Shown here one piece after another: positions 1-64,000 of a stretch of 64,000 nt of DNA. This stretch comes from Salegentibacter sp. 24 (GTDB taxonomy: Bacteria > Bacteroidota > Bacteroidia > Flavobacteriales > Flavobacteriaceae). Each line of letters begins with the position of its first letter. Positions within the stretch are counted from its first letter, which is position 1. The notes under the pieces were generated by a model that ran no database searches, was not told where the DNA came from, and was given only the letters and a program-made list of their open reading frames with translations. The stretch is taken from assembly GCF_004362395.1 (NCBI RefSeq), contig NZ_SNWE01000001.1, positions 1-64,000 on the forward strand, written 5' to 3'. The translations under genes and the position numbers were made by a program.

Positions 1-55
1 ATTGGGCTGTTTTAGTGTTAGTAAAGAGACCGTCAAGCTCTTTAAATATAACACT

Positions 56-2530
56 TTACGCCCAATTCTTCTTTATATCCCATGAATTTTTCGGGTTAAT
101 TTTACTGGTATTATTAAAATCATAGATATCATTCTCTTCCCCTCCGATTACATTTATCCTTAAGGGTTCGCTGCCCTTGCCTGTGACTTTAAAAGTATCG
201 TCTCCATCAAGGCCATAGATCCAAATTTCATCTGTTGCTTCAGAATTATAGAAGTTTTCAAAGACATTCTCATTATTTTTATTAACTAATGTAATTTTGG
301 TAATACCGTTTTTCTTTCTTTCAATATTGAAAACATCATCTTCTTCAGTACCGGTTAACACTTGAAATTCCTGCAGATAATTATAATATCTTTGGGCGAT
401 ATCTCCCAAATTTTCCCTTCTCGCTTTAAGGCTTGCTTTTATTTGCTCAATACTTTGATCTTTCGCTGCTTTAGGTAAAGCTTCAAAGGCAGTTTCTATT
501 TGTTTATCGGTAAGCTTGGACTGAATAAAAGAAACTTGTTGCTGCCAATCCTTCCAATTTGATTCTTTGAGTAAACGTTGGTCTAAAGGATAACCTGAAA
601 GGTTAAACCATTTTACGTTATCTACATTTTCATCGAAAGTTTCCATTTTTCTCACCGTGGGTAATCCCAGTTTTACTAAATCCGGAATAAAACCGTCATA
701 ATTAGGGAATGCAAAATCCCGGTCTCTAGGAATAGGTTTGTAAAGTTTTGTGCCATCTTCCTGGGTATGAAGAGCCCATCGCCACTGATCAAAATGTCGA
801 TCCCAATCCCCTATTAACATATCAACCAACCGGTTCTTTATATATTCCTCTTCATCGACCTGGATATTCTTGGATTCTTTCATTTCTTCAAGAAGATCTG
901 TGGTGCTGATGATATTTTCCGGAGAGCCAAATAATTCAAATTCTTTATTTTCTGAACCTACGTGGGCTTCGAGCATATAGAGTTCCCCGCCATATTCATC
1001 GTTATTTAATCCCAGGGCTTTTTGCTTGGGAATGTAGAAAATTTCTGGTTTACCGGCCTTAATATTCAGTAAATCGTTGATATGCTTAAGCGAATAGCGG
1101 GCATAAGGATGTGCAGTAGTAAAAAGATCCATGGCATAACGCTGGGCCACGGTGTTTTCTATATAGTCTTTAATGTAGTGATCTTTTACTGCAGCGGCCT
1201 GTAAAAATCGGGTAGCACTTTTTCTTAATGCCCGTATTGTATACTCGTGATCATCTTTACTAATAAACCTAAGGGAACGTGATTGCATGCCACCACCTTC
1301 TTTTAATGGTTGAAGATTACCTTCTAAGGTGTCAAGAAATAACACCGGGGCTTTTATTTTTGTACTATAAACATCTCGATAAAAATCTCCAAAAAGCGTC
1401 TCATAAAGTCCCGATTTATCAGTTTCTTCCCTGGTGTAAATAGATGCGCTTATCGTATCGCCAATTTCTTCTTTGGTCTTAAAATCGATTTCGTCCCAGT
1501 TCGGTTCATCGCTTTTAATGGTTTTACTAAAAACGGGAGTGTCAGCATTATCAATTTCGTAGAGTTCGACTAAGGTTTCGTTATTTTTATGAGGGGTTAG
1601 TTTGGCATACCCTGCCTTGGTGGTTCCAAAATGTTCGTTTTCTTTCCTGATGCTTAGTTTTTCAGTTTTACCGGTTGTCCCACTTATAATTTGAGGAATA
1701 CCGTCGTCTTCTAAATACTGTAAATTCCCATCAATACCTGATGCGAAAATAACATTGTCATAAAGACTGGCAAGAGTTTCTAATCTCCCACGTAAATACC
1801 GGAATGCCTCACTTTGATAATCCTGTGCAGAAAAAGCTCCAATTTTTTCAAAAAAGGATATCCTAGAATTGCTCATAACAGGATGTTGCATGGAAACAAA
1901 AATTGTTTTTCCATGGGCATCTTTAATGGCATCCTTAAATTCTGCAAAAAATTGTTCACGCGTTTTGATATCGCACCCTGTATTCATATTTGGATATTCG
2001 TCCCAATCTTGCAAATACCATTGTGTGTCGATGGTAACCAAAACAATACCTTCTGTAATTTCTTCATTTTCTATGGGACAGCCATCGTCTGGCCAAACTT
2101 CTACATTAGATTGGTTGTCCTGTAGAAAGGATTCCAGATCGTCTATTCGGTTTTGTCCACCTTCATTCCATTCATTTTGTCCCGGTGTTAAAACTACTTT
2201 TCCGTTAAACTCTGCCAGGGCATCCAGTAAATTCTTTTTCAGAAAATGCTTTTGTTTTTCCCGTTCTCCTTCTGGTAAAAACCCTCTGGATGTTATAAAA
2301 TTTCCGGGAATCAATAAAGTAGCTGATTTATCATTTTTGGAAGCCTTAATTATTGCTTTCAATAGTTTTTGACCTTCTACTGTTAGATCTTCACCAATAT
2401 TTCCAGCAACATAAAAACTATGCTCAAAGGATTCAATCTCTTCCTTTTCGGAAGAAAGCTGAGCAGAAGCCGATAATCCAGTAATTAAAAATATAAGTGT
2501 CAGCTTAAGAAGTCCTTGAGTATTTCCCAT
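56..2530 (-). CDS. Degenerate calcineurin-like phosphoesterase, C-terminally short
   Basis: The fold is recognisable from segments such as NGCPI-like, SQW-like (here DTQWYLQDWDEYP), SGxxxNLQYLE and DRDFAFPNYDG, which I know from large Bacteroidota metallophosphoesterases. The usual metal-binding motifs are all altered: GD is GN (PGNFI), GNHDW is GQNEW, HHP is QHP, and GHxH is GIDG. Catalysis by the usual di-metal site is therefore unlikely. I chose the ATG at 2530 because it starts a clean signal peptide ending in SASA-Q; an upstream in-frame ATG at 2587 adds 19 residues that do not look like a signal. The protein stops soon after a GGEENDIYDF segment. Family members as I recall them run several hundred residues further into a membrane beta-barrel, which is missing here. 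It may be a pseudoenzyme that kept the middle domain, or a decaying gene. Confidence 0.7.
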   Translation of the reverse strand: MGNTQGLLKLTLIFLITGLSASAQLSSEKEEIESFEHSFYVAGNIGEDLTVEGQKLLKAIIKASKNDKSATLLIPGNFITSRGFLPEGEREKQKHFLKKNLLDALAEFNGKVVLTPGQNEWNEGGQNRIDDLESFLQDNQSNVEVWPDDGCPIENEEITEGIVLVTIDTQWYLQDWDEYPNMNTGCDIKTREQFFAEFKDAIKDAHGKTIFVSMQHPVMSNSRISFFEKIGAFSAQDYQSEAFRYLRGRLETLASLYDNVIFASGIDGNLQYLEDDGIPQIISGTTGKTEKLSIRKENEHFGTTKAGYAKLTPHKNNETLVELYEIDNADTPVFSKTIKSDEPNWDEIDFKTKEEIGDTISASIYTREETDKSGLYETLFGDFYRDVYSTKIKAPVLFLDTLEGNLQPLKEGGGMQSRSLRFISKDDHEYTIRALRKSATRFLQAAAVKDHYIKDYIENTVAQRYAMDLFTTAHPYARYSLKHINDLLNIKAGKPEIFYIPKQKALGLNNDEYGGELYMLEAHVGSENKEFELFGSPENIISTTDLLEEMKESKNIQVDEEEYIKNRLVDMLIGDWDRHFDQWRWALHTQEDGTKLYKPIPRDRDFAFPNYDGFIPDLVKLGLPTVRKMETFDENVDNVKWFNLSGYPLDQRLLKESNWKDWQQQVSFIQSKLTDKQIETAFEALPKAAKDQSIEQIKASLKARRENLGDIAQRYYNYLQEFQVLTGTEEDDVFNIERKKNGITKITLVNKNNENVFENFYNSEATDEIWIYGLDGDDTFKVTGKGSEPLRINVIGGEENDIYDFNNTSKINPKNSWDIKKNWA

Positions 2531-2658
2531 AAATGAAATAATGTAATTTGATTTAGAACAAACATCAAATCTTTTGAAAAAATGCAAATTGGCAATAACT
2601 TTTAACGGATTATAACACTTGGCTTTAGTAAGTCTTTAACTTTTAAAAAAACCTATCA

Positions 2659-3108
2659 CTAGTTTAAATTTCTTCTTTCGATGAAAAAGCGTTTCAGTAA
2701 GTTTGAGGCTTCTGCGGCTAATACACCGGATTTTATTTCAGTTTTTGGGTGCAGTTTTACTCCGGTTTTTCGGTATCCTCTTTGAAGATCTTCTGCAGCA
2801 AAAATAAGTTTAGAGAGTTGACTCCAGTATAAAGCTCCAGCGCACATTTGGCAGGGCTCGAGGCTCACATACATGCGGCAATCTTTCAGGTATTTCCCGC
2901 CAAGAAAACTGGCTGCGGCGGTTATGACCTGCATTTCAGCATGTGCCGTAACATCGTTAAGCGTTTCGGTTAAATTATGACCGCGCGCAATAATTTGATT
3001 ATTGATTACCACTACAACCCCAACAGGTATTTCACCTTTTTCAAAAGCTTTCTCGGCTTCATCCAGGGCTTTTCGCATAAAATATTTGTCGTCGTAAGGC
3101 TGCAGCAT
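2659..3108 (-). CDS. tadA: tRNA adenosine(34) deaminase TadA
   Basis: A 149-residue cytidine/deoxycytidylate-deaminase-fold protein. Zinc and catalytic motifs are complete: HAE at residues 56-58 (His56 ligand, Glu58 proton shuttle) and PCQMC at 85-89 (Cys86, Cys89 ligands). Length and the LEPCQMCAGA block match TadA, which converts A34 to inosine in tRNA-Arg(ACG). Some annotation systems call it simply a nucleoside deaminase. It lies 71 bp upstream of, and on the same strand as, the phosphoesterase-like gene, and is divergent from dxs, so the short gap up to 3206 carries both promoters. Confidence 0.93.
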   Translation of the reverse strand: MLQPYDDKYFMRKALDEAEKAFEKGEIPVGVVVVINNQIIARGHNLTETLNDVTAHAEMQVITAAASFLGGKYLKDCRMYVSLEPCQMCAGALYWSQLSKLIFAAEDLQRGYRKTGVKLHPKTEIKSGVLAAEASNLLKRFFIERRNLN

Positions 3109-3192
3109 TTTGGTTGATTTTTCTGTTTGAAAGATAAAAATTAAAAATTTAGCTTCTGAAGAAATACTTACAAGAAATATCTTTCCAAAGCT

Positions 3193-3200
3193 TAACTTTG
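3193..3200 (+). promoter_or_regulatory. Candidate -7 promoter element of dxs
   Basis: TAACTTTG matches the Bacteroidota -7 consensus TAnnTTTG and ends only 6 bases before the dxs ATG at 3207, so the transcript would be leaderless or nearly so. No TTG was found at the preferred -33 distance. Confidence 0.5.
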
Positions 3201-3206
3201 TGCATT

Positions 3207-4985
3207 ATGGATCGTAAGATTTTAGAAGATATACATTCCCCAGAAGACCTGCGGAAACTCCCACCTGATAAATTAGGGTTAGTGGCGGCAGCTCTTAGGA
3301 GATTCATCATAGATGTTGTAGCTACAAAAGAAGGACATTTAGGGGCCAGTCTTGGGGTAGTGGAATTAACTATAGCTTTGCATTATGCTTTTAACACGCC
3401 AGAGGACCTATTGGTTTGGGATGTTGGTCATCAGGCATACGGGCATAAGATTTTGACGGGCAGGCGAGAGAATTTTCACACCAATAGAAGGTTGAATGGT
3501 ATTAGTGGATTTCCAAAACGCGAAGAAAGTCCTTACGATACATTTGGAGTGGGGCATTCTTCCACCTCAATTTCGGCAGCCTTGGGAATGGCCATAGCCT
3601 CAAATCTTAAAGGACAATTTAATAGGCACCATATAGCGGTGGTGGGAGACGCTTCTATTGCCAGTGGGATGGCTTTTGAAGGATTAAATCATGCGGGAGT
3701 AACAAATGCGAATTTATTGGTGGTTCTTAATGATAACGCCATTGGAATAGATCCTAGTGTTGGGGCTCTAAAACAGTATCTTACTAAAGCCAGGGTAGGT
3801 TATAAGCCCAAACAAAGCAATATTATTGAAGCTCTCAATTTTAAATATTTTGGACCTGTAGATGGTCATGATCTCGCCGGCTTGCTTGAAGTTTTCGAAA
3901 AGATGAAAAACATAGCGGGGCCAAAATTTCTTCACGTAATTACGACAAAGGGTAAAGGCTTAAAAAAAGCTGAAGAAGATCAAGTAAAATATCATGCGCC
4001 GGGGAGATTCAAACCTGATACCGGTGAACTTCTACCTTATGATACCGCTGCACTCCCATTGAAATACCAAGATGTATTTGGACTCACTTTAGTAGAATTA
4101 GCTAAAAAGAACAAAAGGATTATCGGAATTACACCTGCTATGCCCACCGGAAGTTCTCTCAAATTTATGATGCAGGTTTTTCCTGAACGAGCATTTGATG
4201 TTGGAATAGCCGAACAGCATGCGGTAACGCTTTCCGCAGGAATGGCGACCCAGGGTTTTATAGTTTTTTGCGCCATTTACTCAACTTTTTTACAAAGGGC
4301 GTATGACCAGGTAATTCACGATGTTGCTCTTCAAAAATTACCAGTTATTTTTTGCCTTGATAGAGCAGGTCTCGTGGGTGAGGACGGTGCTACCCATCAT
4401 GGGGTTTTTGATATTGCTTATTTACGGTGTATCCCGAATATTATAATTGCTGCACCTAGTGATGAAACTGAACTTAGAAATATGCTTTATACGGCTCAAC
4501 TCGGTTTAAGTCTTCCCATGGCAATTAGATATCCCCGTGGTAGAGGAGTTAAATTGGATTGGGAAACCCCTTTTCAAAAAATTCAAATTGGAAAAGCCAG
4601 GTGTTTACAGAAGGGTATTAAAATTGCTGTATTAAGTGTTGGAAATATGGTACAGAATGTATCCAAAGCCATAGAGAATATTAAAGTTGAAAAGATCGGA
4701 CATTATGATATGCGATTTGTAAAACCCTTAGATGAAGATGTTTTACACGCCGTATTTAAAAAATACAAAGCTATTATTACTATTGAAGATGGTGTAGTAA
4801 CGGGTGGCTTTGGTAGTGCTGTTTTAGAATTTGCTGCCCGGTCCAATTATAAATCAAAAATCAGGAATTTAGGTTTACCTGATGAGTTTATAGAACAGGG
4901 AAATATAGATGAGTTACAAGAAATTGCAAAAATTAACGTTGAATATATTGAGGAAGAAATAGTGTCTCTTCTTCAAAATATTTAA
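3207..4985 (+). CDS. dxs: 1-deoxy-D-xylulose-5-phosphate synthase
   Basis: First enzyme of the non-mevalonate isoprenoid pathway: pyruvate plus glyceraldehyde 3-phosphate gives DXP, with thiamine diphosphate as cofactor. Seen are the N-terminal GHLGASLG and WDVGHQAYGHK blocks (His44, His75), the ThDP/Mg motif GDAS (147-150) to NDN (175-177), the EQHAVTLSAGMA block with the catalytic Glu in the pyrimidine-binding domain, DRAGLVGEDGATHHG, and the C-terminal transketolase domain. At 592 residues it is slightly shorter than the 620-residue E. coli type. The ATG at 3207 is preferred over an in-frame TTG at 3198, which lies inside the promoter element. The DUF3078 gene follows 30 bp downstream and shares its terminator. 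Confidence 0.96.
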   Translation: MDRKILEDIHSPEDLRKLPPDKLGLVAAALRRFIIDVVATKEGHLGASLGVVELTIALHYAFNTPEDLLVWDVGHQAYGHKILTGRRENFHTNRRLNGISGFPKREESPYDTFGVGHSSTSISAALGMAIASNLKGQFNRHHIAVVGDASIASGMAFEGLNHAGVTNANLLVVLNDNAIGIDPSVGALKQYLTKARVGYKPKQSNIIEALNFKYFGPVDGHDLAGLLEVFEKMKNIAGPKFLHVITTKGKGLKKAEEDQVKYHAPGRFKPDTGELLPYDTAALPLKYQDVFGLTLVELAKKNKRIIGITPAMPTGSSLKFMMQVFPERAFDVGIAEQHAVTLSAGMATQGFIVFCAIYSTFLQRAYDQVIHDVALQKLPVIFCLDRAGLVGEDGATHHGVFDIAYLRCIPNIIIAAPSDETELRNMLYTAQLGLSLPMAIRYPRGRGVKLDWETPFQKIQIGKARCLQKGIKIAVLSVGNMVQNVSKAIENIKVEKIGHYDMRFVKPLDEDVLHAVFKKYKAIITIEDGVVTGGFGSAVLEFAARSNYKSKIRNLGLPDEFIEQGNIDELQEIAKINVEYIEEEIVSLLQNI

Positions 4986-5015
4986 TTTTGCAATTCCGAC
5001 AATCTAAATTAACCA

Positions 5016-6038
5016 ATGAAATTCAAAGTCTTATGTCTTTTAGCCCTTTTAGTGCATTTAAATTTAACCGCAAAAAATTCTTTTTCAGATTATTATCCTG
5101 ACTATTATACCGATACTATAAAGCCTTCAGATTCTTTGAAAGTGGTTAAGGATACCACCGAGGCAGATTCCGTGGTGGTGGTTTTTTGGACAGAAAAAAA
5201 TCAAGTAGGTGTTAATATTAGTGAGGTCGCTTTTATTAATTGGAGTGCTGGAGGGAATAATTCAATTTCAGCATTGGTGTACGGTACTGCCGAGCGAAAT
5301 TATAAGAAAGATGATCTTTTCTGGCGTAACAAAGCCTTGGTGCGTTACGGAATTAATTCTCAGGAAGGACAGGAGCTTAGAAAAACCGAGGATGAGTTAC
5401 GATTAAGCTCTTCTTTTGGTTATAGAAAAGATTCAACTTCTAACTGGTTTTATTCGGCAAAATTTGATTTTAATACACAGTTTACGAACGGATACAGATA
5501 CCCTGATACCAATAGCCCAATTTCGAAATTCATGGCACCGGGTTATTTATTTTTAGGAATTGGGACTGAATATTCAGATCCTGTGGAAGATCTTAAGGTA
5601 TATATTTCTCCGGTAACCCAAAAATCTACCTTTGTGCTTGCTCAGAGACTGGCCAATGAAGGCATGTTCGGAGTGACAGGTGCAGTTCGTGATAGCCTTG
5701 GAAATATTATTGAGGAAGGAGAAAATGTACGAACAGAATTCGGTTTCCTGGTGACAAGTGATTTTTCCAAAGAGGTATTTGAAAATGTTGAGGTAGATAA
5801 CCAGTTGAGTTTGTATTCAGATTACCTGAATAAATTTGGCAATATTGATGTTGAATGGCAATTAAATGTGAATCTAAAGGTTAACGATTTTATAAAGGCC
5901 AATGTAGGTTCTCATTTACGTTATGATGACGATGTGAAATATAAGCAGGATATTGATGGGGACGGGGAATTGGAGACTACAGGAGCCAGGATTCAGTTCA
6001 AACAAATGTTAGGCGTCGGACTCGTCTATGAATTTTAA
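5016..6038 (+). CDS. DUF3078 family exported protein
   Basis: 340 residues with an N-terminal signal peptide (hydrophobic stretch to about residue 19) followed by a beta-rich domain with many aromatic positions. The INWSAGGNNS, RYGINSQEGQELRKTEDE and APGYLFLGIGTEY segments are typical of DUF3078, a Bacteroidota family of probable outer-membrane or periplasmic beta proteins of unknown function. It is the second gene of the dxs transcript and precedes a clear terminator. The pairing with dxs is one I recall from other Flavobacteriia, which gives no function but supports a real gene. Confidence 0.85.
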   Translation: MKFKVLCLLALLVHLNLTAKNSFSDYYPDYYTDTIKPSDSLKVVKDTTEADSVVVVFWTEKNQVGVNISEVAFINWSAGGNNSISALVYGTAERNYKKDDLFWRNKALVRYGINSQEGQELRKTEDELRLSSSFGYRKDSTSNWFYSAKFDFNTQFTNGYRYPDTNSPISKFMAPGYLFLGIGTEYSDPVEDLKVYISPVTQKSTFVLAQRLANEGMFGVTGAVRDSLGNIIEEGENVRTEFGFLVTSDFSKEVFENVEVDNQLSLYSDYLNKFGNIDVEWQLNVNLKVNDFIKANVGSHLRYDDDVKYKQDIDGDGELETTGARIQFKQMLGVGLVYEF

Positions 6039-6044
6039 GGCGGC

Positions 6045-6069
6045 CGGTTGCCTAAGCCGGCATTTTTTA
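6045..6069 (+). terminator. Rho-independent terminator of dxs-DUF3078
   Basis: GCCGG (6045-6049) pairs with CCGGC (6059-6063), extended by one G-U and one A-U pair around a five-base loop, followed at once by a run of six T. It starts a few bases after the DUF3078 stop. Confidence 0.85.
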
Positions 6070-7413
6070 CAATTTAATTCCTTTATATTTTTTAAATGAA
6101 GCAACTGTAAAACCATCGGTTAATGAAGCGGTATAGGAACAAATTTCCAATAAACGTCTGTAAATCGAATTCTCTTCCTGCAAATAATTTAAATGTGGCG
6201 CAGATTTTAAAACGAGTTGATTAAAGTTAGAATCTTCATGACCTTTCTTCGGAAGCAGCGCTTCCGTATAAGTGTCTAAAAGATGCGAGAGCATTTTATA
6301 ACCAGCAATTTCTTTACTAATCACCTCTTCGCTCTGGTAAATTTTTTCGATACTAATTTTAATAATATCGTCTATTTGAGCTTCATACTTGCTCTTATCC
6401 AACAAGCCTTGATGGAATTTTCCAGCAAGAATTGCCTCTTCATTTTTTAGAAAAGTTTCCACGGCTTCTGTTATTAAGGTATTTATGGCAAGTGCTCTTA
6501 AGTAGCTAAGCCTATCCGCTGTATTGGTAAGGCTATTATATTTGGTAGTATTTATTTTGTCTTTAACGAGTTTAATAAGATACTCCAACGCATAATCTTC
6601 CTCTATGAGCCCAAGATTTATACCATCTTCAAAATCGATAATGGTATAACAAATATCATCGGCAGCTTCAACCAAAAATGCCAGAGGGTGTCGATTATAA
6701 CTTGAATCTTTATTTTTTCCAGTCTCTAAAAGACCTAGTTCTACAGCCACTTCTTTAAAAATCTCTTTTTCAGTTTGAAAAAAACCAAATTTCTTGTCCG
6801 CTACATTTTGTGTGGGTTTATGCGGGAGGGATTCTTTGGGATATTTTATAAAAGCCCCCAGGGTGGCATAAGAAAGTCGAAGCCCGCCAGCGATTCCCGG
6901 TTTGTTCTGAGTAAGAATCTTAAAGCCATTGGCGTTTCCTTCAAATTTCACAAGATCTTGATATTCTTTTGAAGAAAGTTCATCTTTAAAACGTCTCCCA
7001 TTTCCGTGGCTAAAATATTCCCCGATAGCTTTTTCTCCAGAATGCCCAAAAGGAGGATTCCCTATATCGTGAGCGAGCGCGGCGGCAGCTACAATAGCTC
7101 CAAAATCATTCATTTTGTAAGCGTGTGTCTTTTCTAGTTGTGGGTGTTTTTCTAGAATTTTTTGGCCTGCTAGCCTGCCTAAAGATCGTCCCACTACTGA
7201 AACTTCTAAACTATGGGTTAAGCGGGTGTGAACAAAATCAGTTTTAGAAAGTGGAATCACCTGTGTTTTGTCCTGCAAACTCCTAAAAGGGGAAGAGAAT
7301 ATTATTCGGTCGTAATCTACTTCAAATCCTAAACGGGTTTCGTCCTGTTCTTTTCTCAACCTCTTATTTGTATCTCCAAAACGTTTTAAAGAAAGGAGTT
7401 GTTCCCAGTTCAT
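6067..7413 (-). CDS. dgt: dGTPase / deoxynucleotide triphosphohydrolase
   Basis: HD-superfamily hydrolase that converts dGTP (often other dNTPs too) to the deoxynucleoside and triphosphate. The ordered HD motifs are visible: FRSLQDKTQV, H in TRLTHSLEV, then AHDIGNPPFGHSGE, and a later EAADDICYTIIDFEDG block. The length (about 448 residues) fits the Dgt branch rather than short HD nucleotidases. The start is one of two adjacent ATG codons (7416 or 7413). It lies on the same strand as the R2-like gene upstream but is separated from it by a strong terminator and has its own candidate promoter at 7459-7466. The two genes side by side suggest dNTP-pool control. Confidence 0.92.
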   Translation of the reverse strand: MNWEQLLSLKRFGDTNKRLRKEQDETRLGFEVDYDRIIFSSPFRSLQDKTQVIPLSKTDFVHTRLTHSLEVSVVGRSLGRLAGQKILEKHPQLEKTHAYKMNDFGAIVAAAALAHDIGNPPFGHSGEKAIGEYFSHGNGRRFKDELSSKEYQDLVKFEGNANGFKILTQNKPGIAGGLRLSYATLGAFIKYPKESLPHKPTQNVADKKFGFFQTEKEIFKEVAVELGLLETGKNKDSSYNRHPLAFLVEAADDICYTIIDFEDGINLGLIEEDYALEYLIKLVKDKINTTKYNSLTNTADRLSYLRALAINTLITEAVETFLKNEEAILAGKFHQGLLDKSKYEAQIDDIIKISIEKIYQSEEVISKEIAGYKMLSHLLDTYTEALLPKKGHEDSNFNQLVLKSAPHLNYLQEENSIYRRLLEICSYTASLTDGFTVASFKKYKGIKL

Positions 7414-7458
7414 CATAATTTAATTCCTGTTTATAGTAGAAATTTCTAATTCTACTCC

Positions 7459-7466
7459 AAAAATAA
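7459..7466 (-). promoter_or_regulatory. Candidate -7 promoter element of dgt
   Basis: Read on the minus strand this is TATTTTTG, matching TAnnTTTG, about 45 bases before the dgt start and downstream of the terminator of the preceding gene. Confidence 0.45.
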
Positions 7467-7561
7467 AAAAAGCTATAAGAATATAAGCTAGAAGATTGCG
7501 AATTGCTGGAGGTAACTATGAGTTTTATTAACTGTTTTAATGAAGAAGCCCGGGGGGAGGC

Positions 7562-7617
7562 TTTAAAAAAAACTGAAACAAGACCACATTGGGGATCATG
7601 GCCCTTGTTTCAGTTTT
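7562..7617 (-). terminator. Strong terminator after the R2-like gene
   Basis: A perfect 14-bp inverted repeat, AAAACTGAAACAAG at 7569-7582 and its complement at 7604-7617, with a 21-base loop. On the minus strand the stem runs straight into a T tract. The stem overlaps the stop codon of the R2-like gene (7616-7618). Confidence 0.85.
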
Positions 7618-8551
7618 ATAAATCAGTATTTTTACTGATCTTACTAAATTTTTCGTCAGATTTACTACTGCTTGTAAAGTCTTTTGCTCGTTTTTCTAAT
7701 AGATTTTCTTTTGCCGCTTCTTCTGTATCCCAAATTTTGTCTACCATTAAATCTGTAAATAACCTGTTGCTTTCATAATCAAGATAATCGTTTAAAGACT
7801 TCGGTTTTAACCCAATTAAGTCCAGAGGGAGGAAATTAGCAATAACTTCTTTTTCTATAGCAACCGCTTCACTAATAATTTGAAAAACTTTTTTATCTGA
7901 AATATCCTCTGAAAGATGATTTCTAAATAACTGTGTAGCAAAATCGCGATGTAGGGCTTTATCCCGGTAAATCATTTCATAGGTATAACTAAGACCGGGC
8001 ATTAAGCCGCAGTTTTTAATCCAGAAAATCGCGGCAAAACCACCATAGGAAAAAATACTTTTGGCTGTGGCAAGAGCGACTAATTTCTCGGAAAATGAGT
8101 TGCTATTAGGCCATTTGCTTATCCAGTCTTCTCTTTTTGTGGTAGCTGGAAAATTTAAAACCTCCTTAAAAACTTCTTCCTGCTCGGTGCTGGTTAAAAA
8201 GGAATTCAAACAAATTCCATAAGCTTCTGTATGGGTATTTTCCATTACCACCTGCAAATCGAGAAAAGATTTTGCTTCTGGAAGCTTGATGTCTTCACTA
8301 AGTTTTTTGGTGGACTTTCCATTGAGGTTATGTTCCGTATGAAGTATTAAACCAATGATTTTATTTAGCAATAAACGTTTATCTTCACTTAATTCCTTTT
8401 GGTCTAATAAATCCTGATGAATATCTATAGCTCCTGAAGTCCAGAAATTCGCTTCAATTGCTTTATAAGAATCCCAAATATCATTGTGTTTTACAGGAAA
8501 AATTACAAATCGGTCTTTGTTATCCCGGAGTAGGGGTTCCTGTTTACTCAT
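7616..8551 (-). CDS. Ribonucleotide reductase R2-like protein with altered metal site
   Basis: A 311-residue ferritin-like protein clearly related to class I ribonucleotide reductase small subunits (FVIFPVKHNDIW, EANFWT, IFWIKNCGLMPGLSY). Aligned by motif to the mouse R2 family, it keeps Asp43, Glu104 and His107, the radical-type Tyr111 (ENTHTEAY), Trp26 and His201. The third and fourth carboxylate ligands, normally in AAVEGIFF and RDEGLH, are Lys164 (ATAKSIF) and Lys198 (RDKALH). The C-terminal tail has no Tyr or Trp where R2 proteins carry the radical-relay Tyr (EKRAKDF instead of EKRVGEY) and no recognisable R1-binding end. No nrdA, nrdE or nrdI gene is near. It may be a metal-free R2, a regulatory pseudoenzyme, or an R2-like oxidase; the usual NrdB role is doubtful. 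Confidence 0.85.
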   Translation of the reverse strand: MSKQEPLLRDNKDRFVIFPVKHNDIWDSYKAIEANFWTSGAIDIHQDLLDQKELSEDKRLLLNKIIGLILHTEHNLNGKSTKKLSEDIKLPEAKSFLDLQVVMENTHTEAYGICLNSFLTSTEQEEVFKEVLNFPATTKREDWISKWPNSNSFSEKLVALATAKSIFSYGGFAAIFWIKNCGLMPGLSYTYEMIYRDKALHRDFATQLFRNHLSEDISDKKVFQIISEAVAIEKEVIANFLPLDLIGLKPKSLNDYLDYESNRLFTDLMVDKIWDTEEAAKENLLEKRAKDFTSSSKSDEKFSKISKNTDL

Positions 8552-8953
8552 GAAAGCTAAAATTATGGGTTTTGGGTATAAACAAAGATTATGAAAAATT
8601 CTGATGTTGTTAATAATTGTTATTTAAGATATTCACAAAGTTTTCAACACAAAAAGCTGGGAATTAGTGTTTTGAACCTATTTTTCTGCTTTTTGTCGAT
8701 TTAGGATGTTATTTTGTTGAAAACTGGTAGATCAACAATTCTTAAAGACTGAAAGTAAAATTCATTTTTGGGTTTATCTGTAACCGAGCGGTTTTTCTCA
8801 GACGGTAAAGACCGGGTTATTTAATTACAATTATTTTCAATTTTAGGTATTCAGGAAAGCAAGGAAATTCTGGAAACGGATTTTAGTAAATCTAAGCTTC
8901 TGATACATTCCTTAGAACCGAATAATAATTAAATAAACAAAGATTTTGGTTAA
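8552..8953. other. 402-bp intergenic region with DnaA-box-like repeats
   Basis: No gene is seen. The stretch 8580-8740 holds AT-rich runs (TTGTTAATAATTG), an ATTCACAAA word, GTTTTCAACA at 8640-8649 and its exact reverse complement TGTTGAAAAC at 8715-8724, and a further ATCAACAAT. These resemble relaxed DnaA boxes. They could be promoter elements of the R2-like gene or part of a replication origin. Confidence 0.5.
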
Positions 8954-9308
8954 TTACATATTTGCGAACCACTTTTCAAATTGATGACCCAGAATGGGGA
9001 CTGGTTTTAATTTTTGGTTTATTGCATTTATAAGACCCATTATCCATAAATATAAAAGGAAAATAGATCCTAAAAAGCTCAGTACCCAACCTAAAATTGG
9101 GATCATGCCTATAATGAAAAGTCCCAAGCTAATTACTACAAAGTCCAAGGGATTGTTTGATGTGAAAACTTGCAAATTCATTCCTTTTGTCATTGTTTAA
9201 AACAAATGCCACTACAAGTCCAATTACAGTTAGATAAGCAATAATGGCTATAGTTTTAGGATCGAAAGTGCTCCTGGTTTCTTTATTTTGTGCGTTTGAG
9301 TTCTCCAT
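8954..9308 (-). pseudogene. DUF4870-family (Tic20-like) membrane protein, frameshifted
   Basis: Two overlapping reading frames together make one protein. The first runs from MENSNAQ (start 9308) to HIKQSLGL. The second continues with VVISLGLFIIGMIPILGWVL and ends with PVPILGHQFEKWF, the normal C-terminus of the family. The first frame hits a stop a few codons after the break. Removing one A from the AAA run at 9140-9142 would join them as SLGLVVISLGLF. The protein would have three hydrophobic segments. It follows the DUF4412 gene by 10 bp in an operon. It may be a true mutation or a one-base sequence error; programmed slippage is less likely, as the site has no known slippery motif. Confidence 0.75.
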
Positions 9309-9318
9309 GATTCTCCAT

Positions 9319-10143
9319 TTATTTTGCAGTAGCAAGAGCGGTATAATTTTCTTTATCTATTGAAAAAGATCTTTTCTCCAATCCCGTACACCGCATATTT
9401 GCGGTTTGATTTGGATTGTTTTTATCAATCATTTGCATTTCCATCATCAGAGCATCACCCTCTTCCAGCCAATCAGTATTCCAGCCTTCAGGAATATTGC
9501 TTTTTTTATCTGTATACATATTGGCGAAAGAAATTGGTGCCTGCTGAGTAAGGTAGAAGGTGAATTTGTGTTCATTAGTTTCAGTTTCATAGCCCTGGCA
9601 TTGAAAACCCAAGATATCTTTTGTCCCAATTTTCTTCAATTCTGCATTTTCATAGGGACCTGTTGCCTTCGCAGAATTAGTAAGATCATCTATTTTGCTG
9701 GCGGTTATAAAATTATTTTCTCCTGAGTTGAAGTACATAATACTAAGTTTTCTTTCCATATCAAGGATCATAAAAACTCCTTCAGCATGAGGCATTCGCA
9801 TACCGAAATAAGGAGCATCTTCTTTTAAAAGATAGGTCATATTGACCGTACCTTCACTGGTCTCCATATTTAATTGATATTCCCAATCAAAATCATAAGA
9901 TTGAGGAACTTCACTTATATCCACACGCTTGGCACCCATTGGTATCGGGCTGTTTTTTAAATTGGTCTCCCACATTTTATTAAGGGATTCGTTGGCCTCG
10001 TGAGCTGCTTTATCCGAAATATTTTCGGTAACTGCATGTTCCACTTTTTTTTCAATTTTCTCCTTTAATTTTTTTAGAAACTGGGCTTCCATTGTGGAAA
10101 TAGAGAATAGCAGCGAAAACCCCAGCAAGATTAGTTTTTTCAT
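9319..10143 (-). CDS. DUF4412 domain exported protein
   Basis: 274 residues with a signal peptide ending around MEAQ, a short basic amphipathic helix (FLKKLKEKIEKKVEHAV), and a beta-rich DUF4412-type domain. The diagnostic-looking part is GTKDILGFQCQGYETE, followed by a strand with NEHKFTFYLT. The family consists of periplasmic or surface proteins of Bacteroidota without a known role, with a fold probably related to lipoprotein-carrier-like beta structures. The frameshifted DUF4870 gene follows closely and is probably co-transcribed. No TAnnTTTG promoter was found just upstream. Confidence 0.78.
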   Translation of the reverse strand: MKKLILLGFSLLFSISTMEAQFLKKLKEKIEKKVEHAVTENISDKAAHEANESLNKMWETNLKNSPIPMGAKRVDISEVPQSYDFDWEYQLNMETSEGTVNMTYLLKEDAPYFGMRMPHAEGVFMILDMERKLSIMYFNSGENNFITASKIDDLTNSAKATGPYENAELKKIGTKDILGFQCQGYETETNEHKFTFYLTQQAPISFANMYTDKKSNIPEGWNTDWLEEGDALMMEMQMIDKNNPNQTANMRCTGLEKRSFSIDKENYTALATAK

Positions 10144-10349
10144 AATTTTTCAATTTAGATAATAAAATAATTTGTAAGCCTTTAGCTTATAAGGTAGGGG
10201 CAGGATTCGATAAAATGTAGGGGTATTGAAAAAACGGTTTGTGAACTGGCCGATTTTTGGGGCTATAATTTGAATTACAAGATACTAAATCTTTCAGAAA
10301 TATTTTAATTTTTCTGAAAAATCAGTCATGAGGGAATATGGGTAATTTT

Positions 10350-10913
10350 TTAAAGCTCTTTGGCTGCTTCTTCTAATTCCTGGTACCAATCTTCGCCAAA
10401 TTTTCTGACCAAAGCGTCTTTGGTGAATTTATAAACAGGAACCTGAAGCTCAGCCCCCAGGCTGCAAGCATCGTCACAAATTTGCCATTTATGGTAGTTT
10501 ATCGCAGAAAATTCGGAATATTCCTGTATCCGTATTGGGTATAAATGACAGGAAATAGGTTTTTTAAAATTGATATCACCCTGGTTATAGGCTTCTTCAA
10601 TCGCGCAAAGCGCGGTTCCTTTTTCATCAAAAGTTACATATGCACAATCAGCGCCATCTATTAACGGAGTTTCAATCTCATCTAAATCGGTGGTGATATA
10701 ACTTCCTTGTTTTTCTATGGCCTCTATCCCTTTTTGACGTAAATAAGGTTTGACTTTTGGATAAATCTCGTCTAAGATTTGTCTTTCTTCTGGTGCTACG
10801 GGGGCACCGGCATCACCGTCCACGCAACAAGCACCTTTACAAGCTGAAAGGTTACACACAAAATCTTTGGTCAAGATCTCTTCAGAAACTATCGTTTTTC
10901 CTATTTGAAACAT
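10350..10913 (-). CDS. DUF3109 family cysteine-cluster protein
   Basis: 187 residues. The N-terminal DFVCNLSACKGACCVDGDAG block (Cys20, 25, 29, 30), PISCHLYPIR in the middle and ICDDAC further on are the cysteine pattern of DUF3109, related to the YkgJ-type CxxxCxxCC proteins thought to bind a metal or Fe-S cluster. There is no signal peptide, so it is cytoplasmic. The function is unknown. The gene stands alone, with a -7 promoter element ending 5 bases before the ATG. Confidence 0.88.
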   Translation of the reverse strand: MFQIGKTIVSEEILTKDFVCNLSACKGACCVDGDAGAPVAPEERQILDEIYPKVKPYLRQKGIEAIEKQGSYITTDLDEIETPLIDGADCAYVTFDEKGTALCAIEEAYNQGDINFKKPISCHLYPIRIQEYSEFSAINYHKWQICDDACSLGAELQVPVYKFTKDALVRKFGEDWYQELEEAAKEL

Positions 10914-10918
10914 AACCG

Positions 10919-10926
10919 CAAATATA
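10919..10926 (-). promoter_or_regulatory. Candidate -7 promoter element of the DUF3109 gene
   Basis: On the minus strand TATATTTG matches TAnnTTTG and lies 5 bases before the ATG, which suggests a leaderless transcript as for dxs. No TTG is found at the preferred -33 spacing. Confidence 0.5.
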
Positions 10927-11597
10927 AATTTAACTTCCCTGATTGAGAAAGTTTTAATCTATAAATCTTTGATGGTTTGTAATTATTAATGTATTGTCTT
11001 AAAAAAATCCATAGCGGTCAATAGCTTCCTTGGCTATCGTGGTACTAATTTCAGATTAGGTTCCAGAATTAATTAATTTTTCAGCCCGTCATTATTTTAT
11101 ACTTGTGATCAAATTTTAAATTGATGGATCATTTATAGACCTATGGGAATTCAATATAGAGAGAAAAGTTTAACCCACTTTTGATTCAAAATTAATAGCA
11201 CGGACCAGGTTATGCCATAATTGATATTGAGTATATATACTACAGATGGCCTCTGCAAAATGACCGGTTCCTGATATTTTTATTAATGACAACCCTCTAT
11301 ATGCTACCTTTGGGAAATTACATTAAATAGGTTCTTTTTAAATATTTGGAAATCGAACTTTGGCTTTGGTACTTATGGTCTTTAGCTTTCCTTAACCGGT
11401 TTTAATTGATCAGAAGGATTAAGTTTCTAAATAAGGAAAGCCATAAAGTCATCATCGCTGGAATGCAATTAAAATTTCCCATCTCATTTCATCTTTAGTT
11501 TTAGATAGTCTTATTACTGGGAATATTCAAAAATAGCTGGTATTGAAGTTCTTAAGGGAAAGGATAAATTTTAATAAAAATTTTACCTGCTAATTGC

Positions 11598-11627
11598 TTG
11601 ATTCTCTGTTTTTAAAAATTACTTTTG
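11598..11627 (+). promoter_or_regulatory. Promoter of marC operon
   Basis: TTG at 11598-11600 and TACTTTTG at 11620-11627 are separated by exactly 19 bases, a full match to the Bacteroidota -33/-7 pattern, 25 bases upstream of the marC start. Confidence 0.7.
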
Positions 11628-11652
11628 CGCAAAATTTTTCAAATAGGGAGTT

Positions 11653-12234
11653 ATGTGGAAATTATTAAACGCAAAAGAGATATTTACTGCAGGAATGATT
11701 CTTTTCGCGGTAATTGACATTATTGGGAACATCCCAATTATTATAGACCTGCGTAAAAAAGTAGGACATATTCAAAGTGAAAAGGCATCGGTAGTCGCCG
11801 GGATTATTATGATCGTTTTTCTTTTTGTAGGAAAGGAAATCCTAAATCTTATCGGTATCGATGTGAATTCCTTTGCTGTAGCCGGTGCATTTATATTATT
11901 TTTTTTAGCCCTCGAGATGATTTTAGGCATTACCCTTTATAAAGATGATGAACCCGAAACCGCTTCCATTGTTCCGTTAGCATTTCCATTAATTGCCGGT
12001 GCGGGTACCCTTACTACTTTGGTTTCCCTACAGGCGGAATATGAAGCGATAAATATTATTGCTGCTATACTTATCAATATTATCTTTGTATATATGGTTC
12101 TTAAATCTTCAACTAAGATTGAAAGAGTTTTAGGAAGTCAAGGGATTAGCGTAATTAGAAAAGTATTTGGTGTAATTTTGCTCGCCATTGCAGTAAAATT
12201 ATTTGCCACTAACATTCAGAGTTTATTTACATGA
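11653..12234 (+). CDS. MarC family integral membrane protein
   Basis: 193 residues with six predicted hydrophobic segments. The early AVIDIIGNIPI block and LAFPLIAGAGTLTTL are conserved features of the MarC/UPF0056 family, which has an acidic/polar motif in the membrane and an uncertain transport role. The former multiple-antibiotic-resistance link is not well supported for the family. Its TGA overlaps the ATG of the next small gene (ATGA at 12231-12234), so the two are translationally coupled. Confidence 0.9.
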   Translation: MWKLLNAKEIFTAGMILFAVIDIIGNIPIIIDLRKKVGHIQSEKASVVAGIIMIVFLFVGKEILNLIGIDVNSFAVAGAFILFFLALEMILGITLYKDDEPETASIVPLAFPLIAGAGTLTTLVSLQAEYEAINIIAAILINIIFVYMVLKSSTKIERVLGSQGISVIRKVFGVILLAIAVKLFATNIQSLFT

Positions 12235-12428
12235 AGTTGTTTATTTATACCGTAATTTTTTTAGCGATTGTAATTATTGCCTATAGCGCAACGATTTTGA
12301 ATTTTGATGATCTATTAAAGGGGGATAGCGGTACCGCCGTTCTGATTATTGTTGGTAGCCTTTGCCTTATAATCCTAATGGGAATTTTATTAACATCACG
12401 AACGATTGCAGAAAAGCACAATTCCTAG
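12231..12428 (+). CDS. Small two-helix membrane protein
   Basis: 65 residues with two strong hydrophobic helices (about 4-24 and 36-54) separated by a short acidic loop (NFDDLLKGDSG). It overlaps marC by 4 bases and is followed within 2 bases by the FAD oxidoreductase gene, which places it firmly in an operon. I know of no named family. Coupling to marC suggests a partner or accessory membrane role, but that is inference. Confidence 0.72.
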   Translation: MKLFIYTVIFLAIVIIAYSATILNFDDLLKGDSGTAVLIIVGSLCLIILMGILLTSRTIAEKHNS

Positions 12429-12429
12429 G

Positions 12430-13035
12430 ATGAATTTTGACGTGCTTATTATTGGTGGTGGTGCAGCAGGAATGTCTTGCGGACTTATTTTAGGATCTGC
12501 TCTTGAGAATAAGGTAGTCTCCAATAAAAATATAGGAATAATTATTCATCAAAAAACTTCACACTTAAATTCCGCGTTATTGAATAATGTATTAGGAGTT
12601 GAACCTGGAACTTCAGGTCAACAAATTCTTAAAGAAGGAGCGCTACATTTAAAAGAAAGATATCCCCAAGTCCGACAAATTGATAAAGAAAAGGTTAGGG
12701 AAGTTATTCAATTACAAAAGGGTTTTCAGGTAGTCACCAACAAGAATATTTACAAAACTGAAATTGTTGTGATGGCTACTGGTTATACCAGTCCTTTCAG
12801 AATAAAAGGATTTGAAGATAAAGTTATTCCTCATAAAAAGGCCAAAGCTTCCAAAGAGCGCATTCAGTTAGAAAATGAAGATCATCGTATAAAACCAGGC
12901 TTATATGTGGCGGGAAGTCTTGCAGGCTGGCGAAGTCAATTTTCTATAGCCTGTGGTAGCGGTGCTAGTGTAGCAACAGATATTCTTAGTTTGTGGAAAG
13001 GAGCTCACACAAAAGTTCACGATAAACTTTTATAA
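12430..13035 (+). CDS. Minimal FAD-dependent oxidoreductase, thioredoxin-reductase-like
   Basis: 201 residues. The N-terminus has the dinucleotide-binding GGGAAG motif (DVLIIGGGAAGMS, residues 4-16), the middle has VVMATGYTSPF, and the end has GLYVAGSLAGWRSQFSIACGSGASVA, the FAD-binding C-terminal motif (usually GVFAAGD). The separate NAD(P)H domain and the CxxC redox pair of thioredoxin reductase are absent, and the protein is about two thirds of the usual length. The ATG at 12430, 2 bases after the preceding stop, is chosen over an in-frame upstream codon because it begins exactly at the flavin fold. It may depend on a partner for electron input. Confidence 0.75.
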   Translation: MNFDVLIIGGGAAGMSCGLILGSALENKVVSNKNIGIIIHQKTSHLNSALLNNVLGVEPGTSGQQILKEGALHLKERYPQVRQIDKEKVREVIQLQKGFQVVTNKNIYKTEIVVMATGYTSPFRIKGFEDKVIPHKKAKASKERIQLENEDHRIKPGLYVAGSLAGWRSQFSIACGSGASVATDILSLWKGAHTKVHDKLL

Positions 13036-13332
13036 CATATAGTAACCTGTTATCATTAATGGAATCGAAGAAACCATTAAAATTAAACAAGTGCGATGCG
13101 CTCTTCGATATAAAAGAGCAAGCCTTAATTTTTTTCGAAACTCTTGATCTTCGGTATTTTTTATCTGTTTTTTAATGCTTGCTACGGAGACATTAGAGGA
13201 AGTAACGAGTATTTCTTTTTGAAGGAAGAGTAGGGCACTATTGTCCAGCAGCCTGAAACTTACAGCTACTATGAAGAAAAATAACGGCGAAACCGTACAA
13301 AAGATTATAAGATTTTCATTAAAACCAGTCAC
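13030..13332 (-). CDS. Small membrane protein of unknown function
   Basis: 100 residues with a hydrophobic helix near each end (about 8-28 and 81-98) and a charged helical middle (SIKKQIKNTEDQEFRKKLRLALLYRR). It follows the S41 protease gene by 9 bases on the same strand, which supports a real gene. Its end overlaps the end of the FAD oxidoreductase gene on the other strand by 6 bases. No family was recognised. Confidence 0.6.
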   Translation of the reverse strand: MTGFNENLIIFCTVSPLFFFIVAVSFRLLDNSALLFLQKEILVTSSNVSVASIKKQIKNTEDQEFRKKLRLALLYRRAHRTCLILMVSSIPLMITGYYML

Positions 13333-13341
13333 GACTGCAAT

Positions 13342-14931
13342 CTATTCATTTTTTTTCGATAATTCAAGCACTTTTTCGATTGCAGGGTCATTTTCATTGA
13401 TCAATTTCTCAAAAGCAGTAGTGCCATATAATTGTTGTGCAATTACTGCTTTCAGGTACTGTTTTAGAAGTGGATTCTGTTTATTTAAATTAAGCCTGTA
13501 ATTTCCTTTACCTAAAAACTTTATAAAATCTCCAGCCATCTCGTCTGTGATTTTTACTTTACTTTCAAAATTCTTGCGCTTAATATTATTATAAAAAGTA
13601 CGATTTTCTTCAAGAACATTAAAAATAAACCGACTCATATACCCACCGTGTAATAGTAATTTAATTTTATTTCTTTCACTATCGGTATCCAGTGGGATAA
13701 AGACATCGGGTATAATTCCACCGCCACCATATACCACATTACCCTCTGGGGTTTCGTACCTAAGTGAATCATTTACGTTAATACTATCTACGCTAATTAG
13801 CTCTCCATTTTTATAACGTCGCATATAGTCCTTAAAATAACTTTCGTTTCCATTATCATAAGGTTTTTGAATGGACCGACCAGTTGGTGTATAATAGCGG
13901 GCAATGGTTAATCTGACGGCGCTACCATCCCCCAAAGCCATTTCGCGCTGCACAAGACCTTTTCCGTATGATCTGCGTCCTACAATGGTGCCGCGATCAT
14001 TATCCTGTAGCGCCCCAGCAACAACTTCACTTGCTGAAGCAGAATTTTCGTTAATCAATACATAAAGATCTCCTTTTTCTAAAAGCCCTTTTCGTTTGGA
14101 ATAAGTTTTATCAACTGCACCGCTTTTATTTTTTGTAAATAGGATTAACTTTTCATCTTCCAGAAATTCATCTACAATTTTTATAGCTTCTGAAAGATAT
14201 CCTCCGGGATTGTCACGAAGATCCAAAGCAATTTCATTTGCCCCCTTTTTTTTGAGTTTCTTTAAAGCGCTTTTAAACTCCTGAAAAGTCGTTTCAGAAA
14301 ATCTATTTACTTTTATATAACCCAAATCCGGTGATAACATATATGCAGCATCTACACTCTTTAGAGGAACTCTACCGCGCTTTACATTAAAGGTCAACAG
14401 GTCTTCAATTCCCTGTCTTTTAACTTTAAGTGTTACCTGTGAATCTTCTTCTCCTTTTAAGTGTTTTGTTAAAGAGTCTGTGCTAATATCTTTATTAAAA
14501 AGAGGAGTGCCATCTGCATATAGAATACGATCTCCGCCTCGAATTCCTATTTTTTCACTTGGTCCCCCTTCCAAAGCTTGAATCACAACTACTGTATCGT
14601 TTACATTGTAAAAGCTTACCCCTATTCCCACAAAATCACCTTGCATATTTTCTACTACTCCAGCATATTCTTCTTTTGGAATATAGACGGAATGAGGATC
14701 GAGATTTTCCAATATCCTATTTACGGTAACGTCTACAATGCTATCAGTGTTAACATCGTCTACATATTCATATTCTATATAGTCGATAAGCCGGTTGAGT
14801 TTTTGTTTTTTCGGGTTGGAAGAAAATAAAGCATCAGAGGAAGAGAAATCCAATAATCCGCCAAGTAAAACCCCCATAGCACATGCGGTGGCGAGAAGAA
14901 TAGGCAATATTATTTTTTGTTTTTTATTCAA
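13342..14931 (-). CDS. S41 family C-terminal processing peptidase
   Basis: 529 residues. Order: one N-terminal membrane anchor or uncleaved signal (6-28), an N-terminal helical part, a PDZ domain (about 90-175, GIGVSF, GGPSEKIGIRGGDRIL), then the S41 peptidase domain. The catalytic Ser lies in NENSASASE (294-302) and the Lys in GRRSYGKG (Lys324). A C-terminal extension of about 150 residues follows. CtpA/Prc-type enzymes trim the C-termini of periplasmic proteins. The start overlaps the dCMP deaminase stop by 4 bases, so the pair is translationally coupled, and the small membrane protein follows. Confidence 0.93.
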   Translation of the reverse strand: MNKKQKIILPILLATACAMGVLLGGLLDFSSSDALFSSNPKKQKLNRLIDYIEYEYVDDVNTDSIVDVTVNRILENLDPHSVYIPKEEYAGVVENMQGDFVGIGVSFYNVNDTVVVIQALEGGPSEKIGIRGGDRILYADGTPLFNKDISTDSLTKHLKGEEDSQVTLKVKRQGIEDLLTFNVKRGRVPLKSVDAAYMLSPDLGYIKVNRFSETTFQEFKSALKKLKKKGANEIALDLRDNPGGYLSEAIKIVDEFLEDEKLILFTKNKSGAVDKTYSKRKGLLEKGDLYVLINENSASASEVVAGALQDNDRGTIVGRRSYGKGLVQREMALGDGSAVRLTIARYYTPTGRSIQKPYDNGNESYFKDYMRRYKNGELISVDSINVNDSLRYETPEGNVVYGGGGIIPDVFIPLDTDSERNKIKLLLHGGYMSRFIFNVLEENRTFYNNIKRKNFESKVKITDEMAGDFIKFLGKGNYRLNLNKQNPLLKQYLKAVIAQQLYGTTAFEKLINENDPAIEKVLELSKKNE

Positions 14932-15359
14932 ACTTCTAGATCGTTTATTTGTTCCAGTTTTACGCCGGCTTTTTCCAGGAATTCCAATCCGGAATTATCT
15001 TTATAATCTATATGATAAACCAATCTGGTGATTCCTGCTTGATGGATTAACTTACTGCATTCCTTGCAGGGTGACATTGTAATATAAAGGGTAGCTCCAT
15101 TGCAGGACTGGGTAGAACCTGCAACCTTTAAAATAGCGTTGGCTTCTGCGTGTAACACATACCATTTGGTATATCCTTCATCATCTTCACAATAATTCTC
15201 AAATCCAGTAGGCGTCCCATTATAGCCATCTGAAATTATCATTCTATTCTTTACAATAACTGCGCCAACCTGCTTTCTTTTACAGTGTGATAATTTACTC
15301 CATTCCCGGGCAATTCTTAAATATGCCCTATCGTATTTCAATTGTTTTTTCTTATCCAT
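14928..15359 (-). CDS. dCMP deaminase family protein
   Basis: 143 residues with the zinc-dependent deaminase motifs HAEAN and PCKEC, plus the SDGYNGTPTGFENYCED insertion typical of deoxycytidylate deaminases (ComEB-like) rather than TadA or cytidine deaminase. It produces dUMP for dTTP synthesis. It starts the operon with the S41 protease and a small membrane protein. The coupling to a protease is a genomic association without an obvious biochemical reason. Confidence 0.9.
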   Translation of the reverse strand: MDKKKQLKYDRAYLRIAREWSKLSHCKRKQVGAVIVKNRMIISDGYNGTPTGFENYCEDDEGYTKWYVLHAEANAILKVAGSTQSCNGATLYITMSPCKECSKLIHQAGITRLVYHIDYKDNSGLEFLEKAGVKLEQINDLEV

Positions 15360-15422
15360 AAAGTACTGATATCTGGCATTTTGAAGCGCGATTTTTCGCC
15401 TGTAATTTAATTTGCTAATTTA

Positions 15423-16010
15423 TTAAATAGCCAGAAAATTCTCCTGAAGAATTGGTAAAATAATACCAATAACTATTGCTGAGGTCACTAATACCCAATC
15501 TCTTCTTGAAACCGAAAGGATATTTTGTGCAATAAACCCGAGAATAATGACAGCAAGAACGACTATTACCTGAGCAGTTTCGATTCCTAAAGCAAATTCC
15601 AGAAGCGGTAATAACTTACTGTCGGAATTTGAAGCAAGCATTTTAAAGTAATTTGAAAAACCAAGTCCGTGTATTAAGCCGAAAAAAATGGTAGTGAAAT
15701 AAAGCGGATTATGACTTTTATTGCGTTCTTTTTTATTTACAGTAATTATATTGTATAGTGCAGTAAGAATTATGGTTACAGGAATTAGTAATTCTACCCA
15801 GGCTGGATCTACTTTTACAATGCCATATACCGATAGAAATAATGCTAAAGTATGGCCGATGGTAAACAAGCTAACAAGCCAGATAATTCGTTTCCAGCTA
15901 CTAAAACTGTAGGCTGCTACCAGAACAATTAGAAACAAAATATGGTCGTAAGCCTGCCAGTCCAGAACATGTTCCAGACCCAATCTAAAATACAGCCAGA
16001 ATTGGGACAT
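15423..16010 (-). CDS. HupE/UreJ family membrane protein
   Basis: 195 residues with about six to seven hydrophobic segments. The family's conserved histidine motifs are visible: LEHVLDWQAYDHILFL, FTIGHTLAL, and FFGLIHGLGFSNY. HupE and UreJ are associated with nickel or cobalt uptake for hydrogenase and urease, but no such enzyme is encoded nearby, so the substrate is unknown. It sits 63 bp upstream of the dCMP deaminase gene on the same strand. Confidence 0.88.
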   Translation of the reverse strand: MSQFWLYFRLGLEHVLDWQAYDHILFLIVLVAAYSFSSWKRIIWLVSLFTIGHTLALFLSVYGIVKVDPAWVELLIPVTIILTALYNIITVNKKERNKSHNPLYFTTIFFGLIHGLGFSNYFKMLASNSDSKLLPLLEFALGIETAQVIVVLAVIILGFIAQNILSVSRRDWVLVTSAIVIGIILPILQENFLAI

Positions 16011-16345
16011 ATCTAAAATATTAGAAAAACCGAAAGTACAACTTATTCATAAAATTGCAAAAGCTTTTGGACTCCTCAATTCGACGACTTGATGAAGGAG
16101 TTTTCCGGATGAATGATGCTTGGGTAAAGATGATTTTTTGGAAGAATTTAGGGGTATTACATTTTACTTTTGCAATAGGACTTATATAGATTTTCCCAGA
16201 AGTGTCTAAGTTTATTCTTAAAAGATACAACATTAACGTTGGTTTAAAAGATGTTGAATAGGATTTTAAGTAATTTTGTTTGTTAATCGAATTTCAAAAT
16301 TGATTAATAAATATGAAAACCTGAGTTCGTTTTCTTACAAAACAT

Positions 16346-16918
16346 ATGGCTATGAAGAAGAATCTTATGAATATGCAATGTCTTGATATCTATCTCTCGT
16401 CTTTAAGTAAAGAAGAGTTTTTAGAAATCGAACACGAGCTTATTGTTTCTGATATAAAACTAATGCCACTTCGTAGTTGGGATATTTATAATGATTTTTA
16501 TGGTCGGCATTTATCGATATTAAAACAACAAAATGCCATAAATTCCTTTAAAGAATTAGCAAATAAATTCGGCTGGAAAAATGATTGGGATGATGTATTT
16601 AAAGATAAAACTTTTGATGCTCTTGTTTTAACTAATCAGGAAGCTAAAATACAATGGGTAAGCGCTGGTTTTACCGAAATGACTGGTTACAGCAGTAGTT
16701 TTGCCATAAATAGAACCCCTCATTTTTTGCAGGGTAAAGAAACTGACAGAATTGTATTAAACCGAATTAAAAATAAACTGTCCCGCGAGCAGCCTTTCAC
16801 TGAAATTGTGGTGAATTATAAAAAAGATCAAACTCCATATAAGTGTGAAATCAGTATTATCCCCTTAATAAATAATAAAACCATCCATTATTTAGCCTTG
16901 GAGCGCCAGGCTGGTTAA
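16346..16918 (+). CDS. PAS protein with LOV-like sequence but no photoactive cysteine
   Basis: 190 residues: an N-terminal helical part (1-85) and a single C-terminal PAS domain (about 86-187). The domain follows the LOV pattern closely (ITGY-like MTGYSS, FLQGKETD, VVNYKKDQTPYKCEISIIPL), but the LOV motif GRNCRFLQG reads NRTPHFLQG, so proline replaces the flavin-bonding cysteine. There is no output domain. It is probably a stand-alone sensor or adaptor working by protein contacts. Start choice: ATG at 16346, or 16352 two codons later. Confidence 0.75.
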   Translation: MAMKKNLMNMQCLDIYLSSLSKEEFLEIEHELIVSDIKLMPLRSWDIYNDFYGRHLSILKQQNAINSFKELANKFGWKNDWDDVFKDKTFDALVLTNQEAKIQWVSAGFTEMTGYSSSFAINRTPHFLQGKETDRIVLNRIKNKLSREQPFTEIVVNYKKDQTPYKCEISIIPLINNKTIHYLALERQAG

Positions 16919-17332
16919 GAATCAAAATATTTAAGAAACATTATTGATGTAGCCATTATTAGAGATAAGAACTAATCAATGGTATTTTATTAGCTCCTCG
17001 AAAATCTTCAGTCGCGTCCTCTGAGAACCGAATATCCAAGCTGCTAAGATTTTTGGATTTTAACCAGTTATAATTGGCCTTAGGTTACAACCTTTTTGAA
17101 AAGGAAAAAAGACTATTTTTCGTTTTGGGTTCCGGGTAATACGGTCCATTTTAAAGTCCTGATTTTTTAGAAGTACCGTAATGCTTATTGGTGTCAAGCC
17201 TGTTTCCGGCTACTGACAAGGATTCCGGACTGGATTACATACATTCTTCCATCCATCTATCCCAAGATATTTCTTAAATAAAAAAATTAATAGTTCCCTG
17301 TTTATGAGATTATTATAGTTTAATAATAATGA

Positions 17333-17346
17333 TGGTATCGATTACA
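17333..17346. promoter_or_regulatory. Upstream imperfect operator
   Basis: TGGTATCGATTACA matches 12 of 14 positions of the perfect palindrome at 17497, with one arm fully conserved. It is 164 bp upstream of that site, a distance that would allow a regulator to bind both by looping. Confidence 0.4.
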
Positions 17347-17466
17347 TTAATAACTATTATTCCCTTTTAATATGTGATAACATTAAAATTTAGGCTGCTA
17401 AACTGAATATTCACGCCCATTTAGAGCTCTTTATAGGAATAATATCAATTTTTATATAAAAATATT

Positions 17467-17496
17467 TTGGAAATGTTAATTAAATGTTTACGTTTG
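17467..17496 (+). promoter_or_regulatory. Promoter of the SusC operon (block A)
   Basis: TTG at 17467-17469, a 19-base spacer, and TACGTTTG at 17489-17496 match the Bacteroidota promoter exactly. The -7 element directly touches the operator at 17497. Confidence 0.75.
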
Positions 17497-17510
17497 TGTA
17501 ATCGATTACA
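17497..17510. promoter_or_regulatory. Operator 1, perfect 14-bp palindrome
   Basis: TGTAATCGATTACA, self-complementary, abutting the -7 element so that it covers the expected transcription start. Identical copies lie at 35253 and 47332. Size and symmetry with a central CG fit a LacI-family operator, and the only LacI-type gene in the window is at 45999-47024. Confidence 0.8.
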
Positions 17511-17669
17511 ATTTTAATTTAGTTAAGAGCCGAAAGTCTCTTAATTAAATCAATTGATGCGAAATCGATATAGTTATAGAATTTTGATGTTTGAGAGAAT
17601 TTCACCTATAAAATTCGCAATAACTAATTAACCAATAATGAAAACTATTAATAATCAAAAAGATCAGTT

Positions 17670-20600
17670 ATGCATCAAAAATTGCTGAGGCTACCCAGAA
17701 AACAATTATTCTTTTTAGGGGTGTTTATTTGTTTCTGTGCTCAATTAAATGCTCAGGAGAATCAAGTGACGGGAACTATTACAGATGCTGAAACGGGGGA
17801 ACCTGTGCTTGGCGTTAATGTAATTGAAAAAAACACATCAAATGGTACCACCACAAACTTTGATGGTGAATACTCCATTGAACTGATTGATAGTCCCTCT
17901 ACGCTTGTTTTTTCATACTTAGGCTATAAGACCTTGGAAGTTCAGGCCAATGAAGGAGAGGAGATTAATGTGGTTATGGAACCAGATATGGATCAATTAG
18001 AAGCTGTTACTTTAATTGATTACGGGTATGGAAAAGTTAGAAAAGAAGATATGACCGGGGCAGTTGCAAGTATTGGGAGTGAAGAACTATCCAAAATACC
18101 AGTGGCCAGTGTTGCTCAGGCATTAAGCGGAAGGCTCCCAGGGGTTAATGTAACAACAGCTGATGGAGCTCCAGGTGCTCAGGTTAGTATCAGAATAAGA
18201 GGAGGAGGGTCGATTACACAATCAAACGAGCCACTGTATGTTGTTGATGGATTTATTGTTGATGGTATTAATGATATTCCGCCAACCGATATTGAAAGTA
18301 TTAATGTTCTAAAAGATGCAGCATCTACCGCTATCTATGGTGCCCAGGCAGCCAATGGTGTGGTGGTTATAAATACGAAAGATCCTAAGGCTGGAAAAAC
18401 GACCGTATCCTACAACAATTTTTTTCAATTTAATAATTTTCCAGAAGATAGGAGCTATGATGTATTATCTCCATATGAATATGTTTTTGCGAATTATGAA
18501 TATGCAAAACTTCAATCTCAAACTTCACTTGAAAATTTTGAACGATACTTCGGGGTATATGGCGATATTGATATTTACAGAAACAGGCCTGGAACGGATT
18601 GGCAGGATAAGCTTTTTGGAGATGCGAGATTATCTCAGTACCACAACCTAACAATATCAGGAGGTTCCGAAAGGACAAAGATGAATTTGAGTATTACCCA
18701 TAATGAGGATGAGGGTTTAATGATAAATTCTGCCTTTGAGCGTACTGCAATTAACTTCAAATTGAATCAACAACTTATTGAAGATAAACTAGATGTAGAT
18801 GTATCTGCGAGGATAACAAATATGGTTACTGATGGAGCTGGAACTTCAACCAATGCTCAGATTAAAATTGGTGATGCAGTTCAGGCAAGACCAGTAAATG
18901 GGATTGCCGATGATTTAGAAATTGATCTTAATCAAGTCAATGTAAATGACGATTTTCAATCCTTTCTTTTAAGTTTAATAAGTCCTTTAGAACTAGCAAA
19001 ACAGGATTGGCGAAAAAGAGATGAAAATAGATATGTTTTAAATGCAGGAATAAATTGGTCTATCATAGAGCAATTACGCTTTAGAAGTACCTTTACTACT
19101 CAGAAAAACTTCTATGAGGATAAAAGATTTTATGGTCCTTTAACAGGGGAATCTTTTAATAATGGTAGTAGTATGCCATTAGGTCAAAAAACAATTAGTA
19201 CCACCAATTCTTACAGATGGTTAAACACTTTAAATTTTGTTTATAATGAATGGGAAAATCATAGAATTGATTTCCTTTTAGGGCAAGAACTTTACTCTAC
19301 TGAGGGGGAGCAAACTTTTATGAGAGCAGAGGAATTTAGGTTGTCCATTACTCCAGAGGAACTCTTTGCAAACATGTCCTTTGGTACATTTGATAGGTTG
19401 AGTACTGCTAATTCCACTCCAATCAATAGGCTTTCTGTATTTGGAAGATTAGACTATCAGTTTCAAGATAAGTATTTAGCAACACTTACTTTTAGGGCAG
19501 ACCAGTCAAGTAAATTTTCAGAAGATAATAGATTGGGCTTGTTTCCTGCACTCGCATTAGGTTGGAAAATTTCAGAAGAGCCGTTTTTACGAGATAGTGA
19601 ATTTGTAAACAATTTAAAGCTTCGTTTAAGCTACGGACAAACTGGAAATGATCGTATTAGCTCTACCGCGACTCAGTTTTTGTTTAGCCCTGAAACATTT
19701 AGAGGCCCTGGATTTAATGGAAGAGAGCAGGTTTATTACAGCCCGAGCAGTGATGTGCTGTATAACCCAAATTTAAAATGGGAAACTACAATAAACAGAA
19801 ACTTAGGGCTTGATTTCGCTCTAGCACAGGAAAGTATTGTAGGGAGTCTAGATGTTTATTACAATACCACCAAAGACCTTTTATTACAATCAGCTATCCC
19901 TCCAACTTCAGGATTCAATACTCAATGGAATAATATAGGTAGTACTTCAAATAAAGGTATCGAATTAGGTGTTAATGCTTATTTAGTGGATAAAGAAGAT
20001 TTGACGTTTTCGACTAGTTTTAACATAGGAAGGAATATTGCAGAAATTGAAGAACTAGATGGAACGGATGAACGTTTCTTTCAGTCTGGATGGGCAAGTA
20101 CAGATTTAAATAACATAAATGATTATTACCTAAGGGTAGGCGGGACTATAGGTGATATCTATGGTTATGTTACTGACGGCATGTACGATGAAGAAGACTT
20201 TGCTGGCTATGACCAGGCAAGCGGAGAGTACATTTTAAATGATGGAGTCCCAAATTCCGGCCAGGTTGTTGGCAACCCAGATATTAGACCAGGTTTTTTG
20301 AAACTTAAAGATTTGAATGATGATGGGCTTATAGATGCCAATGATAGGCAAGTTATAGGGAATGCCTTACCAGATTTTCAAGGTGGACTTGGGTTTAATG
20401 CCAGGTATAAAGGTTTTGATGCCTCGATATTTTTTAATTTCCAGTATGGAAACGATGTGTATAATACTGGAAAAATTCAGTTTAATCAATTTAGAAGGGT
20501 CACATATGGAAACCTTTTGAACACGATGAATTCTGATAATCGTTATACATATATTGATGTAGATGGGCAGTATACAGGTACACCGGGTGAAGTTGTAACC

Positions 20601-20945
20601 GATTTAGATCAATTAGCAGATTTGAACCAAGATAAAGATATTTGGTCACATGCCAGTCATGGGATTGCAGGTGCAGTGGTGCATTCCTGGGCAATTGAAG
20701 ATGGTTCTTTTTTAAGGTTAAATAACCTGACCTTCGGATATACCTTGCCATCTGACCTTATTTCTAAGGTGGGGCTAAGCAATTTTAGAATTTATGCAGC
20801 AGGCAGAAATTTATTCGTTTGGACAAATTATTCGGGCTATGATCCAGAGGTGAATAGTTCAAACAGTGGACTGACTCCGGGAGTGGATTTTTCATCTTAT
20901 CCTAGAAGTAGAACGTATACATTAGGTGTGAACCTTACCTTTTAA
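17670..20945 (+). CDS. SusC/RagA-type TonB-linked outer membrane transporter
   Basis: 1091 residues. Signal peptide ending LNAQ-E (about residue 29), a carboxypeptidase-regulatory-like domain (VTGTITDAETGEPVLGVNV to VVMEP), a TonB-plug domain (SVAQALSGRLPGV, IRIRGGGSI, YVVDGF, INVLKDAASTAIYG) and a C-terminal 22-strand-type barrel ending in an aromatic LGVNLTF. It would form the outer-membrane channel for pectin oligosaccharides with the SusD lipoprotein 14 bp downstream. It is the first gene of block A and so directly under operator 1. The ATG at 17670 is chosen because it gives the signal peptide. Confidence 0.95.
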   Translation: MHQKLLRLPRKQLFFLGVFICFCAQLNAQENQVTGTITDAETGEPVLGVNVIEKNTSNGTTTNFDGEYSIELIDSPSTLVFSYLGYKTLEVQANEGEEINVVMEPDMDQLEAVTLIDYGYGKVRKEDMTGAVASIGSEELSKIPVASVAQALSGRLPGVNVTTADGAPGAQVSIRIRGGGSITQSNEPLYVVDGFIVDGINDIPPTDIESINVLKDAASTAIYGAQAANGVVVINTKDPKAGKTTVSYNNFFQFNNFPEDRSYDVLSPYEYVFANYEYAKLQSQTSLENFERYFGVYGDIDIYRNRPGTDWQDKLFGDARLSQYHNLTISGGSERTKMNLSITHNEDEGLMINSAFERTAINFKLNQQLIEDKLDVDVSARITNMVTDGAGTSTNAQIKIGDAVQARPVNGIADDLEIDLNQVNVNDDFQSFLLSLISPLELAKQDWRKRDENRYVLNAGINWSIIEQLRFRSTFTTQKNFYEDKRFYGPLTGESFNNGSSMPLGQKTISTTNSYRWLNTLNFVYNEWENHRIDFLLGQELYSTEGEQTFMRAEEFRLSITPEELFANMSFGTFDRLSTANSTPINRLSVFGRLDYQFQDKYLATLTFRADQSSKFSEDNRLGLFPALALGWKISEEPFLRDSEFVNNLKLRLSYGQTGNDRISSTATQFLFSPETFRGPGFNGREQVYYSPSSDVLYNPNLKWETTINRNLGLDFALAQESIVGSLDVYYNTTKDLLLQSAIPPTSGFNTQWNNIGSTSNKGIELGVNAYLVDKEDLTFSTSFNIGRNIAEIEELDGTDERFFQSGWASTDLNNINDYYLRVGGTIGDIYGYVTDGMYDEEDFAGYDQASGEYILNDGVPNSGQVVGNPDIRPGFLKLKDLNDDGLIDANDRQVIGNALPDFQGGLGFNARYKGFDASIFFNFQYGNDVYNTGKIQFNQFRRVTYGNLLNTMNSDNRYTYIDVDGQYTGTPGEVVTDLDQLADLNQDKDIWSHASHGIAGAVVHSWAIEDGSFLRLNNLTFGYTLPSDLISKVGLSNFRIYAAGRNLFVWTNYSGYDPEVNSSNSGLTPGVDFSSYPRSRTYTLGVNLTF

Positions 20946-20959
20946 TATAAAATAAACAA

Positions 20960-22771
20960 ATGATGAAAAATAAATTATTCATAACAATTATCGCTGTGAC
21001 TCTTTTTGCAGCTTGCGAAGAGGATTTTATGGATCCGCGATCTATTTCAACATTTAATAATGAATATATATTTTCTAATGTTGATGATGCACGAAATGCA
21101 GTAAATGCTATTTACTCTCACTTTAATCAAGATGCTTTTAGATCTCGACTTTCTAACAATATGACTGGAAACACGGATATTGAACATCAATCTGGCTGGA
21201 CTAGTAATGCAGATCGTTATCAAATATGGAATTTAGAAGCATTAACAACCAATAGGGATCTTGATATAGTCTGGACCTATGCTTATCGTGCCATTAGAGA
21301 TGCCAATATCGCAATTGAGGGGATCCAAGAATCTGGTAATCTGGAGGCTTCAGATGAAAATGTACGAAGAACTTTTAATCATCTTTTAGGAGAAGCTTAC
21401 ACCCTTAGAGCCTATTGGTATAGTATGCTTATTTTCCATTTTGGAGATGTTCCCTACATTACTGTAGCTCCTAAAGCAGGGGCAGATCTTAATCAGCCTA
21501 AGACTGACAGAAATGTTATTTTGACAGGTGTTATTCAGGATATGATTGATGCAGAGGCCAATATGATGTGGGCCGATCAATTACCGTATGGAGCCGAGCA
21601 GGTAAATAGAGAATATACTTTAGGAATGATTGCCAGGCTTTCTTTGCAAAGAGGAGGTTACTTTTTAACTCCGGAACTAACAATGGAGCGAGAGGGAGAT
21701 TACCTTGATTATTATCAAATTGCCAGGGAATATACCCGAAAATTAATGGAGCTCAAAGACAGGCAGTTACCTGTAGATTATAGACAAATTTTTGTGAACC
21801 AACATAATGGTAAATCTCCTGTAAATAGTGATGTTCTTTTTGAAGTTCCATTTGGCCAGGGTCAGGGAGATGTTGGTTGGAATATTGGAGTTACCGTGGA
21901 AGGAGGACCAACGGCATCTCACGATTATGGTTCCGGTGGGAATTATATGCAAATGCCTATAAGTTATTATCTTTCTTTTGACGAGGAAGATAAGCGCAGG
22001 GAGGTTACTACAAGCTTATATCAAATTAACACAGATTTTCAGCAGGAATTTATTGAACCCTCCTATAATATTGCACAGGGCAAATGGAACCGTGCCTTAT
22101 TAGATCCGCCACCTGGATCATCTTCTGCAAAAGGAACAGGTATTAACTGGCCTATGATGAGATATTCCGATGTGATCCTGATGTTCGCAGAAGCGGAAAA
22201 TGAAATAAATGGTCCTACGGCTGAAGCACAGGAAGCACTCAAAAGAGTAAGAAGAAGAGCTTTTGATGATGTTGACTGGCCTGAAAATGTAGACCAATAT
22301 GTGGCTAATGTTTCAACATCCAAAGAAAGTTTTTTTGAGGCAATTGTAGATGAAAGAGCTTGGGAATTTGGTGGTGAAATGATAAGGAAATACGAACTTA
22401 TTCGTTGGGGTATCTATTCAGAGAAGGTTCAGGAAACCGTAGAAGAACTTAAAAACCTGGCAGATGCCGCTTTTAATGGAACCACAGATGAACCAATCTA
22501 TATGTATTGGAAAACCGATGAGGATGGTGATTTTATAATCTATAACAGAGATGAAAATGTTATTGCTCCACCAGATGACACCTGGATGCAAGCGCCATTC
22601 GTCCTAAGTTTACACAGTGACGAAACCCAATATCAGGAATTTATTCTGAAGGATTGGGAGAATTATATAAATGGACCTCAACCAGGGGTAGTTAGATACA
22701 TTTTTCCAATCCCGAACGTAGCTATAGAAAATAGCCGTGGAGTATTGCAAAATGATGGCTACGGATTTTAA
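20960..22771 (+). CDS. SusD/RagB-type glycan-binding lipoprotein
   Basis: 603 residues. Lipobox FAAC with Cys19, then the acidic EEDF start typical of surface-exposed Bacteroidota lipoproteins. SusD family features: early YIFSNVDDARNAVNAIY, the TPR-like middle (GEAYTLRAYWYSMLIFHFGDVPY), a central RYSDVILMFAEAENE block and the C-terminal ERAWEFGGEMIRKYELIRWG. It caps the SusC barrel and binds pectin fragments; the exact ligand is inferred from the neighbouring lyases. Two adjacent ATG codons open the gene. Confidence 0.95.
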   Translation: MMKNKLFITIIAVTLFAACEEDFMDPRSISTFNNEYIFSNVDDARNAVNAIYSHFNQDAFRSRLSNNMTGNTDIEHQSGWTSNADRYQIWNLEALTTNRDLDIVWTYAYRAIRDANIAIEGIQESGNLEASDENVRRTFNHLLGEAYTLRAYWYSMLIFHFGDVPYITVAPKAGADLNQPKTDRNVILTGVIQDMIDAEANMMWADQLPYGAEQVNREYTLGMIARLSLQRGGYFLTPELTMEREGDYLDYYQIAREYTRKLMELKDRQLPVDYRQIFVNQHNGKSPVNSDVLFEVPFGQGQGDVGWNIGVTVEGGPTASHDYGSGGNYMQMPISYYLSFDEEDKRREVTTSLYQINTDFQQEFIEPSYNIAQGKWNRALLDPPPGSSSAKGTGINWPMMRYSDVILMFAEAENEINGPTAEAQEALKRVRRRAFDDVDWPENVDQYVANVSTSKESFFEAIVDERAWEFGGEMIRKYELIRWGIYSEKVQETVEELKNLADAAFNGTTDEPIYMYWKTDEDGDFIIYNRDENVIAPPDDTWMQAPFVLSLHSDETQYQEFILKDWENYINGPQPGVVRYIFPIPNVAIENSRGVLQNDGYGF

Positions 22772-22795
22772 TTATAACCTTAAGAACTCATAATT

Positions 22796-24460
22796 ATGAA
22801 AGCTTATAAAAGTCATATTCAAACATTGTTATTCATCTTCTTGGGGATGCTTATGTTTAGCGCCTGCGAAAAAGACGAAGAAGTATTTGAGCGCACACGG
22901 CTATTTCGACCAGTATTAAACGAAAATGGTCTTACATCCATAGGTAATACGGTGATAGTGAATATGGGGAGTTTTAAAGATGCTTCCTATTATACCGTGG
23001 AGATTAGTAGAGATACTTTTCAAACCGTTGATTACACTATAGAAACAGATACTAGTTACATAGAAGTAAATGAAGACCTGGTGGGAGAAGAGCTTCTTTG
23101 GAACACAATCTATCAAGTTCGTGCAAAAGCCCATGCTGAAGATCCTCAGTATGATAGTGAAATTGCCGAATTGGGTAATGTTAGAACCCAAAGATTTCCT
23201 TCAATTTTAAATATTCCGGAATCTTTTGATGTAATTGATACAGCTGCGCGAGTAACTTGGGAAATCGCTGGAGCTCCTGTTACTGGAGTTCAAGTTTATA
23301 GTGCGACAGACCTTCAACTTAATGATCCACTATTTGAGGAACGTCCAGTAACCCAGGTAGAGCGTGATAGTGCTGAAGTAATTGTTGGTGGTCTTGAGCC
23401 AGAAACCGAATATCAAATTGCCATTTATAGTGAAGATGTCCTAAGAGGATGGGTTAGATATACAACCTTACCTCAGGATGTCGATCCATCTGATCCTAAT
23501 GTAATTGATATTAGAGATGATGAAGATCCCAACGCAGTTTCCAATGCGGTTAACACAGCTCCCGATGGCGCTATAATTTTAGTTAAAAAAGGAGTGAAAT
23601 ATAATTTTCCCGAAAATAACCTAAATAAGTCTATAACAATTCGGGCAGCTTATGGTTTTGGCGAGAAGAAAGCGCAACTTTATACAACCGGAAATTGGGA
23701 TATAGATGATAACAGCAATATAGACCATATTAGATTTATTAACCTTGAACTAAGAGGAGAAGATTATTCAGGAGACTATGTATTCAACCCAAACAGAGAG
23801 AATGTTTATATAGGTGAACTATTATTCGAAAACTGTAAGATTGTTTCATTTAGAGGAATTATGAGAATCAGGACGTCTGTAGTTTTAGATACCTACCGGA
23901 TTAGTAATTCTATCGTAGATACCATTGGAGGCTATGGTATTATTACTACAGATACAGACCCTGGGGATCCGCCAACAGCAAGGGTAAATAATATTGAGCT
24001 TGTAAACAGTACGTTTAATCATATTGATACCGGGATTCAATCCAGGAATAATTCTGAATCAATTCTTATTGAGAATTCCACTTTCGCCAATTTTATTGTA
24101 ACTGGAGGTAGATTCTTCCGTTACAGAGGAGGTGAGGGAAATAATAATGTAACTGAAGGAATTACAATTAGAAACTCCATTTTTGGCCACTCTTGGGATC
24201 TTTCAGGAGAAGGAAGTTATGGTATACAAGGAATAGGTGATGGACTTGAAAATACAATTTTTAGTATTGATAATGTTTGGAGTACAACTAATTTCTCATT
24301 TCGGGATGGGACAGAAATACCGGGATTCCCAGTTGGAAATTATTCAGGCACCCAGCAAGATCTTTGGGTAGATCCAATGAATAATAACTTCAATTTCAGA
24401 GACAGTAGTTTTGGTGGCCGCACCAATGCTGGAGACCCCAGATGGAGGGATGAAATTTAA
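22796..24460 (+). CDS. DUF5123/DUF4957-type surface lipoprotein, probable pectin-binding
   Basis: 554 residues. Lipobox FSAC with Cys24, then about 200 residues of fibronectin-III-like beta domains (TAARVTWEIAGAPVTGVQV, GLEPETEYQIAIYSED), then a right-handed beta-helix domain (about 230-500, many N-rich rungs), and a C-terminal DPMNNNFNFRDSSFGG to NAGDPRW segment that I know from DUF5123-type proteins in pectin loci. No lyase catalytic residues were recognised, so it is probably a surface glycan-binding protein rather than an enzyme. It is third in the operon, 24 bp after susD, and is followed by a terminator. Confidence 0.78.
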   Translation: MKAYKSHIQTLLFIFLGMLMFSACEKDEEVFERTRLFRPVLNENGLTSIGNTVIVNMGSFKDASYYTVEISRDTFQTVDYTIETDTSYIEVNEDLVGEELLWNTIYQVRAKAHAEDPQYDSEIAELGNVRTQRFPSILNIPESFDVIDTAARVTWEIAGAPVTGVQVYSATDLQLNDPLFEERPVTQVERDSAEVIVGGLEPETEYQIAIYSEDVLRGWVRYTTLPQDVDPSDPNVIDIRDDEDPNAVSNAVNTAPDGAIILVKKGVKYNFPENNLNKSITIRAAYGFGEKKAQLYTTGNWDIDDNSNIDHIRFINLELRGEDYSGDYVFNPNRENVYIGELLFENCKIVSFRGIMRIRTSVVLDTYRISNSIVDTIGGYGIITTDTDPGDPPTARVNNIELVNSTFNHIDTGIQSRNNSESILIENSTFANFIVTGGRFFRYRGGEGNNNVTEGITIRNSIFGHSWDLSGEGSYGIQGIGDGLENTIFSIDNVWSTTNFSFRDGTEIPGFPVGNYSGTQQDLWVDPMNNNFNFRDSSFGGRTNAGDPRWRDEI

Positions 24461-24490
24461 TTTGCTAATAAGTTTGGATTGCTGAATAAG

Positions 24491-24528
24491 ATCAGGGTGG
24501 GGGTGATCACCCTTATCCTGATTTTTTT
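24491..24528 (+). terminator. Intra-locus terminator after the SusCD-DUF5123 genes
   Basis: Outer stem ATCAGG (24491-24496) with CCTGAT (24517-24522), inner palindrome GGGTGATCACCC (24501-24512), then a run of seven T. It probably sets a higher level for the three surface genes than for the lyases downstream. Confidence 0.75.
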
Positions 24529-24567
24529 AATTGAGAAACTATCAAGGTCTCTCTTAAATTTTAATAA

Positions 24568-26040
24568 ATGATCTATAGAATTCATTTTAATTTATTAGGG
24601 ATTTTTCTTCTGGTATTTGCTGCTTGTGACAGCGGTAGTAATGACCCATCTACCGAAGATGAAAAAAAAAATAAAACACCTGAACCTATAGAGGAAGAGG
24701 CTTTTGCTTTTCCGGGAGCAGAAGGATTTGGGAATAAAACCACAGGTGGGCGGGGAGGCAAAATTCTCTATGTAACCAATTTAATGGATTCTGGTCCTGG
24801 AAGTTTTAGGGAGGCCGTGGAGACCACCGGTGCTAGATATGTACTTTTTAAGGTGTCTGGCAATCTAAGTTTAAGTTCTACTCTTAGAATTAGAAATGGT
24901 GATCTTACTATTGCAGGACAAACTGCTCCCGGAGATGGAATTACAATAAAGAATTACCCGGTAATTATTGATGCCGATAATGTGATTTTACGTTTTATGC
25001 GGTTCAGAATGGGAGATGAGGCTCAACAACAAGGTGACGCCCTGGAAGCACGATTTCATAAGAATATTATTATTGATCATTGTTCATTTAGTTGGGCTAC
25101 AGATGAAACCTTAACAATGTATGCCAATGAGAATACAACTGTTCAGTGGTCCTATATTACCGAGAGTTTGAGAAATTCTGTTCATGAGAAAGGGGCCCAT
25201 GGATACGGTGGTATATGGGGAGGAAAAAAGGCATCCTTTCATCACAATCTCCTGGCACATCACGATAGCCGTAATCCTCGTTTTGGGGAAGAGGCAGGAA
25301 AAGCATTTGCTTTAACTGATTTAGTAGATTTTAGGAATAATGTGATATATAACTGGCAGGGAAATAGCGCCTATGGAGCAGAGGCGATGAATCTGAATAT
25401 CATAAATAATTATTACAAACCTGGCCCTGCAACCACTAAAAAAGATCGAATTATCTCAATTGATAAAAATAAAAATGTAGGAACTGAAATATATGATATT
25501 TGGGGTAAGTTTTATATCGATGGTAATTATGTAGAAGGTAGCTCTCAGGTTAACCAGGATAACTGGAAGTATGGTGTTTATAATCAATTCCACCATAGTT
25601 ATGGTGAGGTTTCCGATGCTGAGAAAAAAGAAATGCGCATTTTCGAACCGCACAATATCGAAGATAATGTGACATCTCATCTCCCGGAAAAAGCATTTGA
25701 TAAAGTGATTTCTTATGGAGGAGCATCTTTGGTTCGGGACGGAGTTGATAAGCGTATAGCAGACGAAGTAAAAACCGGCACCTATACATATGAAGCTTCT
25801 AACGGAAGCGGCTTAGGAATTATAGACACTCAAACCGATGTTGGAGGTTGGCCAGAGCTTTTATCAAAAGAGCCAGCACTTGATACTTCGGGTGATGGAA
25901 TGCCTGATTCCTGGAAAGAGAAAATGGGACTTGACCCTGAAAGGAACAATGCAAACGGGCGTGATTTAAGTACCGCATACGATAATGTTGAAGTCTATTT
26001 AAATAGCTTGGTGGAAAACATTATTCAAAACCAATTATAA
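24568..26040 (+). CDS. PL1-type pectate lyase, lipoprotein
   Basis: 490 residues. Lipobox FAAC with Cys20, an acidic low-complexity linker to about residue 45, then a parallel beta-helix lyase domain starting FPGAEGFGNKTTGGRGG. Typical PL1 features are IIIDHCSFSWATDE, the HGYGGIWGGKKASFHHN block and DSRNPRFG, which carries the catalytic Arg region. It cleaves de-esterified homogalacturonan by calcium-dependent beta-elimination. The C-terminus has DTSGDGMPDSWKEKMGLDP, a calcium-loop repeat seen in related lyases. It is closely similar to the next gene and lacks a recognised promoter of its own. Confidence 0.88.
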   Translation: MIYRIHFNLLGIFLLVFAACDSGSNDPSTEDEKKNKTPEPIEEEAFAFPGAEGFGNKTTGGRGGKILYVTNLMDSGPGSFREAVETTGARYVLFKVSGNLSLSSTLRIRNGDLTIAGQTAPGDGITIKNYPVIIDADNVILRFMRFRMGDEAQQQGDALEARFHKNIIIDHCSFSWATDETLTMYANENTTVQWSYITESLRNSVHEKGAHGYGGIWGGKKASFHHNLLAHHDSRNPRFGEEAGKAFALTDLVDFRNNVIYNWQGNSAYGAEAMNLNIINNYYKPGPATTKKDRIISIDKNKNVGTEIYDIWGKFYIDGNYVEGSSQVNQDNWKYGVYNQFHHSYGEVSDAEKKEMRIFEPHNIEDNVTSHLPEKAFDKVISYGGASLVRDGVDKRIADEVKTGTYTYEASNGSGLGIIDTQTDVGGWPELLSKEPALDTSGDGMPDSWKEKMGLDPERNNANGRDLSTAYDNVEVYLNSLVENIIQNQL

Positions 26041-26052
26041 CCACAATTTTTT

Positions 26053-27390
26053 ATGAAATTTCTCTCAACTATAAAAATTACAAATAATATCCTCTTAATA
26101 ATCTTTGCCCTTTTTGTTTGTGGTTTTCAAGGAGCATTGAGTCAAAAAGCTTTCCCTACGGCAGAAGGTTTTGGGCAATTTGCTTCAGGTGGAAGAGGAG
26201 GGCAGGTGTATATAGTTACAAATTTAAACGACGATGGAGAAGGTAGTTTGAGGAAAGGTATATTAAAACATGGTCCTCGTATCATAGTTTTTGCTGTTTC
26301 TGGAACTATTGCTCTTAAGTCAAATCTAGATATAAATAGAGGAAATCTTACTATTGCTGGACAAACAGCCCCGGGTGATGGTATTACAATAAAAGGATAT
26401 CCAGTAGCTATAAAAGCCGATAATGTAATTGTCAGGTATCTTAGGTTTAGACTTGGAGACGAAAATGAAGTAGCTGATGATGCGCTTAAAGGAAGAGAGG
26501 TAAAAAATGTAATAGTTGATCACTGTTCTATAAGCTGGGCTACAGATGAAAACGCTTCTTTTTATCAGAATGAAAATTTCACATTTCAGTGGAACATTGT
26601 TTCTGAAGCCTTAAACAATTCTGTTCATTCAAAAGGAGATCACGGTTATGGAGGTATTTGGGGTGGCGCAAATGTGTCTTTTCATCATAATTTAATAGCC
26701 AGTAATAATAGTAGAAATCCACGTTTTAGTGGCTCTCGAACCACAGAAAACTTAGAAGGTGAATTTGTAGATTTCAGGAATAATGTAATATATAATTGGG
26801 GAGAGAACAGTATCTATGGTGGGGAAGAAGGTCGCTACAATATTATAAATAATTATTTTAAACCCGGACCCGCTACTTCTTCTTCTAAAATGAATAGAAT
26901 AATTGAACCATATTCGCCGTATGGTAAGTTTTATGTGTCTGGAAATATTGTAGAAGGTTCTCCAGAAATTTCAAAAAATAATTGGGACGGTGGTGTTCAG
27001 GCCGATAATATTGAGGCTGCCATGTTGGAAAAACCTATACCAATTAATAATAATATATGCACCGATTCTGCTGAAAAAGCATATAAGCTTGTTTTAAGAA
27101 AAGCAGGAAGTAGTCTGGTTCGTGATTCCGTAGATAAACGCATCGTTGATGAGGTGTCCAAAGGAATTGCAAATTTTGGTCATAACGGAATTATTGATAG
27201 TCAGAAAGATGTAGGTAGTTGGCCAAAACTTAAGCATTCGACTGCTAAGAAGGATTCCTCTAAAGATGGAATGCCGGATAAGTGGAAAGAGCAAAACGGT
27301 TTAAATCCTGGGAAATATGAAGCAAACGGGCGAGATCTAAGCGATTTTTACGATAATATTGAGGTATATATAAATAGCTTGACAAAGTAA
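26053..27390 (+). CDS. PL1-type pectate lyase, secreted
   Basis: 445 residues. It has a cleavable signal peptide ending LSQ-K instead of the lipobox of its neighbour, then the same domain order: FPTAEGFGQFASGGRGG, NLTIAGQTAPGDGI, VIVDHCSISWATDE, HGYGGIWGG, NSRNPRFS, and a DSSKDGMPDKWKEQNGLNP calcium-loop end. The strong similarity and adjacency (12-bp gap) indicate a tandem duplication followed by a change in location, one copy anchored and one soluble. Substrate: homogalacturonan or oligogalacturonides. Confidence 0.88.
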   Translation: MKFLSTIKITNNILLIIFALFVCGFQGALSQKAFPTAEGFGQFASGGRGGQVYIVTNLNDDGEGSLRKGILKHGPRIIVFAVSGTIALKSNLDINRGNLTIAGQTAPGDGITIKGYPVAIKADNVIVRYLRFRLGDENEVADDALKGREVKNVIVDHCSISWATDENASFYQNENFTFQWNIVSEALNNSVHSKGDHGYGGIWGGANVSFHHNLIASNNSRNPRFSGSRTTENLEGEFVDFRNNVIYNWGENSIYGGEEGRYNIINNYFKPGPATSSSKMNRIIEPYSPYGKFYVSGNIVEGSPEISKNNWDGGVQADNIEAAMLEKPIPINNNICTDSAEKAYKLVLRKAGSSLVRDSVDKRIVDEVSKGIANFGHNGIIDSQKDVGSWPKLKHSTAKKDSSKDGMPDKWKEQNGLNPGKYEANGRDLSDFYDNIEVYINSLTK

Positions 27391-27411
27391 ATAGTCCCAA
27401 AAATGTGAATT

Positions 27412-28524
27412 ATGGCCAATAAGATTACAAAGGAAAATAAGTTATTTACCTTGATCTGTTTGCTGGTATCCGCCCTTTTCCTTCAGGCTGCTCAGTCTCA
27501 GGAGCAAACAGTCTCCTGGAAAGAAGCACAACGTCAGGATATCGCTTGGTATGGAAGTGAGGAAGCTATCCGTATTGCAGAAAATGTTTTACTATATCAA
27601 CACAGTAATGGTGGTTGGCTAAAAAATATAGCGATGGCCGGTGTGCTTGGGGAAAAAGAAAAGCAAGTATTAAGGGAAGAAAAATCAAAAGAAATAGGTA
27701 CCACCATAGATAATGGGGCCACGCACACTCAGTTACGGTATCTGGCCAAAGTTTATAGTCAAACACAAAAGGATGATTATAGACAGTCCTTTCTAAAAGG
27801 AGTAGATTATCTTCTAGAAGCACAATATAAGAATGGCGGTTGGCCTCAGTTCTTCCCTTTAAAAGAAGGGTATTATGAGCACATTACCTTTAATGATAAT
27901 GCTATGATGGGGGTGATGTTCTTGTTTAGTGATATCTTGAACAGAAAAAAATTCGCTTTTGTGGATACCGCCATAAAAGAAAAGATCAGAGAATCCATTG
28001 AAAAAGGTGAAGAAGTTATACTTAAAATGCAAATTAGAATTGATGGCAAACCCACTCTTTGGTGTGCACAGCATCACAGTAAAGATTTAAGTCCAGCAAA
28101 AGCCAGATCATATGAATTACCCTCCCTTAGTGGAAGTGAAAGTGTAGGAATAGTGAAATATCTAATGACAATAGAAAATCCTTCCCAAAAAGTGATAACT
28201 GCTGTAAAAAGTGCTGTTGCTTGGTTTGAAAAGCATAAAATTGAAGGAAAAAATTTGGTCTATATTGATGCTCCCGAACTAGAAGGAGGTAAAGATCGTG
28301 TAGTTGTGAAAGATGAGAAAGCTGACCCATTATGGGCACGTTTTAATGAGATTGGAACCGGCCGGCCCATGTTTGTTGGACGGGATGGAGTAGTGGAAGA
28401 TTCCCTCGAAAAAATAGCGCATGAAAGAAGAATGGGGTATAGCTATTTGGGGAATTATGCTAATGATTTACTCAACGAAGCCTATCCAAATTGGTTAAAA
28501 AGAATTTCATATGAAAACCATTAG
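27412..28524 (+). CDS. PL10-type pectate lyase
   Basis: 370 residues. After a signal peptide ending SQSQE-type (about residue 30), the protein has an all-helical toroid lyase domain with the PL10 signatures QHSNGGWLKNI, TTIDNGATHTQLRYLAK, QYKNGGWPQFFPL, HITFNDNAMMGVM and an Arg-containing end (IGTGRPMFVGRDGVV). It performs beta-elimination on polygalacturonate with a fold unrelated to PL1. Its end overlaps the next start by 14 bases, so the two are coupled. Confidence 0.9.
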   Translation: MANKITKENKLFTLICLLVSALFLQAAQSQEQTVSWKEAQRQDIAWYGSEEAIRIAENVLLYQHSNGGWLKNIAMAGVLGEKEKQVLREEKSKEIGTTIDNGATHTQLRYLAKVYSQTQKDDYRQSFLKGVDYLLEAQYKNGGWPQFFPLKEGYYEHITFNDNAMMGVMFLFSDILNRKKFAFVDTAIKEKIRESIEKGEEVILKMQIRIDGKPTLWCAQHHSKDLSPAKARSYELPSLSGSESVGIVKYLMTIENPSQKVITAVKSAVAWFEKHKIEGKNLVYIDAPELEGGKDRVVVKDEKADPLWARFNEIGTGRPMFVGRDGVVEDSLEKIAHERRMGYSYLGNYANDLLNEAYPNWLKRISYENH

Positions 28525-30223
28525 AAAAAAAATGAATCTAAAACTTCCAGTCTTCATTTTAGGATTTATCCTAAGTGCAACCGTTTTTTCTTTTAAAAGC
28601 CAGGAAGATTCCCAAACTATTTATTTGGTGGGAGATTCTACAATGGCCGATTATTCTGATAATTACGATCCGGGAAAAGATTATATGAAAACCCGTTATC
28701 CACTTACAGGGTGGGGCCAGGTTTTTCAGCAGTTTTTTGTCAAGGACAGCCTTAAGAAAGTAAGTGGTCTTATAGAAGCGGAAAATGTGAAAATAGATAA
28801 TCGCGCCCGAGGTGGTCGCAGTACAAGAACATTCTTTGAGGAGGGCCGCTGGCGGTCTGTTTATAATGATTTAAAAGCGAATGACATTGTGATCATCCAG
28901 TTTGGACATAATGACGCTTCTAAGGAGAAACATGAAAGATTTGTAAATGTCAAAGGTTACAAAGAATTTCTAAGGCTCTTCGTTAAACAAACCCGGGAAA
29001 AAAATGCGATTCCTATCTTACTTACACCGGTAGCTAGAAATTATCCCTGGGAAAATGGAAAACTTGGCAATGTACACGGAAGATATGATTCTGCAGTAAA
29101 AGAAATTGCGAAAGAACTTAACGTTCTTCTAATTGATTTAAACAAAAGATCACAGGAGTTTTTTACGCAAAAAGGGAAGGATTATGTAACCGAAAATTAT
29201 TTCATGAACCTGCCGTCTGGGAAATATAACGCCTATCCAGAAGGTCAGGAGGATAATACCCATTTTCAACCGGAAGGTGCAAAAGCAATTGCTCAGTTGG
29301 TTTTTGATGAAATGAGCAAACTCACATTATTTAACGGGATACCTATTTCAATATCACCTTATACCATTGAAACTACATACCAGAAGCTCAAAAAGGATTA
29401 TCCATTTATAGAGCCGATCGGATCCCTAGATTCTGAGGAAATTGTGACTAAGGAAAACCTGGTTTATAGTACAATTGAAGGGAAAGAATTAAAAGCCGAT
29501 GTTTACTCGCCAAGAAATGGAAAAAACTATCCTGCAGTTCTTTTAATACACGGAGGTGGCTGGGTTACCGGAAGCAAGGAAAATCAGCAAATAATGGCAC
29601 AACATCTTGCTAAAAATGGTTATGTAGCGGTGGTAATCAATTACCGGTTAAGCCGTGATGCTAAATTTCCCGCAGCGGTTATTGATTTAAAAACCGCATT
29701 AGCTTGGATGAGAAAAAACGCATTAGAATTCGGAATAAATATAGAAAAAATTGCTGTACTAGGAACTTCAGCGGGGGGGCAGCTTGCAACCTTAATAGGT
29801 GTTACCGCAGGAAATCAAAAGTTCCAGAAAACCGTTTATGAAGATCAGGATCAGGTTGAGGCAATTGTAAATATAGACGGAATCGTATCTTTTATTCATC
29901 CTGAAGCTGAGGAAAGTGAAATTGCCGGTTTATGGCTAGGCGGTCTGAAGGACCAAAACCCACAGAACTGGAAAGATGCTTCACCACTAGAATATGTTGA
30001 TGAGAATACACCCCCTATTCTATTTATAAATAGTGCGCAAGAGCGTTTTCATGCTGGGCGCGATGATATGCGGAAAATACTTGAAAAACATCAAATTTAT
30101 TCCGAAGTCCATACCATTCCAAATTCTCCCCATTCATTTTGGCTTTTGCATCCTTGGTTCGAAAAGACACTAGCCTATACTCTGGATTTCCTGGATAAAA
30201 CTTTAAAGAAAGACTTAAAATAA
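28511..30223 (+). CDS. Two-domain esterase: CE12-like GDSL plus alpha/beta hydrolase
   Basis: 570 residues. Signal peptide (to about 30). Domain 1 (35-275) is a GDSL/SGNH rhamnogalacturonan-acetylesterase-like unit: Ser43 in VGDSTMAD, GGRSTR oxyanion Gly region, FGHND, and Asp248/His251 in EDNTHF. Domain 2 (315-567) is an alpha/beta-hydrolase of the esterase/lipase type: HGGGW (347-351), nucleophile Ser420 in GTSAGG, and a late PHSFW His. It probably removes acetyl groups from pectin, with domain 2 perhaps acting on another ester position. The first ATG (28511) overlaps the PL10 gene; ATG 28532 is an alternative that still leaves a signal peptide. Confidence 0.85.
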   Translation: MKTIRKKMNLKLPVFILGFILSATVFSFKSQEDSQTIYLVGDSTMADYSDNYDPGKDYMKTRYPLTGWGQVFQQFFVKDSLKKVSGLIEAENVKIDNRARGGRSTRTFFEEGRWRSVYNDLKANDIVIIQFGHNDASKEKHERFVNVKGYKEFLRLFVKQTREKNAIPILLTPVARNYPWENGKLGNVHGRYDSAVKEIAKELNVLLIDLNKRSQEFFTQKGKDYVTENYFMNLPSGKYNAYPEGQEDNTHFQPEGAKAIAQLVFDEMSKLTLFNGIPISISPYTIETTYQKLKKDYPFIEPIGSLDSEEIVTKENLVYSTIEGKELKADVYSPRNGKNYPAVLLIHGGGWVTGSKENQQIMAQHLAKNGYVAVVINYRLSRDAKFPAAVIDLKTALAWMRKNALEFGINIEKIAVLGTSAGGQLATLIGVTAGNQKFQKTVYEDQDQVEAIVNIDGIVSFIHPEAEESEIAGLWLGGLKDQNPQNWKDASPLEYVDENTPPILFINSAQERFHAGRDDMRKILEKHQIYSEVHTIPNSPHSFWLLHPWFEKTLAYTLDFLDKTLKKDLK

Positions 30224-30231
30224 ATACCTAA

Positions 30232-31467
30232 ATGAAAACAATCAAACTATTTAAAAAATCGCTTTTGCTTTTTCTTATAACAGGAATGCTCGTTTCTTGT
30301 AAAAATGGGAAAGAAGATAAAGATTCGGCCCAGTTAGAGAAACAGGATACTACAGAAACAAAAAAATATTCCACCTGGATGGCAGATTCTGAGATTAAAC
30401 GAAATCCAAAAGGCTGGACACTTGATTTCAACGAAAAGCCAAAATGGGAATATACTCATGGACTCATTATGACTTCAATGGAGAAGTTATATAAGGAAAC
30501 AGGCAATGAAAAGTATCTGGATTATATCAAGAATTTTGCAGATTTTATGGTAGAAGAAGATGGCTCGATTAAAACCTACAAAAAATCGGATTACAATATT
30601 GACCGTGTTCAGGGTGGGCGGTTCCTAATAGGTCTATATAAAGAAACAGGGAGAGAAAAATATAAAAAGGCAGTAGAAATGTTACGTGATCAAATGAGGG
30701 AACATCCACGTACTTCAGAAGGTGGTTTTTGGCATAAAAAAATCTATCCTTATCAAATGTGGTTAGATGGTTTGTATATGGCTTCGCCGTTTCTAGCCCG
30801 TTACGCCAAAAAATTTGATGAGCCAGAATTATTTGATGATGTGGCCAATCAAATTTCCCTAGTGAATAAATACCACTACAGTGAGGAGAGTGGACTTTTT
30901 CATCATGCCTGGGACGAGAGCAAAGAACAACGCTGGGCAGATCCTGATACCGGGCTTTCTTCTAATTACTGGGGAAGAAGTATTGGTTGGTTTAGTATGG
31001 CCCTGGTAGATGTATTAGATTTCCTTCCCAGGGATCATCCAGAACGAGAGAAAATCATTAAAATAGCTCAGAAATTGGCCGATGGAATATTAAAGTACCA
31101 GGATGAAACCGGAACCTGGTACCAGGTACTTGATCAGGGTGAACGTGAAGGGAATTATTTGGAAGCATCCGCCTCAAGCATGTTTGCTTATTTTCTACTA
31201 AAAGGAGCCCAAAAAGGTTATTTATCTGAAGCGCACAAGCAAGCGGGAATTAAAGCTTATGAAGGAATTTTGGAAGAATTTATTCGAAAGAATGATGATG
31301 GCACCATCAGCCTCACAAAGGTTAACGGGGTTGCAGGTTTAGGTGGCGATCCATATCGTGACGGTTCTTACGAGTATTATATCAATGAGATAATTAGGGA
31401 TGACGACCCAAAAGGAGTTGGACCATTTATTTTGGCTTCTATTTATTATGAAAACCTAAACCAGTAG
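30232..31467 (+). CDS. GH105 unsaturated rhamnogalacturonyl/galacturonyl hydrolase
   Basis: 411 residues. Lipobox VSC with Cys23, then an (alpha/alpha)6-barrel. The family segments YTHGLIMTSMEKLY, the catalytic-Asp region YPYQMWLDGLYMASPF, and the RSIGWFSMALVDVLDF helix are clear. The enzyme releases 4,5-unsaturated uronic acid from the non-reducing end of lyase products by hydration of the double bond. The product feeds KdgF/KduI in the same locus. It starts 8 bp after the esterase gene and ends 4 bp before a pectinesterase gene. Confidence 0.9.
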   Translation: MKTIKLFKKSLLLFLITGMLVSCKNGKEDKDSAQLEKQDTTETKKYSTWMADSEIKRNPKGWTLDFNEKPKWEYTHGLIMTSMEKLYKETGNEKYLDYIKNFADFMVEEDGSIKTYKKSDYNIDRVQGGRFLIGLYKETGREKYKKAVEMLRDQMREHPRTSEGGFWHKKIYPYQMWLDGLYMASPFLARYAKKFDEPELFDDVANQISLVNKYHYSEESGLFHHAWDESKEQRWADPDTGLSSNYWGRSIGWFSMALVDVLDFLPRDHPEREKIIKIAQKLADGILKYQDETGTWYQVLDQGEREGNYLEASASSMFAYFLLKGAQKGYLSEAHKQAGIKAYEGILEEFIRKNDDGTISLTKVNGVAGLGGDPYRDGSYEYYINEIIRDDDPKGVGPFILASIYYENLNQ

Positions 31468-31471
31468 TCCG

Positions 31472-32443
31472 ATGTTAGTTCGTTTAACTTTTATACTGTT
31501 TTTTACAATAACCTGCATTCAGGCGCAACATTATGATATAGTGGTGGCAGCAGATGGCAGTGGTGACTATACCAAGCTGCAGGAAGCATTTATGGCCGTT
31601 CCCGATTTCCGTAAAAAACCGACTACAATTTATTTGAAACCAGGAATTTATAAAGAAAAACTTATTTTGCCCACCTCAAAGACCAATATTCATCTTATAG
31701 GTGAAAATGCGAAAGAAACCATTGTTACTTACGATGATTATGCTTCAAAAAAAAACAAGTTCGGGGAAGAAATTGGCACTACTGGTTCTACTAGTTTTTT
31801 TGTTTTCGGAGAAGGATTTCAAGCAAAAAATATCACTTTCGAGAATTCTGCAGGACCAGTAGGTCAGGCTGTTGCCGTTCGAGTAGATGGAGATAAAGTG
31901 GTTTTTGAAAATTGCCGTTTTCTAGGTTTTCAGGATACGCTTTACCCTCACGGAAGAGATAGCAGACAATATTACAAAAACTGTTACATAGAAGGTGGAA
32001 CGGATTTCATATTTGGGTGGTCTACTGCGGTTTTTGAGGATTGCGAGATATATTCCAAAGATGGTGGACATTACATTACCGCGGCCTCTACTGAAAAAGA
32101 GGCTGAACATGGTTTTGTCTTCATTGACTGTAAACTTACCGGTGATGCCCCAAAAGAAAGCGTATATCTTGGCAGACCATGGCGTGATTATGCCCAAACT
32201 GTCTTTATAAATACTGAAATGGGAGATCATATTAAAAAAGAAGGTTGGCATAATTGGAACAAGCCTGAAGCAGAAAAAACTGTCTTTTATGCAGAGCATG
32301 ACTCCAGAGGACCGGGAGGAAAAACAGAAGAGAGGGTATCCTGGTCTAAACAGTTAAGTGAAGAGGAAGCAGAAAAATATACTGTAGAAAATATTTTAAA
32401 AGGAAAAGACAATTGGCAACCGCTAAAAACTAAAAACGATTAG
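31472..32443 (+). CDS. CE8 pectin methylesterase
   Basis: 323 residues. Signal peptide ending IQAQ-H, then a right-handed beta-helix. All pectinesterase catalytic positions are present: Gln132 (GQAVAV), Gln154-Asp155 (QDTLY), Asp178 (DFIFG) and Arg235/Trp237 (GRPW). It removes methyl groups from homogalacturonan, which pectate lyases require. A second CE8 lies in block C (49002-50000) and is clearly related but diverged. Confidence 0.93.
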   Translation: MLVRLTFILFFTITCIQAQHYDIVVAADGSGDYTKLQEAFMAVPDFRKKPTTIYLKPGIYKEKLILPTSKTNIHLIGENAKETIVTYDDYASKKNKFGEEIGTTGSTSFFVFGEGFQAKNITFENSAGPVGQAVAVRVDGDKVVFENCRFLGFQDTLYPHGRDSRQYYKNCYIEGGTDFIFGWSTAVFEDCEIYSKDGGHYITAASTEKEAEHGFVFIDCKLTGDAPKESVYLGRPWRDYAQTVFINTEMGDHIKKEGWHNWNKPEAEKTVFYAEHDSRGPGGKTEERVSWSKQLSEEEAEKYTVENILKGKDNWQPLKTKND

Positions 32444-32444
32444 A

Positions 32445-33461
32445 ATGAGACTAAATTTTAAATTAATAATTCTGGCAGTATCGACCTTGGTATTTTCTTG
32501 CAAAGAAAATAAACAAGAGGAAACTAAAAAATCCATCGAGAAGCAGAATATCCAAACGCAGAAAGAACAAAAAACCTATGCTGAGATTTCAGTTAAAGAA
32601 GGAGGAAAATGGGAAGGCCGGGAATACATAAACGGTGAATTTGAGAATGTTTCCCGTATAGAGGTGCCAGAAGAGCATACCGATCATTCCTGGTATATCA
32701 GGTATGAAGGTCCAGGCTGGGAAAATTCCCAAATAGGTTATCGGTTATATCTCGATTGGAGAAATGCAATAGATATTTTCGGAAAAAAGACTGATACTAT
32801 GATCTTATCTCAGGTGGGGAAAGATGGGTTTGACTCTTACCACGAAGAAGCAGATTGGGGAATGGACATCTTAAAAGCAGGAAAATCTTTAGGGCTTGGC
32901 AGTTTCGGTCGCTATATGAACGATACTGTAGCCCATTTCAGGAAGGTGGGAAAAACAGTTGCTGAAGTTTCAAACCTAGAAAATTCTTCCCAGGTGAAGA
33001 TCGAATATACCGATTGGACCACAGGAGATAAAACCATAGATCTAGTAGCAAAACTCAATATTTTTGATAAAGACAGGTTTACAAAAGTAGCGTTAGTTCC
33101 TTCTGAAGCGATTTCAGGTTTAACCACGGGAATTGTGAAATTTGATGATGTGGAATTATTGCAACAACAAAGTGAAAAGGGGGAATGGGCATATATTGCC
33201 ACTTATGGCACACAAACCCTTGTAAATGACCAGGACCATTTGGGAATGGCTATTTTTTACAGAACTGATGAAGTAGATAAAATTACCGAAGGCCCGCATG
33301 ATCACTTAGTAGTATTCAAAGAAAGAAAGGAACCGGTAACCTATTATTTCCTGGGGGCCTGGGAGCAGGAGCCGGGGGGAATCACCTCAAAAGAGGAATT
33401 TAAAGCTGATTTAAATCAAAAATTAGAGTCACTTAATACAAAAGGAAAACTTGAAAAATGA
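32445..33461 (+). CDS. DUF4861 family lipoprotein
   Basis: 338 residues. Lipobox FSC with Cys19, a short charged linker, then a beta-sandwich DUF4861-like domain (SWYIRYEGPGWENSQIGYRLYLDWRNAIDIFGK, YHEEADWGMDILKAGKSLGLGS, GPHDHLVVF). The family occurs in Bacteroidota pectin loci and can be fused to GH105. No activity is known to me, although the conserved Trp, His and Glu make a carbohydrate-active role likely. It overlaps the GH43 start by 4 bases. Confidence 0.82.
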   Translation: MRLNFKLIILAVSTLVFSCKENKQEETKKSIEKQNIQTQKEQKTYAEISVKEGGKWEGREYINGEFENVSRIEVPEEHTDHSWYIRYEGPGWENSQIGYRLYLDWRNAIDIFGKKTDTMILSQVGKDGFDSYHEEADWGMDILKAGKSLGLGSFGRYMNDTVAHFRKVGKTVAEVSNLENSSQVKIEYTDWTTGDKTIDLVAKLNIFDKDRFTKVALVPSEAISGLTTGIVKFDDVELLQQQSEKGEWAYIATYGTQTLVNDQDHLGMAIFYRTDEVDKITEGPHDHLVVFKERKEPVTYYFLGAWEQEPGGITSKEEFKADLNQKLESLNTKGKLEK

Positions 33462-35092
33462 GAAAGCACCATTCCTACAAACTCAGTCTTTTAATTTGCG
33501 CATTTTTAATTTCAAATATATCAGCCCAAACTGATCATCTATCCAAAGTTTGGGTGAGTGATCAGGGTGATGGTACCTATAAAAACCCCGTGCTCCACGC
33601 CGACTATTCTGATCCAGATGTCGTGCGAGTAGGAGAGGATTTTTACATGACGGCCTCGTCTTTTAATGTGGCTCCTGGCTTACCAATATTACACTCCAAA
33701 GACCTTGTAAACTGGGAATTAATCGGTCACGCCTTGGAACGGCAGGTGCCGATAGAACATTTTAAAACTCCGCAACATGGGAATGGGGTTTGGGCTCCAG
33801 CAATTCGTTATCACAAGGGTGAATTTTATATCTATTGGGGCGATCCCGATTTTGGAATTTATATGGTAAAAAGCGAAAATCCCACAGGCCCCTGGGAAGA
33901 ACCTGTTTTGGTTGAACAAGGAAAAGGGCTCATAGATCCGGCCCCGCTGTGGGACGATGATGGAAAAGCATACTTAGTTCACGCCTACGCCGGGAGCCGC
34001 GCTGGAATTAAAAGTATTTTGGTGGTAAAGCCAATGAATAAAGAGGGCACAAAAACCATAGGTTCTGGAAGAATTGTTTTTGACGGTCATCAGGATCATC
34101 CCACTGTGGAAGGTTCAAAATTTTATAAAAAGGACGGTTATTATTACATTTTTGCTCCGGCCGGTGGCGTTTCTACGGGTTGGCAATTAATTTTGCGCAG
34201 TAAAAACGTTTATGGACCTTATGAAGAACATGTTTCTCTGGCACAGGGGAAGACCGATATCAATGGGCCCCACCAGGGTGCGTGGGTGGACACTGAGAGC
34301 GGGGAAGATTGGTTTATTCATTTTCAAGATAAAGGAGCTTATGGTCGGATCGTACATTTGCAACCCATGGAGTGGAACAATGGGTGGCCAACAATGGGCG
34401 AAGACCCTGATGGTGATGGTACCGGGCAACCTGTAATGACTCACAAAAAACCCGATACTGATACCCATACCATAAAAACTCCAAAAGATTCGGATGAATT
34501 TGATGGAGATAGTCTTGGATTACAATGGCAATGGCATGCTAATCCGCACGAAACCTGGTCTTTCCTGATCCCCTCAAAAGGTCAACTTAGGCTATACACA
34601 CAAGAAATTCCCAATGACAGTAATAATCTCTGGGATGCGCCTAACTTGTTACTTCAGAAATTTCCGGCCCAGGAGTTTATAACTACGACAAAACTTACTT
34701 TTAACCCAAATGAAGATCTTGAGAACGAAAAAGCTGGTTTACTGGTTATGGGAAGGCAATATGCTTATATCGCTGTCCAGAGCAAGGAAGATGGGCTGTA
34801 TCTTGTGTATTCCTTTAATGAAGATGCTGAAAAAGAAGGTGTAGAGAAAAAGGAAGTAATTACAAAACTGGAGGGAAATGAAGTGATTTTGCGAGTAGAG
34901 GTTGATAAGGGGGCTAAATGTACTTTTAGTTATAGTGAAAATGGAAGGAACTTTCATAAGGTAAGTGATGAGAATTTTAAAGCTGTGGAAGGAAAATGGA
35001 TAGGTGCAAAGGTTGGAATTTTTGCCATTAAAGCAAGTAAGACCAATGACTCTGGCTATGCTGATTTTGATTGGTTTCGTTTTTCTAAATAG
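33458..35092 (+). CDS. GH43 family glycosidase with C-terminal beta-sandwich
   Basis: 544 residues. Signal peptide ending ISAQ-T, then a five-bladed propeller with the GH43 triad: Asp52 (SDPDV), Asp160 (LIDPAP) and Glu218 (VEGSK). The C-terminal half (about 350-543) is the concanavalin-like domain common to beta-xylosidase/arabinofuranosidase members. In a pectin locus, removal of arabinose, xylose or galactose side chains is likely; the subfamily cannot be set here. It ends block A and no clear terminator follows. Confidence 0.9.
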   Translation: MRKHHSYKLSLLICAFLISNISAQTDHLSKVWVSDQGDGTYKNPVLHADYSDPDVVRVGEDFYMTASSFNVAPGLPILHSKDLVNWELIGHALERQVPIEHFKTPQHGNGVWAPAIRYHKGEFYIYWGDPDFGIYMVKSENPTGPWEEPVLVEQGKGLIDPAPLWDDDGKAYLVHAYAGSRAGIKSILVVKPMNKEGTKTIGSGRIVFDGHQDHPTVEGSKFYKKDGYYYIFAPAGGVSTGWQLILRSKNVYGPYEEHVSLAQGKTDINGPHQGAWVDTESGEDWFIHFQDKGAYGRIVHLQPMEWNNGWPTMGEDPDGDGTGQPVMTHKKPDTDTHTIKTPKDSDEFDGDSLGLQWQWHANPHETWSFLIPSKGQLRLYTQEIPNDSNNLWDAPNLLLQKFPAQEFITTTKLTFNPNEDLENEKAGLLVMGRQYAYIAVQSKEDGLYLVYSFNEDAEKEGVEKKEVITKLEGNEVILRVEVDKGAKCTFSYSENGRNFHKVSDENFKAVEGKWIGAKVGIFAIKASKTNDSGYADFDWFRFSK

Positions 35093-35222
35093 TCGCAAAA
35101 GAGGTCTTGATTTGGATAAAAAATAATCGGGTTAACCTAACAATTTGCACCTGAAATAGAATTTTTTGGTTCGAAAAAATCAAATAATGAAGGTGATAAT
35201 GTGAAAGAATGAAGCCCAGAAT

Positions 35223-35252
35223 TTGATTTTTAATATGTAAATAGTACATTTG
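35223..35252 (+). promoter_or_regulatory. Promoter of the uronate catabolic operon (block B)
   Basis: TTG at 35223-35225, a 19-base spacer and TACATTTG at 35245-35252, directly abutting the operator at 35253. The layout is the same as at the SusC promoter. Confidence 0.75.
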
Positions 35253-35266
35253 TGTAATCGATTACA
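35253..35266. promoter_or_regulatory. Operator 2, perfect 14-bp palindrome
   Basis: TGTAATCGATTACA, identical to the sites at 17497 and 47332, 91 bases upstream of kduI and covering the predicted transcription start. Confidence 0.8.
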
Positions 35267-35357
35267 TCTATTCAGGTATGTACAGGATGCTTCAAATTTG
35301 CGAAAACCTGAAATTGTAATCAACATTGATTTTTTTAATTAATCAAAAATTTTTATT

Positions 35358-36194
35358 ATGACTAATTCAGAATTCAGATTTGCACATCACCCTGAGGATG
35401 TAAAGAAATATACCACGGAAGAACTTCGGAAACACTTTCTAATCCCCAACTTATTCAAGAAGGATGAGATCAACCTAACTTACACGATGTACGATCGCTA
35501 TATTGCGGGCGGAGCGTTTCCAGTAAGCAAAAAAATTAAACTCGATACCATTGATGATCTTAAAGCCGATTATTTTTTAGAGCGCCGTGAACTAGGGGTG
35601 ATCAACGTGGGTGGAAAAGGAAAAGTTACTGTTGGTGGTGAAGTCTATGAAATTGGCCACAAGGAAGCTCTTTATGTCGGCCGTGGAAATAAAGAAGTAT
35701 TCTTTGAAGCAGCAGATGGCGAGCAACCTTATTTCTACTTGAATTCTGCACCTGCACATAAGGAGTACCCTGTGAAGAAAGTGACTCTTGCTGAAGCCGA
35801 GGTGGTAGAACTTGGGGATAGCAAGTATTCCAATAAAAGAAAAATCAATAAACTGTTAGTGAACAGTGTGGTAGATACCTGTCAATTGCAGATGGGAATG
35901 ACCGAGCTAAAAGAAGGTAATGTTTGGAATACGATGCCGCCCCATACCCATACGCGTAGAATGGAAGTGTACTTTTATTTCGATTTAGAAGAGGGTCAAA
36001 CTATAAGCCATTTTATGGGACAACCACAGGAAACCCGCCATATTTTTATGCAAAATCACCAGGCGGTAATTTCCCCAGAATGGTCCATCCATTCCGGGGC
36101 AGGAACTTCTAACTACACTTTTATTTGGGGAATGGCTGGAGAAAATCTTGACTATAGCGATATGGACGGAGTGCAACCTCATGAATTAAAATAA
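35358..36194 (+). CDS. kduI: 5-keto-4-deoxyuronate isomerase
   Basis: 278 residues, the normal length. It is a two-domain cupin with the zinc site His196, His198 (PHTHTRRMEVYFY), Glu203 and His245 (WSIHSG). It converts 4-deoxy-L-threo-5-hexosulose uronate to 3-deoxy-D-glycero-2,5-hexodiulosonate, between KdgF and KduD in this locus. It is the first gene of block B, cytoplasmic, with no signal peptide. kduD follows after 7 bases. Confidence 0.95.
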   Translation: MTNSEFRFAHHPEDVKKYTTEELRKHFLIPNLFKKDEINLTYTMYDRYIAGGAFPVSKKIKLDTIDDLKADYFLERRELGVINVGGKGKVTVGGEVYEIGHKEALYVGRGNKEVFFEAADGEQPYFYLNSAPAHKEYPVKKVTLAEAEVVELGDSKYSNKRKINKLLVNSVVDTCQLQMGMTELKEGNVWNTMPPHTHTRRMEVYFYFDLEEGQTISHFMGQPQETRHIFMQNHQAVISPEWSIHSGAGTSNYTFIWGMAGENLDYSDMDGVQPHELK

Positions 36195-36201
36195 GTCAAA
36201 G

Positions 36202-36969
36202 ATGATAGAAGAATTGTTTAGTTTAAAGGGAAAAACGGCTTTAGTTACCGGTTGTAAACGAGGAATTGGTTTTGCTATGGCAGAAGTTTTAGCTCAGGCA
36301 GGGGCCAATATTTTAGGAGTTTCTGCTTCTTTAGATCCGGAAGGCTCTAAAATTGGGAAACGCATTAAAGAAATTGGCAGCGATTTTAAAGGCTACCAAT
36401 GTGATTTCTCTAATAGAAAATCTCTCTATAAGTTCATTGAGGAGGTAAAGTCCGAAAATAGCCAAATTGATATATTGGTAAATAATGCAGGTACAATTAT
36501 GCGAAAACCTGCCGCTGAACACCCTGATGAATATTGGGATAAAGTAATAGAGGTAAATCAAAATGCACAGTTTATCCTTACCCGGGAAATAGGTAAGGAA
36601 ATGATAAAACGCGGAAGTGGAAAAGTGATTTTTACCGCCTCACTACTTACCTTTCAAGGTGGGATTACCGTTCCGGGATACGCTGCTTCAAAGGGAGCAA
36701 TTGGCCAGCTTACAAAAGCTTTTGCTAACGAATGGGCGGCCAAGGGTGTTCAGGTAAATGCTATTGCACCTGGATATATTGCTACCGATAATACCCAGGC
36801 TTTAAGGGAAGACGAAGAGAGAAGTGAAGCTATTCTTGCCCGAATCCCTGCTGGTCGATGGGGTAAACCTGAAGATTTTAAAGGTCCAACCCTATTGCTG
36901 GCTTCGGCTGCAGGGAACTATATGAATGGGTCAGTGATGTTGGTAGATGGTGGCTGGATGGGACGATAA
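36202..36969 (+). CDS. kduD: 2-keto-3-deoxygluconate (2-deoxy-D-gluconate) 3-dehydrogenase
   Basis: 255-residue short-chain dehydrogenase. TGCKRGIGFA is the NAD(P)-binding glycine motif, NNAGT the structural motif, and Ser (TASLLTFQGG) with YAASK the catalytic pair. It reduces the KduI product to KDG. Length and the N-terminal FSLKGKTALVTGCKRGIG match KduD well. It lies directly behind kduI, as in many pectin degraders. Confidence 0.93.
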   Translation: MIEELFSLKGKTALVTGCKRGIGFAMAEVLAQAGANILGVSASLDPEGSKIGKRIKEIGSDFKGYQCDFSNRKSLYKFIEEVKSENSQIDILVNNAGTIMRKPAAEHPDEYWDKVIEVNQNAQFILTREIGKEMIKRGSGKVIFTASLLTFQGGITVPGYAASKGAIGQLTKAFANEWAAKGVQVNAIAPGYIATDNTQALREDEERSEAILARIPAGRWGKPEDFKGPTLLLASAAGNYMNGSVMLVDGGWMGR

Positions 36970-37003
36970 GATCACTTTTGCCGAGATTCATAAAACAATA
37001 AAT

Positions 37004-38407
37004 ATGAGTAAAGAAAAATTTATAAAAGACAATTTTCTACTGGATAATAAATATGCAGAAGAGCTTTATACCAAATATGCTTCAAAGCAACCTATCATAG
37101 ATTACCACTGCCATTTATCTCCAAAAGAAATCGCTGAAGACCGGGTTTATGAGAATATTACCCAGGTATGGATCGCGGGAGACCATTATAAATGGCGTGC
37201 TATGCGCACCCTGGGCGTAGATGAGAAATTTATAACGGGAGATGCTTCCGATAAAGAGAAATTTCTGGCCTGGGCCAAAACAGTGCCGCATACCTTAAGA
37301 AATCCTTTATACCACTGGACCCATTTAGAATTAAAACGATACTTTGGTATAGACGAATTGTTGAATGAAGATTCTGCTGAACGGATTTACAAGGACGTGA
37401 ATAAGCAATTGCAGCTGCCCGAAAATTCGTGTCGCGGCTTATTAAAGCAAATGAATGTTGAAACCCTGTGTACTACGGAAGATCCTATTGATACTTTGAA
37501 GTACCACCAAGAGTTAGCAGAAAGTGATTTCGAAATTAAGGTAAGTACGGCTTTTCGTCCCGATAAATCTATTCTTATAGATTCCGGTGGATATAATGAT
37601 TACCTGGACAAACTGGGTGAAGTCGCTGAGATTTCGATAGATTCTTATGAGGATCTAAGAAACGCACTGAGAAAACGTATTGAATATTTTGATGAAAATG
37701 GTTGTAAATTATGTGATCATGGATTGAATTTTATATCCTCGGAAAGCTTCACTGAAAATGAAGTAAACCAGATCTTCAGTAAAAGGCGGAAAGGTGAAGA
37801 TATTTCTAAATTAGAAGCTGAAAAATTCAAAAGTGCAATTTTGCTATTTTTAGGTGAGACCTATCACGAGTTTGGTTGGGTACAACAATTCCATTTAGGC
37901 GCTCTGCGTAATAACAATAAGCGAATGCTAGGTAAGCTTGGCCCTGATACCGGTTGGGATTCTATTGGTGATTATAAACAAGCCGAAAATCTCTCGAAAT
38001 TCCTTGATGCACTTGATGGAAAAGATAAATTGACCAAAACTATTCTATATAACCTGAACCCTTCAGATAATGAGGTGTTTGCTACGATGATAGGAAATTT
38101 CAACGATGGAAGCATAAAAGGAAAGGTCCAATTAGGTTCTGGCTGGTGGTTTTTAGATCAAAAAGATGGAATTATTAAACAAATTAATGCACTGTCAAAT
38201 ATGGGTATGCTAAGTTGCTTTATAGGAATGCTTACAGATTCCAGGAGTTTTCTTTCTTACCCGAGGCATGAATATTTTAGAAGGGTAATTTGTAATTTAT
38301 TTGGCCAGGAAATGGCTAGTGGAGAGTTACCTAATGATATGGAACTAGTAGGTAAAACTGTAGCCGATATTAGTTATCATAATGCTAATGAGTATTTCGG
38401 TTTTTAA
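37004..38407 (+). CDS. uxaC: Uronate isomerase
   Basis: 467 residues from the ATG at 37004. An in-frame ATG at 36947 would add 19 residues overlapping kduD and is not supported, because the family starts near the SKEKFIKDNFLL segment. The amidohydrolase-type metal motif DYHCHL is at about residues 32-37. Further family blocks are WRAMRTLGV, TTEDPIDTLKYH, TAFRPDK and the LGSGWWFLDQ segment. It isomerises galacturonate to tagaturonate and glucuronate to fructuronate. Its last base is the first base of kdgK (TAATG overlap). Confidence 0.95.
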   Translation: MSKEKFIKDNFLLDNKYAEELYTKYASKQPIIDYHCHLSPKEIAEDRVYENITQVWIAGDHYKWRAMRTLGVDEKFITGDASDKEKFLAWAKTVPHTLRNPLYHWTHLELKRYFGIDELLNEDSAERIYKDVNKQLQLPENSCRGLLKQMNVETLCTTEDPIDTLKYHQELAESDFEIKVSTAFRPDKSILIDSGGYNDYLDKLGEVAEISIDSYEDLRNALRKRIEYFDENGCKLCDHGLNFISSESFTENEVNQIFSKRRKGEDISKLEAEKFKSAILLFLGETYHEFGWVQQFHLGALRNNNKRMLGKLGPDTGWDSIGDYKQAENLSKFLDALDGKDKLTKTILYNLNPSDNEVFATMIGNFNDGSIKGKVQLGSGWWFLDQKDGIIKQINALSNMGMLSCFIGMLTDSRSFLSYPRHEYFRRVICNLFGQEMASGELPNDMELVGKTVADISYHNANEYFGF

Positions 38408-39432
38408 TGAAAGAACTAGGAAAAAATAGCGAAAAAGTAGTGACTTTTGGGGAAGTATTGATGCGTTTATCCCCTCCCGGAAACAAAAAACTTCAACAAT
38501 CAACAAGTCTGGAATTTTTCTTTGGTGGTACGGAACTCAATGTTGCGGAATCCCTTTCTTACTTCGGCCTGGAGGTAACCCATGTTTCGAATGTTTCCAA
38601 TGATTTAGTTGGAGATGCAGCTTTAGCATTTATCCGTCAATTTGGAGTAGATGTTTCAGCTATAAATAAAGTAGATCATCCCTTGGGTCTTTATTTTCTA
38701 GAGGTAGGAGCAGCTATGCGACCTAGCCAGATTGCCTATAATCGTTTGAATGCAGCTTTTGCTAATATTTCCCCCGAGGAAATAGATTGGAAGAATATTT
38801 TAAAAGACGCATCCTATTTTCATTGGACAGGAATCACTCCCGGAATTTCTAAGGGGGCTTATGAAACTTTAAAAGCGGGGCTTACAGAAGCAAAAAAGAA
38901 AGGAGTTATCGTATCGGCTGACCCTGCTTATCGAAGTAATCTATGGAAATATGGCAGGGAGGGTAGCGAGATCCTGGCAGAACTTACCGGGCTTTCTACT
39001 ATTTTTATTGGTGGAGTAAATGAAATCAATGAAATTTTAAAAACGAATTTTGAATTTAATAAAGAAGGATTCATCAGCGCCAGCAGAAAATTGATTCAAA
39101 CCTATCCTTCCATTGAAAAAGTTTTTGACAAGGTGCGCACCGGCCTTAGCGCCTCCTGGCAGAAGATTTATGGACAAGCCTGGACAGGCACCCAATACCT
39201 TACTACCGAAGAACTTGAAATTACCGATGTAATAGATAGGATCGGAACCGGGGATGCTTATGCGGCTGGTCTTTTATATGGATTACAACATTTTGATGAT
39301 CAGAAAACTTTAGAGTTTGCCAATGCTGCCTGTGCCTTGAAGCATACCATTTTGGGAGATGCAAACCTTGTTAGTGTTTCAGAAGTACTCGAAGTTACCA
39401 GGGGAGATACCGGCGGAAGGATAAAAAGATAA
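38407..39432 (+). CDS. kdgK: 2-keto-3-deoxygluconate kinase
   Basis: 341-residue PfkB/ribokinase-family sugar kinase. The N-terminal FGEVLMRLSPPG and FGGTELNVAESL blocks are of the KDG kinase type. The C-terminal catalytic motif is DRIGTGDAYAAGL, with the base Asp in GTGDA. It phosphorylates KDG with ATP to KDPG. It is coupled to uxaC by a one-base overlap and followed by the aldolase after 13 bases. Confidence 0.93.
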   Translation: MKELGKNSEKVVTFGEVLMRLSPPGNKKLQQSTSLEFFFGGTELNVAESLSYFGLEVTHVSNVSNDLVGDAALAFIRQFGVDVSAINKVDHPLGLYFLEVGAAMRPSQIAYNRLNAAFANISPEEIDWKNILKDASYFHWTGITPGISKGAYETLKAGLTEAKKKGVIVSADPAYRSNLWKYGREGSEILAELTGLSTIFIGGVNEINEILKTNFEFNKEGFISASRKLIQTYPSIEKVFDKVRTGLSASWQKIYGQAWTGTQYLTTEELEITDVIDRIGTGDAYAAGLLYGLQHFDDQKTLEFANAACALKHTILGDANLVSVSEVLEVTRGDTGGRIKR

Positions 39433-39445
39433 TACATAAAAAATT

Positions 39446-40117
39446 ATGGCAAAATATACAAGAATAGAAACGGTACAGATGATGGGTGAGACCGGAATAG
39501 TACCTGTTTTCTATCATAAAGAATTGGAGGTTTGCAAAAAGGTGATAAAAGCTTGTTTTGAGGGCGGCGCCAGGGTTTTTGAATTTACCAACAGGGGCGA
39601 TTTCGCTCATGAGGTTTTTGGAGAACTGGCTAAATATGTTTCAAAAGAACTGGAGGGAATGATCCTTGGGGTTGGATCTGTCATAGATGAAGGAACTACT
39701 TCTTTGTACCTTCAACTGGGGGCTAATTTTATAGTATCCCCTATACTACAACCCGAAATGGCCAAAGCTTGTAATCGTAGAAAGGTAGCCTGGATGCCGG
39801 GTTGCGGAACTGTTACAGAAATTTCCTATGCCCAGGAACTTGGTGCAGAGGTGGTTAAAATTTTTCCGGGAGCACAAGTTGGCGGCCCCTCTTTTGTTAA
39901 AGCCGTTAAAGGACCAATGCCCTGGAGTAGTATAATGCCAACCGGCGGAGTTAGTCCTTCCCAGGAAAATTTAAAAGAATGGTTCGAGGCCGGAGTACAT
40001 TGCGTAGGGATAGGATCAAAATTATTTCAAAAAAATACCGATGGTTCCTATAACTATAAGGAAATAACCCAAAAAGTAAAGTCGGCTCTTGAAATCGTTC
40101 AAAAAATAAGATCATGA
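39446..40117 (+). CDS. eda: KDPG/KHG aldolase
   Basis: 223-residue class I aldolase. It has the Schiff-base Lys region (AEVVKIFPG), the GCGTVTEISYAQELGA block, the phosphate-binding MPTGGVSP segment, and the N-terminal ARVFEFTNRG, which carries the general-base Glu. It splits KDPG to pyruvate and glyceraldehyde 3-phosphate, the end of both uronate branches here. Its stop overlaps the dctP start (ATGA). Confidence 0.93.
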   Translation: MAKYTRIETVQMMGETGIVPVFYHKELEVCKKVIKACFEGGARVFEFTNRGDFAHEVFGELAKYVSKELEGMILGVGSVIDEGTTSLYLQLGANFIVSPILQPEMAKACNRRKVAWMPGCGTVTEISYAQELGAEVVKIFPGAQVGGPSFVKAVKGPMPWSSIMPTGGVSPSQENLKEWFEAGVHCVGIGSKLFQKNTDGSYNYKEITQKVKSALEIVQKIRS

Positions 40118-41109
40118 GAAGTTCAGGAGCTATCAAGACTTTAAAAATTAGTTTTTGTTTGATGCTGATATTCAGTCTTAGCGGATGTGATGCGATAAAA
40201 AGAGACGTTACCGTTATCAAACTTGGTCACGGGTTGGATACTTCCCACCCGGTGCACGAAGCGATGCTTTATATGGCTGAGCGTGTCCACGAAAAATCTG
40301 ACGGGAGTATAGAAATCGATATTTATCCCAATCAACAACTGGGTTCCGAACGGGAGTCTTTAGAACTTTTACAGATTGGAAGTTTGGGCATGACTAAAGT
40401 TTCCACCGGGGTCCTGGAAAATTTTATTCCAAGTCTAAAGGTTTTTGGACTTCCTTTTTTATTCCGAGATCGCGAACATCGATTCAAGGTTTTGGAGAGT
40501 GAACTTGGTGAAAAACTTTTAAATGACGGATTACGAAAACGATTGAAAGGTTTAACCTTTTACGATGCGGGTAGTAGAAGCTTTTATGGGAAAGAACCAA
40601 TGGACAGTCCGGAAGACCTAGAAGGCCTCAAACTTCGTGTTATGGAAAGCAACACAGCAATGACTATGGTGCAAATGCTTGGAGGTTCTCCAACTCCGAT
40701 TGCCTGGGGGGAACTCTATACTGCCCTGCAACAGGGAATAGTAGACGGAGCTGAAAACAACCTGCCTAGTTTCTATTTATCCAGGCATTACGAAGTCTGT
40801 AAATACTATATGGTAGATGAACATACGGCGCTCCCTGATGAATTGCTTATAAGTACAATGGTGTGGGACAAACTTTCAGAACAGGAAAAAGTATGGCTTA
40901 AAGAAGCCGCTATGGAATCTTCGGAATATGAAAAGAAATTATGGCGAAAGGCGGAATTGGAAGCTTTGGAAGAAATACAAAAAGCTGGGGTAAAAGTTAC
41001 TTATCCTGACAAGGAAGCTTTTCGGGAAATGGTACAACCCATGTATGAAGAATTCTCTAAAGACCCGGAAATGAAGAAACTCATCGATGCCATACAGGCA
41101 GTAAAGTAA
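40114..41109 (+). CDS. dctP: TRAP transporter substrate-binding protein, lipoprotein
   Basis: 331 residues. Unlike most DctP proteins, which are free in the periplasm, this has a lipobox LSGC with Cys25. The fold is clear from GHGLDTSHPVHEAM, YPNQQLGSERESLELLQ and the LKLRVMESNTAM segment, whose Arg salt-bridges the ligand carboxylate in the family. Context suggests galacturonate or another uronate as ligand. The dctQ gene follows after 6 bases. Confidence 0.9.
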   Translation: MRSSGAIKTLKISFCLMLIFSLSGCDAIKRDVTVIKLGHGLDTSHPVHEAMLYMAERVHEKSDGSIEIDIYPNQQLGSERESLELLQIGSLGMTKVSTGVLENFIPSLKVFGLPFLFRDREHRFKVLESELGEKLLNDGLRKRLKGLTFYDAGSRSFYGKEPMDSPEDLEGLKLRVMESNTAMTMVQMLGGSPTPIAWGELYTALQQGIVDGAENNLPSFYLSRHYEVCKYYMVDEHTALPDELLISTMVWDKLSEQEKVWLKEAAMESSEYEKKLWRKAELEALEEIQKAGVKVTYPDKEAFREMVQPMYEEFSKDPEMKKLIDAIQAVK

Positions 41110-41115
41110 AAACAT

Positions 41116-41583
41116 ATGAAACTTATACTTGATAAAATTTTAGGATCACTGCTGGTATTTTTAATGGCAGTTATGGTAACGGCTGTTTCTTGGCAGGTAT
41201 TTTCCAGGTATATCCTGCAAGCCTCCAGTTCCTTTACAGAAGAGATTGCGCGATATTTATTAATATGGATTGGAATTCTGGGGGCAGCGTACGTCGCTGG
41301 TCAACAACAACACCTTTCCATAGATATCCTGGCACCTAAATTAAGCCAGAAAAACCGGATAAAACTTAGAATGGGAATCAATTTATTGATTATCCTTTTC
41401 TGCCTATTAGTACTGGTAATAGGAGGCAGTAACCTGGTTTACCTGAATTATTTATTAGGACAAACCTCGGCAGCCCTTAATATTCCACTGGGAGCCGTAT
41501 ATACCGTTATCCCAATTAGTGGCGTACTGGTGATTATTTATAAAGTGAATGAACTATTAAACCCTAAACAGTATTTAGTATGA
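41116..41583 (+). CDS. dctQ: TRAP transporter small permease
   Basis: 155 residues with four hydrophobic helices, the family pattern SWQVFSRYIL, SFTEEIARYLLIWIGILGAAY and the H-x-x-x-D-like QHLSIDIL stretch. It pairs with DctM in sodium-driven uptake. The stop overlaps the dctM start. Confidence 0.92.
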   Translation: MKLILDKILGSLLVFLMAVMVTAVSWQVFSRYILQASSSFTEEIARYLLIWIGILGAAYVAGQQQHLSIDILAPKLSQKNRIKLRMGINLLIILFCLLVLVIGGSNLVYLNYLLGQTSAALNIPLGAVYTVIPISGVLVIIYKVNELLNPKQYLV

Positions 41584-42869
41584 TGTTAGAAGTATTAATA
41601 CTGGTTGTTTCGTTTCTAATCCTGCTTAGTATTGGGGTCCCGGTGGCCTGGTCCATTGGGATATCCTGCGTACTTACTATGCTTGTTTCTATCGATTCTA
41701 TGGCTGCCTATACCACGGTAGCACAACGAATGGCTACTGGTTTGGATAGTTTCTCCTTACTGGCCATTCCATTTTTTATTCTGGCCGGACAAATTATGAA
41801 TCAGGGAGGGATTGCTACCAAACTCATAGATTTTGCCAAAGCTCTTATAGGATCTTTACCCGGAGGTTTAATATATGTCAATGTAATCGCAGCGATGCTG
41901 TTTGGAGCTATTTCAGGATCTGCTGTAGCGGCTACCTCGGCTATTGGTGGGATTTTAGGACCAAGAATGGAAAAAGAGAACTATTCAAGAGAGTTTGGAG
42001 CAGCCATAAATGTCACGGCATCTACCACAGGGCTGATAATTCCACCTTCCAACGTACTTATTGTATACTCATTGGCCAGCGGTGGGGTTTCTATTGCATC
42101 ACTTTTTCTAGCCGGTTATATTCCCGGGATATTAATGGGTCTTGCACTTATGCTTACCGCAGCATTCTGGATTAAAAAGAAAAAATATCCGGCAGGGGAG
42201 ACCAGTAGTTTTAAAAGAATCGCTTTTACTTTTTTAGATGCTTTTCCGAGTTTATTCTTACTTATTGTAGTAATTGGTGGGATTGTTTCAGGAATTTTTA
42301 CGGCTACGGAAGCTTCGGCTATCGCCGTTTTATATACCCTGATCCTTTCTGGAATTTACCGGCAATTAAATTTTAAAAAACTCTATAGCATATTTCTAAA
42401 TTCGGTAGGTACAACGGCAATAGTTATGCTTCTTATAGCTACTTCTATGAGTATGTCATGGGTTATGTCTTTTGAAAATATTCCGCAATCAGTAAGCGAA
42501 GTTTTACTTGGTTTAAGCGATAATAAATTTGTGATTTTACTGATTATCAATTTGTTACTATTATTTGTGGGGACTTTTATGGATATGACCCCGGCAATTC
42601 TAATTTTTACCCCAATATTTTTACCTGTTATGGAAAGCCTGGGGATAGATCCTGTACATTTTGGGATTATCATGGTAATGAATCTATGTGTAGGTCTTTG
42701 TACGCCACCAGTAGGCTCAGTACTCTTTATTGGAGTTAGCGTAGCCAAGACATCTATTCAGAAAATTATTAAACCCTTGTTACCACTTTATTTGGTAATG
42801 GCCATAGTCCTTATGCTAGTCACCTTTATCCCGGCGATCAGCCTATGGTTACCGGCTTTATTTGAATAA
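41580..42869 (+). CDS. dctM: TRAP transporter large permease
   Basis: 429 residues, about eleven to twelve transmembrane helices. Family motifs: FAGSAVA-like FGAISGSAVAATSAIGGILGP, IIPPSNVLIVYS, and the second repeat LFVGTFMDMTPAILIFTPIFLPV with LCVGLCTPPVGSVLFIG. It is the ion-coupled transport subunit. An ATGA overlap with dctQ shows tight coupling. The locus has no MFS-type uronate permease, so this TRAP system is probably the uronate importer. Confidence 0.95.
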   Translation: MMLEVLILVVSFLILLSIGVPVAWSIGISCVLTMLVSIDSMAAYTTVAQRMATGLDSFSLLAIPFFILAGQIMNQGGIATKLIDFAKALIGSLPGGLIYVNVIAAMLFGAISGSAVAATSAIGGILGPRMEKENYSREFGAAINVTASTTGLIIPPSNVLIVYSLASGGVSIASLFLAGYIPGILMGLALMLTAAFWIKKKKYPAGETSSFKRIAFTFLDAFPSLFLLIVVIGGIVSGIFTATEASAIAVLYTLILSGIYRQLNFKKLYSIFLNSVGTTAIVMLLIATSMSMSWVMSFENIPQSVSEVLLGLSDNKFVILLIINLLLLFVGTFMDMTPAILIFTPIFLPVMESLGIDPVHFGIIMVMNLCVGLCTPPVGSVLFIGVSVAKTSIQKIIKPLLPLYLVMAIVLMLVTFIPAISLWLPALFE

Positions 42870-42894
42870 TAAATTATTCCGAAAATTTAATTTT

Positions 42895-44349
42895 ATGAAA
42901 ACATTAAATAGAAAAAATGCGGGAATTAGTCCTGATCTTCCTATAAAAGTAATCCAGTTTGGCGAAGGGAACTTTTTACGAGCCTTTGTAGATTATGTGA
43001 TTGATAAGCTAAATGAGCAGGCCGGGTTTAATGCTGGGGTGGCTGTAGTTCAACCCATTTCTTCCGGGATGATAGATATGCTCAATAATCAGGATGGTTT
43101 GTACAATCTTTTTATGCGTGGTATTAAGAACGGTAAGGAAATACAAGAAAAACGAACTATTTCTTGTATCCAAAAAGGAATAAATCCTTACCAGGATTAT
43201 AACCAATATATGGCTCTTGCAGAGGAAGAACAACTCCAGTTCGTTATTTCTAATACCACTGAAGCAGGGATATCTTTGGATGATAAAGATACATTAGAAG
43301 CAACACCACATAATAGTTTCCCTGCGAAACTGACGGCTTTACTTTATAAGCGATTTCAATATTTTAAAGGTGACAAAAATAAAGGGCTTACTATTATTCC
43401 TTGTGAACTTATCAATTATAATGCTGATACACTTAAAGAAATCATTCTCAAATATGCCGAATTATGGCAATTGAAAATGGAGTTTAGCGACTGGATTAAG
43501 GAGTCTAACAGTTTTCACAACACCTTGGTGGACCGAATAGTTCCTGGTTATCCAAGAGAGGATATCAAAAAATATCAAGAGGAACTCGAGATGGAAGATA
43601 AATTGGTGGTGACAGCTGAAGTTTTTCTTCTCTGGGTTATTGAAGGAGATGAGAGATTAAAGGAAAAGATCCCATTTGATAAAATTGATGAAAACATATT
43701 AGTTGTAAAAGATATGCAGCCTTACCGTACAAGGAAGGTAAGAATTCTCAACGGAGCGCATACTACTATGGTGCCATTTTCAATTTTGTACGGAAATGAA
43801 ACCGTTAAAGAAACTATAGATAATAGTTTTACCGGAGAGTTTGTGAAAGAAGCTGTCTTTGAAGAAATTAATCCAACACTTTCTTTGAGTCAAGAAGAAC
43901 TTGATACCTTTTCCAATGAGGTTTTTGATCGTTTTAGAAATCCGTTTATAAAACACCAACTAGCGAGTATTGCCCTTAATTCTATTTCAAAATTTAAAGT
44001 TCGGGTATTGCCTAGCCTATTAGCCTATCAGAAGAAAAATAACGTACTCCCTCTGCGACTTACTTACGCCATGGCCTGTTTAATTAGGTTTTACCGTGGT
44101 CAGTGGAAAGGGAAATTACTTCCGGTAAAAGACGATGTGCAAATTATCGATTTTTTCCAAAAAGTATGGGAGCAGCATAGTTATAAAGATATAGCCGGAG
44201 ATGTACTTCAGAAGAGCGAATTTTGGGGAGAGGATCTTACCACTATTCCAGATTTGAAAAAACAGATCGCAAATGCTCTAGAATTAATTGAAAATAAAGG
44301 TGTGGAACAAGGTTTTTCAGTTTTCTCTGAAGAATTAAAGATTAAATAG
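42895..44349 (+). CDS. uxaB: Tagaturonate reductase (altronate oxidoreductase)
   Basis: 484 residues from the ATG at 42895, which begins at MKTLNRKNAG. An in-frame ATG at 42862 overlaps dctM and adds 11 unlike residues. Mannitol-dehydrogenase-family features: IKVIQFGEGNFLRAF (NAD-binding start), VDRIVPGYP, and the KVRILNGAHTTMVP catalytic Lys/His region. It reduces tagaturonate to altronate with NADH. It follows uxaC in the galacturonate branch and is followed by uxaA after 16 bases. Confidence 0.93.
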   Translation: MKTLNRKNAGISPDLPIKVIQFGEGNFLRAFVDYVIDKLNEQAGFNAGVAVVQPISSGMIDMLNNQDGLYNLFMRGIKNGKEIQEKRTISCIQKGINPYQDYNQYMALAEEEQLQFVISNTTEAGISLDDKDTLEATPHNSFPAKLTALLYKRFQYFKGDKNKGLTIIPCELINYNADTLKEIILKYAELWQLKMEFSDWIKESNSFHNTLVDRIVPGYPREDIKKYQEELEMEDKLVVTAEVFLLWVIEGDERLKEKIPFDKIDENILVVKDMQPYRTRKVRILNGAHTTMVPFSILYGNETVKETIDNSFTGEFVKEAVFEEINPTLSLSQEELDTFSNEVFDRFRNPFIKHQLASIALNSISKFKVRVLPSLLAYQKKNNVLPLRLTYAMACLIRFYRGQWKGKLLPVKDDVQIIDFFQKVWEQHSYKDIAGDVLQKSEFWGEDLTTIPDLKKQIANALELIENKGVEQGFSVFSEELKIK

Positions 44350-44365
44350 CAAAAAGTATTGTAGT

Positions 44366-45982
44366 ATGGAAAAGAAAGCGATAAAGGTTCATCCTGAAGA
44401 TAATGTAGCCGTAGCCCTTATAGATGTTTGGAAAGATAGTGTGATTCAGGTTGAGCAGGAGCAGGTGGAATTAAAAACTAATACTAAGGCTAAACATAAA
44501 TTTAGCCTGGTAGACCTTGCCCAAGGCGATAAAATATTTATGTATGGGGTGTTGGTAGGCAAGGCTATGAAACCTATAAAACGTGGGGAAGTTCTTACTG
44601 TAAATAACGTAAAACATCAGAGCAATACCGCATATAAAAAGACAGAAACTACTTCCTGGAATGTCCCAGACATATCTAAATGGAAATACAGAACTTTTAA
44701 CGGGTATCACCGTCCCGATGGCCAGGTTGGTACTAAAAATGTCTGGTTATTTTTTCCTTTGGTTTTTTGTGAAAATCGAAATATTGAAGTTTTAAAAGAC
44801 ATTTTTGAAAAGGAATTATCTTTCCATAAATCAACAAGACAGCGTCTATTGTTACGCAGTTTAATCCACGGCGAAAACACGGAACCTTTAGTGGATACCG
44901 AACCGGAAGAAAGTGCGGTCTTCGATAATATCGAAGTGAAGTTTATTACGCATCAGGGCGGCTGCGGAGGCATTAGACAGGATAGCGCCTCTTTGGCAAG
45001 ATTATTATCAGGATACGTGAATAATCCTAACGTTGCAGGTGCAACCGTATTGAGTTTGGGTTGCCAAAATTTGCAAATTGATATTTTTAAAAATGCTTTA
45101 AAAAGAATCAACCCCAACATTCAAAAACCAGTACTTATTTATGAGCAACAGCAAATGGGTACGGTAGACGATATGATGGATACCATTATAAAAGAATCTT
45201 ATGCTGAAATTAAAAATGCTAATGAAATTAAAAGAGAACCAGCTTCATTATCAAAAATAAAATTGGGGCTGGAATGTGGTGGTTCCGATGGGTTCTCTGG
45301 TATTTCGGCCAACCCAGCGCTGGGTTATACTTCAGATTTATTGGCAGCATTAAAAGGTTCGCCAATTCTGTCTGAATTCCCAGAATTGTGCGGGATAGAA
45401 CAGGAATTAGTTAACCGCTGTGTTACGGATGAAATAGCCGAACGCTTTATTGAACTCACCCGAGCTTATGAGAAAGCAGCCATAGCCTCAGGTTCAGGTT
45501 TTGATATGAACCCATCTCCCGGAAACATTAAGGATGGATTAATTACCGATGCCATGAAATCTGCCGGAGCAGCAAAAAAAGGTGGCACATCACCAATTGA
45601 GGATGTATTGGATTATGGTGATTATGTCACCAAACCTGGATTAAATTTATTAAACACTCCTGGTAATGATGTGGAAAGTACTACCGCCATGGTAGGTGCA
45701 GGTGCAAACGTAGTAGTTTTTACAACCGGTTTGGGAACCCCTACTGGGAATCCTGTAGCGCCCGTGATAAAGGTATCTTCCAATTCAACACTCGCCAGAA
45801 CTATGCCTGATATTATAGATATAGATTCAGGTGGAGTGATTCGAGGGGAAAAAACCATAGAAGAAATGGGGGAAGAAATTTTGGAGTTTATTATAAAGGT
45901 TGCTAGTGGCGAGACCGAATCTAAGGCAGATCAATTAAAACAGGACGATTTTATTCCATGGAAGAGGGGGGTTTCTTTATAA
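44366..45982 (+). CDS. uxaA: Altronate dehydratase
   Basis: 538 residues, a single polypeptide. It has an N-terminal SAF-like domain (about 1-95, HPEDNVAVALIDV, KPIKRGEVLTVN) and the large catalytic domain with FITHQGGCGGIRQDS, LSLGCQNLQID, LECGGSDGFSGISANPALGY and FTTGLGTPTGNPVAPVIKVSSN. Conserved Cys residues probably bind an iron. It converts altronate to KDG. It is the last gene of block B and lies tail to tail with the LacI gene 16 bases away. Confidence 0.94.
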   Translation: MEKKAIKVHPEDNVAVALIDVWKDSVIQVEQEQVELKTNTKAKHKFSLVDLAQGDKIFMYGVLVGKAMKPIKRGEVLTVNNVKHQSNTAYKKTETTSWNVPDISKWKYRTFNGYHRPDGQVGTKNVWLFFPLVFCENRNIEVLKDIFEKELSFHKSTRQRLLLRSLIHGENTEPLVDTEPEESAVFDNIEVKFITHQGGCGGIRQDSASLARLLSGYVNNPNVAGATVLSLGCQNLQIDIFKNALKRINPNIQKPVLIYEQQQMGTVDDMMDTIIKESYAEIKNANEIKREPASLSKIKLGLECGGSDGFSGISANPALGYTSDLLAALKGSPILSEFPELCGIEQELVNRCVTDEIAERFIELTRAYEKAAIASGSGFDMNPSPGNIKDGLITDAMKSAGAAKKGGTSPIEDVLDYGDYVTKPGLNLLNTPGNDVESTTAMVGAGANVVVFTTGLGTPTGNPVAPVIKVSSNSTLARTMPDIIDIDSGGVIRGEKTIEEMGEEILEFIIKVASGETESKADQLKQDDFIPWKRGVSL

Positions 45983-45998
45983 TTTTTTAAACTGGGAT

Positions 45999-47024
45999 TT
46001 ACTTGGTGCGTCGATTAGACGATTCTCTTACAATAAGTTCTGGAGTGAGAACTACTTTTTTTTCGATGCTTACTTTTTGATTTTCGTTCATCTGTTCAAG
46101 AAAAACCTGGGCTGCAATTTTTCCCATGGTAAGTGGGGTTTGATCCACACTACTTATTGGAAGTTCCATATATTTGGTAAAGGGCTCGTTACTAAATCCG
46201 GTAACACAAACGTCTTCTGGAATTTTAAGGCCCATTTTTTTCAACTGCTGAATCGCTCCTAATGCTGTGTAATCACTTGCTGAAAAAATAGCATCCGGTT
46301 TTTCATTTAATTCCCATAATTCCTCTACTGCGGAGGCTCCCGATTCTATTTTACTGTTAGTTTTTAGAATATATTCTTGTTTAACTTTCAGGTTATTATC
46401 CTCTAAAGCTTTTATATAGCCATCGTAACGATTCTTGTAAATTTCAAGATTTAAATCTCCAGAGAAATGCGCGATTTTTTTACATCCTTGTTTAATCAGT
46501 TGTTCTGTTGCTAAATAACCCGCTTTAAAATCATCAATTGTCACGGAGCTAACACCTGGAATATCTTTTTTCCTATCAAAAAAGACCAATGGTGTACCTT
46601 CGGCCAGAGCCTTTTCAATATGTTCGGTATTTAAAGTAGTTTTTGAAACCGACATAAAAATACCATCTATTTGAGTGTTGATAAGGGTATTTATTTGATC
46701 TATCTCATATTCATAATTTTCATGAGTTTGACAAATTATAACATGGTAACCGTGTGGCGTAAGTTCTTCTTCGATACCTCTTATTACCGAAGAGAAAAAA
46801 CTGCGATTTATGTAAGGTACAATTACTCCAACATTATTGCTTTTGCCACTCTTTAGTGCTTGTGCTAAACGATTTTGTTTATAATTCATTTCCCTGGCTG
46901 TTTTTAAAACCAGTTCTCGGGTACTTAAACTAATTTTGGGATTATTGTTTAAAGCACGGGATACTGTAGCGGCACTCACATTTAGTTTTTTAGAAATATC
47001 GTATATAGTTACCTTTTCTTTCAT
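45999..47024 (-). CDS. LacI-family transcriptional regulator of the pectin locus
   Basis: 341 residues. N-terminal LacI helix-turn-helix (TIYDISKKLNVSAATVSRALNN) with hinge (NRLAQALKSGKSNNVGVI), then a periplasmic-binding-protein-like effector domain (about 62-335). It has no signal peptide. It sits between blocks B and C, pointing the opposite way. The three perfect palindromes at 17497, 35253 and 47332 are of the size and symmetry that LacI proteins bind. The effector is likely a pathway intermediate such as KDG or a uronate, by analogy with KdgR/UxuR-type control. It should repress, since the sites overlap the transcription starts. Confidence 0.92.
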   Translation of the reverse strand: MKEKVTIYDISKKLNVSAATVSRALNNNPKISLSTRELVLKTAREMNYKQNRLAQALKSGKSNNVGVIVPYINRSFFSSVIRGIEEELTPHGYHVIICQTHENYEYEIDQINTLINTQIDGIFMSVSKTTLNTEHIEKALAEGTPLVFFDRKKDIPGVSSVTIDDFKAGYLATEQLIKQGCKKIAHFSGDLNLEIYKNRYDGYIKALEDNNLKVKQEYILKTNSKIESGASAVEELWELNEKPDAIFSASDYTALGAIQQLKKMGLKIPEDVCVTGFSNEPFTKYMELPISSVDQTPLTMGKIAAQVFLEQMNENQKVSIEKKVVLTPELIVRESSNRRTK

Positions 47025-47050
47025 AAATACGGGAGAATTATAATTAAATG

Positions 47051-47064
47051 TGCAATTTGTTGCA
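47051..47064. promoter_or_regulatory. Inverted repeat TGCAA-N4-TTGCA in the lacI leader
   Basis: TGCAATTTGTTGCA has perfect 5-bp arms. It starts 3 bases downstream of the LacI gene's -7 element (minus strand), the position the other operator has at its own promoters, but the sequence differs, so another regulator may act here. Confidence 0.45.
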
Positions 47065-47067
47065 TTA

Positions 47068-47075
47068 CAAAAATA
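47068..47075 (-). promoter_or_regulatory. Candidate -7 promoter element of the LacI gene
   Basis: TATTTTTG on the minus strand matches TAnnTTTG, 43 bases before the LacI ATG. No TTG was found at the ideal -33 distance. Confidence 0.45.
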
Positions 47076-47188
47076 AAAAAAAAGCTCATAAAATGATTTT
47101 ATTCAAGAAAATTGTCACTGAAAACTTACAATATATAGTGAATTGTATTTTTATGTCTAAAAATCTGCAATAAATAAAGAAAATATGA

Positions 47189-47202
47189 AGTAATCGATTT
47201 CA
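47189..47202. promoter_or_regulatory. Imperfect operator between lacI and GH28
   Basis: AGTAATCGATTTCA matches 12 of 14 positions of the perfect palindrome. It could serve autoregulation of the LacI gene or act as an auxiliary site for operator 3, 143 bases away. Confidence 0.4.
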
Positions 47203-47323
47203 TTTTTGAACAAATGGTAATAAATTGTACAAGAATTTAGGTGTTATTTAGGTTAAATGGGAAATTTTAAAGCCATAATCTAATAATATATAAGATTATC
47301 TAGGGCGTTTATTATTTATTTTA

Positions 47324-47345
47324 TACTTTAGTGTAATCGATTACA
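47324..47345 (+). promoter_or_regulatory. Operator 3 with weak promoter of block C
   Basis: The perfect palindrome TGTAATCGATTACA lies at 47332-47345, 22 bases before the GH28 ATG. It is preceded directly by TACTTTAG, a one-mismatch version of the -7 element, in the same register as at the other two sites. No TTG is at the -33 position, so this promoter may be weaker. Confidence 0.7.
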
Positions 47346-47367
47346 GTAATTTCTAATTTCCAATAAA

Positions 47368-48831
47368 ATGAATATAAAAAATAAAGCCTGCTTTAAAATT
47401 TTAATTTTAGTCCTAATAGGAGTTGTAATGTTTTCCTGTAAAAATAATGCAAAAGATAAATCTGAAATAACCCAGAATTCAGAAATGAGTCCTTCGGAAA
47501 AGGCATGGGAAAAAGCTGATGAAATAATTAAAAATATAACTGTTCCTAAATTCAAGGATACTGTTTTCAACGTTATGGATTATGGAGCAGTGGCCGATGG
47601 AAAAACAGACAATACAATAGCCTTTGCCGATGCTATTGGCGCCTGCTCGGAATCAGGTGGTGGAAAAGTATTGGTTCCAGAGGGAAAATATCTTACAGGT
47701 CCTATTCATTTAAAGAGCAATGTAAATTTTCATATTGCGGAAAACACCGAAATTCTATTTACCAAGGATAAAAAGGCCTACTTACCGGTGGTTCATACAT
47801 CTTATGAAGGAATGGAATTCATGAGTTATTCTCCTATGATTTACGCTTACAAACAGAAAAATATTGCTGTAACCGGAAAAGGTGTATTTAACGGACAGGC
47901 CGATAATGAGAACTGGTGGCCCTGGAGTGGTGCCGAGCGCTATGGATATAAGCAAGGTCAGCCTCAACAGCGTGATGATCACAACCTGCCGCGTTTGAGT
48001 AAGATGGTCGAAGATGGTGTTGCTGTAGAAGAACGAATTTTTGGCGAAGGCCATCAGTTTCGGGTGCCGTTTTTTGAGCCTTTTGAATGTGAAAATGTAC
48101 TGATAAAAGGGGTGAAGTTTATAAAAGCTCCATTCTGGGTCATGCATCCAACAAAATCTAATAATGTTACTGTAGATGGAGTAACTGTTGAAAGTCATGG
48201 GCCAAATAATGATGGTTGTAATCCGGAATACAGTAAAAATGTTCATATTAAAAACTGTCTTTTCGACACTGGTGATGATTGTATAGCTATAAAATCCGGT
48301 AGAGATAATGATGGAAGGCGCGTAGGGATAAGCAGCGAAAACATCGTAGTTGAAAATTGTGTTATGAAAGACGGTCACGGGGGCGTGGTAATGGGGAGTG
48401 AAATTTCCGGTGGTGTTCGCAATGTATTCGTTAGAAACTGTGAAATGAACAGCCCGAATCTGGATCGAGCAATTAGAATAAAGACCAATACCCGTCGTGG
48501 CGGAACTATTGAAGATATTTATGTGAAAAATTTAAAAGTTGGTCAGGTTAAAGAAGCTGTTTTAAAGATAAACACCCATTATGGAATTTATGAAAATCAA
48601 GAAGGAAACCATATGCCGGTAATTAGAAATATATATTTAGAAAATGTAGATGTTGAAAATGGTGGTGAATATGGAATTTTGATTAGAGGGAGAGAAGAGT
48701 CTCCAGTTTCGGGAGTTTATTTTACAGATGTCACTATCGAAAAGGCAGAAACCCCTCTTTTAATAGAAAATGCAAATGATGTAGAATTTAAGAACACCAC
48801 CATTAATGGTGAGCAAATAACCTATGAGTAA
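47368..48831 (+). CDS. GH28 polygalacturonase-type glycosidase, lipoprotein
   Basis: 487 residues. Lipobox FSC with Cys24. Parallel beta-helix with every GH28 signature: NND (Asp282), DTGDDC (Asp303, Asp304), GHGG (His337) and RIK (Arg370, Lys372). It hydrolyses alpha-1,4-galacturonosidic bonds; the single-domain lipoprotein form in Bacteroidota is often an exo-acting enzyme that releases galacturonic acid. This would supply the saturated substrate for UxaC. It is the first gene of block C. Confidence 0.93.
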   Translation: MNIKNKACFKILILVLIGVVMFSCKNNAKDKSEITQNSEMSPSEKAWEKADEIIKNITVPKFKDTVFNVMDYGAVADGKTDNTIAFADAIGACSESGGGKVLVPEGKYLTGPIHLKSNVNFHIAENTEILFTKDKKAYLPVVHTSYEGMEFMSYSPMIYAYKQKNIAVTGKGVFNGQADNENWWPWSGAERYGYKQGQPQQRDDHNLPRLSKMVEDGVAVEERIFGEGHQFRVPFFEPFECENVLIKGVKFIKAPFWVMHPTKSNNVTVDGVTVESHGPNNDGCNPEYSKNVHIKNCLFDTGDDCIAIKSGRDNDGRRVGISSENIVVENCVMKDGHGGVVMGSEISGGVRNVFVRNCEMNSPNLDRAIRIKTNTRRGGTIEDIYVKNLKVGQVKEAVLKINTHYGIYENQEGNHMPVIRNIYLENVDVENGGEYGILIRGREESPVSGVYFTDVTIEKAETPLLIENANDVEFKNTTINGEQITYE

Positions 48832-48890
48832 ATAGTTTTCAAGTTGGTTTTTTTCATGCAGATATCTAAAGTGATTTTACAGTGTGTGAT

Positions 48891-48953
48891 TATGGTATTT
48901 GGGTGTGCGGATATCTGTACATTAAGTTGAACGCACCCTTATACCATATTTTT
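48891..48953 (+). terminator. Long hairpin after the GH28 gene
   Basis: TATGGTAT and GGGTG/GCG at 48891-48909 pair with the complement at 48932-48948 (one bulge and a two-base mismatch), with a 22-base loop. Five T follow. The loop repeats a GATATCT word also found at 48861. It is a terminator or attenuator before the CE8 gene. Confidence 0.65.
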
Positions 48954-49001
48954 GAAATGAATCTATTCTTTTTTTGTTCTTATGCTAATAACTAAAATTT
49001 A

Positions 49002-50000
49002 ATGAACTTGAATAAACTTTTTTTTCTTCCCGTTTTTTTTCTGATTTTTAATCTTTCTGCCCAAGATTCTAGTACTGTTTATCGTTCTATAACGGTAGAT
49101 AAAAAAGGGGGAGGAGATTTCACTGAAATTCAAAACGCTATTAATTCTACTCGAGACCTGGGTCCGGGTTTTGTTGAGATTCACATTAAGAATGGGGTTT
49201 ATAATGAGAAGCTCGAGATCCCAACCTGGAAACATAAGCTTCGATTAATAGGAGAGGACCAAAACAAAACAGTTATTATCAATCATGACTATTCTGGAAA
49301 AAAAGATAGTTTGACTGGGACAGCACTTTCTACTTTTACCTCCTATACTCTTTTGGTTGCAGGTGATGAAATTGAAATTGAAAACATTACCATAAAAAAT
49401 GGTTCTTGCGGGCAAGGACAGGCTGTGGCTTTACATGTAGAGGGGGATAAATTTATCGCCAAAAATGTTAATCTTATTGGTTGTCAGGATACTTTATATG
49501 CTGCAACCCAATGCAGCCGGCAGTATTATAAAAATTGTTATATAGAAGGTACAACTGATTTTATTTTTGGACAGGCTACAGCTGTATTTGAAGAGTGTAC
49601 CATTAAAAGTTTACGCGATTCTTATATTACTGCAGCGGCCACAACTCCACATCAGGAGTTCGGTTTCGTGTTTTTAAATTGTAAATTAATTGCTGCCGAA
49701 GGTGTTAATGAGGTTTACTTGGGAAGACCATGGAGACCATATGCTCAAACTGTTTTTATTAATTCTGAATTTGGAGATCATATTGTACCTGAAGGATGGG
49801 ACCCATGGGATGGCGATGAAATGTTTCCTAATAAGCAGAAAACTGCGTTCTATGCAGAGTATAATAACTCTGGCCCTGGTGCTAAAATTTCAGAAAGAGT
49901 AAAATGGTCAAAGCAACTTAGTGAAAAAGAAGCGAAGACTTATACCGTTGAGAATGTTTTAAGCGGGCACGACAAGTGGGAGCCGATTAGAAGGAATTAA
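49002..50000 (+). CDS. CE8 pectin methylesterase, second copy
   Basis: 332 residues. Signal peptide ending LSAQ-D. The catalytic set is complete: Gln140 (GQAVAL), Gln162-Asp163 (CQDTLY), Asp186 (DFIFG) and Arg242 (GRPW). It differs from the block A copy in loops and in a Cys-containing stretch before GQGQAVAL, so substrate preference may differ (polymer versus oligomer). PL9 follows after 17 bases. Confidence 0.92.
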   Translation: MNLNKLFFLPVFFLIFNLSAQDSSTVYRSITVDKKGGGDFTEIQNAINSTRDLGPGFVEIHIKNGVYNEKLEIPTWKHKLRLIGEDQNKTVIINHDYSGKKDSLTGTALSTFTSYTLLVAGDEIEIENITIKNGSCGQGQAVALHVEGDKFIAKNVNLIGCQDTLYAATQCSRQYYKNCYIEGTTDFIFGQATAVFEECTIKSLRDSYITAAATTPHQEFGFVFLNCKLIAAEGVNEVYLGRPWRPYAQTVFINSEFGDHIVPEGWDPWDGDEMFPNKQKTAFYAEYNNSGPGAKISERVKWSKQLSEKEAKTYTVENVLSGHDKWEPIRRN

Positions 50001-50017
50001 GAACTCTACATGAAAAA

Positions 50018-51268
50018 ATGAAAAACCTAGAAAGACTATTTCTCTATACAGCTGTTTTCCCGCTGATATTAATTTCCTGCAACACTCAAGACGCTTCAAC
50101 TGAAATTGAAAATCCGCATTCAGAAAATCCCATTGAGGCCCCTTTAGAAAATAGCGTGATTATAGTAGAAAATAGTGATGAACTAATAACGGCTCTTTCA
50201 AAAGTTAAAGTAGGAGATTCTATTGTTGTAAAGGAAGGAACTTATGAATTGGATAGCAAAATTCGCATTTTTAAATCGGGTACTGCCGATAAAAAAATAT
50301 CCTTGACTGCAGCTGCTGATGGAGAACGACCAATATTTGATTTCTCCTCGATGAGCGAAAGTTCTAGCAATCATGGAATCGTTTTGAATGCGGATTTTTG
50401 GCATATAAAAGGACTTGAAATTTTTGGAGCAGGTGATAATGGAATGAAAATCGAAGGGAATAATAATATAATTGAATTTTGTAGTTTTTCAGAATGTCAT
50501 GATACGGGTTTGCAACTAGATAATGGTGCCGCTAATAATACCATTTTAAATTGTGATTCTTTTTTTAATGCAGATTCCAGCCTTGAAAATGCAGATGGCT
50601 TTGCCTGCAAACTTAGCGCAGGTACAGGTAATAAATTTATAGGCTGTCGCGCCTGGCAGAATCTCGATGACGGTTATGACGGATATCTCCGTGATACTGA
50701 TAATATCAAAACGATTTATGAAAATTGTTGGGCTTTCAAAAACGGATATCTGAAGAATGGTATTAGAGGATCCGGAGATGGTAATGGCTTTAAAACTGGC
50801 GGTAGTGATGATAAAAATTTAAAGCATCACGCCAGTTATTACAATTGCATAGCTACTGGAAACACAGGCGATGGTTTTGATCATAATAGTAATCGTGGAG
50901 ATATCCTGATTTATAATTGTACTGCTTATAATAATGATAAGGATAATTTTGGGTTTGGAGGAACAAATCGGGTAGGCAAGCTGGTGATAAAAAATTCAGC
51001 GGTTCTTGGAGCACCGGGTAATTTTAAAGCTGATGAAATCAATGTATCTCACAATAGTTGGGAGGAAGCTATATCTGCAACTGAAAATGACTTCGTAAGT
51101 CTTAAAATTGATGAACTAATGGCTATCCGAAAAGCTGATGGGAGTCTTCCGGAAGTCAATTTTATGCATCTTACTCAAGGTAGTGATTTAATTAATGCCG
51201 GAATAGATGTTGGTATTCCTTATAATGGCAGTGCACCTGATTTGGGTGTTTTTGAATATGCGAACTAA
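50018..51268 (+). CDS. PL9-type pectate lyase, lipoprotein
   Basis: 416 residues. Lipobox ISC with Cys21, an acidic proline-containing linker, then a beta-helix domain. The PL9 calcium-site aspartates are visible (Asp193 in NADGF, Asp217/218/221 in LDDGYDGY), as is the catalytic Lys259 in GNGFKTGG. It cleaves polygalacturonate; some family members also attack rhamnogalacturonan. With PL1 and PL10 this makes three lyase families in one locus. Confidence 0.88.
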   Translation: MKNLERLFLYTAVFPLILISCNTQDASTEIENPHSENPIEAPLENSVIIVENSDELITALSKVKVGDSIVVKEGTYELDSKIRIFKSGTADKKISLTAAADGERPIFDFSSMSESSSNHGIVLNADFWHIKGLEIFGAGDNGMKIEGNNNIIEFCSFSECHDTGLQLDNGAANNTILNCDSFFNADSSLENADGFACKLSAGTGNKFIGCRAWQNLDDGYDGYLRDTDNIKTIYENCWAFKNGYLKNGIRGSGDGNGFKTGGSDDKNLKHHASYYNCIATGNTGDGFDHNSNRGDILIYNCTAYNNDKDNFGFGGTNRVGKLVIKNSAVLGAPGNFKADEINVSHNSWEEAISATENDFVSLKIDELMAIRKADGSLPEVNFMHLTQGSDLINAGIDVGIPYNGSAPDLGVFEYAN

Positions 51269-51288
51269 CTTAGAATAAAATAAATAAA

Positions 51289-52065
51289 ATGAAATATTCC
51301 CTTTCCCTTATAATTGTTTTTTTTTTCCTTGTTATTTCAACACAAAATCAGACTAGACTATATCTCATTGGGGATTCTACAATGTCTGATAAAAGAGAAC
51401 CAAAAAAAAATCCTGAACACGGATGGGGACAGGTCTTACCGGAATTTTTAACCGATGAACTTAAGGTTGAAAATCATGCAGTGAACGGTCGAAGTACTAA
51501 AAGTTTTATAGATCAAGGCAGATGGAAAAAAGTTTTAGAGAAGCTGCAGCCCGGTGACTATGTGTTTATTCAGTTTGGGCATAATGACCAAAAATTCAAA
51601 GCTCCAACAAGATTTACTAATCCTTTTACAGGATACCGAAGTAATTTGGAAAAATTTGTAAAGGAAACCAGGGAAAGGGGAGCGAAGCCTATTCTTTTTA
51701 GTTCAATCGTAAGAAGAAATTTTAATGAATACGGAACTTTAATCGACACCCACGGTGATTATCCATTAGTAGCTCGATTGGTAGCAGAAGATTTAAAAGT
51801 TCCCTTTGTAGATTTACAGCGACAAACCGAGAAATTAGAACTGTTTTACGGAAAAGAAGGTTCTAAAGCATTACATCTTCATTTTGCTCCAGGAGAAAAT
51901 GATTATTATCCTGACGGAATATCAGACGATACACATCTCTCTAAAAAGGGGGCAAGAATGGTAGCCAGACTTGCTTTAAAAGAAATGGCAAAATTAGACC
52001 CCGATTTTAAATCCTATATTAAAAAAAGAGTATTAGAAAAGAAGATCCCTGGGCGTAATAAATAA
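51289..52065 (+). CDS. CE12-type rhamnogalacturonan acetylesterase
   Basis: 258 residues. N-terminal signal peptide, then an SGNH hydrolase: Ser30 in [22 protein letters not shown] and the Asp/His pair in SDDTHLS near the C-terminus. It corresponds to domain 1 of the two-domain esterase in block A but is a free-standing enzyme. It removes acetyl groups from the pectin backbone. Confidence 0.9.
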
Positions 52066-52133
52066 TTTGAGCCTAACTTATAGGGGTAAATCACTGCTTA
52101 ACTGTTTTTATAAATTTTATAGTTTTTCTAATT

Positions 52134-53141
52134 ATGAATAGACATATCACTCTTGGCGAATTTATTGTAGAAAACCAAAAGGATTTTCCTTATGCCAAAG
52201 GAGAGTTAAGCGGATTGCTCAGTTCTATAAGATTGGCCGGTAAAGTTGTTAATCAGGCGATAAACAAAGCGGGATTGGCAGAAATTCTTGGGAAAACGGG
52301 ACAGGAAAATATTCAGGGTGAATCTCAGGGTAAATTGGATGTTATGGCCAATGATGTTTTTGTTGAGACTTTGCGAAATCGTGGGGAAATATGCGGTCTA
52401 GTTTCTGAAGAATTGGAAGATTTTATTGCCTTCGAGGGAGATTTAAATAAGGAAGCTAAATATGTTGTTCTTATGGATCCATTGGACGGTTCCTCAAACA
52501 TTGATGTAGGAATAACTGTGGGTACGATTTTCAGCATTTACCGGAGAAAATCTAAAGTTGGAAATAAGGTGGAACTTGAAGATTTTCTGCAACCTGGTGT
52601 CAATCAGGTTGCAGCTGGATATATTCTTTATGGCACTTCTACTTTACTAGTTTATACCACTGGAAACGGAGTAAACGGTTTTACTTTTGATCCGGGTATT
52701 GGATCCTTTTTTCTCTCTCATCCTAACATAAAAATTCCGGACTCCGGAAATATTTATTCTGTTAACGAAGGAAATTATGTTCATTTTCCTACTGGTGTAA
52801 AGCAATTTATCAAATGGTTGCAAGAGTTAAATGAAAGCGAAGGGCGACCATACACGGCAAGGTACACAGGATCTCTAGTGGCCGATTTTCATCGAAATAT
52901 TCTTTTAGGAGGGATTTATTTTTATCCTCAGGGAACTACTGCACCAAAAGGAAAATTACGACTCTTATATGAAGGTAATCCTATAGCATTTATAACCGAA
53001 CAATCCGGTGGGAAGTGTACAAATGGTTTCCGACGAATAATGGAAATTCAACCAAAAGAACTTCACCAGCGGATTCCGTTTTACTGCGGGAATAAAATTT
53101 TAGTAGAAAAGGCAGAAGAATTTTTAAGACAATATGATTAA
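52134..53141 (+). CDS. fbp: Fructose-1,6-bisphosphatase class I
   Basis: 335 residues, normal length. Metal and substrate motifs are [21 protein letters not shown], the [14 protein letters not shown] block, [15 protein letters not shown] and the [14 protein letters not shown] end. It releases phosphate from fructose 1,6-bisphosphate, the key step of gluconeogenesis. It lies in the middle of block C, 68 bases after the CE12 gene and 3 bases before kdgF. Growth on uronates yields pyruvate and triose phosphate, so this placement makes sense as a dedicated supply of hexose phosphate. Whether another fbp exists elsewhere is unknown. Confidence 0.95.
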
Positions 53142-53144
53142 AAT

Positions 53145-53516
53145 ATGAACGACTTAAAAACAAAGAAAAAAATTTTCTTTAAAGAAGCTGACACCAGTTG
53201 GGAAACCATAGATAAAGGTATTCAAAGACAGCTAGTAAATTACAACTCGCAAATTATGCAAGTCAAAGTAAGATTTGAAAAAGGGGCAATAGGCTATGAG
53301 CATAGTCACTTTCATACCCAAAGTACCTATGTGACTTCTGGAAAATTTGAGGTGGTAATCGATGGAAAGAGAGAAACGCTTTTGGAAGGAGATGGGTTTT
53401 TAGTGCCGCCGAACATAAAGCACGGTGTAAAGTGTTTGGAAGCAGGCGTGTTAATTGATGTCTTTAGTCCGTTACGTGAAGACATTTTATTGCAAACTTC
53501 ACATAAAATTGATTGA
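53145..53516 (+). CDS. kdgF: Cupin KdgF, unsaturated uronate ring-opening protein
   Basis: 123 residues, a single small cupin. The metal site is His53, His55, Gln59 (EHSHFHTQ) and His93 (PPNIKHG). The end VLIDVFSPLREDIL and the FEKGAIG segment match KdgF as I know it, which speeds conversion of 4,5-unsaturated galacturonate to the linear 5-keto-4-deoxyuronate. It bridges GH105/lyase products to KduI. Call based on sequence similarity by eye and on context; a generic cupin is the alternative. Confidence 0.8.
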   Translation: MNDLKTKKKIFFKEADTSWETIDKGIQRQLVNYNSQIMQVKVRFEKGAIGYEHSHFHTQSTYVTSGKFEVVIDGKRETLLEGDGFLVPPNIKHGVKCLEAGVLIDVFSPLREDILLQTSHKID

Positions 53517-53550
53517 AGCTTTGTAAATTATAATCATAAAAAATAAATCA

Positions 53551-54738
53551 ATGATATTTGAACAGAGTTGGCGTTGGTATGGGCCCAAGGATCCGGTAGA
53601 TCTTGAGATGATAAAGCAGGCTGGGGCGCACGGTGTCGTGACTGCTTTACACCATATTCCTGTTGGGGAAGTTTGGAGCGTCGCGGAAATTGAAAAAAGG
53701 ATTACAACATTAGAAGAAAGCAATAAAAAACATCCCTTTAGGTTACATTGGAATGTGGTTGAAAGCTTGCCGGTACACGAAGCTATAAAACTTGGTAAAC
53801 CAGAGCGTGATGAGTTTATAGAAAATTATAAAATAAGCCTCAGAAATCTTGGTAGGTGTGGTGTAAATATCATTTGTTACAATTTTATGCCCGTTCTGGA
53901 CTGGTTGCGAACCAACGTGAAATTTCAGTTAGAAGATGGTAGTACAGCATTGCTTCACGATAAAGTGGAGCTCGCTGTTTTCGATTTGTTCATTCTGAAA
54001 AGAGAAAATGCAGAAAGGGATTATTCCGATGATATTATAAAGGAAGCTAAAAAACGTTTTCAGAATAAAAGTAGCCAGGACCTGGCAATTCTGGAACAGA
54101 GTATGTTGATGGCACTTCCGGGAGATGATGAAGGTTTTACTCTTGAAAAATTAAAAAAAAGTCTAGCAACTTTCGATGGGATTTCTGCTGAAAGATTGCG
54201 AGAGCATTTGGTTCATTTTCTAAAAGAAGTAATTCCGGTAGCCGAGCAAAGCGGTGTAAAGATGGCCATTCATCCAGATGATCCGCCCTGGTCAGTATTT
54301 GGATTACCTCGAATTGTTAGCGATGTGGAAGATTTGGATTATTTGTTTAATACAGTGCCGTCAACTGCTAATGGACTTACCTTTTGCAGTGGTAGTTTAG
54401 GAGCTTCGGCACTTAATAATTTACCGGAAATCATTTCAAAATTTTATGAGCGAATTCATTTTGTTCATTTACGTTCGGTGCAACGAGAGAAATCAGATTA
54501 TTTCTATGAGGCCAATCACCTGGAAGGTAGCGTTGGAATGTTCGATTTGGTAAAAACCTTTTTTGATCTTCAGCAAAAAATTGGACGTGAACCAATACCA
54601 ATGCGACCGGATCACGGGCACGAAATGATGTATGATAAAGAAAAACAGTTTTATCCCGGTTATTCCGTAATAGGAAGAATGCGTGGATTAGCAGAATTAC
54701 GAGGTTTGGAAACTGGAATTATAAATTCTTATAAATAA
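53551..54738 (+). CDS. uxuA: Mannonate dehydratase
   Basis: 395 residues, the usual UxuA size. Segments: MIFEQSWRWYGPKDPVDLEMIKQAGAHGVVTALHHIP at the start, HWNVVESLPVHE, NFMPVLDW, MAIHPDDPPWSVFGLPRIV and FVHLRSV, which hold the metal-binding His, Asp and Cys of this TIM-barrel family. It dehydrates D-mannonate to KDG. It starts 34 bases after kdgF and precedes the SDR by 6 bases. Confidence 0.94.
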   Translation: MIFEQSWRWYGPKDPVDLEMIKQAGAHGVVTALHHIPVGEVWSVAEIEKRITTLEESNKKHPFRLHWNVVESLPVHEAIKLGKPERDEFIENYKISLRNLGRCGVNIICYNFMPVLDWLRTNVKFQLEDGSTALLHDKVELAVFDLFILKRENAERDYSDDIIKEAKKRFQNKSSQDLAILEQSMLMALPGDDEGFTLEKLKKSLATFDGISAERLREHLVHFLKEVIPVAEQSGVKMAIHPDDPPWSVFGLPRIVSDVEDLDYLFNTVPSTANGLTFCSGSLGASALNNLPEIISKFYERIHFVHLRSVQREKSDYFYEANHLEGSVGMFDLVKTFFDLQQKIGREPIPMRPDHGHEMMYDKEKQFYPGYSVIGRMRGLAELRGLETGIINSYK

Positions 54739-54744
54739 AATATA

Positions 54745-55551
54745 ATGTTAGATTTAGAAGGAAAAGTAGCGATAATTACTGGAGGAAATGGCGTCCTTGG
54801 TGGAGCTATGGCTCATGGTCTTGCAGCCCAAGGGGTTAAAGTGGGAATTTTAGGAAGATCTGCTGATACTGTTGGAGAAAGGGTTAAGGAAATTGAAGGT
54901 GCCGGGGGCGTAGCGATGAGTCTGGTAGCCGATGTGTTGGACCGAGAAGGCCTGGAAGAGGCTAAAGAAAGAGTCCTAAGTGCGTGGGATAAAATTGATA
55001 TTCTTGTCAATGGTGCAGGCGGAAATATGAAAGGCGCAACGATTGGACCAGATCAAAATTTTTTTGACCTATCCCTGGAGGATTTCAGCAAAGTCAATGA
55101 CCTGAATTTTAAAGGAACAGTACTTCCCACTTTTATTTTCGGAAAACCTATAGCTGGAGAAAAAAAAGGTAGTATTATTAATATTTCTTCCATGGCCGCG
55201 CAACAAGCACTTACCCGGGTGGTAGGTTATAGTGCTGCTAAAGCTGCGGTAGATAATTTCACGAAATGGTTGGCTGTGGAAATGGCGCAAAAATATGGGG
55301 ATGGAATTCGTGTAAATGCAATCGCACCAGGATTTTTTATCGGTGAGCAAAACCGTGATTTATTACTGAATAACGACGGCAGTCTGACGGCAAGGGGGGA
55401 AACCATTGTTTCCAATACCCCTATGAAACGTTTCGGAAAACCTGAAGAACTTCAAGGTGTAACCAATTGGCTTGCAAGTGAATATGCTTCATTTGTAACT
55501 GGCATAGTCGTTCCGGTAGATGGTGGTTTTGGTGCCTTTAGCGGCGTTTAA
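54745..55551 (+). CDS. uxuB: SDR-family D-mannonate oxidoreductase (fructuronate reductase)
   Basis: 268-residue short-chain dehydrogenase: TGGNGVLGGAMA glycine motif, NGAGG, Ser in NISSMAAQQ and the YSAAKAAV catalytic Tyr-Lys. E. coli UxuB is of a different, longer family; SDR-type mannonate oxidoreductases occur in Bacillus and Bacteroidota loci next to uxuA. Position between uxuA and uxaE supports reduction of fructuronate to mannonate. The gene symbol is functional, not homologous to E. coli uxuB. Confidence 0.82.
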   Translation: MLDLEGKVAIITGGNGVLGGAMAHGLAAQGVKVGILGRSADTVGERVKEIEGAGGVAMSLVADVLDREGLEEAKERVLSAWDKIDILVNGAGGNMKGATIGPDQNFFDLSLEDFSKVNDLNFKGTVLPTFIFGKPIAGEKKGSIINISSMAAQQALTRVVGYSAAKAAVDNFTKWLAVEMAQKYGDGIRVNAIAPGFFIGEQNRDLLLNNDGSLTARGETIVSNTPMKRFGKPEELQGVTNWLASEYASFVTGIVVPVDGGFGAFSGV

Positions 55552-55568
55552 CGCAACAATCTATAAAT

Positions 55569-56810
55569 ATGGCAGGTTTAGGTACATATTCCTTAGGAAC
55601 AGGAGACCGATTTGGGAAAGAAGGTAAGGCCCAGTTAATGGCTGTATTAAAAGCCAGGGAAAGCGGGGTTGAAGTTACTCCTGTCTGGAACAAATCCCAT
55701 AGGGAACATAAAACGGTGGGTTCTAAACCGCACTTTGTGAAGGATGAAGCTGACGCCGCGGTAAAATCGCTAAATTATTCAGGTAAATATTTTGTAGATG
55801 CCGATCATATTAATCTTAATATCATAGATGAATATTTACCAGTGAGTAATTTTTTCACTATAGATGTGGCGGATTACATTGGTAAAAGCGCAACTGGAAA
55901 GGAAAAAGATGAATTTTTAAAATTCATAGCTAAATTTCAAAAGGAGGTTAATATTCCTGGAGTTTCTAATAAATTTGAAATTTCCGAAACCGCCTTAAAT
56001 AAAATTTTAAATACTTTTTTATTCGCAGCAAATAAAGCTTCAAAAGTATACAAGTATATAAATAAAAATAAATCTGAAGAATTTGTGTTGGAAATATCTA
56101 TGGATGAAGTAGAAAACCCCCAGACTCCGGTGGCCTTATTTTTCGTATTGGCTGCATTCGCATTTTATGAAATCCCAGTAAATACCATCGCCCCCAAATT
56201 TACAGGTAGGTTCAATAAGGGAATTGATTACGAAGGCGATTTAGATAAATTTGCTAAAGAATTTGAGGAAGATTTACTGGTACTGGATTTTGTTAAAAAG
56301 GAATTCGGTCTGCCCAGAAATTTAAAACTTAGCATCCATAGTGGAAGTGACAAGTTTTCAATTTACCCAATTATGAATCGCCTTATTAAGAAGCACAAAG
56401 CAGGTTTGCACCTTAAAACAGCAGGAACTACCTGGCTTGAAGAAATTAATGTGATTGCTGAAATCGGCGAAGATGGATTTGAATTTGCGCTTTCCATTTA
56501 TGAAAAAGCACTGGTACGCTTTGATGAGTTAACCTCTCCCTATCCTGAAGTTTTAGATATTGATATAAGCAAACTTCCGAAAGTTATTGAACTTAAAAAC
56601 GCCGGCCGAGCGAAAATGTCAAAAGCACTTAGGCATAATCTAGAAGAAAAAGATTATAACCCACATTTTCGGCAGCTGATGCATTGTGCTTATAAAGTAG
56701 CTGCAGAATCAGAGGATTTTGTTCGTCTTCTTGATAAATACCGAAAACCTATAGAAGAGGCTGTTACAAACAACTTATATCAGAAGCATATAAAGCTTGT
56801 TTTTCAATGA
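55569..56810 (+). CDS. uxaE: Tagaturonate 3-epimerase
   Basis: 413 residues. The N-terminal GTYSLGTGDRFGKEGKAQL, VDADHINL, APKFTGRFNKGIDYEGD, SIHSGSDKFSIYP and HLKTAGTTWLEE segments are characteristic of the UxaE family, which interconverts tagaturonate and fructuronate. It links the UxaC product to the mannonate branch (SDR, UxuA), giving a route parallel to UxaB/UxaA. It is the last gene of block C. Confidence 0.9.
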   Translation: MAGLGTYSLGTGDRFGKEGKAQLMAVLKARESGVEVTPVWNKSHREHKTVGSKPHFVKDEADAAVKSLNYSGKYFVDADHINLNIIDEYLPVSNFFTIDVADYIGKSATGKEKDEFLKFIAKFQKEVNIPGVSNKFEISETALNKILNTFLFAANKASKVYKYINKNKSEEFVLEISMDEVENPQTPVALFFVLAAFAFYEIPVNTIAPKFTGRFNKGIDYEGDLDKFAKEFEEDLLVLDFVKKEFGLPRNLKLSIHSGSDKFSIYPIMNRLIKKHKAGLHLKTAGTTWLEEINVIAEIGEDGFEFALSIYEKALVRFDELTSPYPEVLDIDISKLPKVIELKNAGRAKMSKALRHNLEEKDYNPHFRQLMHCAYKVAAESEDFVRLLDKYRKPIEEAVTNNLYQKHIKLVFQ

Positions 56811-57134
56811 GGATTAAGCAAGATAAGAACCCCCTTATCTGAAATTTTGCTAAGTAGAGTAGCTCTGAATAGCTTCCAGAAAGTTGCTTCAAATCAGGCA
56901 ATTTACAGTGTTTCAGTATGCTATCAATGGGAATAGATAGAATACAAACTTTATAAGTTTGGGTTTCGCTGGTATAAGGATTTGTAAACCTACTGCTGAC
57001 ATAGAATATCTTAATTGAACATTATTGAAAACTTAGAAAGGTTACTATTTGTTTGAACCTTGATATTGAAATTCTTGATTTTCGCGATCACTGAACAATA
57101 GAATTGAATTAATTTTTAAACTTATGTTGAATGA
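56811..57134. other. 324-bp gap at the end of the pectin locus
   Basis: Two hairpins are seen: AGATAAG/CTTATCT at 56821-56840, a weak terminator for block C (TGAAATTTTG follows), and CAAACTT-N3-AAGTTTG at 56945-56961. Nothing else was recognised. Confidence 0.5.
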
Positions 57135-57812
57135 TTATAAAAATCCTTTCTCTCTGGCTATTTTTACAAGTTCACGATCTTCTGCGCCTGAAATTCCAAA
57201 TATTTTCTTTAGATTCCTTCTGCGTTTTTCAATCCCGGCTATGGATAATGGTAAGAGGTCACTTAGATCTTTCAGTTTCGCACCGATGGAGAGTTCGTAA
57301 AGCATTTTACGGTCTACATCATCTAAATATATATCGCTTCCCACCTGGTATCTAAGAAGATTCAGTACCGTCTTACTGTAATATGGAGAACCGGTTAAAA
57401 TGTTTTCTATGGCACTTAATAGCTCTTTTGGATTAATATCATTTTTAACCAAAAAACCTTCCGGATTTAATGATTGTAGAATATTATGTAAACGATAATT
57501 ATCATTAAAAGTAGTGGAAACTATTATTTTAACCGTTGGCTTTTTCTCCCTTATTAATTTGCCCAGGTCTTCACCTGAAAATAGTTTTCCATCACTACTA
57601 GCGGGTAAACGCATGTCTAAAAACACAAGGTCGAGACTTTCTATAAAACTGGAATTATCAAGCAAGAATTGGGCTTCATCCAGGCTATAGATACTGGTGA
57701 TTTTAAAATTGTATTCAGTATTCTGAGTCACAAAACTTTCAAGAGCCGACTCGTAAGCACTTGTAATAATAGGGTGATCGTCTATAATTAATACCGAAAT
57801 TGATTTATCCAT
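57135..57812 (-). CDS. NarL/LuxR-type response regulator
   Basis: 225 residues. Receiver domain (1-130) with the acidic pocket DDH (11-13), phosphorylation site Asp66 in FLDMRLP, Thr in VSTTF and the switch Lys in LVKND. A C-terminal helix-turn-helix (about 160-215) of a LuxR-like type follows (DRKMLYELSIGAKLKDLSDLLPLSIAGIEKRRRNLKKIFG), diverged from classical GerE. Its start overlaps the kinase stop by 8 bases, so the two form a coupled two-component pair. Confidence 0.9.
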   Translation of the reverse strand: MDKSISVLIIDDHPIITSAYESALESFVTQNTEYNFKITSIYSLDEAQFLLDNSSFIESLDLVFLDMRLPASSDGKLFSGEDLGKLIREKKPTVKIIVSTTFNDNYRLHNILQSLNPEGFLVKNDINPKELLSAIENILTGSPYYSKTVLNLLRYQVGSDIYLDDVDRKMLYELSIGAKLKDLSDLLPLSIAGIEKRRRNLKKIFGISGAEDRELVKIAREKGFL

Positions 57813-59793
57813 TTGTATAAATTTTTACCTTAAATACAAGATGCGTTCCACTTGCTGAAGTTTCGAAAGTAAAAAACCCACCAATTTTTTCCATTCGGTC
57901 TCGCATATTTTTTAAGCCAATGCCTTTTGGTATTCTTCGCCTGTCAAAACCCTTTCCATCATCAATTATTTCCATAAGTAAATCTTCCTGATCACGGTAA
58001 ATTTTTATGTTAACCAGAGTAGCTTGAGCGTGCTTTACAACATTCTGTAAAGCTTCCTGTAGAATACGGTAATAATTAATTTGAATATTTTCATCTATTA
58101 AATCCCCATCGATATTTTCGTTAAAATGGAATTCGATTTTTGTCGATGTTAAGTTGCTATAATCTGCTAATAACCGCTGTAATAATTTAGCAAAATTTAG
58201 ATGGGATCCCGAAACTTCTCTGATTAGATTATGGGAAATTTGCCTTATCTCTTCTTCGGTAAGTTGCAATTTTTCTAGTAACTCGTTGTATTTAACCGAA
58301 ACCTGACTAGGTGCTTTTAAATTTAACAAACCGAAATTCATCCTAATACCAAAAAGTTTACCCAGAACACCATCATGCAATTCGCCGGAAATCCGAGCCC
58401 GTTCTTCCTGCCGACCTTCTTCTAATTTGGTTTGTTGTTTAAGAAGAAGCTTATATATTTCTTCGTTATATTCCTGTTGTTCTTTCTGAAATTTCAACTC
58501 TTTATTTTTGGCCCTTTGTGAGCTTAACAGATATAATAGAAATAATACCGAAGTTAAAACTACGGCTATTAGGCTAAGCCACAATTTTTCGTCGCTAAGC
58601 TGCTGGGTTTTTTCAATATATTGATCTGTTTCAAACCTTATTCTAGCAAATTTATTTCGAATAGCCCGTTCTTCTTTCAATAAACTGTCATTGAGATGAA
58701 TATAGCTTTCTAGGTAAGTTGTGGACTTTTTTGGCGCAATCTGAGCGAGCAGTAAAAATGAAGCAAGTAGATCCCTATTATTTCGGGTTGCTTCAGCAAG
58801 AAAATTCGCTTCCTTGGTATATTCCAATGCCTTAGCGGTATCCTTGCTTTTTAGAAAATATTCGCCTAAGTGGAGCTTGTTAATTACGATTCCGGATTCG
58901 TGCGTAAGACTATCTCGTATTTTCAGTGCTTTATGAAATAGAAATGAAGCCACCTGATAATTACCAAGTTTAAATTCTGAATAACCCAAATTATCGGTAA
59001 GCATAGCATAAAGTCTGGGATTCTTAATGTAAAGGCTATCTATGGAAAGGGCCTGCGAGTAATTGGAGATGGAATTATTATGATCTTTTAGTTTTTGATA
59101 AACAACACCAATATTATTTAAAGATCTGGCCGATTTAACTGGATCATTTAGAAATTTCGCATTAATTAGGGCTTTGCGATGATATTCAATGGCCTGAGAA
59201 TAATCTTCTAACCCATTATATATGATCCCAAGATTATTATATGCAGGATATACATATTTATAACTTTCTTTAGAGCCTTTAATTAAATCTAGAGCCTGAA
59301 AGGTGGTATTTTCACTGCCAATATAATCTTTAACCTTTTCCTGAAGAATAGCCATATTCAGCAACATCCTACCAGCTTTTAATTTTTCATTAGCTTCTAA
59401 GTATTTTTCATATGCAAGATTATAATGATAATAAGAGCTATCTATAATATGTTCCCGATAGAAAAAATTACCAAGATCCCAATTAGTTAAGGCAAGATGA
59501 TTTTTTAAATCTAAACTAATTGCCATCTTCCTGGCTTGGGTATTCCAATAGCGAAAGTTTGAAGAATCCTTTTTAACATAGAATTCATAAGCCAAATCAA
59601 GTAAGAGTTTGCTTTTTAGTGAATCATCAGATATTTTCTTAAGAAGTAAAGGGAGAGAATCAGTTTGTTTTTGATTTAATATTGTTCGTTTTAAATGGCT
59701 ATATTCCTGAGTGGATTTAGGTGTGTTTTTGTCTAGATCACAGGAAGTAACAAGAATAATTAATAGAAGGAAGTTTATTTTAAATAAATACAA
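57805..59793 (-). CDS. TPR-sensor histidine kinase
   Basis: 662 residues. Hydrophobic start with a lipobox-like VTSC (Cys18), six or more TPR-type repeats (about 60-380, e.g. NNLGIIYNGLEDYSQAIEYHRKAL), a transmembrane helix (404-424), a coiled coil, then a HisKA_3 dimerisation domain with His473 (GELHDGVLGK) and a HATPase domain (Asn584, DDGKGF 611-616, GIGLKNM 624-630). This is the common Bacteroidota NarX-like architecture with a periplasmic TPR sensor. Its partner is the response regulator. The small lipoprotein gene lies 59 bases upstream. Confidence 0.92.
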   Translation of the reverse strand: MYLFKINFLLLIILVTSCDLDKNTPKSTQEYSHLKRTILNQKQTDSLPLLLKKISDDSLKSKLLLDLAYEFYVKKDSSNFRYWNTQARKMAISLDLKNHLALTNWDLGNFFYREHIIDSSYYHYNLAYEKYLEANEKLKAGRMLLNMAILQEKVKDYIGSENTTFQALDLIKGSKESYKYVYPAYNNLGIIYNGLEDYSQAIEYHRKALINAKFLNDPVKSARSLNNIGVVYQKLKDHNNSISNYSQALSIDSLYIKNPRLYAMLTDNLGYSEFKLGNYQVASFLFHKALKIRDSLTHESGIVINKLHLGEYFLKSKDTAKALEYTKEANFLAEATRNNRDLLASFLLLAQIAPKKSTTYLESYIHLNDSLLKEERAIRNKFARIRFETDQYIEKTQQLSDEKLWLSLIAVVLTSVLFLLYLLSSQRAKNKELKFQKEQQEYNEEIYKLLLKQQTKLEEGRQEERARISGELHDGVLGKLFGIRMNFGLLNLKAPSQVSVKYNELLEKLQLTEEEIRQISHNLIREVSGSHLNFAKLLQRLLADYSNLTSTKIEFHFNENIDGDLIDENIQINYYRILQEALQNVVKHAQATLVNIKIYRDQEDLLMEIIDDGKGFDRRRIPKGIGLKNMRDRMEKIGGFFTFETSASGTHLVFKVKIYTNG

Positions 59794-59852
59794 TAATAGT
59801 CGAATTTGAAGTCATTCAAAACTACAAAAAGTAAAATAATCTTTTTGGAGGT

Positions 59853-60035
59853 TTAGCCTTCGTTTCTTCTATCATCAATGGGATTGTCTTCATCCCCGGA
59901 AGCCGTTTTTTCTATATTAATTATTTCATTTTCCATATGTGGTGGCTTTTGAGGTAGTGCTTCGGGCACACAAGACATAAAAAAAGTTGCTAAAAATAAG
60001 CTTCCAAATAAAGTTGTTTTAAGTTTCATATTCAC
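59853..60035 (-). CDS. Small lipoprotein next to the TPR kinase
   Basis: 60 residues. Lysine-rich start, hydrophobic helix and lipobox MSC with Cys22, then a short proline-rich and acidic tail (PEALPQKPPHMENE, GDEDNPIDD). It looks like a genuine lipoprotein because the signal is well formed, but it belongs to no family I know. It is between the HEIGH peptidase and kinase genes, all on the same strand. A second ATG two codons in is an alternative start. Confidence 0.6.
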   Translation of the reverse strand: MNMKLKTTLFGSLFLATFFMSCVPEALPQKPPHMENEIINIEKTASGDEDNPIDDRRNEG

Positions 60036-60087
60036 TTAGGTTTTTAATTTAAATTATAATGAGTTTCCCCGTCGTATAATCCTGGTT

Positions 60088-60122
60088 TAAAAAGAAATGG
60101 ATGCCTTTGCAGACATCCATTT
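60088..60122 (-). terminator. Terminator after the HEIGH peptidase gene
   Basis: AAATGGATG (60095-60103) pairs with CATCCATTT (60114-60122), a perfect 9-bp stem with a 10-base loop, followed on the minus strand by CTTTTT. It separates the peptidase from the small lipoprotein and kinase genes. Confidence 0.75.
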
Positions 60123-60161
60123 TCTGCTAACAAATTAAGACTTAGTTCAAATTATCTAACA

Positions 60162-61007
60162 TTAATAAAGATATTCTAAGGCTACTTGGTCATAGTAACC
60201 AAAATTTCCGCTCTCACTAGAGCTAAAGCAAGCAAGCATTATGGAGTTTGAATCATATCCGGTTGGGGTGCCGGGAATATGAACAGCGCCATCCGCTCCA
60301 CTGGACTCTCCACTTTGACCACAGCTTTGACGGCTAAACCAGTCAGTATGGCGCAAACCTACCGAGTGGCCTATCTCGTGAGTCATTACGTGTTCATTTG
60401 TTGCAGTGCTGTAATTTTCCATTCCGGAAAAAATCTGTACATATTTATATGGATCTCCACCATTTGGGAAACCGGCGACTCCCCCAGCTTCACCATTTGG
60501 GTTTTGATATACAACAATATCATATGGCCCATAATTAGTTCCAAAAGTAAGGGTGAAATTAAGTCCGATATTCAGGGAATTGTAATTGTTTATAGCACGT
60601 TGCAATGCTGACCTTTGTTTAGAGGTTAATCCCTGACCGGAACCTCCTGTAAAACCAATTACATTTATATTTCTTGGAGTTGAAACTAAGTTATAGGTTC
60701 GGTATTGCTTGGCAGTTGCCTTTGCCGAACTCATACTTTCTAATTGTTCCTGATCCAATAGAATGTCCCCTTCGATAAGAAAGGATTTTTTGGTCTCACC
60801 ATTTGGAAGTAAAAAATCTATCACCTCAGCATCTTTAGTATTAAAATGCAAATTAGCTATCTGTTTAAGTTCTTCCTTAGATATTTTTAGCTGTTTAGTG
60901 GTTTCCTCCATTTTAGCTTCCTCAGGAGTAGGGGTATCTTGTTTTTGGCAAGAAGAGAGTAAGGCACCGGATGCCAGAATACCTAAAAGTATTTTTGGGG
61001 TTTTCAT
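60162..61007 (-). CDS. Dual-action HEIGH metallopeptidase, lipoprotein
   Basis: 281 residues. Lipobox LSSC with Cys20, a helical pro-region (about 30-100), then a metzincin-like catalytic domain with the zinc motif HEIGHSVGLRH at 210-220 (His210, Glu211, His214, His220). The DSNSIMLACF stretch supplies the Met-turn. Cys pairs in the C-terminal part may form a disulfide. This family is annotated as dual-action HEIGH metallo-peptidase (M57-like); it is probably a surface-tethered protease. It has its own terminator downstream and a repeat-rich upstream region shared with the second SusC gene. Confidence 0.88.
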   Translation of the reverse strand: MKTPKILLGILASGALLSSCQKQDTPTPEEAKMEETTKQLKISKEELKQIANLHFNTKDAEVIDFLLPNGETKKSFLIEGDILLDQEQLESMSSAKATAKQYRTYNLVSTPRNINVIGFTGGSGQGLTSKQRSALQRAINNYNSLNIGLNFTLTFGTNYGPYDIVVYQNPNGEAGGVAGFPNGGDPYKYVQIFSGMENYSTATNEHVMTHEIGHSVGLRHTDWFSRQSCGQSGESSGADGAVHIPGTPTGYDSNSIMLACFSSSESGNFGYYDQVALEYLY

Positions 61008-61077
61008 AAAAATATATGATTAAAAGGTTAATAGAATGTGAAATTAAAATTTGAAAACCATAAAGAGAAAAAATAAT

Positions 61078-61106
61078 CCTTACTAAAAGTAAGGAGAATC
61101 CTTACT
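61078..61106. repeat. Triple CCTTACT motif, palindrome plus direct copy
   Basis: CCTTACT (61078-61084), three A, its inverse AGTAAGG (61088-61094), five bases, and a further CCTTACT (61100-61106). It is 70 bases upstream of the HEIGH start and could be a regulator-binding site or a small hairpin. Confidence 0.6.
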
Positions 61107-61438
61107 TATGGATTGAAGCGAGCAACCACGGGGTATTCAAAGAATAAAAATTTTATAGAATCTTCCTATTTTCCCTGTTTTCCGGAATTTAAGGAGCTCT
61201 AGACGTGCTTCTGAGATTTCTTTTTATATAACCTAATATATCATATAGGGGCCTGTTTCTAATTATTTAAAATTTAGATAAACAAAGCTTAATCTTGAAA
61301 GAAAACAATCAAAGAAAGATTTGTATTCATTTGTGTTCTACTAAAAAAAGTCCAATTGACCTTGCAGAGAAACCTAGAAATATAAACCTAAAATTAATAT
61401 TATAAGAAAAGACCAAAATTTGAATTAGCCATAAAATA

Positions 61439-61466
61439 GCCCATTGCTGCTGTAACAGAAATGGGC
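61439..61466 (+). promoter_or_regulatory. Leader hairpin before the second SusC
   Basis: GCCCATT (61439-61445) pairs perfectly with AATGGGC (61460-61466), with a short CTG/CAG pairing possible in the loop. No T run follows, so it is not a simple terminator. It lies 33 bases before the ATG, probably in the 5' leader. Confidence 0.45.
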
Positions 61467-61498
61467 TTAGCCTTATTAAGACATAAAATTAATCTATA

Positions 61499-64000
61499 AT
61501 GAAAGATAATATACAATTTTTTTTCAGGAAACCAAGCCTTTTAATTTGTTTCCTCTTTATTCTTCCGGAAGCATTTGCATCCAGTTTTTATAATTCACAT
61601 ACAACAACGGAACCTTTTAATCTGCAACAGATCATTCAGGGAAAGGTGGTAGATGAAAAAGGAATGCCTCTTCCTGGGGTTACAGTCCAAATTAAAGATT
61701 CCTCCATTGGAACAATAACTAATCTTGACGGCGAGTTTACTTTGGAGCTCCCGGGCCAGAAAACAACACTTGTTTTTTCCTACCTAGGTTTTAAATCCCA
61801 GGAAGAATTAATTACGTCGGGGGCTGATGTGTTGATTACCCTCGAGCAAGATCAACAAACTTTGAATGAGGTGGTTGTAGTGGGGTACGGAACAGAAAAA
61901 AGAGAGAATATAACAGCGTCCATTTCTTCAATTGCACCAGAAGAAATCAAATCTCTACCAAAGGCCAACGTAACTGAAATGTTACAAGGAAGAATGCCAG
62001 GTGTCCAGGTGATGAGTGATAACCGTCCAGGGGGAGGTACATCCATTCGGGTAAGAGGATTTAGCACCATTAACAATAACGATCCACTTGTGGTTATTGA
62101 TGGTGTGCCTACATCAAATGGTTTAAGCAGTATAAATCCTCAAGATATAGAGAGCATACAGGTGCTCAAAGATGCCGCTTCCTCTTCAATTTATGGTTCT
62201 AGAGCGGCCAATGGCGTCGTAGTAATAACTACGACGAAAGATACTAATAAGAATTATTTTACGGTAAATATGGATGGCTATGCAGGTATTCAAAAAGCTT
62301 TCAATTTGCCTAGAATGCTAAATGCACAACAATATGGTGACCTTCTCTGGCAGGCCTTCAAAAATGATGGTCAAACTCCAGCAAACGATATTTATGGAAA
62401 TGATCCCGATCAGCCTCTAATTCCAGAATGGTTGAATGAAGAGCAGACCTTGCCAAGTGGTGATGTGGACTGGGTAGATGAGATTATGAGACCCGCTTTG
62501 GTTCAAAATTATAATGTGTCCATTCAGAAAGGATCGGAGAATGGTCAACATTCTTTCTCACTAGGATATTATGACCAGGAAGGAGTGGTTGAGTATACTG
62601 GTTTTACACGCTATTCAGCTCGTTTTAACTCAAATTATGACATTACAGATTGGTTAACTATAGGAGAGAATTTTACAGGTTCTTACACAGAGGAAGTAGC
62701 GGTAGGTACTAATAGTGCTTTGGGTAGTATTATTTATGATGCTTTTCAGTTTCCTTCTATTGTACCTGTTAGAGATATCAACGGTGATTTTGGAGGAAAT
62801 CCTTTAAATGACATCGGAAATCCCTTAGGGAGTTTATATCGTTCGAAAGATGACAAACAAAAGAATGTTCGCGCTTTTGGAAATGCTTTTGCCAGTCTTA
62901 ATTTTGGAGATTTTAGGTTTAAGTCATCATTTGGGCTTGATTATAACAATTTTAATTACAGAAATTTTTCTCCGGTCTACGACGAGATTCTCTCCCAAAA
63001 TGTGATCAATAGTTTAAGTACTCAAAATAATTTTAATTACCAGTTTACCTTTACCAATACACTGAACTATGCCAATTCTTTCAGGGAGCATAATCTTGAT
63101 GTTTTGTTAGGACAGGAAGCTATAGAGTATTATCAAGAAGGTTTTTCAGCCTCAAGACAAAACTTTTTATATGAAGACCTAAACTTTAGGTATTTAAGCT
63201 ATGGGACCCAAAATCAACTAAACTCTGGAAGTGCAGGAGAGTGGAAGCTTAATTCTTATTTTGGAAGAGTAAAATATAATTTCGATGAGAAATATCTAAT
63301 GACAGCTACGGTAAGACGTGATGGAACTTCTCGTTTGGCAAATAATAACTGGGGAACATTTCCGGCATTTTCTGCAGGATGGAGAGTAGATAAGGAAGAC
63401 TTCTTCGACTTTGGAGATGGATTAACAAGTATGATGATTCGAACAAGTTGGGGGCAAACCGGGAATCAACAGGTGCCTTCTTATTCGACTGTAGATAGTT
63501 ATAGCAATAATTCCTTTTATAGTGATTATGCTATTGATGGGGCACAAAACGCGGTATTTACAGGTCTTACCCAAACAAGAGTTCCTAATTCAGATCTTCA
63601 GTGGGAGACATCGACTCAGACCACATTGGGATTAGATCTGGGTTTTTTCAATAATAAATTAAATGTAACGGCAGAAGTTTATAAGAAAGTCACAGACGAT
63701 ATTTTAGTTTATAATGCAGTACCATTGACCTACGGAGGAACAAATGATGGGCAGTGGATCAATGATGGAACGATGGAAAATAAAGGATATGAACTAAATC
63801 TAACATTCAGAGATCAAAAAGCGGATTTTGGTTATGAGGTAGGTCTAAATATTTCTGGTTATCAAAATGAGCTAACAGATCTACAAAGTGTTGCTTATTT
63901 AGGGATTCCCAGTTCTTCATTACATACTGTAAACTTTGACCAGGAAGTTTCCAGAAGTACAGTTGGTCAGCCCATCGCATCCTTTTTCGGATATCAGGCT
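61499..64000 (+). CDS. SusC/RagA-type TonB-linked transporter, partial at window end
   Basis: 834 codons open to the last base; the C-terminus is outside the window. Signal peptide (about 1-28), carboxypeptidase-regulatory-like domain (IIQGKVVDEKGMPLPGVTVQI to ITLEQD), the TonB-plug start NEVVVVGYGTEKRENITASIS, then MLQGRMPGVQV, IRVRGFSTINNNDPLVVIDG and IQVLKDAASSSIYGSRAANGVV, and much of the barrel. It is a different subfamily from the first SusC: it has the canonical VVVVGYGT motif that the pectin SusC lacks (there VTLIDYGYG). It lacks the pectin operator, so it probably belongs to a second polysaccharide locus. Confidence 0.94.
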   Translation, partial: MKDNIQFFFRKPSLLICFLFILPEAFASSFYNSHTTTEPFNLQQIIQGKVVDEKGMPLPGVTVQIKDSSIGTITNLDGEFTLELPGQKTTLVFSYLGFKSQEELITSGADVLITLEQDQQTLNEVVVVGYGTEKRENITASISSIAPEEIKSLPKANVTEMLQGRMPGVQVMSDNRPGGGTSIRVRGFSTINNNDPLVVIDGVPTSNGLSSINPQDIESIQVLKDAASSSIYGSRAANGVVVITTTKDTNKNYFTVNMDGYAGIQKAFNLPRMLNAQQYGDLLWQAFKNDGQTPANDIYGNDPDQPLIPEWLNEEQTLPSGDVDWVDEIMRPALVQNYNVSIQKGSENGQHSFSLGYYDQEGVVEYTGFTRYSARFNSNYDITDWLTIGENFTGSYTEEVAVGTNSALGSIIYDAFQFPSIVPVRDINGDFGGNPLNDIGNPLGSLYRSKDDKQKNVRAFGNAFASLNFGDFRFKSSFGLDYNNFNYRNFSPVYDEILSQNVINSLSTQNNFNYQFTFTNTLNYANSFREHNLDVLLGQEAIEYYQEGFSASRQNFLYEDLNFRYLSYGTQNQLNSGSAGEWKLNSYFGRVKYNFDEKYLMTATVRRDGTSRLANNNWGTFPAFSAGWRVDKEDFFDFGDGLTSMMIRTSWGQTGNQQVPSYSTVDSYSNNSFYSDYAIDGAQNAVFTGLTQTRVPNSDLQWETSTQTTLGLDLGFFNNKLNVTAEVYKKVTDDILVYNAVPLTYGGTNDGQWINDGTMENKGYELNLTFRDQKADFGYEVGLNISGYQNELTDLQSVAYLGIPSSSLHTVNFDQEVSRSTVGQPIASFFGYQA

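Follow-up and report, generated by a model that had tools for sequence, protein, structure and literature searches.

In ribonucleotide reductase the R2 protein is known for generating a radical in association with an R1. Yeast Rnr4 has an R2 fold in which the iron ligands have been lost, and it pairs with its canonical paralogue Rnr2 and with an R1. Class Ie R2 proteins carry V or Q in place of E115 and P or S in place of E204; positions here and below follow the numbering of E. coli R2 (D84, E115, H118, Y122, E204, E238, H241). As described in the class Ie literature (PMC11846895, PMC8902622, PMC7615503, PMC8463856), this class, in which metal glutamates are substituted and position E238 is occupied by Lys, descends from class Ib and is active in conjunction with NrdI and an R1. 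PMC3824934, from which the ligand list of yeast R2 was also taken, deals with two further cases, namely Apicomplexan R2_e2, a non-canonical R2 without the C-terminal Tyr that nevertheless keeps the iron ligands and the C-terminal motif and occurs together with a canonical R2, and R2lox, in which the R2 fold operates outside ribonucleotide reduction with a Glu at the D84 position and a retained Mn/Fe site. The eukaryote-like class Ia family is argued in PMC3019208 to have reached Bacteroidetes by transfer from eukaryotes. Searches of the open-licence literature found no description of an orphan or pseudo-R2 and nothing on point concerning a decoy R2 subunit, so that an R2 pseudo-subunit without its R1, having a job undescribed in that literature, is probably new.

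The protein considered here is encoded in a stretch of 64,000 nucleotides of Salegentibacter sp. 24, analysed as a whole and hereafter called the window. The open reading frame at 7616..8551 (minus strand) specifies an R2-like protein (pseudo-NrdB) of 311 amino acids that matches Pfam PF00268 with 224 bits and is hence an R2 homologue; its best relatives among PDB sequences are human, mouse and yeast R2, and the solved folds nearest to its AF2 model (mean pLDDT 77.4, 31 alignment rows) are those of human and mouse R2, with a TM of ~0.76 by query length. Fourteen orphan sequences were compared, ten of them forming clade A (window included), three forming clade B and one coming from G277, a genome of another genus. 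The clade B orphan of genome G003 also yields a helical model, although of lower confidence (70.2), and the tails are modeled with low confidence. Identity between the window protein and canonical R2 is 36–41% in 25 relatives' genomes and 31% in G047; it amounts to 33–37% with clade B and to 35–41% with most canonical R2. Judged by its sequence, the product is a Salegentibacter homologue of class Ia (eukaryote-like) R2/NrdB. Both family and fold are those of a functioning class Ia R2, whereas its other attributes are lacking: of the six dimetal ligands (D/E, E, H, E, E, H) those at E204 and E238 are replaced by K, the relay Tyr356 is Phe292, and no cognate class Ia R1 was found in the genome, whose R1 genes are NrdJ and NrdE-prime. 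Since family scans see an RNR beta subunit, annotation is likely to name the orphan an active R2, very probably wrongly. Identity with R2lox was rejected, the NCBIfam R2lox model giving 26.6 bits against a cut-off of 194; the Glu at the D84 position is common to the two proteins, but the Mn/Fe site kept by R2lox contrasts with the changed ligands of the orphan.

The origin of the gene can be read from its surroundings. Genome G021 has the genes arranged as marC-DUF3109-nrdB-nrdA-dgt-...-DUF3078; its congener G428 differs in that DUF4412 and one more gene precede nrdB. The Salegentibacter order is marC-DUF3109-(DUF4412...)-R2-dgt-DUF3078, with nrdA missing between R2 and dgt. The R2-dgt junction (7417..7615) corresponds to the place of nrdA in G021 and G428, and a tblastn search with G021 NrdA as the query (E up to 1) matched no nrdA remnant there or at the other orphan junctions searched (13/14, all but that of G014). 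The dgt gene (6067..7416, minus strand; NCBIfam NF002205, 443 bits vs a cut-off of 439) would be the ancestral neighbor beyond the deleted nrdA. By gene order and sequence the orphan R2 is the ancestral nrdB, still at its original location, nrdA having since been deleted. It is, by the same two marks, an orthologue of flavobacterial class Ia NrdB, whose fold it shares, but it differs from that protein in being without nrdA, in having Lys in place of E204 and E238 and Glu in place of D84, in lacking Y356, in its changed tail and in its faster evolution. The earlier note was right that neither nrdA nor nrdE adjoins the gene at this locus and that dgt does; the adjacency to dgt, however, is a remnant of the ancestral nrdB-nrdA-dgt order, and the two genes are separated by a terminator-like hairpin followed by a T-run at the end of R2 (7560..7618, minus strand; MFE −22.2 kcal/mol, z −4.8), similar hairpins being seen by eye in the R2-dgt junctions of relatives. 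A functional R2-dgt operon was set aside in view of this hairpin and of the nrdA deletion, which explains the order. The link with dgt is not universal: G015, G349 and G288 have nrdA next after nrdB, and no dgt was seen in the region inspected.

Upstream of the gene, 98 bases before the start codon, lies the element TGTTGAAAAC (8640..8649, minus strand), common to many canonical nrdB upstream regions, and the motif search revealed a second, inverted copy at 8715..8724 (plus strand). This 10-mer occurs twice in the 64 kb of the window, both times before R2, and 28 times in the whole genome, compared with 13 sites for a reversed control, the pair upstream of R2 being the only one within 100 bases. 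It resembles a DnaA box, but the 28 genomic sites show no clustering of the kind expected at an origin. In 13/13 Salegentibacter orphans the form TGTTGAAAA is found 98–108 bases before the start codon, and 28 of 53 canonical nrdB rows, a set enriched for close relatives, have it at a similar distance; it is absent upstream of the G277 orphan, and the element precedes none of the seven R2 genes that are partners of NrdE-prime. A variant, TGTTGATAA, is present upstream of five of the six NrdJ genes. A longer, 21-base form of the element has no match in the window, nor did an Rfam scan of the window give any.

For the putative metal site the comparison was with canonical flavobacterial R2, represented by 52 distinct alignment rows from the loci retrieved, which are not a random sample. 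Ligand positions are altered in all 14 orphans and in none of the 52 canonical rows. Lys198 (codon 7958..7960, this and the following codons being on the minus strand) stands at the E238 position and is Lys in 14/14 orphans, the canonical residue being Glu in 52/52; Lys164 (8060..8062), at the E204 position, is Lys in 10/10 clade A sequences and Asn in 3/3 of clade B, with Glu in G277 and in 52/52 canonical rows. Glu104 (8240..8242, E115) is the sole ligand unchanged across the 14 orphans. His107 (8231..8233, H118) is retained in clade A and G277 and is Tyr in two and His in one of the clade B proteins; His201 (7949..7951, H241) is retained in 13/14, G277 having Gln; and Tyr111 (8219..8221, Y122), the position of the radical Tyr of canonical R2, is Tyr in clade A and G277 and Phe in 3/3 of clade B. 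The earlier note had placed both lysines at glutamate positions of R2 and had listed Glu104, His107, His201 and Tyr111 as kept, and in all this the alignment agrees with it. Its remaining ligand, Asp43, was a mistake: this is a conserved Asp at another place, outside the metal site, and the D84 column aligns with residue 73 (8333..8335), which is Glu in 10/10 of clade A, Gln in 3/3 of clade B, His in G277 and Asp in 52/52 canonical rows, so that the site in the window reads E/E/H/K/K/H. The suggestion of a changed dimetal site in which ion pairs may have replaced the metals stands, with Glu73 at D84 instead of Asp43 as the acidic partner.

In clade A the site, including the tyrosine, is E/E/H/Y/K/K/H without exception in ten sequences; the seven positions are all invariant, as against 48 of 91 in the four site helices (P 0.009), and the invariance of both lysines in 10/10 argues that they are not due to chance. 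In clade B (n = 3) the site is Q/E/(Y, H, Y)/F/N/K/H, so that the two clades have few site residues in common and no single new site chemistry is conserved. Both lysine codons in the window (164 and 198) are AAA, and since GAA → AAA is one transition, the Lys common to Salegentibacter and G277 may reflect mutational ease and not function. The F208 position of the hydrophobic pocket is occupied in clade A by Ser (8), Thr (1) or Asn (1). The E/E/H/H set could, lysines notwithstanding, still hold one metal ion.

At the position of the radical-relay Tyr356, Phe292 (7676..7678, minus strand) is found, as the earlier note had noticed; the residue is F or L in 13/14 orphans, Y in that of G004, and Y in 52/52 canonical rows. 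On the other hand, to call the R1-binding tail unrecognisable was too strong, since KISKNTDL of the window protein aligns with the canonical KISFDADF, although the tail is indeed changed. The motif KISxxTD is exact in 10/13 Salegentibacter orphans, seven of them among the ten of clade A, four of whose tails stop at TD; the motif is absent from G277. When the consensus sequences of clades A and B are compared, residues 8–38, the N-terminal arm, are 71% alike and the last nine residues 78%, with 21–48% elsewhere, arm and tail being the segments most alike between the two. The radical storage that the earlier note had entertained is disfavored by three features: the radical Tyr is Phe in clade B, the F208 pocket position is Ser, Thr or Asn in clade A, and Y356 is gone from 13/14 orphans; the regulatory role named beside it may hold.

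An open orphan R2 is present in 13 of the 15 Salegentibacter genomes, that of the window included, and the gene has been lost from G006 and G010, indicating that it is dispensable; at these two loci (L164, L165) there is neither nrdA nor R2, and DUF4412 and dgt are retained. No stop codon interrupts any of the 14 orphan sequences. Pairwise dN/dS is 0.06–0.16 in clade A (nine of the ten genomes, without G014) and 0.11–0.15 in clade B, compared with 0.02–0.05 for dgt of the same genomes (again without G014); dS is saturated in many clade A pairs, and the close pair G009-G008 (dS 0.44) gives a value of 0.135. The one-ratio maximum-likelihood omega is 0.102 for clade A (10 rows), 0.029 for dgt (9 rows) and 0.006 for canonical R2 (8 rows), the last a rough figure in view of very long branches; the clade A value, ~3.5 times that of dgt, points to a relaxed constraint. 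These values show purifying selection on the orphan R2, which can hardly be a pseudogene in decay. In the tree the branches connecting clades A and B are long, and the program issued a warning about this; the shared nrdA deletion, Lys198 and tail favor one degeneration inside Salegentibacter over two.

To look for further cases, even samples of larger groups were searched, comprising 397 genomes in the family and 395 in the order; judgement was by per-genome scores, by which orphans scoring like a canonical R2 would be missed. Six low scorers of the family were followed up, namely the G277 orphan, G349, G288 and the fragment in G197, all three with nrdA alongside, and partial matches in G117 and G093; among the low scorers of the order, G714 and G464 were left out of the follow-up and G673 and G763 lie at contig ends. 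A scan of viral contigs found no relative of the orphan R2. In G277, whose genome is a single contig listed as 100% complete, the R2 gene (L162:8998-9960) is followed directly by dgt, without nrdA, and the R1 matches of this genome are one full-length and one short protein, which by their sizes alone fall in the NrdJ and NrdE-prime range. In the dgt tree G277 is the sister of G428, which retains nrdB-nrdA, with G021 outside (support 100/97). The G277 protein has Lys for E238, Gln for H241, His for D84 and Phe at Y356, and has lost the tail; its R2 dN against G428 is 0.24, compared with 0.02 for G021-G428, which implies fast change after orphaning. By the branching of the dgt tree, the orphaning in G277 is to be regarded as independent of that in Salegentibacter, and as accompanied once more by a change of E238 to Lys.

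The window genome has two R1 genes, the B12-dependent NrdJ (TIGR02504, 579 bits, cut-off 400) and a short NrdE-prime (TIGR02510, 731 bits, cut-off 602); the latter, on contig 35, has its own adjoining R2, which is the only other R2 of the genome and is distant from the orphan. In G003 (listed as 100% complete, in ~20 contigs) NrdJ is the only R1 match, no class I R1 being found, and the orphan is the only R2 match. The separate canonical R2 for which the earlier note proposed to look is accordingly present in the window genome and absent from G003. NrdI was found in none of the 15 genus genomes by a search that was positive in the controls E. coli, B. subtilis and L. lactis. In G010 there are two NrdE-prime R1 matches, and the R2 match beside one of them (L108, G010:C1:11430-12098) has two internal stop codons.

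The explanation that we favor, with a probability of about 0.7 for the whole of it, is that the ancestral nrdB was orphaned by deletion of nrdA and has been kept as a metal-free pseudo-R2 that binds another protein. Deletion of nrdA would have left the class Ia nrdB alone, ribonucleotide reduction being taken over by the class II enzyme NrdJ, joined in the majority of the genomes by the NrdE-prime/R2 pair, which we infer to be class Id-like. The orphan protein would keep the helical-bundle fold of R2 without a dimetal center, the former site presumably being filled by ion pairs, Glu73-Lys198 and Glu104-Lys164 in clade A and Glu104-Lys198 in clade B. It would supply no radical to an R1, such a supply being very unlikely given the lack of Y356 and of a matching R1 and the cationic character of the metal site, and would act instead by binding another protein through the conserved N-terminal arm and C-terminal tail, probably in DNA-precursor metabolism, as the retention of the upstream nrdB element suggests. 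The parts of this explanation deserve different degrees of confidence. That the protein is an orphaned, non-radical-generating R2 under selection is highly probable; that its role is one of binding or regulation is put forward tentatively, and any partner named for it is more doubtful still. A conserved, metal-free pseudo-R2 that has outlived its R1 probably describes the protein best. If so, an R2 has here been selected for without its R1, offering a natural opportunity to test the capabilities of an R2 fold that has neither metal nor radical nor R1, and an instance of piecemeal replacement of an essential enzyme, in which the large subunit is lost and the small one stays.

The Lys at E238 invites a different reading, namely a metal-free but radical-making R2 in the manner of class Ie, in which Lys would stand for the metal, the radical would reside on a modified tyrosine and NrdE-prime would be the partner R1. 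Lys198 corresponds to the Lys213 that class Ie has together with His216 and Tyr126 (PMC8902622), and clade A keeps Tyr111, His107 and His201 as well as an acidic residue at D84; yet the relay tyrosine is lost in 13/14 orphans, the radical Tyr is Phe in clade B and F208 is Ser, Thr or Asn in clade A, NrdI was not found in 15/15 genus genomes (G277 lay outside this search), G003 is without a class I R1, and NrdE-prime of the window genome already has an R2 at its side, so that this reading is most improbable. Identity with class Ie itself was rejected: in agreement with the earlier note, neither the VPK nor the QSK set matches, Glu104 and Lys164 being found where V/Q and P/S would be, and descent is from NrdB, by gene order, and not from NrdF, whose NCBIfam model gives 56.5 bits vs 355. 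A loss of ligands within an R2 fold is likewise what Rnr4 shows, and Rnr4 is in fact among both the sequence matches (1jk0_B) and the fold matches (1sms_A, 1jk0_B; PDB 1sms and 1jk0 chain B), whence the alternative of a heterodimer with another R2 whose assembly the orphan would aid. However, the only other R2 of the window genome is the distant protein of contig 35, and G003 has neither a canonical R2 paralogue for the orphan to pair with nor a matching R1; a partnership of this type thus seems scarcely credible.

Loss of the gene in G006 and G010, evolution faster than that of dgt and of canonical R2, the divergent site residues of clade B and a G277 copy that stands alone with its tail gone would all be expected of a functionless relic in slow decay, open by chance. 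Such a relic is nonetheless quite unlikely, given an omega of ~0.1 in both clades, reading frames that are open in all 14 orphans, the invariance of the clade A site, and the retention of the promoter element and most of the tail across the A-B divergence; moreover, when the G277 gene was evolved neutrally in simulation through 150 nonsynonymous changes, a number that is our own estimate of its divergence, the mean was 7.8 stops and 0/1000 runs were stop-free. If selection has preserved docking surfaces after the host R1 of class Ia type had gone, these need another target, and one candidate is the R1 of an invading flavophage, a protein of the class Ia family like the NrdA that the host has lost, on which the orphan would dock as a decoy subunit and poison the phage enzyme. 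NrdA of the Tenacibaculum phages pT24 and Larrie and of Cellulophaga phages is, among the best matches listed, 53–62% identical to G021 NrdA, and the tail of the orphan is partly retained; but two phage R2 tails end in LDF and DDF and not in TDL, four of the ten clade A tails stop at TD, the orphan R2 matches no PADLOC model, and the phages compared infect Tenacibaculum and Cellulophaga and none of them Salegentibacter. The decoy is therefore very unlikely as it stands, although, if true, the binding of a phage R1 would be an unsuspected kind of defense. The wider proposition that an R2 has been re-used as a metal-free binding protein, either a poison of flavophage class Ia R1 or a regulator of NrdJ, by a route repeated independently in a second genus with E238 again changed to Lys, is an unlikely one too. 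Returning to the pseudo-R2 that we favor, its distance from R2_e2 is also evident, the C-terminal Tyr being absent from both and the Apicomplexan protein differing in its retained iron ligands and C-terminal motif and in being accompanied by a canonical R2 (PMC3824934).

Some minor observations concern the phages and the neighboring genes. Phages pT24 and Larrie (L179, L180) encode NrdA and NrdB proteins that belong to class Ia and to the flavobacterial host type, and the ligands of their R2 are the canonical ones. The dgt product (6067-7416, minus strand) matches the PADLOC dGTPase defence model with 217 bits; with the NCBIfam anti-phage dGTPase model it scores 172, under the cut-off of 400, and it passes the ordinary dGTPase model. 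Between DUF4412 and R2 lies a small membrane-protein-like gene of 117–118 amino acids (8957-9308, minus strand), for which the Pfam matches TctB and DUF4870 are below the cut-offs. In the window this gene is broken into two reading frames, whereas 11 of the remaining 12 Salegentibacter orphan loci have it intact; in G013 it was not found.
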